Below, piece after piece: positions 1 through 23,917 of a stretch of DNA of 23,917 bases; positions within the stretch are counted from its first letter, which is position 1, and every line of letters begins with the position of its first letter. The position numbers and the translations under genes were made by a program. The notes beneath the pieces are model-generated. The model saw only the letters and a list, made by a program, of their open reading frames with translations, was not told where the DNA came from and did not search any database. This DNA comes from a virus. The stretch lies in the IMG/VR virus record IMGVR_UViG_3300042937_000979, positions 1 to 23,917 of that record; one strand, 5' to 3'.

Positions 1-1
1 A

Positions 2-3000
2 CAAACATTAGATGTTACTGATTTGAATATTACTGTAGCTAAAGGTTCTGCAAATGGTGCTGCAGCTGATGGTGCTGGTTTAACAGTAGCAGGTGCTGGT
101 GCAACAATCACTTACACAAACGCAACAGATACATGGAATTTAAACAAAGGTTTAGTTGGTACGTCAGCGGCATTAAGCGGTGCGTTAAGTGCAGGTGCAA
201 CTACTTTAGGTGCAACTACAACAACTACTCTTGGAGCAACAAACGTTACAGCAAGTGGTACTTTAGGTGTTACCGGTACAGCTACAATGGCGGCAGTTAA
301 TGCAACAAACGTTACAGCAAGTGGTACTTTAGGTGTTACTGGAGCAACTACATTAGCTGGTTTAACAGCAGGTACAACTTCGGTTGGTGCGTTAACAGCA
401 GGTGAAACTACAACAACTACTCTTGGAGCAACAAACGTTACAGCAAGTGGTACTTTAGGTGTTACTGGAGCTACTACAATGGCTGCTTTATCGGCAACTG
501 ATGTTACAGCAAGTGGTACATTAAGTGCAGGTGCAACTACTTTAGCAAGTGCTACAGTTACTGGAAATGAAACAGTTGGCGGTACGTTAGGTGTCACAGG
601 TGCAACTACACTAGCCGGGTTAACAGCAGGTGCTTCTACTTTAGCTTCAGCAAGTGTTACTAATAACGCTACAGTTGGTGGTACTTTAGATGTTACTGGT
701 GCAACTACTTTAGCAGGTTTAACAGCAGGTGCAACTACAACAGCAGCTCTTGGTGCTACAAATGTTACTGCAAGCGGTACATTAGAAGTTACGGGTGCAA
801 CTACTTTAGCTTCGACTTTAAGTGCAGGTGCTTCTACATTAGCAAGTGCTAGTGTTACTGGAAATGAAACAGTTGGCGGTACTTTAGCAGTTACTGGTGC
901 AACTACTTTAGCGGCAGTTAGTGCAACTGATGTTACAGCAAGTGGTACTTTAGCAGTTACTGGTAATTCTACATTACATGCGGTTAGTGCAACTAATGTT
1001 GCTGCAAGCGGCACATTAAGTGCTGGTGCAACTACTTTAGCAAGTGCTAGTGTCACTGGCGCAGCAACTGTTGGTACAACCTTAGCAGTTACTGGTGCAA
1101 CTACTTTAGCGGCAGTTAGTGCAACTGATGTTACAGCAAGTGGTACATTAAGTGCTGGTGCAACTACTTTAGAATCTGCAACAGTTACAAATAACGCTAC
1201 TGTTGGTGGTACGTTAGGTGTTACTGGTGATGCAACTATTGGTGGCTCTGTTCTTATTACTGGTGACTTAACTGTTGAAGGTACTGTAACATCAATTAAC
1301 TCAGCAACATTAGACATTACTGATAAAAACATTACAGTGGCTAAAGGCGCTGCAGATGCAGCTTCAGCTAACGGTGCTGGTTTAACAGTTGACGGTGCAA
1401 ATGCAACAATTACATACGCAAGTACAACAGATACATTTAACTTTAATAAAGGTGTTGTTGCTACAACAGCGGCATTAAGTGGTACTTTAGCAGTTACTGG
1501 TGCAACTACATTGGCTTCAACATTAAGTGCAGGTGCTTCTACTTTAGCAAGTGCTAGTGTTACAAATAACGCTACTGTTGGTGGTACTTTAGGTGTTACT
1601 GGTGCAACTACATTGGCTGGGTTAACAGCAGGTGCAACTACAACAACTACTCTTGGAGCAACAAACGTTACAGCAAGTGGTACGTTAGGTGTTACTGGTG
1701 CAACTACAATGGCTGCTTTATCGGCAACTGATGTTACAGCAAGTGGTACTTTAGCAGTTACAGGTAATGAAACTGTTGGTGGTACTTTAGATGTTACTGG
1801 TGCAACTACAACAGCGGCATTATCAGCAACTAACGTTACAGCAAGTGGTACTTTAGATGTTACTGGTGCAACTACAATGGCTGGTTTAACAGCAGGTGCA
1901 ACTACAACAGCGGCATTATCAGCAACTAACGTTACAGCAAGTGGTACTTTAGATGTTACTGGGGCAACTACATTAGCGGCAGTTAGTGCAACTGATGTTA
2001 CAGCAAGTGGTACTTTAGCAGTTACTGGTAATGAAACAGTTGGTGGTACTTTAGCAGTTACTGGTACAGCTACGATGGCAGCAGTTAATGCAACTAACGT
2101 TACAGCAAGCGGTACTTTAGGTGTTACTGGTGCAGCTACAATGGCAGCAATTAGTGCAACTAACGTTGCAGCAAGTGGTACATTAAGTGCAGGTGCTTCT
2201 ACTTTAGCTTCAGCAAGTGTTACTAATAACGCTACTGTTGGTGGTACATTGGCAGTTACAGGTAATGTTACAGCAAGTGGTACTTTAGCAGTTACAGGTA
2301 ATGAAACTGTTGGTGGTACTTTAGCAGTTACTGGTGCTTCTACTTTAGCTTCGGCAAGTATTACACACAATACAACAGTTGGTGGTACGTTAGGTGTTAC
2401 TGGTGCTACTACAATGGCTGCTTTAACAGCAACTAACGTATCTGCTTTAGGAACATTAAGCGCAGCTGGTAATGCAACTTTAAGTGCTGATTTAGCAGTT
2501 ACAGGTAATGAAACAGTTGGTGGTACATTAGGTGTTACTGGTGCAACTACTTTAGCAGGTTTAACAGCAGGTGCTTCTACTTTAGCTAGTGCTTCTATTG
2601 TTAACAATGCAACAGTTGGCGGTACTTTAGCAGTTACTGGTGCTTCTACATTACATGCGGTTAGTGCAACTAATGTTACAGCAAGTGGTACTTTAGGTGT
2701 TACTGGTGCAACTACATTAGCGGCAGTTAGTGCAACTAACGTTACAGCAAGCGGTACCTTAGCAGTTACTGGTGCAGTTACTGGTTCAACAGCTACATTT
2801 AGTGGCAACGTTGTTGCAGCAAACTTTACTACATCTGGTGATGCTTCATTGCAAAACTTCTTTGCTACAGGCGAGTCAACTATTGGTGGTACTTTAGCAG
2901 TTACTGGTGGAGTTACATTAGCAAGTACATTAACAGTATCGGGTGCAACTAGTTTAACTAGCAGTCTTGATGTTGCAAATGGTGTTACTGTTAATAGTAA

Positions 3001-4087
3001 CCAAACAGCAAATGACTTTGTTGTTATGGGACAAGATGCAACTAGCTTAATATTAGCTGATTCTTCAATGAACAGTTTAGTAATTGGTGGAAGTGCAACT
3101 GCTGGAGTTGCTGGTGTTATTGCTAAATTTAATAGCACTAATACAATCATGTTACCGGTTGGTGATATTGCACAACGTCCAAGTAACAGTGGATCAACTG
3201 ACTTAGCTGGTATGGCACGTTTCAGTACTACATCAAATAACTTAGAGTTCTACAACGGTACATCATGGCAACAAACAGGTAGTTCATTCACTATTATTAC
3301 AAGTAATTCGTTTATTGGTGATGGTACAACTACAGTATTTGAAATGTCAACTGAAAGTACAACAGCAGGAACAATGGTAGCAATCAACGGTGTCATGCAA
3401 TTACCGACTCTTGCTTACAGTGTAACTGGAGTAACATTAACATTTACTGAAGCTCCATCAGTTGGTGATTTGATTGATGCACGTGTATTAATTACAACAG
3501 CATCAGTATCAACATTGTCAAATGGTAACGGTTATGTACAAGTTAAAACAGCAGATGCGTTTGCTAATGTATATGCTGGTACAGGTGCGCAAACTTTACG
3601 TATTAGCACAAGTGCCGAAACTGGTACAACAACGTTTGAAAATGATGTTGTTATTAAAGGTAGCTTAACTGTATTAGGTGACACTGCCGGTAATATTAAC
3701 ATTGGTGATTCATCAAGTGACCACGTAACAGTTAATGCAAGTTCAGTAACATACACAAACGGTACTAAAATTGCTTACGATCAAACAGCAGTTACAGTTG
3801 GTACTAGTGCTACAGTTATTGATAGTTTTGCTAAAGCAACTTATCGCTCTGCAAAATACATTGTAACTATATCAAACAGCGGTACAGGTGAGTATGAAAC
3901 TACTGAAGTGTTGGTATTACACAACGGTACAACAGCGCAACGTACACAGTTTGGTACTATGTATACTGGATCAGCAAGTTTAGGTTCTGTATCTGTAGCA
4001 GTTAATGGTGCAAATGTTGAATTAAGTTACACAGGTGTTGCAATAGGTAATGCGGTTAAATTACAATCATCATATATCAAGGTGTAA
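2..4087 (+). CDS. Repetitive tail-fibre-like protein, 5' truncated by window
   Basis: Probable tail fibre or other elongated virion protein. The reading frame is open to the left edge; the first possible start in the window is a TTG at 23, but in-frame codons before it (QTLDVTD) match the internal module TLDITDKN, so the true start lies upstream. At least 1361 residues are visible. From about residue 50 to 985 it consists of short degenerate beta-strand-like repeats of the type VTASGTLGVTGATTLA, rich in Thr/Ala/Gly/Ser and almost free of charge and Cys. This suggests an extended beta-solenoid or trimeric fibre shaft. A longer module (ITVAKG...GAGLTV..ATITY...NFNKG) occurs at the start and again 434 codons later. 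The last ~310 residues are non-repetitive (VGDIAQRP, ARFSTTSNNLEFYNGTSW) and probably form the tip or a trimerisation domain. The 3' neighbour starts 3 nt later, so they are probably co-transcribed. The fibre role is inferred from composition and context. Confidence 0.8.
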   Translation, partial: QTLDVTDLNITVAKGSANGAAADGAGLTVAGAGATITYTNATDTWNLNKGLVGTSAALSGALSAGATTLGATTTTTLGATNVTASGTLGVTGTATMAAVNATNVTASGTLGVTGATTLAGLTAGTTSVGALTAGETTTTTLGATNVTASGTLGVTGATTMAALSATDVTASGTLSAGATTLASATVTGNETVGGTLGVTGATTLAGLTAGASTLASASVTNNATVGGTLDVTGATTLAGLTAGATTTAALGATNVTASGTLEVTGATTLASTLSAGASTLASASVTGNETVGGTLAVTGATTLAAVSATDVTASGTLAVTGNSTLHAVSATNVAASGTLSAGATTLASASVTGAATVGTTLAVTGATTLAAVSATDVTASGTLSAGATTLESATVTNNATVGGTLGVTGDATIGGSVLITGDLTVEGTVTSINSATLDITDKNITVAKGAADAASANGAGLTVDGANATITYASTTDTFNFNKGVVATTAALSGTLAVTGATTLASTLSAGASTLASASVTNNATVGGTLGVTGATTLAGLTAGATTTTTLGATNVTASGTLGVTGATTMAALSATDVTASGTLAVTGNETVGGTLDVTGATTTAALSATNVTASGTLDVTGATTMAGLTAGATTTAALSATNVTASGTLDVTGATTLAAVSATDVTASGTLAVTGNETVGGTLAVTGTATMAAVNATNVTASGTLGVTGAATMAAISATNVAASGTLSAGASTLASASVTNNATVGGTLAVTGNVTASGTLAVTGNETVGGTLAVTGASTLASASITHNTTVGGTLGVTGATTMAALTATNVSALGTLSAAGNATLSADLAVTGNETVGGTLGVTGATTLAGLTAGASTLASASIVNNATVGGTLAVTGASTLHAVSATNVTASGTLGVTGATTLAAVSATNVTASGTLAVTGAVTGSTATFSGNVVAANFTTSGDASLQNFFATGESTIGGTLAVTGGVTLASTLTVSGATSLTSSLDVANGVTVNSNQTANDFVVMGQDATSLILADSSMNSLVIGGSATAGVAGVIAKFNSTNTIMLPVGDIAQRPSNSGSTDLAGMARFSTTSNNLEFYNGTSWQQTGSSFTIITSNSFIGDGTTTVFEMSTESTTAGTMVAINGVMQLPTLAYSVTGVTLTFTEAPSVGDLIDARVLITTASVSTLSNGNGYVQVKTADAFANVYAGTGAQTLRISTSAETGTTTFENDVVIKGSLTVLGDTAGNINIGDSSSDHVTVNASSVTYTNGTKIAYDQTAVTVGTSATVIDSFAKATYRSAKYIVTISNSGTGEYETTEVLVLHNGTTAQRTQFGTMYTGSASLGSVSVAVNGANVELSYTGVAIGNAVKLQSSYIKV
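5..151 (+). repeat. Fibre module copy 1 (ITVAKG module)
   Basis: This encodes TLDVTDLNITVAKG through NLNKG. It is the first copy of a 49-codon module that recurs exactly 1302 nt (434 codons) downstream with strong protein similarity. The module separates blocks of short beta repeats. Confidence 0.8.
1307..1453 (+). repeat. Fibre module copy 2 (ITVAKG module)
   Basis: Second copy of the 49-codon module (TLDITDKNITVAKG through NFNKG). It is preceded by LITGDLTVEGTVTSINS, which probably also preceded copy 1 outside the window. Confidence 0.8.
1799..1972 (+). repeat. 96-nt tandem duplication inside the fibre gene
   Basis: The 78 nt at 1799-1876 recur at 1895-1972 with one difference (T1867 versus G1963), an offset of 96 nt or 32 codons. 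It is the clearest very recent tandem duplication in the array and preserves the reading frame. Confidence 0.85.
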
Positions 4088-4090
4088 ATT

Positions 4091-4828
4091 ATGATTAAAC
4101 TTAGTAAAATATATAGAAGTAGTTACACCGGTGAAGATATTGTAGTTGAGAGAAGCTACACCGACGGCGTTTGGCATGATACAACTGAAACGGTGCCAAA
4201 CGCCGTCACTAACAACCAAATATCTAACCAAGCGGTTGTGATCGGTAACGGTCCTGGTCGCTTAGGTATTAACTTAGCTGCTATCAAAAATCACCGAGGC
4301 GGTTTGCTAGGTGCTAGAGCTCTTCAAAGCTACGGATGTAATGCTCTTTTTAGAGATTTTACTCCTGACTTTTTAGTTGCAACTGGCAATGATGTTGTTA
4401 AGGAAATTGCAAATACAGGGTATACAACAGATAATATTGTATACACTGATGCTGTACATGCTTTAGAATATCCAGGTAAATTTTACTTGATACCGCATAA
4501 TCCATATGCAGATGCCGGAACAGCGGCTGCATATATTGCTGCGTTTGATGGACATAAAAAAGTTTATCTAATTGGATTCGATGGTAATAATACAGAAGGT
4601 TATAATCATAATGTGTACGCAGGTACGCCTGGTTATCAACCAATTAACTCTACTGTAGATGCTAAGAAATGGGACGCAGCATTGGCAAGTTTATTTGCTA
4701 CATACGATGATACTGAATTTATTCAAGTAACAGAGTTTGGTAATGACACAATTCCAGCTTCATGGTTAAGTTGTGTTAATTTTAGACAAATATCTATTAG
4801 AGAGTTTGTATTAGAAGTAGATTTGTAA
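4091..4828 (+). CDS. Putative Rossmann-type glycosyltransferase (DUF115/MptE-like)
   Basis: A 245-aa protein. After a ~45-residue N-terminal segment it has a beta strand and nucleotide-binding-like loop VVIGNGPGR (residues 49-57), then YGCNALFRDFTPDFLVA (81-97), and a second strand-loop KVYLIGFDG (157-165). The GNGPxR loop plus IGFDG pair resembles the DUF115/Maf and sialyltransferase-like fold, in which flagellin- and surface-modifying glycosyltransferases occur. The function is inferred from these motifs only. The ATG lies 3 nt after the fibre stop, so it is almost certainly co-expressed with the Thr/Ser-rich fibre, a plausible modification target. Alternatives are a nucleotide-sugar-binding structural protein or an inactive fold. 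A bidirectional terminator follows. Confidence 0.5.
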   Translation: MIKLSKIYRSSYTGEDIVVERSYTDGVWHDTTETVPNAVTNNQISNQAVVIGNGPGRLGINLAAIKNHRGGLLGARALQSYGCNALFRDFTPDFLVATGNDVVKEIANTGYTTDNIVYTDAVHALEYPGKFYLIPHNPYADAGTAAAYIAAFDGHKKVYLIGFDGNNTEGYNHNVYAGTPGYQPINSTVDAKKWDAALASLFATYDDTEFIQVTEFGNDTIPASWLSCVNFRQISIREFVLEVDL

Positions 4829-4846
4829 TAAGCACTAGGTAATATT

Positions 4847-4872
4847 AAAAAAGCACCGTAAGGTGCTTTTTT
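4847..4872. terminator. Bidirectional intrinsic terminator between convergent genes
   Basis: A perfect inverted repeat, AAAAAAGCACC (4847-4857), GTAA loop, GGTGCTTTTTT (4862-4872). It gives a GC-containing stem followed by a T-run in both directions. It sits between the plus-strand gene ending at 4828 and the minus-strand gene ending at 4878. Confidence 0.93.
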
Positions 4873-4877
4873 ATTGG

Positions 4878-5360
4878 CTATAGGATTGATTCTAATGTTT
4901 TAATTTTTGCAACAACTTCTTTAAAATTAATAGTGCGCCAAACTCCAGGATGTAATGGTTTAGGATAGTCGCCTAATTCGACCCAACAATATCCTCTATG
5001 CTCGTGATTTAAGTCAGGAACAAATTCTTCTTTAACTGGTAATAAAAATGTATGATATGAGAAATTGTTTTTATCGCTAGTAAATTTTTCAATGGGTATT
5101 ACTTTAGCAGTTGAAAAATCTACGCCAAGCTCTTCTGTAAGCTCACGATGTAATGTTTCAAGTAACTGTTCACCCGCATCAATCTTACCACCTGCTAGTC
5201 CCCAAGTGCCTGCATACTTGCTTGAATTACGTAATAGAAAAAGATATCGATGTGTAGTTACACAATAAATGAACGTGCCAACCCCTTCTATAGCACTAGA
5301 GTCCACAGACCGTTTTTGTACTCGCCCTCGAAGCTTTTCACCCACTGATTGAGATTCCAT
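4878..5360 (-). CDS. Nudix hydrolase
   Basis: Hydrolyses a nucleoside diphosphate linked to another moiety; the substrate cannot be read from sequence. The Nudix box is complete: G58-x5-E64-x7-R72-E73-L-T-E76-E77-L-G79-V, the metal-binding signature GX5EX7REUXEEXGU. The core before it (VGTFIYCV, YLFLLRNSSKYAGTWGLAGGK) and a C-terminal YCWVELGDYPKPLHPGV segment fit a single-domain enzyme of 160 aa. The ATG at 5360 lies inside the 3' end of gp15, a 73-nt overlap in another frame. An in-frame GTG at 5306 would shorten the overlap to 19 nt and still keep the whole domain. It is the last gene of the minus-strand operon, ending in the shared terminator. Confidence 0.92.
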   Translation of the reverse strand: MESQSVGEKLRGRVQKRSVDSSAIEGVGTFIYCVTTHRYLFLLRNSSKYAGTWGLAGGKIDAGEQLLETLHRELTEELGVDFSTAKVIPIEKFTSDKNNFSYHTFLLPVKEEFVPDLNHEHRGYCWVELGDYPKPLHPGVWRTINFKEVVAKIKTLESIL

Positions 5361-6688
5361 TTGTATTGCGTTCCAGTATTGAGATTACTTACATATTGTA
5401 ACACAGTTGCTGCTGAACTGTCAAACACTATAGTCCAATGTGTGCCATTAAATTCGATAATATCGTTTGCACCTGCTATTAAATCTGCATTATCTGAACC
5501 GCGCCACGCACCCGGGCCATCTAGCGCACTATTTGCACTGCTACCGATTGCATTTAATATAAGATAACGTGTACCGTTAACTGCACCTTGTGCTAATGCT
5601 ACAGCAGTATTCTTACGTGGGTCAATAATAGCATCAATTGGATTAAGTGAATTTGCAGGATATGTATCAATATCTGCATTGAATATTAACATACTATCAT
5701 CAGTTGGGTGGTAGCTAACTGTACCAACAATCTCAGTAACTTCGTCGCTCGACATTAATCTAATTTGGCTAATACCATCGACTAACTCACCGTATACATT
5801 AACTAAATTATGCCAACTATCACGGGTACCAATTTTAGTTGGTGTAGTTAATGTGGGCTCTCTTAATGTTTCTATATCTTGTATTTTAAGCAATGTAAGA
5901 GTATTGCCAATTAGTAATACACCATAATCCATAGGAGTATAATACATACGTGTGCCCATTAAATTGGCTTCGGTATAAGCGGCAGAATTCAAATCACCTT
6001 GCGCATCATGTATGCTTGCAATAATTTTTTGGATAACACCGAGTTTCTTAACTTTAGCCGGCGGACTAATCCAAATTGGCATTTTAAATGTTAACGTAGC
6101 AACATCAATTGGGTTTTCTGTACCAACTGGTATTGATCGGCTAGACCAGTTTGGACTATCTAAATAAACGACACTTAAACTTGTCCAGTCGATATAATTA
6201 TCGGTACTTTGTATTTCTAATCCTGGGTTAAACAATGGTAATATCTGTTCAACTAATTGTAATTTTTGTTTTGTGTTGCTAGTCCAGATATCTAACTTCA
6301 ATTCTAATGTATAAGGAACAGGCATTATGCGCTCAACTGTAAATGCATTACCTTGTGTTTGCTCGTAAGTATCTGTATCGGCATCATATTTACGTTGACG
6401 TATATTCAATTTATTAACATACGTTGGATTTTGCATACGATCTCTATCGTATGTTAGCCCACTAATGTATGTAGCCATTGCTGGAACAGTTTGCATAGTG
6501 TTCTCACTATTATTTGCTAAAATAGCTGCAACCTGTTTACTACTATCTGCATAGTAAATTGGCACACGTTGTAGAGTTTTGTTGCCTGTGCGATCTTGCC
6601 CGAACTCAACTTCGTACCCACTCATTATTCTAATGAATTGTATTACAAAACGTTCGATTTGTGCATCGTAAAAGAATTGACTGCTCAT
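5288..6688 (-). CDS. 15: Tail sheath stabilizer and completion protein gp15
   Basis: The T4 gp15 homologue caps the contractile tail at the neck end and ends sheath and tube assembly. Diagnostic matches to T4 gp15 are RVPIYYAD (residues 41-48; T4 RVPITYAS) and ELKLDIWTSNTKQKLQLVEQ followed by ILPLFNP (residues 129-155; T4 ELSIFTRYEDDMFQIVEQILPYFQP), then KMPIWISPP (T4 EVNGWMYPP). At 466 aa it is much longer than the 272-aa T4 protein. The extra ~200 residues (about 270-466) include GTRYLILNAIGSS, NDIIEFNGTHW and KWNLNQWVKSFEG, a beta-rich C-terminal extension. The start codon overlaps the gp14 stop (TAATG), indicating translational coupling. Confidence 0.88.
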   Translation of the reverse strand: MSSQFFYDAQIERFVIQFIRIMSGYEVEFGQDRTGNKTLQRVPIYYADSSKQVAAILANNSENTMQTVPAMATYISGLTYDRDRMQNPTYVNKLNIRQRKYDADTDTYEQTQGNAFTVERIMPVPYTLELKLDIWTSNTKQKLQLVEQILPLFNPGLEIQSTDNYIDWTSLSVVYLDSPNWSSRSIPVGTENPIDVATLTFKMPIWISPPAKVKKLGVIQKIIASIHDAQGDLNSAAYTEANLMGTRMYYTPMDYGVLLIGNTLTLLKIQDIETLREPTLTTPTKIGTRDSWHNLVNVYGELVDGISQIRLMSSDEVTEIVGTVSYHPTDDSMLIFNADIDTYPANSLNPIDAIIDPRKNTAVALAQGAVNGTRYLILNAIGSSANSALDGPGAWRGSDNADLIAGANDIIEFNGTHWTIVFDSSAATVLQYVSNLNTGTQYKWNLNQWVKSFEGEYKNGLWTLVL

Positions 6689-8229
6689 TAATTATCCGCC
6701 AAAGGTGAAAGTATGTCAGATAAACCCTGACGTTCCGGTGTTACTTTACTGTAAACCGTGTATTCTAACATGTCGTTACTAGATAGTGTATTTGTGAGCG
6801 TAAATGACACATTTCCGGCAGTATTTGCTACTGTATTGGTAATATGTGTGCCATTTAGTGTAGTTTTTACGCCATGTGTGCTAACATACGCAATTTTCGT
6901 TACAACTGTCTTAGTTGACATATTAAATGATATTGTAGTTACATTAGCAGCCGGAGTATAAGGAGTAGCAACACGTATTGCGTCCCAGCCTAAACTACCA
7001 CTATATGTAGCGTTTATATTATTAACAAACCCACTACGTTGAGTGGTATTATCTATTCCAGGAGTTAAGTTTGTACGCACTGCATCCTCAATTTTAATCC
7101 AACGTTTAGCATCGTAGCGGAACAATCTATTTGGAACATAGTCTAAACGTAAATAGTAATCACCGACTGTCGGCGCCGCAGGAAATGCAATACCTGCACT
7201 AACTGGTAATCCATTTGGCGGCAATCCTGTGCTTGTTAAGTATCCTTCGACCTTAGCAGTAGAAGTAACTGCTACATTTGGTAAATTGTTTGTATCTACA
7301 GGTAATGTATAAATGGTACTAGTATCGTATCCACTCATCGGAACTTCGGCTTCAGCACGTGCAATAATAGCATCGTTAACTGCGGTGTATTTGTTGTAAG
7401 TACTTAACAAATCACCGATTGGCGTATTGTTAGCATCACCACTACTGATATTTTGTGTAATGTCTTTATATTCTTGACTATCTACCAATGGAGCAACTTT
7501 AACTCGCCACAGGTGTGGATACCAAGTCTGACTAAATCCTTCTGCCGCACGTGTAGCATCTTGCACAACGTAATAACGTTTTAGCGCACTGGGTAAATCA
7601 TCGTCTAACGGATAAAAGTCTTTTAAGTGTGGTAGTTCCATTACATCGCCTACCATAATCTTACGACCTAAGTTCTCGACCATGTCGTTTAAGTGAAAAA
7701 CCATAAACATAGTATCACCAGTTAAGAACAACCCAAACTGACTTAAATCAAAATCGTTGTCATTCATACGATACACACTGCGTAAAGTATAAACACTAGT
7801 ATCATACTTACGATCTCTATTCTCTAGGAATAATAGGTCTTGTATATTTTTCACACTTTCGTTAGCATAACTCGGCTGTGTTGCATCAGTATAGACAGAA
7901 ACAGTGGCCCCTGACCCAACAATAGCAGTAGTGCTTGCCGATAGCGTAACGGTTGTGCTTGTTTTTGCAATAACAGTAGTATTAGCTGGAATATTAGTAC
8001 CAGCAACAAACATACCTCTTGTTATTGCTGATGTGTTTGCAAATACTAATTCTGTTCCTGGTGCAGTTTGCGCCGCGGATGTAGTGATACTTGTACCTTG
8101 CTCAAGAGGACCGAGATACTTATGAATATTAATATCAACGCCGCCAACAGTAAACATCTCACTGATTCGACGGTCGAAGAATTTATAATCATTACCCTTA
8201 TTAGGGCGGTACATCGAAAGACGAGGCAT
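6688..8229 (-). CDS. 14: Neck protein gp14-like
   Basis: Probable neck protein that with gp13 joins head to tail. The core segment FDLSQFGLFLTGDTMFMVFH, then LNDMVENLGRKIMVGDVMELPHL (residues 160-202) and YYVVQDATRAAEGFSQTWYPHLWRVK, has the 'GD-for-design' shape of T4 gp14 (EGDLIYFP...). Adjacency to gp15 supports the call. At 513 aa it is about twice T4 gp14. Residues ~45-115 look like an inserted small beta domain (TPGTELVFANTSAITRGMFV-like, AGTNIPANTTVIAKTSTTVTLS), and a beta-rich C-terminal part (~330-513) is also added. Start and stop overlap both neighbours by one base (TAATG), so the operon is translationally coupled. Remote similarity makes this less certain than gp13 or gp15. Confidence 0.68.
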   Translation of the reverse strand: MPRLSMYRPNKGNDYKFFDRRISEMFTVGGVDINIHKYLGPLEQGTSITTSAAQTAPGTELVFANTSAITRGMFVAGTNIPANTTVIAKTSTTVTLSASTTAIVGSGATVSVYTDATQPSYANESVKNIQDLLFLENRDRKYDTSVYTLRSVYRMNDNDFDLSQFGLFLTGDTMFMVFHLNDMVENLGRKIMVGDVMELPHLKDFYPLDDDLPSALKRYYVVQDATRAAEGFSQTWYPHLWRVKVAPLVDSQEYKDITQNISSGDANNTPIGDLLSTYNKYTAVNDAIIARAEAEVPMSGYDTSTIYTLPVDTNNLPNVAVTSTAKVEGYLTSTGLPPNGLPVSAGIAFPAAPTVGDYYLRLDYVPNRLFRYDAKRWIKIEDAVRTNLTPGIDNTTQRSGFVNNINATYSGSLGWDAIRVATPYTPAANVTTISFNMSTKTVVTKIAYVSTHGVKTTLNGTHITNTVANTAGNVSFTLTNTLSSNDMLEYTVYSKVTPERQGLSDILSPLADN

Positions 8230-8840
8230 TATATTACTCCGGTGGCTAATAGTTTAGCTAATTTATTTGCTTTTACCGTTGCTATTTGTTTAGCAACCCT
8301 GTTGGCTATATGTTCTGGTGATTGTTTACGACCGCGAGTTGTGTCACCTTGTTTTCTCTTAGCATCATCGGTACGTATTTTACCTATTCTAGATTGGCGT
8401 AATTTTTCTATATGTTCTGGTGATTGTTTTTTTCCAAAATTTGGATTTAATATTCCTTTCATTCCGTACATAGGATTATTTTCACCTGAAAAAGTTAAAC
8501 TTTTAATTTTTGAACCTTCGGATTTAATAATTGCAAAAATATGACTGGATATTTTATGTCGTTGTTGCCCTGGTCGTGCGCGATACAGCATACAGCTAAA
8601 TGCATTCCACATTTGATATTGGTGTTTAGTAGTAATTACCATTTTAGTAAGTAACCAATGACAAATAAAATGTTGCCGTGCTGTAAGTTTAACTAAATTA
8701 TCTTTTGTATTACTACCGCCAAGTGATTTAGGAATAATATGATGTTTTTCTGTATACTCTGCTGTTTCTTGCACACGTGCAGATTCTATGATATTAAAAT
8801 ACCATTTGCTATATTTGTTAATTAAAAACTCACTTGGCAT
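8229..8840 (-). CDS. Free-standing HNH homing endonuclease with NUMOD3 motifs
   Basis: A 203-aa site-specific DNA endonuclease of the homing type. The N-terminal HNH core is visible as HHIIPKSLGG (residues 33-42), N48-L49 and ARQHFICHWLL with H57 and H61. Two NUMOD3-like DNA-binding motifs follow: GENNPMYGMKGILNPNFGKK then QSPEHIEKLR (119-148), and GRKQSPEHIANRV (170-182). It is the first gene of the minus-strand late operon and shares the TAATG junction with gp14. Such free-standing endonucleases are typical selfish inserts next to conserved T4-like structural genes. The catalytic residues appear intact. Confidence 0.88.
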   Translation of the reverse strand: MPSEFLINKYSKWYFNIIESARVQETAEYTEKHHIIPKSLGGSNTKDNLVKLTARQHFICHWLLTKMVITTKHQYQMWNAFSCMLYRARPGQQRHKISSHIFAIIKSEGSKIKSLTFSGENNPMYGMKGILNPNFGKKQSPEHIEKLRQSRIGKIRTDDAKRKQGDTTRGRKQSPEHIANRVAKQIATVKANKLAKLLATGVI

Positions 8841-8861
8841 TGCGTAGTCCTGTATATCTAA

Positions 8862-8869
8862 TATTTAGC
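8862..8869 (-). promoter_or_regulatory. T4-type late promoter for the HNH-gp14-gp15 operon
   Basis: GCTAAATA on the minus strand matches the T4 late -10 element (TATAAATA class). The predicted start is near 8856. This gives a 16-nt leader with the Shine-Dalgarno-like CAGGA before the ATG at 8840, the same geometry as the gp13 leader. It is flanked by a 5-bp inverted repeat TCTAA/TTAGA (8857-8861 and 8870-8874). Confidence 0.6.
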
Positions 8870-8874
8870 TTAGA

Positions 8875-8903
8875 TTGACATAGCAACAAATAGATGTTAT
8901 ACT
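8875..8903 (+). promoter_or_regulatory. Consensus sigma70 promoter, predicted leaderless start
   Basis: TTGACA (8875-8880), 17-nt spacer, TATACT (8898-8903). The A of the ATG at 8910 is seven bases after the last -10 base, where transcription should start. The mRNA would therefore have essentially no 5' leader. Confidence 0.85.
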
Positions 8904-8909
8904 AGCCTT

Positions 8910-9176
8910 ATGAGTGAATTACAAACAAGTTTGGATTGGCCCGCTATGCAGACTGCGTTGGAAGCACCTGTACACAAAATTAAGAAGTTTGGCGGCGAGC
9001 TACGCCAAATGAGTGATAATATAGGCGGCATGATTAAAGCACTAAGTATTGAAGAGATAGAGTGCAGACGGCAACAAAAGCAAACAAGAAAACATAAAGA
9101 ACTTTTAGATAAGATAAATGAATATATTGCCGATTATGAACGCAACTTAACTTTTGCAGTATTATTGGCAGGTTGA
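8910..9176 (+). CDS. Small charged protein of unknown function, leaderless
   Basis: An 88-aa protein with no recognised domain. The second half (residues ~48-80) is strongly helical and charged (EEIECRRQQKQTRKHKELLDK), suggesting a coiled coil or nucleic-acid contact. It has no signal peptide or membrane segment. The gene is supported by a consensus sigma70 promoter placed so that the ATG is the +1 base, and by a stop just before the next promoter. No Shine-Dalgarno exists for this ATG or for the next in-frame ATG at 8946. It is expected to be made early, before late-gene expression, because it uses a host-type promoter. Confidence 0.72.
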   Translation: MSELQTSLDWPAMQTALEAPVHKIKKFGGELRQMSDNIGGMIKALSIEEIECRRQQKQTRKHKELLDKINEYIADYERNLTFAVLLAG

Positions 9177-9178
9177 GC

Positions 9179-9207
9179 TTGACAAATGAAGAAAATGGCT
9201 GTATAAT
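9179..9207 (+). promoter_or_regulatory. Perfect consensus sigma70 promoter
   Basis: TTGACA (9179-9184), 17-nt spacer, TATAAT (9202-9207): both hexamers and spacing are consensus. A Shine-Dalgarno AAGGAAG lies shortly before the ATG at 9240. The -35 begins 2 nt after the previous stop codon. Confidence 0.92.
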
Positions 9208-9239
9208 GCTATATATAAACTGTTAACAAGGAAGAACAA

Positions 9240-10418
9240 ATGGCTATTAAAATTGATGGTATGAAGAAAAAAGCTAAAGTAACACGTGACCCAATCTTCG
9301 CAGATGAGAAGAGTGTTGGTTCGGAGCCAGTATGGGATCCGGTACGTGCGTTAGAGTTTACAGATGAAGAATTTGACCATCACATGCGTATTAGTTTACG
9401 TTATTACAATTATTTCTACACAACCAAAGAACTTAAGAAGTACTTAGTTGAATGGGCACGTCAGCAAGCTGATGTAGCACATAAATTTGATAAAGCTACC
9501 ATTGATAAATTTGCTAAAGCATCTGATAGCTTACTACCACTTACACCTTGCGCATTAGCTAAAGCACATAAACAGGGCATGCCACTGCATGAAAAACACG
9601 TTGCATATCTAGTTAGTTCGATTAAGAAAGTAGTTGATAACTTAGTTGATGAAGTAGAAGTTGTTGACCCAACAGCACCAGTTGTAGTTAAAGTAACAAT
9701 TCAAGATCGACTTAACGAAATACTTAAAACACACATCTTGCACTTTGAAGAACTTGAAGATGCACTTATTGAAGGCAAAACAGTAGACCCAAAAGCATAC
9801 GATTACTTAACAGGTAAAAACGTCCCACAAGGTATGTTAAGTAGAATTGCGGCAGTATTTGAAAAACATCAAGACGAAATGAACGAAGCACGTGCTGGTA
9901 AAGATGAGCAACTGAATGAAGGCTATGCGCATTACAAAGCGGCAGACTATAAACGCTTTGATGCATTTTACACAAAACTAATTGCAGACTTAACTAGCTA
10001 CGGTCAAGTTAAGAAAGCAACTAAGAAAGTAACAGTACGTAAGCCACCTGCTAAAGAGAAGTTAGTTGCTAAACTAAAATATCTTAAAGAAGAAAAGACT
10101 TTACGCTTAGTATCTGTTAATCCAGTTGACATAGTCGGGGCTCAAACTCTCTGGGTATATGATACAAAAACACGCAAATTATATGTATATATTGCCGAAG
10201 ATCAAGGCGGCGCATTAGGAGTTAAAGGAACATCAATCATCGGGTATGATGAAAGTAAATCAACAGGCAAAACATTAAGAAAACCAGATATACAGCTCAA
10301 AGAATTTTTATCTGCGAATAAAGTAGCGTTGCGCACATTTATTAAAGATATCAAAGCAGTTGAAATTAAAGCAAATGGTAGAATAAACGCTAATCAGGTA
10401 TTATTAAAGGTTGCTTAA
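9240..10418 (+). CDS. Conserved-looking 392-aa protein of unknown function
   Basis: No domain recognised. It is mostly helical and Lys-rich, with a positively charged stretch at about residues 258-290 (VKKATKKVTVRKPPAKEKLVAKLKYLK). A C-terminal ~110-residue part is more beta-like (RLVSVNPVDIVGAQTLWVYD, RKLYVYIAEDQGGALGVKGT). The N-terminal part has an aromatic segment HHMRISLRYYNYFYTTKELKK at ~47-67. It has no signal peptide or membrane helix. It is driven by the strongest promoter in the window with a good Shine-Dalgarno, so it should be abundant early. It lies directly upstream of gp13, and its transcript would run into the gp13 hairpin. The basic linker suggests, but does not show, nucleic-acid binding. 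Confidence 0.85.
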   Translation: MAIKIDGMKKKAKVTRDPIFADEKSVGSEPVWDPVRALEFTDEEFDHHMRISLRYYNYFYTTKELKKYLVEWARQQADVAHKFDKATIDKFAKASDSLLPLTPCALAKAHKQGMPLHEKHVAYLVSSIKKVVDNLVDEVEVVDPTAPVVVKVTIQDRLNEILKTHILHFEELEDALIEGKTVDPKAYDYLTGKNVPQGMLSRIAAVFEKHQDEMNEARAGKDEQLNEGYAHYKAADYKRFDAFYTKLIADLTSYGQVKKATKKVTVRKPPAKEKLVAKLKYLKEEKTLRLVSVNPVDIVGAQTLWVYDTKTRKLYVYIAEDQGGALGVKGTSIIGYDESKSTGKTLRKPDIQLKEFLSANKVALRTFIKDIKAVEIKANGRINANQVLLKVA

Positions 10419-10440
10419 ATTTACAATTATCAAACCAAAG

Positions 10441-10476
10441 TCGTCCTGTAAGTGCTAAATATACGAAACAGGACGA
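10441..10476 (+). promoter_or_regulatory. RBS-sequestering hairpin enclosing a late promoter (gp13)
   Basis: A perfect 9-bp inverted repeat TCGTCCTGT (10441-10449) and ACAGGACGA (10468-10476), extendable by one G-U and two A-U pairs in RNA. The right arm contains the gp13 Shine-Dalgarno AGGA (10470-10473). Read-through RNA from the 9179 promoter would form the hairpin and hide the ribosome site. RNA starting at the late motif in the loop (+1 near 10467) lacks the left arm. Confidence 0.72.
10454..10461 (+). promoter_or_regulatory. T4-type late promoter for gp13
   Basis: GCTAAATA, identical to the motif upstream of the minus-strand HNH operon. The predicted +1 is near 10467, giving a 16-nt leader with AGGA 9 nt before the ATG. 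Confidence 0.62.
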
Positions 10477-10482
10477 TTTCAT

Positions 10483-11367
10483 ATGGCAACAGCAACTACA
10501 GGGTTAACACCCAACCTTAGTCTAACTACAGACAGTTTATATAATCCAGTTACTGGTACAGGTGCTGGGCATATTGCATTTGATGCATCACTATTGCTAC
10601 CAGAAGCACAGCAACGTAATGACATTGTTGATTATATTCGTTTACGTTTGGGTGATCAGATTGTTGATGTCGAAGCAGACAAAGAACATTACGACATGGG
10701 CATTAAACAAGCATTTGTACGTTATCGTCAACGCAGTTCAAACGCAGTAGAAGAAAGCTATGCGTTCTTAGATTTACAACCAGAAACACAAGAATACATA
10801 TTACCACGTGAGATTATGGATGTTAGAAAAATATTTCGTCGTGGTATCGGTAGTGTAACAGGCACAACAGCCAGCCAATTTGAACCATTTGCAAGTGGAT
10901 ATTTAAACACTTATATGTTAGTGGCAGGACGAGTAGGTGGACTTGCTAACTACGAATTGTTTACACAATACCAAGAGCTAGCAATGACTATGTTTGGTGG
11001 CTACATGAACTTTACGTTCAACAAAGCAACTAAAAAATTAACAGTATTGCGCAAACAACCTTGGCAAGGACCAAACTCTACTGCGGTAGAAAGTGTTGCG
11101 TTATGGGTATACAATGTTAAACCTGATAATATGTTGTTAAACGATCCGCAGGTATATCCGTGGATACAAGACTATGCTTATGCATTGGTGATGATGAGTA
11201 TAGGTCAAGCACGTGAGAAATTTGCTACTATTGCTGGTCCACAAGGCGGTGGCAGTTTAAATGGTGCAGCACTTAAAGCAGAAGGACAGGCATTGCTAGA
11301 TAAACTTGATGCTGAAATATCAACTTATGCCGACGGCGGGTCTCCGCTTACGTGGGTGACCGGCTAA
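10483..11367 (+). CDS. 13: Neck protein gp13
   Basis: The T4 gp13 homologue forms the neck ring between portal and tail and is needed for head completion. Matches: DIVDYIRLRLGDQIVDVEAD (residues 47-66; T4 KDVILRRLGAPIINVELT), the following helix DMGIKQAFVRYRQRSS, and C-terminal WIQDYAYALVMMSIGQAREK with GPQGGGSLNGAALKAEGQAL (T4 [20 protein letters not shown]...). The length of 294 aa is close to the 309 aa of T4. It is unusually separated from gp14 and gp15, which lie on the other strand. Translation is probably controlled by the hairpin and late promoter just upstream. Confidence 0.88.
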   Translation: MATATTGLTPNLSLTTDSLYNPVTGTGAGHIAFDASLLLPEAQQRNDIVDYIRLRLGDQIVDVEADKEHYDMGIKQAFVRYRQRSSNAVEESYAFLDLQPETQEYILPREIMDVRKIFRRGIGSVTGTTASQFEPFASGYLNTYMLVAGRVGGLANYELFTQYQELAMTMFGGYMNFTFNKATKKLTVLRKQPWQGPNSTAVESVALWVYNVKPDNMLLNDPQVYPWIQDYAYALVMMSIGQAREKFATIAGPQGGGSLNGAALKAEGQALLDKLDAEISTYADGGSPLTWVTG

Positions 11368-11375
11368 ATCAATAA

Positions 11376-11404
11376 TTGACACCTGTCTGAAATAAAAGTA
11401 TAAT
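11376..11404 (+). promoter_or_regulatory. Perfect consensus sigma70 promoter for dNMP kinase
   Basis: TTGACA (11376-11381), 17-nt spacer, TATAAT (11399-11404), followed by a Shine-Dalgarno AAAGGAA and the ATG at 11428. Confidence 0.92.
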
Positions 11405-11427
11405 ATACTATATACGAAAGGAATAGT

Positions 11428-12093
11428 ATGATTATATCAGTGACAGGCTTCATCGGTTCAGGTAAAGACACAATCGCAGATTACTTAGTAGCAGAACACG
11501 GCTTTAAGCGAGAGAGCTTTGCTGGCACACTTAAAGATGCAGTTGCTACAGTCTTTGGGTGGGATAGAGAATTACTAGAAGGGCGAAGCGCAGAAGGCAG
11601 AGCTTGGCGCGAAAAAGTAGACCCATGGTGGGCTAAACGCTTAAAGATGCCAAAACTAACTCCACGTTGGGTATTGCAAAACTGGGGCACAGAAGTATGT
11701 CGACATGGATTTCACACTGATATATGGATAGCAAGTCTCGAAAACAAATTACGTAAAACAAATGAAGACATTGTAATCTCAGATTGCCGCTTTCCAAATG
11801 AACTCAAAATGATTAAGAATATGGGCGGCAAAACAGTACGTGTTAAACGTGGCACTGAACCTGTATGGTACAATTCTGCTAAAGATGTTAATGCTGGTAT
11901 GAAACGTATTGGCTGGGCATTAGGTAAAGGCGAGTTAGAAAAGCTAGGCATACATCCAAGTGAGTATGCGTGGATTGGTACTAAGTTTGATGTTACTGTT
12001 ACCAATGATGGTACTATAGATGACTTATATGCTAACACCGAAGCGTTAATTATATCAGAAATCCGGAACGAGATCGCCTTGAGTCCAGCCTAG
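11428..12093 (+). CDS. 1: Deoxynucleoside monophosphate kinase (T4 gp1 type)
   Basis: Phosphorylates dNMPs (in T4 dTMP, dGMP and hydroxymethyl-dCMP) to the diphosphate for phage DNA synthesis. The P-loop is GFIGSGKDT (residues 7-15). The family features SFAGTLKDAVATVFGW (T4 QLAGPIKDALAYAWG), LQNWGTEVCR, IVISDCRFPNE (T4 YIVPDTRQDHE) and a C-terminal FDVTVTNDGTIDDL (T4 LVITNDGSLEEL) are all present. At 221 aa it is near the family length. It is a cytoplasmic enzyme. Its own consensus sigma70 promoter fits early expression although it is surrounded by late genes. The 3' end overlaps the convergent HNH-like gene by 39 nt. Confidence 0.9.
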   Translation: MIISVTGFIGSGKDTIADYLVAEHGFKRESFAGTLKDAVATVFGWDRELLEGRSAEGRAWREKVDPWWAKRLKMPKLTPRWVLQNWGTEVCRHGFHTDIWIASLENKLRKTNEDIVISDCRFPNELKMIKNMGGKTVRVKRGTEPVWYNSAKDVNAGMKRIGWALGKGELEKLGIHPSEYAWIGTKFDVTVTNDGTIDDLYANTEALIISEIRNEIALSPA

Positions 12094-12405
12094 CCCTTCT
12101 TTAACAATAGCAATTTGACAATTAGCGCATACTGTTCGTAAATTAAGTAATGCATTATTTTTTAAGTTACCATCGACATAGTATACACTAAGTTGTTCTT
12201 TATACTTTGCCTTAAAGCCACATTTCTCACAGTGTGGCTTTTTCTTATATCCAGCAAGTACCCAAGTTGGTTTTTGCGGTGTCAGTTTTCTATTTTTTCT
12301 GATACATCCACTACAGCGAGTCCGATAATGAGTAACTCCATTCCGCTTATAATTAACAGCGGCAAGGTTTCTAGTACAACTTTGACATAAAGGACGGTGT
12401 TCCAT
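12055..12405 (-). CDS. HNH-like zinc-finger protein, catalytic His replaced
   Basis: About 116 aa from the ATG at 12405; a TTG start at 12444 with an AAGGAG only 3 nt away would give 129 aa. It has two CxxC pairs (CQSC and CSGC) in the N-terminal half. The C-terminal half has CEKCGFKAKYKEQLSVYYVD followed by GNLKNNALLNLRTVCANCQ, the treble-clef HNH layout CxxC...xHxxDGN...NL..LCxxC. The expected first catalytic His is Tyr (YYVDGN) and the usual final His is Gln, so nuclease activity is doubtful. The ending WTQGDLVPDF looks like a family tail. A GCTAAATA on this strand (12410-12417) sits unusually close to the ATG and may be a late promoter giving almost no leader. It converges with the dNMP kinase gene. 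Confidence 0.75.
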   Translation of the reverse strand: MEHRPLCQSCTRNLAAVNYKRNGVTHYRTRCSGCIRKNRKLTPQKPTWVLAGYKKKPHCEKCGFKAKYKEQLSVYYVDGNLKNNALLNLRTVCANCQIAIVKEGLGWTQGDLVPDF

Positions 12406-12470
12406 ACTGTATTTAGCATGCCGCAGCACACAAACCTTTGCCAAAGGCTCCTTAAAAGCCTATATTTTGC

Positions 12471-12498
12471 TAATACTGATAAATATTTTAAAGTATTA
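12471..12498 (+). promoter_or_regulatory. Inverted repeat around the gp18 late promoter
   Basis: TAATACT (12471-12477) and AGTATTA (12492-12498) with a 14-nt loop that begins with the late motif GATAAATA. Predicted late transcripts start near 12491, so only the right arm would be in late RNA, as at gp13. The Shine-Dalgarno (AAGGA 12505-12509) is just outside the stem, so an effect on translation is less certain than at gp13. Confidence 0.5.
12478..12485 (+). promoter_or_regulatory. T4-type late promoter for gp18
   Basis: GATAAATA, one base from the T4 consensus TATAAATA. It gives a predicted leader of about 28 nt with AAAAGGA before the ATG at 12519. Confidence 0.7.
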
Positions 12499-12518
12499 TA
12501 ATAAAAGGATACTATACT

Positions 12519-15500
12519 ATGGCCGCATTACTATCACCAGGCGTATCAGTTAGCGTAATAGACGAAAGTCAATACACTCCGACTGCCGCTGGAACTATAC
12601 CTTACATTCTTCTTGCAACAGCACAAGATAAATTAACTCCGAGCAGTACTACTGCACTTGGAACAACAGCTGCAAATGCTGATAAATTACTTACTATTAC
12701 TAGCCAACGTGAATTAATTAGCACATTTGGTTATCCAGTATTCCAACAAGATGCACAAGGCAATCCAATCCATGCACATGAATTAAATGAATACGGTTTA
12801 CTTGCAGCGTACAGCGCATTAGGCGTAGCTAATAGAGTTTATGTACAACGTGCCGATGTTGATTTGAATCAACTTATAGGTACAAGCATTCGCCCAACAG
12901 GAACACCATCAGATGGTATTTACTGGCTTGATCAAACATATACTAACTTAGGATTACACGAGTTTGTTAACGGTGCTAGTTTTACTAGACAAAGTACAGC
13001 ATCGATTACTAGCACAGCATACTTGGTAGGCGGCGTAAATTCTGGTGCACCAATTAGTTCGTTTGGTGCTATCGGGCAATATGCAGTTAACTCAGCTAAT
13101 CCGTCGAGTCCTGTATATTTCAAACGTTATGACAATGTTTGGACATTGGTTGGTAGTGATGAATGGATGCTTGCTCATCCTGCAATTGTTGGTAGCGAAG
13201 CGAATCCGTCTGTATCAGCTGGACAACAATTAACTATCAATTCGATAACAGTAACACTAGGCGGTTCGGGTCTTCTTATTGATGATGTTGCAACTCAAAT
13301 TAATTCTGCCGCAATTCCTGGTGTAGTAGCAACAGTTAATGTTGCTGGACACATTGAATTACGTGTTAACGGATTAGCAAAAAGTAATGGTTCTACAGTA
13401 GACGGTAAACTTAAAATTGATGCAGGATCTCCTGATCTTGCTGCAATCCTGGGATTATGGGCAGGAGTAGAAATAACACGTACTCTATTAGCTCCAACAG
13501 TACAATTTAGTGATTATCGTAATGTTCCAGCATGGAGAGTAAGTGATGCACCGAATACACGCCCAAGTGGTAGTGTATGGATTAAAACAACAGCAACAGG
13601 CAATGGCGCATCATGGGCATTTAAACGCTACAGTTCTACAGCTGTCGGCTTTAGTCAAGTAGCTGCACCATTATATAATAATGATTTTACTGCAATCTAT
13701 GGTTTAGATTCAACAGGTGGTGGTGCAGGCATTGCTGCAGGAACATTGTACGTTAAATATGACACAGCAGGAAATAATACAGCTACATTTACAGCATACG
13801 AAAAACAAGTTGCTGGTTTAGTAAAAATAACAGGTATATCAAATCCTCCTGCATTAACTGCACATAATACATTTAGCCTAGCGGTATCTATTCCGGGCTC
13901 TGATGCTAAAACTCCTGTTACAGTTGAATTGTCAGGTACAACAGCATCATCATTTGTAGCAGACATTTTATCTAAAAATATACCAAACATTGTAGCTACT
14001 GTTGAATCCAGTGGCGCCGTTAGCATTAGTCATTTAGCTGGTGGTGTAATTGAATTTACAGCATTAACTGGCAGTCCGTTAACTACATTAGGTCTAGTTG
14101 GCTCAAGCCAGGCAACTTGCCCAACAAATGTATACTATGTTTCGTCAACTAAATGGTTAGCTAGTCCGTGGGCTCCGTTAGTATTTACTTTCTCAGATAC
14201 TGCACCTTATAGCAATCCAGCTGATGGCACATTGTGGTATTATAATAATCCACTTGATGTAGATATTATGATCAATGATGGTACTAACTGGAAAGGTTAT
14301 AGAACTGTTAGCAATGATGCACGTGGTTACAATTTAGTAGCAACTGATGTTAATGGACCAATATTATCTGCTAGTCAACCAACTACACAAAGCAATGGAA
14401 CAACTGCGGTAGTAGCAGGTGATTTGTGGATTGATACAAGTGATTTAGAAAATTATCCATTGATTCGTCGTTACACAGGTGCTACATGGGAATTATTAGA
14501 TAATACAGATCAAGTTAGTACTGATGGTGTAGTATTTGCCGATGCACGATGGGCAAATGCCGCAGTTGATCCAATAGTTGACTCATTACCGAGTATTGCA
14601 GATATGGCACTTGTTAGTTTCTTAGACTCAGATGCACCGGATTACAGACTATATGCACGTGGGACATTATTGTTTAACACACGTCGTAGTGGATACAATG
14701 TAAAACGATTTGAATCAAATTACTTAACTGACATAAACGGCATCGGCCAAAATTTTACTCCTGCAGCATGGATAAGCCATAGCGGAATTAATTCTGGAAC
14801 TGGTGTACCATACTTTGGACACAAAGCACAACGTAATACTGTAGTTGAGGCACTTAAATCTGCAATTGAAACTAGCGTAAACTTACGTGAAGAACAAGTT
14901 GAGTTTAACTTAATCGTTTGTCCTGGTTATCCAGAATTAATTCAAAACATGATTACTTTAAACAACGATCGCAAATCAACTGCATTTATTATCGGTGATA
15001 GTCCACTAACATTAAATTCAAGTTCAACTGCAATTACAACATGGGCAAGTAATGCTAATTTTGCAATTGATAATGGTACAGATGGTCTTGTAAGTACAAG
15101 TGAATATTTGGGTGTTTACTACCCAAGTGGTTATGCTACAAACTTAGATGGTAATAGCGTAGTTGTTCCAGCTTCACATGCAATGTTACGTACATATATA
15201 CGTAGTGACAATCAAAGTTATCCATGGTTTGCACCAGCTGGTGTACGTCGCGGTGTACTTGACAATGTAAGTTCAATTGGTTATGTTGATTTAGCTGATG
15301 GTAGTACATTTAAGAGCATTGGTGTTACTGTAGGTTTACGTGATGTATTATATACAAATCGTGTTAACCCATTAACAGTATTGCCAGGAGTTGGTTTAGT
15401 TGCATATGGCCAAAAAACTCGTGCTTCGATGACTAGTGCAATGGACCGAGTTAATGTTTCACGCCTAGTATGTTACTTACGATTAGTACTTGATAAAGTT

Positions 15501-15764
15501 GCTCGTCCGTTCATATTTGAACCAAATGACACAATTACACGTAATCAAGTTAAAGGTGCATTTGAAGCGGTATTGAATGATATTGTTGCTAAACGTGGTA
15601 TCTACGATTACTTGGTAGTTTGTGATACTTCAAACAACACACCAGATCGTATTGATCGTAACGAATTGTACATTGATATTGCAATTGAGCCAGTTAAAGC
15701 AATTGAATTTATTTACATTCCAGTAAGATTAAAAGGTACAGGCGGAATCGCAGCAGGACTTTAA
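12519..15764 (+). CDS. 18: Tail sheath protein gp18, enlarged
   Basis: Major contractile sheath subunit. The N-terminus ALLSPGVSVSVIDESQYTPT with IPYILLATAQDK and the C-terminal domain are typical of phage sheath proteins. The latter includes NLREEQVEFNLIVCPGYPEL (~787-806), VYYPSGYATN, PWFAPAGVRRGVL, NPLTVLPGVGLVAYGQKTRA, NVSRLVCYLRLVLDKVARPF and the final YIPVRLKGTGGIAAGL. At 1081 aa it is much longer than T4 gp18 (659). The extra mass is in the middle (~130-700), where WIDTSDLENYPLIRRYTG-like segments and two related repeats (~230-315 and ~445-530) can be seen. These insertions should form domains on the outside of the sheath. The late promoter and strong Shine-Dalgarno fit an abundant late protein. 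Confidence 0.95.
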   Translation: MAALLSPGVSVSVIDESQYTPTAAGTIPYILLATAQDKLTPSSTTALGTTAANADKLLTITSQRELISTFGYPVFQQDAQGNPIHAHELNEYGLLAAYSALGVANRVYVQRADVDLNQLIGTSIRPTGTPSDGIYWLDQTYTNLGLHEFVNGASFTRQSTASITSTAYLVGGVNSGAPISSFGAIGQYAVNSANPSSPVYFKRYDNVWTLVGSDEWMLAHPAIVGSEANPSVSAGQQLTINSITVTLGGSGLLIDDVATQINSAAIPGVVATVNVAGHIELRVNGLAKSNGSTVDGKLKIDAGSPDLAAILGLWAGVEITRTLLAPTVQFSDYRNVPAWRVSDAPNTRPSGSVWIKTTATGNGASWAFKRYSSTAVGFSQVAAPLYNNDFTAIYGLDSTGGGAGIAAGTLYVKYDTAGNNTATFTAYEKQVAGLVKITGISNPPALTAHNTFSLAVSIPGSDAKTPVTVELSGTTASSFVADILSKNIPNIVATVESSGAVSISHLAGGVIEFTALTGSPLTTLGLVGSSQATCPTNVYYVSSTKWLASPWAPLVFTFSDTAPYSNPADGTLWYYNNPLDVDIMINDGTNWKGYRTVSNDARGYNLVATDVNGPILSASQPTTQSNGTTAVVAGDLWIDTSDLENYPLIRRYTGATWELLDNTDQVSTDGVVFADARWANAAVDPIVDSLPSIADMALVSFLDSDAPDYRLYARGTLLFNTRRSGYNVKRFESNYLTDINGIGQNFTPAAWISHSGINSGTGVPYFGHKAQRNTVVEALKSAIETSVNLREEQVEFNLIVCPGYPELIQNMITLNNDRKSTAFIIGDSPLTLNSSSTAITTWASNANFAIDNGTDGLVSTSEYLGVYYPSGYATNLDGNSVVVPASHAMLRTYIRSDNQSYPWFAPAGVRRGVLDNVSSIGYVDLADGSTFKSIGVTVGLRDVLYTNRVNPLTVLPGVGLVAYGQKTRASMTSAMDRVNVSRLVCYLRLVLDKVARPFIFEPNDTITRNQVKGAFEAVLNDIVAKRGIYDYLVVCDTSNNTPDRIDRNELYIDIAIEPVKAIEFIYIPVRLKGTGGIAAGL

Positions 15765-15772
15765 TATACTCT

Positions 15773-15801
15773 GTTAATGGTAGTTAACCCCTACCATTAA
15801 C
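15773..15801 (+). other. Strong 11-bp hairpin between gp18 and gp19
   Basis: A perfect inverted repeat GTTAATGGTAG (15773-15783) and CTACCATTAAC (15791-15801) with a 7-nt loop. There is no T-run after it, so it is not a standard terminator. It may protect the 3' end of gp18 mRNA, attenuate, or be a processing site. Confidence 0.75.
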
Positions 15802-15814
15802 TCGTGTATAAAAA

Positions 15815-15822
15815 GATAAATA
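15815..15822 (+). promoter_or_regulatory. T4-type late promoter for gp19
   Basis: GATAAATA with the predicted +1 near 15828, exactly where the AAGGA Shine-Dalgarno begins, giving a 13-nt leader. Confidence 0.7.
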
Positions 15823-15840
15823 TATAAAAGGAATAATAAG

Positions 15841-16476
15841 ATGGCAACATCATCATTAAATAAATTTACAGTACCATTATCAACAAACCAAAGTGCATCT
15901 GCACAAGGTCTATTGATGCCGAAATTAAAGTTCCGCTTCCGTGTAACTTTTGAAAATTTTGGTGTTAGCCAACCATCAACTGAGTTAACTAAACAAGTTA
16001 TGGATTTTAAACGTCCGACTTTAACATTTGACCCGATTGAAATACCAATTTACAACAGTCGTGTATATTATGCAGGCAAACCAACGTGGGAAACAGTTAA
16101 TTGTCAACTACGTGATGATGCAGGTGGAGAGACTAGTAAACGTGTTGGTGAGCAATTACAAAAACAATTTGACTTTATGGAACAATCTAGTGCAGCTACC
16201 GGTATTGATTATAAATTCCTTACACGCTTCGAAGTATTAGATGGCGGGAATGGTGCAAGCGAGCCAACTACATTAGAAACATGGGAAATGTATGGTTGCT
16301 TCTTAACATCAGTCGATTATGGTAACGCAGATTATTCATCAAATGATCCGATGACTATTAGCTTAACTATCCGTTATGATAATGCATTACAAACTCCGAC
16401 TGGTACAGGTGTTGGCACAGCAGTAGGCCAAGCATTTGTTAAATCAACAGGTGGTGTAGGCGCAATTACTGGTTAA
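15841..16476 (+). CDS. 19: Tail tube protein gp19
   Basis: Major inner tail tube subunit that stacks as hexamers inside the sheath. The 211-aa sequence has the tube signature: KLKFRFRVTFENFG, KQVMDFKRPTLTFDPIEIPI (residues ~51-70), YYAGKPTWETVNCQLRDDAG and YGCFLTSVDYGNADYSSNDP followed by MTISLTIRYDNA. T4 gp19 is 163 aa; the extra residues are in the middle and in a Gly/Thr-rich C-terminal tail. It has its own late promoter and terminator, so it can be made in large excess, as expected for a major structural protein. Confidence 0.95.
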   Translation: MATSSLNKFTVPLSTNQSASAQGLLMPKLKFRFRVTFENFGVSQPSTELTKQVMDFKRPTLTFDPIEIPIYNSRVYYAGKPTWETVNCQLRDDAGGETSKRVGEQLQKQFDFMEQSSAATGIDYKFLTRFEVLDGGNGASEPTTLETWEMYGCFLTSVDYGNADYSSNDPMTISLTIRYDNALQTPTGTGVGTAVGQAFVKSTGGVGAITG

Positions 16477-16498
16477 TAGCTAGTAAATGAAACAACTT

Positions 16499-16528
16499 AA
16501 AAGCTCGGTAATTTCCGGGCTTTTTTTT
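16499..16528 (+). terminator. Intrinsic terminator after gp19
   Basis: AAAAGCTCGG (16499-16508), TAATTT loop, CCGGGCTTTT with a T8 run to 16528; the stem has one G-U pair. It lies immediately before the next late promoter. Confidence 0.92.
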
Positions 16529-16531
16529 GGC

Positions 16532-16539
16532 GATAAATA
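16532..16539 (+). promoter_or_regulatory. T4-type late promoter
   Basis: GATAAATA four bases after the terminator T-run; the predicted leader is ~14 nt. The Shine-Dalgarno is weak (GGA at 16548-16550). Confidence 0.68.
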
Positions 16540-16558
16540 ATATAAATGGATAGCATAT

Positions 16559-17656
16559 ATGGCTGGCTTTATTAACCAATTCTTTACAGATCTAGCAACA
16601 GGACCTGATTTACGTGATCAGCAACATGCCGCACGAACCTTTGTTGATAGTTTATATAGACTCGGACCGAAGTCCGGTGCACTATTTCATGTATTCATTG
16701 ATGTTAATTCAACTGTAGCACAAGGCGACCCAACTGAAATTGGGCTAATGGCAAAAACTGCTTCGCTACCTAAGTTTACAATTCAAAACAAAATTTTAAA
16801 TGCATATAATAGAAAAAACATAGTTCAAGAACGTATTAACTATGATCCGTTGACATTAACATTTCATGATGATAGTGCCGATGTTGTTCGCGGCTTCTGG
16901 CAGAATTATTACAAATATTATTTTAGAGATGCAGATCAAACAGAACAACAATTTAATATGATGCACAAATATCAAAAACGAGCATCTGAATCTTGGGGTT
17001 ACAGTCCAAAAAACTCAACCGAAGCTGGTAACACTCCGAATTATATTAATGCAATTCGAATTTATAGTCTACATCAGAAACGCTTTAGTAGTTATACGTT
17101 GATACGCCCAACTATCATTAACTTTGCACACGGACAGCACACCCAAGGGGAATACAATACTCTTGAACATTCGATGACTATAAATTACGAAGCAGTACAA
17201 TATGATAGTGGGTCAGTTAACCAAGGTAAGGTAATGGGCTTTCAACGTACTCATTATGATAATGTACCAAGTCCATTAACTGCCGCAGGTGGTGGTACTC
17301 AGAGTATAATGGGACCGGGTGGGCTAATAGAAGGCGCAGGCGATGTCCTAACTAATTTACAAAGCGGTAACTTTGGTGCCGCAGCATTAACAGCATTACG
17401 AGTTGGTAATAATGCTAAAAACATGAATTTAAAATCAGCCGCATCAGCTGAACTTAAACAAACTGCAATGAATATACTTAGAGGACAAAATACACAAAGT
17501 ACAGTTTTTGTTCCTACACAAGGTGCTATTGCTGATGGGTTATCAAAAGCTGCAAATTCAATACCGGGCCTTATTAAACCAACAACAGGGATATTCAATA
17601 ATATGAATTCACAAAGCAATCAAGTACCAAGTACTAACTCTCGTACAATCATATAA
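16559..17656 (+). CDS. Baseplate tail-tube initiator, gp48/gp54-like
   Basis: A 365-aa probable tube-fold protein that joins the baseplate to the first tube ring. The N-terminal two-thirds shows the gp19/gp54 pattern: TASLPKFTIQNKILNAYNRK (~76-95), NIVQERINYDPLTLTFHDDS, RGFWQNYYKYYFRDA, INAIRIYSLHQKRFSSYTLI and EHSMTINYEAVQYDSG. The tail (~240-365) is Gly/Asn/Ala-rich and disordered-looking. The length is close to T4 gp48 (364) and longer than gp54 (320). Sequence alone does not tell me which it matches, so no symbol is given. It follows gp19 behind a terminator and its own late promoter, and is probably transcribed with the next two genes. Confidence 0.72.
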   Translation: MAGFINQFFTDLATGPDLRDQQHAARTFVDSLYRLGPKSGALFHVFIDVNSTVAQGDPTEIGLMAKTASLPKFTIQNKILNAYNRKNIVQERINYDPLTLTFHDDSADVVRGFWQNYYKYYFRDADQTEQQFNMMHKYQKRASESWGYSPKNSTEAGNTPNYINAIRIYSLHQKRFSSYTLIRPTIINFAHGQHTQGEYNTLEHSMTINYEAVQYDSGSVNQGKVMGFQRTHYDNVPSPLTAAGGGTQSIMGPGGLIEGAGDVLTNLQSGNFGAAALTALRVGNNAKNMNLKSAASAELKQTAMNILRGQNTQSTVFVPTQGAIADGLSKAANSIPGLIKPTTGIFNNMNSQSNQVPSTNSRTII

Positions 17657-17665
17657 AGGACCTAT

Positions 17666-18304
17666 ATGACAATAAATGGAAATTTACCTCCTAGTATCAA
17701 CGTAAATGATAACACCACACAATATTTTAATAATTTTTTTAATCCTGGTATAAATGTTAATCAGAATATTGATGATTCGTTGATTGGATTTTTTCAATCT
17801 ATCACCGGGAATAAGGATAGTGGGAGAACTTTAGCGGCATCGGTTTTGTATACTGCAACAAGTCAAGGAATCGACATAATGTCATTCATTGATGAATTAC
17901 GTACTCTTAAAAAAGGCGGCATAATTGAACATAAAGAACCAATAGATAGTATATTAATTAATTCTACATATACTACATATCAGGAATTAATTCTTAATAA
18001 GAATGATTATAATTTTGGACAATTATTTTACCTTCCGATACAAAATATATTTTATCAACTACAACCAACAGTTGGCGGCAATTCTAAATTAGTGGCAGTA
18101 GTTAACTATAAAGCAGATCGAGTAGTATTAAATAAAGATACAGTATTATATAATTATTTTGTAGTATCGTACACACAAGAACAAAACGAACTCAATGCAT
18201 ATTTAACATTATTATTAAATTTAAATAGAGTAAACACTAGTTTACTTGGGCTTAGTAATAGTCCGCAACTAAACAAATATATAGCACGTGCTATACTTCC
18301 ATAA
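17666..18304 (+). CDS. Putative virion protein of unknown function
   Basis: A 212-aa protein with no named family that I can assign. It has an Asn-rich N-terminus (INGNLPPSINVNDNTTQYFN), a helical block GRTLAASVLYTATSQGIDIM then SFIDELRTLKKGG (~55-87), a Tyr/Asn/Gln-rich middle (~98-170) and a C-terminal block AYLTLLLNLNRVNTSLLGLS then NSPQLNKYIARAILP. The two helical blocks look conserved-type, while the middle may be a later insertion. AAAGGA lies before the ATG. The stop overlaps the gp4 start (TAATG), placing it in a head/baseplate assembly operon. Confidence 0.82.
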   Translation: MTINGNLPPSINVNDNTTQYFNNFFNPGINVNQNIDDSLIGFFQSITGNKDSGRTLAASVLYTATSQGIDIMSFIDELRTLKKGGIIEHKEPIDSILINSTYTTYQELILNKNDYNFGQLFYLPIQNIFYQLQPTVGGNSKLVAVVNYKADRVVLNKDTVLYNYFVVSYTQEQNELNAYLTLLLNLNRVNTSLLGLSNSPQLNKYIARAILP

Positions 18305-18735
18305 TGGCAAAATACGCAAACGGCAAATATCAAATAACTAATCCTGAGAAATATATTGGTAAACGTTTACCAACATACAGATCAAGTTGGGAGTTTACCT
18401 TTATGTCATTTTGCGATAACAACCCATCTATAATCAACTGGGCAAGTGAAGCAATTACTATTCCGTATCGCAACCCAGTAACTGGCAAGAACACGGTATA
18501 TATTCCGGACTTTCTTGTAGTCTACTTAGATGCAAATCAGCAACGTCACACAGAACTCATTGAAATCAAACCTAGTAAAGAAACAACAATGGAAGCGGCT
18601 AAAAGCTATCGCGACAAACTATCTGTAGCAATCAACATGGCTAAGTGGGCAATGGCAGATCAATGGGCTAAAGCACACGGTATGCGTTTTAGAGTAGTAT
18701 CGGAATTTGATATTTTTAAAAACGTTAAACGTTAA
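18304..18735 (+). CDS. 4: Head completion protein gp4 (PD-(D/E)xK nuclease fold)
   Basis: The T4 gp4 homologue is needed to make filled heads competent for tail joining. At 143 aa it is nearly the T4 size (150). It has YRSSWEFTFMSFCDNNPSII (residues 25-44; T4 gp4 has a similar YRSSWE..F..FCD.NP segment), then YIPDFLVVY with D69 and LIEIKPS with E87-x-K89. These form a PD...ExK nuclease core, with E30 as the upstream acidic residue, as in TnsA-like endonucleases. It could therefore cut DNA during head maturation. It is translationally coupled to the upstream ORF. Confidence 0.88.
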   Translation: MAKYANGKYQITNPEKYIGKRLPTYRSSWEFTFMSFCDNNPSIINWASEAITIPYRNPVTGKNTVYIPDFLVVYLDANQQRHTELIEIKPSKETTMEAAKSYRDKLSVAINMAKWAMADQWAKAHGMRFRVVSEFDIFKNVKR

Positions 18736-18738
18736 ACT

Positions 18739-18746
18739 ACTAAATA
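18739..18746 (+). promoter_or_regulatory. Possible late promoter for gp16 in a small inverted repeat
   Basis: ACTAAATA with the predicted +1 about 2 nt before the ATG at 18754. It overlaps TAAACTA (18733-18739) and TAGTTTA (18745-18751). No Shine-Dalgarno is visible for gp16. The evidence is weak. Confidence 0.35.
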
Positions 18747-18753
18747 GTTTACT

Positions 18754-19248
18754 ATGACACAAAAACTACAAGAATTATTTAACCTTGCTCCTACCGAAGA
18801 ACCCACAGTAGAAGACGCAAACACAACAATCGAAGAAAACAGAGCTATGCTCGTGGAAATGGATCTTACCATTGATAAGATAGATGCCGCACTGCCACAC
18901 GTTAACGACCTTGATACTACAGACAATGAGTTAGATGAACTTGCTAAATTAGCAACTGAAAAGTTTAATGACTTAATGGACTTGGGTATGAACGTTGAAG
19001 CACGTTTTAGTGGAACAATACTGCAAACAGCTGGCACATTATTAGGTCACGCAATTACAGCAAAGCAAGCTAAGATTGATAGAAAAATACGTACAATTGA
19101 TTTACAACTTAAGAAAATGAAGTTAGATCAATCTGCGACTAAAACAGATGGTGACAAAATACTTGGTGCTATAGATGGCAATGGCGGCGTAGTACTTGAT
19201 AGAAATGCACTATTAGCACAGATACTTGGTAAAAGCAAGCCAGATTAA
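18754..19248 (+). CDS. 16: Small terminase subunit gp16-like
   Basis: Probable small terminase, the ring that regulates the gp17 motor and recognises DNA for packaging. It is 164 aa, as in T4. It has a helical N-terminal half (ENRAMLVEMDLTIDKIDAAL), a central helix ARFSGTILQTAGTLLGHAIT (about 92-111; compare T4 [20 protein letters not shown]), a Lys-rich helix KIDRKIRTIDLQLKKMKLD and a short C-terminal tail with VVLDRNALLAQIL. Coiled-coil composition and position between gp4 and gp17 support the call. Primary similarity is low. Unlike T4, it is separated from gp17 by 3.5 kb. Confidence 0.7.
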   Translation: MTQKLQELFNLAPTEEPTVEDANTTIEENRAMLVEMDLTIDKIDAALPHVNDLDTTDNELDELAKLATEKFNDLMDLGMNVEARFSGTILQTAGTLLGHAITAKQAKIDRKIRTIDLQLKKMKLDQSATKTDGDKILGAIDGNGGVVLDRNALLAQILGKSKPD

Positions 19249-19261
19249 AACAGCAATTTTG

Positions 19262-19269
19262 AATAAATA
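19262..19269 (+). promoter_or_regulatory. T4-type late promoter
   Basis: AATAAATA with the predicted +1 near 19275, exactly at the start of the AAGGA Shine-Dalgarno; 16-nt leader. Confidence 0.6.
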
Positions 19270-19290
19270 ACTGTAAGGATATATAAAACT

Positions 19291-19896
19291 ATGAAGAATT
19301 TTTTGCAACATTTAACTGAAAGCCAAAAAACATACGAGTTTGTAATTAAGATTGCTAACATCGATCCAGCGGAATCATTGGATAGATTAAAATCAGCACT
19401 TGATGCTTACGGCTTAGAAAGTTTAAGTAAACCAAAACGTTTACCAATTAAAGCCAATGATATTGATTTTCCGGCTTTGGTTAACTGCCAGTTATACTTA
19501 ATGGATGCAGTGCTTAAATATCCAGTAAACGATGCGCAATTACGTGCTATTGTATCAGAACGTGGAGCAATTCCGCCTAGCAATATTGTAGTTGTTCCTA
19601 AAAATCATCCAGAAGAAGTATGGCGTTGGAACGCAACAGGTGAAAGCGAAATACGTGAATTCAAAAAAGGTGAAGCAGTACTTGATAAACCATACGAAGC
19701 AGATTGCCCATCGGCAGCTGAAGCTAGTAAAGCGTATAGTCAAGGTAGTTTTCTTAAAGAATTAAACAAAGTTAAGTTTGAAATTGCTGGTAAAGAATCA
19801 GCAGATGGTAAAACAACAAATGATTTACCACAAGGAACAAAAAGCCCAGTGGGCTCAGTAGCAACTAAATTACCAAGCCCATCTAAAGGAAAATAA
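19291..19896 (+). CDS. Unknown protein with N-terminal capsid-targeting-like peptide
   Basis: A 201-aa protein of unassigned family. It begins MKNFLQHLTE-S: a 10-residue amphipathic peptide ending L-T-E, which resembles the T4 internal-protein leader MKTYQEFIAE cut by the gp21 prohead protease at (L/I)-x-E. The core (residues ~14-100) looks folded, with YEFVIKIANIDPAESLDRLK, then LKYPVNDAQLRAIVSERGAI, then PPSNIVVVPKNHPEEVW, an alpha/beta pattern. The last ~60 residues are charged and Ser/Pro/Lys-rich. It has its own late promoter and good Shine-Dalgarno, so it is a late protein, probably in the virion. Confidence 0.85.
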   Translation: MKNFLQHLTESQKTYEFVIKIANIDPAESLDRLKSALDAYGLESLSKPKRLPIKANDIDFPALVNCQLYLMDAVLKYPVNDAQLRAIVSERGAIPPSNIVVVPKNHPEEVWRWNATGESEIREFKKGEAVLDKPYEADCPSAAEASKAYSQGSFLKELNKVKFEIAGKESADGKTTNDLPQGTKSPVGSVATKLPSPSKGK

Positions 19897-19900
19897 TAAA

Positions 19901-21511
19901 ATGAGCAACAATAACATCTATAACATCTTAGGCAAGTTAAAAGGAATCACCGATACTGCCGCCTTGACACCAGACACACAACCTACTACAGTATACGAAA
20001 GCGTGGAAGCACGTGGTAGTATCACAGAAGCAGTTAAGGCTTTAGAAGCAAAGTATAAAACTTTTAAAGAAAGCAAAGCCGATGACATTGCCGACAAGAA
20101 AGCAGAAAAAGAAGCCGGCGACTGGTGGGGCGATAAGAAAGCTGACAGTAAAAAATCACGTGAAGTTAAAGGTGACAAATACGGCGGAAGCAAACAAAAA
20201 TCAGATGACGAAGACGACTTCAAAAGCAAAAAAACTGCTATCTTAGATAAAGATGAAGAAGAAGTTTTAGATGAATCATTAAATGAATATAGCCAAGACG
20301 AATACGATGGTGCTATGTCGGACTTTAAAAAGAAAGGCGGCCAAGTGAAACAATTACCAGCAGGTAATGCTAAAAACCCAATCTCAACAGCAAGTCGTCA
20401 TATTGCTGGTAAAGGTGAAGCGGGCAAAGGTAAGACAGCTGGACGTGGAGCAAATGTAACAGCTTCTAAACCTGTAGTTGATATATATGAAAAGGCACTT
20501 CCGGGTCGAGTAGAAGAAGGTTTGGCTTTTGGCGATACAGTTAAAAACTCAGCCGCTAAATTAAGCAAAGCTCCAAAAGCTAAACTAGTTAAAGAAAGCG
20601 CATCAGTACGCAATCACCCAATCTATACTAATCCAGATGCATGGAATCACTATAAAAAAGAATTAGACGAAGAAGAATTGGGTAAAGCAACACAAGAGTT
20701 AGATGAAATTTCTAAACTTGCTGGATTGCCAAAACCAGCCGTTAATACTGTACCACCAATTGCCCCTGCTGCAGATAATTTTCCACCTGCACCACCAGAG
20801 CTACCACCGCTTGTAATTGAAGCAGACAATGCAGTTTCAATTAACGGCCAAGATGTAAATGTTGATAGTATCGAAGTTGATGGGGTTAACCTGCAAGATA
20901 TGCCAGATTTCTCTGATGCTTATATAACATACGCAGAATTTACAGATGGTACACCACTATCAGAGCGTGAGTTAGAACAATTAGATAACGAACACGGCGA
21001 TTTAGTAAATATAGCGGCACACGATAGTTTACACGGCATGGCTGATAGATTTGAGATAGATGAAACAGAAATGGAAGAAGGCAATGAATTTAGTGGTGCA
21101 TTAGCAGCCGCTAAAGCATCTGGTATTAAAGACTTTGAAGTTGCTGGTAAAAAATATACAGTTAAAGAAGATATTAACGTAAACGTTACAGCAAGTGGCG
21201 AAGAAGATGCACTTAATTTAATCCGTAAATTATCTGGGATGCCAATGATTGCAGTTGCACAAAGTGAAGAACCATGCGATGGCGCAATGGAAGTTGAAGT
21301 TGATGAAGAACGTGACCCAGAATATGTAAATAGTCCACGTGAACAAACTGCTAGTATCGGTGCTGCTATTCCAAGCGGTAATGACTTACACGGTGCTAAA
21401 CGTGCTTATAAAATTACACAACCAGGCGACAACCCAATGGCAGTTGCTGAATCTAAAAAAGATACAAGCTGGAACAAATACACAGGTATGTTAAAAGGAC
21501 TGTTGAAATGA
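19901..21511 (+). CDS. Large acidic, mostly disordered protein between terminase genes
   Basis: A 536-aa protein with no named family recognised. The order is: a highly charged Lys/Glu/Asp region (~43-135, KESKADDIADKKAEKEAG, DDEDDFKSKK), a basic Gly/Lys segment (~160-190, GKGEAGKGKTAGRGANVT), a proline-rich stretch (~280-305, APAADNFPPAPPELPPLV), then an acidic C-terminal half with MEEGNEFSGALAAAKASGIK and DFEVAGKKYTVKED. Several (L/I)-x-E sites occur (ITE 41-43; LDE and LNE near 125). The composition fits a scaffold-like, head-core or internal protein, but that is inference. It starts 4 nt after the preceding stop, and its stop overlaps the next start (ATGA). Confidence 0.85.
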   Translation: MSNNNIYNILGKLKGITDTAALTPDTQPTTVYESVEARGSITEAVKALEAKYKTFKESKADDIADKKAEKEAGDWWGDKKADSKKSREVKGDKYGGSKQKSDDEDDFKSKKTAILDKDEEEVLDESLNEYSQDEYDGAMSDFKKKGGQVKQLPAGNAKNPISTASRHIAGKGEAGKGKTAGRGANVTASKPVVDIYEKALPGRVEEGLAFGDTVKNSAAKLSKAPKAKLVKESASVRNHPIYTNPDAWNHYKKELDEEELGKATQELDEISKLAGLPKPAVNTVPPIAPAADNFPPAPPELPPLVIEADNAVSINGQDVNVDSIEVDGVNLQDMPDFSDAYITYAEFTDGTPLSERELEQLDNEHGDLVNIAAHDSLHGMADRFEIDETEMEEGNEFSGALAAAKASGIKDFEVAGKKYTVKEDINVNVTASGEEDALNLIRKLSGMPMIAVAQSEEPCDGAMEVEVDEERDPEYVNSPREQTASIGAAIPSGNDLHGAKRAYKITQPGDNPMAVAESKKDTSWNKYTGMLKGLLK

Positions 21512-21873
21512 GTTCAGACTTATTAAAAAAATATGCAATGATTGTTGAAAGTAGTAATTACTTCAACAATCCTACTGTACCAGCTGATGAACAACTTCCT
21601 GCACCGCCAGAAGAAGTTAATCTACAACTTAACGAAGAAGATGACAACTATCATCTCAATGAGTTATTAGATCAACTCGAAGAAGCATTGGAACAAGCTG
21701 GTAACATCTGTAGAGAACTTGAGCATTCTGAACAGTTAGGTAGAGTTGTTAGAGCATACACTCGCCCATGGTTACAAGCATGGATTAGTGATAGCCATCA
21801 AATGGGTTCAGTATATTCAATGCGTGAAACATTAGTAGACAATGCTAGCGATGAAGAAGACGGCGAATACTAA
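21508..21873 (+). CDS. Small acidic protein of unknown function
   Basis: A 121-aa protein beginning MSSDLLKKYAMIVE-S, again with an I-x-E site within the first 14 residues. It is Glu/Gln/Asp-rich with a leucine-spaced helix (HLNELLDQLEEALEQAGNIC) and an aromatic YTRPWLQAWISDSHQ segment. No domain recognised. The start overlaps the upstream stop (ATGA), so it is translationally coupled. The final Asp/Glu tail ends just before the next gene. Confidence 0.82.
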   Translation: MSSDLLKKYAMIVESSNYFNNPTVPADEQLPAPPEEVNLQLNEEDDNYHLNELLDQLEEALEQAGNICRELEHSEQLGRVVRAYTRPWLQAWISDSHQMGSVYSMRETLVDNASDEEDGEY

Positions 21874-21874
21874 A

Positions 21875-22219
21875 ATGAAAACATTACGTGAATATATCGA
21901 GCAACTGACTGAACGTAGTCAAGTTGACCCAGAAACACAAAATATGCTAACTATTGCTAAAGCAAGATATCCGCAGGCACAAGGTGATGATCTTAGTGCA
22001 TTGGCTACATTAGTACGTAGATCAAACAAACATAGTATGGCCGATATTAAAACACTTGGTGCAGAAAATGATGCAGAAGAAGCAGATATTGACCAATTAG
22101 AAATTGAAAATAACAGCGAAGATATGGCAATTGATGCAAACAGTCACAAACTCGATACACTTGATAATGAATTAACTCAATTGCGTAAACAAATAGCTAC
22201 ACTAACAGGTAGACACTAG
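21875..22219 (+). CDS. Small helical protein with capsid-targeting-like N-terminus
   Basis: 114 aa from the ATG at 21875. The longer frame from 21842 overlaps the upstream gene and lacks a better start. It begins MKTLREYIEQLTE-R, ending in L-T-E, close in style to T4 internal-protein leaders (MKTYQEFIAE). The remainder is a predicted coiled coil: EEADIDQLEIENNSEDMAID and LDTLDNELTQLRKQIATLTG. Function unknown. The stop overlaps the next start (TAGTG). Confidence 0.8.
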   Translation: MKTLREYIEQLTERSQVDPETQNMLTIAKARYPQAQGDDLSALATLVRRSNKHSMADIKTLGAENDAEEADIDQLEIENNSEDMAIDANSHKLDTLDNELTQLRKQIATLTGRH

Positions 22220-22605
22220 TGAAAATTAATGAAATAATCACTGAAGGGCATGCTGGTGCAATACCCGATAATGCTAAAAACTCAAATACAGGTGAGTGGA
22301 AATTCCGTGACAAAGGTGGGTACGATCGTACTTACAATTTAAATCGTGTCATGATGGCAGCTGCAATGTCAGATGGTTCTGGTAAACCAGTTGAAATGGA
22401 CCAATCAAGTTGGGTTGAGAAGTTTAACCTTGCTCGCCCATATACAGAAGCAGAACACGGCATGATGAAATCTGCTATGAAAACCGTAGATAGCGAATAC
22501 GAAGAAACTGAAAAAGATCATAAAAGTAAAGAAGATGATGATGTGCATAAAAACAGTTCAGTTCCGCACAATGCTGGTGCAAAGCGTAACAAGCCAAAGA
22601 ACTAA
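22219..22605 (+). CDS. Small protein with MKINEIITE-G N-terminus, GTG start
   Basis: A 128-aa protein starting at a GTG that overlaps the upstream TAG. It begins MKINEIITE-G, a short leader ending I-T-E followed by Gly, a good match to the T4 prohead-protease rule. The body has RDKGGYDRTYNLNRVMMAAA and a charged, disordered tail (KDHKSKEDDDVHKNSS). No domain recognised. The TAATG junction couples it to the next ORF. Confidence 0.82.
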   Translation: MKINEIITEGHAGAIPDNAKNSNTGEWKFRDKGGYDRTYNLNRVMMAAAMSDGSGKPVEMDQSSWVEKFNLARPYTEAEHGMMKSAMKTVDSEYEETEKDHKSKEDDDVHKNSSVPHNAGAKRNKPKN

Positions 22606-22787
22606 TGATCAAACAATATCGCATTAGAGCACAAGATTACACAGAGGCTTTGATACCTGATGCGATACTTGATGTAAACGACCCAGCATATACAATCACA
22701 AGCGTAACAGATGTAAATCAACCAATGACACTGTCTAATTTTATAACAGCACACAATATTAATACAACTCCATCACAAGATAAGTAA
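22605..22787 (+). CDS. Very small protein of unknown function
   Basis: A 60-aa ORF whose ATG overlaps the previous stop (TAATG) and which ends 4 nt before gp17. Its contiguous coupled position argues that it is real. It is beta-like (YRIRAQDYTEAL, AYTITSVTDVNQPMTL) with no recognised domain. It could also act to couple translation into gp17. Confidence 0.65.
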   Translation: MIKQYRIRAQDYTEALIPDAILDVNDPAYTITSVTDVNQPMTLSNFITAHNINTTPSQDK

Positions 22788-22791
22788 TAGT

Positions 22792-23917
22792 ATGGCTAAA
22801 TCACTTGAAGGCGTACTTGTAAAACGTGCGCACCAAACAGAAACCTTTACCGAAGAACAAATTTTAGAATTTGCTCGTTGTGCTGACCCTATTACTGGGC
22901 CAGAATACTTTATGAGTAATTACTTTTACATACAGCATCCTACTAAAGGTCGTATGTTGTACCAACCATTTGATTATCAAAAACGTTTAATTGAAACATA
23001 TCACAACTATCGTTTTAGCATATCATTAATGCCGCGACAAACAGGCAAATCAACATCTGCCGCCGGCTACTTGCTATGGTACGCTATGTTTGTACCAGAT
23101 AGTACTATCCTAATTGCCGCACACAAATACACAGGTTCACAAGAAATTATGGCTCGTATACGTTATGCATACGAGTTGTGTCCTGACTTTATACGTGCTG
23201 GTGCTACAAGCTACAACAAAGGTAGTATAGACTTTGAAAACGGCAGTAGAATCAACTCATCGACTACAACAGAAAATACCGGCCGGGGTATGTCTATTTC
23301 ATTATTATATTGCGATGAGTTTGCGTTTGTGCGCAGTACCATTGGCCGTGAATTCTGGACTTCTATTAGTCCTACACTAGCAACAGGTGGTAAATGTATT
23401 ATCACATCAACACCTAATTCAGATGAAGACCAATTTGCTACCTTATGGAAAGGAGCCAACAAATGCATCGACGAATTTGGCAATGCCACTGAATTAGGAG
23501 TTAATGGGTTTAAATCATTCCGTAGCTTCTGGCGCGAACATCCGGATAGAGATGATAAATGGGCCGCAGAACAGCGTAGTCAATTAGGTGACGAACGTTT
23601 CCGTCGTGAAATGGATTGTGAATTTATTATCTGGGATGAAACATTAATTAACCCAGGCCACCTAATTGAAATGTCTGGTATTGACCCAATTGAACGACAG
23701 GGCCAGATACGTTGGTACAAAAAGCCAAGCCCAGCAAATACATATATGGTTGCATTAGACCCAAGTTTGGGTACAGGTGGTGACCCAGCTGCAATACAAA
23801 TATTTGAATTGCCTAGCTTTATACAGGTAGGCGAATGGCAACACAATCGCACACCAATACAGCAACAGATTGGTATACTTAGAGAAATCACACGTTACCT
23901 AGCAGAAACAGTGCCAG
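22792..23917 (+). CDS. 17: Large terminase subunit gp17, 3' truncated by window
   Basis: ATP-driven DNA packaging motor with nuclease domain, acting at the portal of the prohead. There are 375 complete codons before the right edge and no stop. ATPase motifs: LMPRQTGKST (Walker A, residues 79-88; T4 SRQLGKTT), LLYCDEF (Walker B with catalytic Glu, 171-177) and TSTPN (motif III, 205-209). The nuclease domain begins at YMVALDPS with D323, matching the first metal-binding Asp of the RNase H-like fold. Walker A lies near residue 81 against ~161 in T4 gp17, so the N-terminus is about 80 residues shorter. It starts 4 nt after the previous ORF, with no strong Shine-Dalgarno, suggesting coupled translation. 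Confidence 0.96.
   Translation, partial: MAKSLEGVLVKRAHQTETFTEEQILEFARCADPITGPEYFMSNYFYIQHPTKGRMLYQPFDYQKRLIETYHNYRFSISLMPRQTGKSTSAAGYLLWYAMFVPDSTILIAAHKYTGSQEIMARIRYAYELCPDFIRAGATSYNKGSIDFENGSRINSSTTTENTGRGMSISLLYCDEFAFVRSTIGREFWTSISPTLATGGKCIITSTPNSDEDQFATLWKGANKCIDEFGNATELGVNGFKSFRSFWREHPDRDDKWAAEQRSQLGDERFRREMDCEFIIWDETLINPGHLIEMSGIDPIERQGQIRWYKKPSPANTYMVALDPSLGTGGDPAAIQIFELPSFIQVGEWQHNRTPIQQQIGILREITRYLAETVP

Follow-up and report, generated by a model that had tools for sequence, protein, structure and literature searches.

Four small ORFs in a freshwater bacteriophage contig, next to the gene of the DNA-packaging motor (terminase), are concluded, from comparison of their sequences with those of relatives, to encode capsid-targeted, head-internal proteins that are probably trimmed. 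The predicted tag is strongly supported for ORFs A and E, fairly for ORF D and more weakly for ORF C. According to the proposed mechanism, ORFs A, D and E, and C on less evidence, would carry a short T4-type N-terminal capsid-targeting sequence, whose hydrophobic or aromatic side chains would attach to the prohead core, so that the protein would be loaded before shell closure. Cleavage behind the glutamate of (L/I)-x-E by a prohead protease of the gp21 family would follow, leaving the mature part free in the head and releasing the tag peptide. ORF B would act as a core protein of variable length and may dock, through its LAG motifs, to the partner of the gp22-type scaffold C-terminus. This explanation as a whole (T4-type tag, core loading, gp21-family trimming and ORF B as a core protein) is regarded as very likely. 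The features are listed in Table 1; the window is the whole stretch of DNA analysed, 23,917 nucleotides long.

Table 1. Features of the predicted tagged-protein locus, in window coordinates.
Feature	Position	Strand	Remarks
Conserved protein, 164 aa	18754..19248	+	phrog_16202 match, E 1.3e-17, family of unknown function
ORF A, 201 aa	19291..19896	+	N-terminal tag, ferredoxin-like domain at about 15-103, disordered tail; predicted head-internal
ORF A predicted capsid-targeting sequence, residues 1-10	19291..19320	+	predicted cut after E10
ORF B, 536 aa	19901..21511	+	acidic, pI 4.75; two LAG motifs; possible core or tether protein
ORF B LAG motif 1, LDEISKLAGL, residues 267-276	20699..20728	+	
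ORF B LAG motif 2, LNLIRKLSGM, residues 438-447	21212..21241	+	
ORF C, 121 aa	21508..21873	+	acidic
ORF C predicted tag, residues 1-14	21508..21549	+	predicted cut after E14; least certain of the four
ORF D, 114 aa	21875..22219	+	acidic; conserved start 21875, not 21842
ORF D predicted tag, residues 1-13	21875..21913	+	predicted cut after E13
ORF E, 128 aa	22219..22605	+	GTG start; 39 distinct homologues, 32 aligned
ORF E predicted tag, MKINEIITE, residues 1-9	22219..22245	+	predicted cut after E9
60-aa ORF	22605..22787	+	without tag; in many relatives the ORF at the same place opens with a LAG motif
Terminase large subunit, gp17-like	22792..23917	+	open at contig end; 59% identical to its counterparts in PA5oct-like Pseudomonas phages

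The preliminary description of this DNA had noticed four small ORFs, at 19291, 21508, 21875 and 22219, with short N-terminal helices ending in (L/I)-x-E, and had placed them between gp16 and gp17. Their coordinates and N-termini were confirmed and the terminase is indeed gp17-like, but the ORF at 18754 could not be identified as gp16, since its alignment to T4 gp16 with hhalign (a single T4 sequence on that side) gave a probability of 0.1 and its only family match is phrog_16202. In phage PA5oct, a relative of this ORF adjoins the ORF A homologue. Searches of ORFs A-F against Pfam and PHROGs gave weak matches at most, none over the Pfam cut-off.

Of the 146 loci, 103 hold an ORF A homologue; ORF A itself was the query by which 67 of these were fetched. 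Among family A representatives (less than 60% identity), [LIV]xE occurs in the first 22 residues of 22 out of 23, compared with a shuffle mean of 5.9 and 10/23 for a control stretch, and glutamate is at position 10 in 21/23. Residues 2, 4, 7, 8 and 10 are conserved (entropy 0.26-0.68) and residues 3, 5, 6 and 9 are variable (2.45-2.95); the family member in phage GAP32 has L-T-E at 8-10. The conserved tag glutamates of families A and E are encoded by both GAA and GAG, indicating selection at the protein level. The structural model of ORF A, with block pLDDT of 84-92 over residues 11-110, has the common ferredoxin-like fold, with generic structural matches to ribosomal S6, HPPK and PII, and the best matches in a viral structure library were uncharacterised or unnamed phage proteins.

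In family E, all 17 representatives contain [LIV]xE in this N-terminal span (shuffle 6.4, control 2/17), and E9 is invariant both in these and in the 32 aligned sequences. Mean entropy is 1.37 over residues 2-10 versus 2.29 over residues 11-20, and in two members the cleavage-type site is shifted by an insertion yet retained. The model of ORF E was poor (mean pLDDT 70.6, pTM 0.39). The alignment of N-termini across homologues, which the preliminary description had proposed as a check, shows that families A and E conserve the (L/I)xE position.

Only 3 representatives of family C and 1 of family D are available, so both families are narrow. Compared with a 43%-identical relative, ORF C has its first 14 of 14 residues identical and then 2 of 16; the putative tag was assigned because of this sharp identity break right after E14. 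ORF C was not recovered by the tag matrix described below, and it fits the T4 position rule poorly. For ORF D, the longest reading frame begins at 21842, but all 9 distinct homologues listed, one of them incomplete at a contig edge, start at MK(T/S)LR. They keep L-(T/A)-E, which in loci L249-L251 is displaced by an insertion and kept as L-V-E. Family D shows L4, Y7 and I8 with the site displaced, and ORF D obtained a tag score of 15.5 with its family outside the matrix training. No relatives of ORF D were found in the phage-collection search.

The tag matrix was trained only on freshwater family A and E N-termini. In T4 (268 ORFs), the top four scores belong to gp61.1, IPIII, IPII and IPI, while in lambda (70 ORFs) the best score is 4.2. 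In PA5oct (237 proteins), the top 8 scores are all virion-labelled, the labels coming from whole virions of this other phage and being found also on enzymes such as ribonucleotide reductase, so that being labelled does not prove a place in the head. With the family A homologue left out, a cut-off of 2 is reached by 7 of 92 labelled versus 0 of 144 unlabelled proteins, the latter set omitting two early-gene regions (Fisher 0.0012; cut-offs were scanned after the fact, with 0.0012, 0.0084, 0.022, 0.022 and 0.058 at 2, 4, 6, 8 and 10). The separation is confined to the top tail, as the whole score distribution shows no shift with the virion label (Mann-Whitney 0.76). In the 329-kb relative G004, scores of at least 8 were found for 18/435 ORFs versus 2/3379 internal start codons, with two related pairs within the 18 ORFs. 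A 454-aa tagged protein of G004 was considered as an ADP-ribosyltransferase, which Pfam, PHROGs and PDB sequence searches did not support. The phage-collection search for relatives of one G004 tagged protein gave none.

In an uncultivated giant phage, the matrix that also recovers the internal proteins of T4 picks out a large number of unrelated proteins, and it would allow prediction, from sequence only, of which unknown proteins among hundreds ride inside the head. It also provides a testable prediction for a laboratory phage, namely that T4 gp61.1 is head-internal; PMC9026906 and PMC5694885, checked for this term, contained no mention of gp61.1 as a protein. A literature search joining the capsid-targeting tag with PA5oct found nothing. 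One joining it with jumbo phages gave two papers, both on SPN3US, another phage.

A search for a gp21-type protease had also been suggested in the preliminary description. The gp21 family PF03420 matched 11 of 12 relative records, 10 of them above the cut-off, and gp23 matches were likewise obtained in 11/12. The window itself gave no PF03420 match, and neither did the control genomes, which makes this negative uninformative. Record G001, which includes the window at 99.7% identity, carries gp23 and a gp22-like scaffold, together with a piece of the protease at the contig end that scores below the PF03420 cut-off; the presence of the protease in the same phage is thus supported via relatives and by this partial gene. 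A pattern search of the capsid protein gave L-x-E, then one residue, then A-(T/S)-AGAT in 4 of 11 loci. Together with the comparative evidence and the T4 and PA5oct tests, the protease in relatives supports the T4-type targeting and processing tag that had been proposed.

The 536-aa ORF B had been described as core or scaffold. It bears the LAG motif, defined as [LIV]-x-x-[LIM]-x-x-[LMI]-[AS]-G-[LIVM], in common with the gp22-type scaffold of the same phage group, which ends with it. In relatives, the largest ORF at the place of ORF B is also LAG-bearing and varies from 257 to 1224 aa; over 61 loci, these largest ORFs contain 95 motifs in total, versus 2.5 in shuffles. The PA5oct counterpart, gp281, assigned by position and motif rather than by alignment, is labelled ESI-MS/MS, so a protein of this type is not simply degraded away; the shared motif lends partial support to the proposed role as core or scaffold. 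The motif is also C-terminal in a large protein after the terminase and in a tagged amidoligase. It was absent from gp22 of T4, KVP40 and Syn19, its score was not significantly related to the PA5oct virion labels (4/92 vs 1/144, p 0.077), and a literature search on the motif with scaffolding protein and prohead found nothing. It is conceivable, although somewhat less likely than not, that this giant T4-related phage group uses two portable head address labels, the N-terminal tag and the LAG motif, the latter being reused in ORF B and other C-termini so that cargo docks to the partner of the scaffold C-terminus. If true, both labels would list the packaged arsenal of a phage from its genes alone, perhaps 13-18 proteins in one genome.

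T4 internal proteins are few and little conserved but have a tag in common; they are ejected into the host, where IPI blocks a restriction enzyme. The four proteins could similarly be packaged, trimmed and injected against host defences, or the same tag could serve another function. The head interior is the expected place of injected anti-defence proteins, and the tag class is that of the injected T4 proteins. Tagged proteins of diverse architecture, one an amidoligase, form an array in one relative, and the genes lying between ORF B and the terminase differ across relatives while the tag recurs. However, ORF A is widely conserved in synteny in PA5oct and GAP32, unlike the T4 internal proteins, which are variable according to PMC9026906. 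Moreover, the predicted mature pI of A, C, D and E is 7.64, 4.05, 4.68 and 6.58, versus 9.02, 9.56 and 9.65 for T4 IPI-III, and none of the four ORFs has a Pfam match above the curated cut-off. The anti-host function suggested earlier is therefore not supported: injection to disarm host defences is unlikely, and ORF A more probably has a conserved role in the head than one against the host.

The N-terminal helix might instead stay uncut and dock the protein to core or shell, with the glutamate on its binding face. Among 79 distinct members of family A, 7 have aspartate at position 10. The PA5oct and Phosso homologues have A or S in place of the glutamate, so that cleavage there would not be general. 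In T4 IPIII, D at 10 stops processing and leaves targeting (PMC9026906). Conservation in family A also continues past the predicted site, with mean entropies of 1.51 (residues 2-10) and 1.45 (11-20). On the other hand, in family E the glutamate is invariant and conservation falls after it, in family C identity falls exactly after the glutamate, and in families D and E the site is retained although displaced by insertions. An uncut helix is accordingly improbable.

An unspecific (L/I)xE among the first residues of a protein proved uninformative, and the tag observation was confirmed as real through positional conservation, not through the motif alone. In PA5oct, [LIV]xE lies within residues 1-20 of 67/237 proteins (22/93 virion-labelled vs 45/144 unlabelled, p 0.24); being so common, its presence in 4 of 6 ORFs over 19291-22787 is mildly unusual (binomial about 0.06). 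A regular-expression tag scan was equally uninformative (G001, 10 matches vs 4 and 9 in controls; G002, 2 vs 1 and 1). LxE is mildly raised when the largest ORF of each of 61 loci is counted (547 vs 419), and counts inside the four ORFs are not significantly above shuffles (lowest p 0.082). Although such counts would suit a chance origin, (L/I)xE being frequent in acidic phage proteins, this reading is extremely improbable and largely refuted, since N-terminal conservation exceeds shuffles in families A and E and the matrix recovers T4 internal and PA5oct virion-labelled proteins without training on them.

Compared with known systems, the cluster resembles T4 IPI-III in its N-terminal tag, which in T4 has 10-19 residues ending in (L/I)xE; this propeptide-like motif is conserved in families A and E and kept in C and D. 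In T4 IPIII, residues 4 and 7 target and residues 8 and 10 direct processing, according to PMC9026906, and the conserved positions of family A include these four. ORF D is like T4 IPI, in which the site is likewise shifted downstream, away from the targeting half, whereas the form in ORF E is one residue shorter than the T4 sequence and needs a one-residue shift. Profile searches of T4 with families A and E gave no match. The small, basic mature proteins typical of IPI-III have no equivalent in A, C, D and E, and ORF A is, unlike the variable internal proteins of T4, a conserved gene beside head and tail genes. ORF B is likened to the gp21-processed core proteins gp22, gp67 and gp68 by its presumed place in assembly; T4 gp22 lacks the LAG motif, while ORF B has the C-terminal motif of its own group's gp22-type scaffold. 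PA5oct (Arenbergviridae) differs in that its ORF A homologue, gp282, lacks glutamate at 10 and gp281 lies directly before the terminase with nothing between, and a family E profile search found no member there. The proteins gp282, gp281 and gp333, the last of which starts MKINDIITEG, are all ESI-MS/MS-labelled.

The cluster lies in a window that is an entire virus record of 23,917 bases, and its ORFs and N-termini agree with those of the preliminary description (table below). G001, a record of 114 kb, includes the window over its full length at 99.7% identity and is therefore regarded as a longer piece of this phage. Among cultured phages, the relatives are PA5oct with its kin and Sinorhizobium phage Phosso, with GAP32 more distant. 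The gene directly before the cluster (ORF 18754) had been named gp16, an identity that could not be demonstrated.

Features of the window, with the basis of each assignment
Feature	Position	Strand	Length	Basis or remark
Repeat ORF	23-4087	+	1354 aa	Short repeats rich in alanine, threonine and glycine; perhaps a fibre
Open frame	112-3150	-	1012 aa	Antisense to the repeat ORF
Tail sheath	12519			Synteny with PA5oct
Tube protein	15841			Synteny with PA5oct
Tube protein	16559			Synteny with PA5oct; PHROGs
gp4-like head closure protein	18304			phrog_218, E 3.4e-41; synteny with PA5oct
ORF 18754	18754			Between gp4-like gene and cluster; order by PA5oct synteny
ORF A	19291-19896		201 aa	
ORF B	19901-21511		536 aa	Acidic
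ORF C	21508-21873		121 aa	
ORF D	21875-22219		114 aa	
ORF E	22219-22605		128 aa	
Terminase large subunit	22792 to window end			Downstream of cluster

Within the first 20 residues, [LIV]xE occurs in 67 of the 237 PA5oct proteins examined, with no bias to those labelled as virion proteins by ESI-MS/MS (22/93 versus 45/144 unlabelled), and the motif alone is little proof. Since so loose a motif is common and shows no virion preference in PA5oct, the case from four N-termini is weak and a conservation test was needed.

IMG/VR scans gave 67 loci by ORF A and at least 80 by the terminase. By tblastn on 146 loci, picked via these two genes and including some overlapping stretches from one contig, relatives of ORF A were found in 103, of ORF B in 82, of ORF C in 29, of ORF D in 14 and of ORF E in 48. 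Among 23 representatives of family A (homologues of ORF A, <60% identity), the motif falls in the first 22 residues in 22, with E at position 10 in 21. Entropy is 0.26-0.68 bits at positions 2, 4, 7, 8 and 10 and 2.45-2.95 at 3, 5, 6 and 9, with no drop in conservation past the site (mean 1.51 over 2-10, 1.45 over 11-20). In family E, the motif is present in 17/17 representatives, E9 is invariant, and conservation falls past it (mean entropy 1.37, then 2.29). Both glutamate codons encode the tag glutamates, and in two family E members and the family D of L249-L251 the site is shifted by insertions yet kept. ORF C shares all of its first 14 residues with a relative of 43% identity but only 2 of the next 16, a break exactly where the cut is predicted. 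Since both families C and D are narrow, the evidence for them is thinner.

A tag matrix was trained on the N-termini of families A and E, using freshwater relatives only, against PA5oct residue frequencies. When the best start in the first 30 codons was scored for the 268 T4 ORFs of at least 45 aa, the best four were gp61.1 (13.4), IPIII (10.2), IPII (10.2) and IPI (6.6), followed by a fifth at 4.3; the top score among 70 lambda ORFs was 4.2. T4 gp61.1 (L234; NC_000866 18966-19130, minus strand), annotated as a hypothetical protein of 54 aa, thus scores above the known internal proteins and, from its sequence, is possibly head-internal.

With annotated starts, the top eight of 237 PA5oct proteins (gp333, gp246, gp104, gp105, gp282, gp149, gp247 and gp279) are all virion-labelled. 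Excluding gp282, a family A homologue, scores of at least 2 were found in 7/92 labelled and 0/144 unlabelled proteins (Fisher 0.0012; 0.0084, 0.022, 0.022 and 0.058 at cut-offs 4, 6, 8 and 10), the labels being notes in the GenBank record that also mark enzymes and the unlabelled set covering about 43.4-246 kb only. The whole score distributions of labelled and unlabelled proteins do not differ (Mann-Whitney 0.76). Five proteins score at least 8 (four without gp282), versus 0.24 expected from shuffled N-termini.

In the window, 3/25 ORFs score at least 8: A and E, from the training set, and D, from outside it; ORF C is absent among those scoring at least 3. The same cut-off was reached by 7/159 ORFs versus 0/1101 internal starts in G001, and by 0/114 versus 1/1128 in the related record G002, which ends inside ORF A. 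A second tagged group of G001 (L173, 20217-22867, minus strand) contains two proteins starting MKINEIL(T/V)E and adjoins ORFs with ILTE or QLVE close to their N-termini. In G004, a related record of 329 kb, 18/435 ORFs score at least 8 versus 2/3379 internal start codons. Two of these, 17407 and 19915, are training-family members; by eye, the tag ends in [LIV]xE in 13 of the other 16, or 14 counting one V-N-E one residue later. Within two pairs of the 18, the mature parts (the remainder after the predicted cut) are related. Ten form an array of differing make-up at 198-218 kb (198492-218043; L201, L202), in which one protein, of 1065 aa, bears an amidoligase domain (PF12224, E 8.7e-15); interspersed are a DNA/RNA non-specific endonuclease (PF01223) and a protein with GNAT matches and a weak nucleotidyltransferase match. 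From ORF A to the terminase, 61 distinct loci hold 348 ORFs, of which 126 are tagged, using the best methionine within the first 60 residues; their mature parts form 6 clusters, and 4 of these, with 18 ORFs, lie outside the training families.

The gp21 protease family (PF03420) was matched in 11/12 relative records, 10 above the cut-off, the G001 protease being a below-cut-off fragment at the contig end; gp23 was also matched in 11/12. G002 has the order portal, small ORF, acidic gp67-like ORF, protease, gp22-like scaffold and capsid protein, with portal, gp67 and gp22 named by position. In the capsid protein, L-x-E, one residue and A-(T/S)-AGAT occur in the 4 loci, of 11, where the search pattern located the stretch. 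By eye, several presumed head-core proteins (homologues of ORFs A and E; gp67-like proteins of G002 and PA5oct) share an S-P-(V/L/I) motif close to the C-terminus.

Between ORF A and the terminase, the longest ORF of each of the 61 loci, chosen by position without presuming homology to ORF B, measures 257-1224 aa. These ORFs contain 95 copies of a LAG motif, [LIV]-x-x-[LIM]-x-x-[LMI]-[AS]-G-[LIVM], versus 2.5 in shuffles, in a post hoc count with a pattern derived from the same sequences; three have none. The motif also ends the gp22-type protein, identified by its place before the capsid gene, in G001, G002, G004, PA5oct, Phosso and GAP32, unlike gp22 of T4, KVP40 and Syn19. When a matrix built from these 61 ORFs was applied to G004, the top four of 435 ORFs were ORF B (27.4, training set) and the C-termini of the amidoligase protein (26.8), a large post-terminase protein (21.0) and the gp22-type protein (16.6); the fifth scored 13.6. 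In PA5oct, association with virion labels was not significant (p 0.077; 4/92 versus 1/144, at cut-off 11 as at 12). The sole unlabelled scorer is the gp22-type protein, as expected if it is degraded. We infer a docking role for the motif. By eye, larger proteins of L253, L254 and L255 bear an ORF D-like stretch, joined in L254 and L255 to one similar to a portion of ORF B; modules of core proteins seem to have been mixed there.

In the predicted structure of ORF A, a ferredoxin-like domain with generic fold matches is preceded by a short N-terminal helix and followed by a disordered tail. In both PA5oct and GAP32 its homologue adjoins genes for head and tail; in GAP32 (L224, 122926-124528) a single gene, assigned as the ORF 18754 counterpart from position only, separates the homologue from the gp4-like head completion gene, and the terminase is 77 kb distant. 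Since ORF A is conserved and so placed, a standing role in the head is favoured. T4 internal proteins are basic (pI 9.02-9.65), whereas mature ORFs C and D are acidic (pI 4.05 and 4.68). For these reasons the cluster proteins, proposed in the preliminary description as injected internal head proteins, are filed as tagged head-core proteins outside the IPI-III class. Anti-host cargo, putative there as well, is more plausible for the G004 array.

The tag itself can be compared with T4 IPIII, where, according to PMC9026906, which cites Mullaney and Black 1996, targeting depends mainly on residues 4 and 7 and processing on 8 and 10; an aspartate at 10 prevents processing but still allows targeting (further sources for the analysis: PMC3012670, PMC10052503, PMC5512222, PMC5259590, PMC5694885, PMC6892783, PMC7247149). 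Within residues 2-10, family A conserves just these four positions plus residue 2. The GAP32 member has L4, I7, L8 and E10; F4 and Y7 are kept in the homologues of PA5oct, with A at 10, and of Phosso, read from its second methionine, with S at 10. D is found at 10 in 7 of 79 distinct family A proteins, and on the T4 precedent such forms would be targeted and left uncut.
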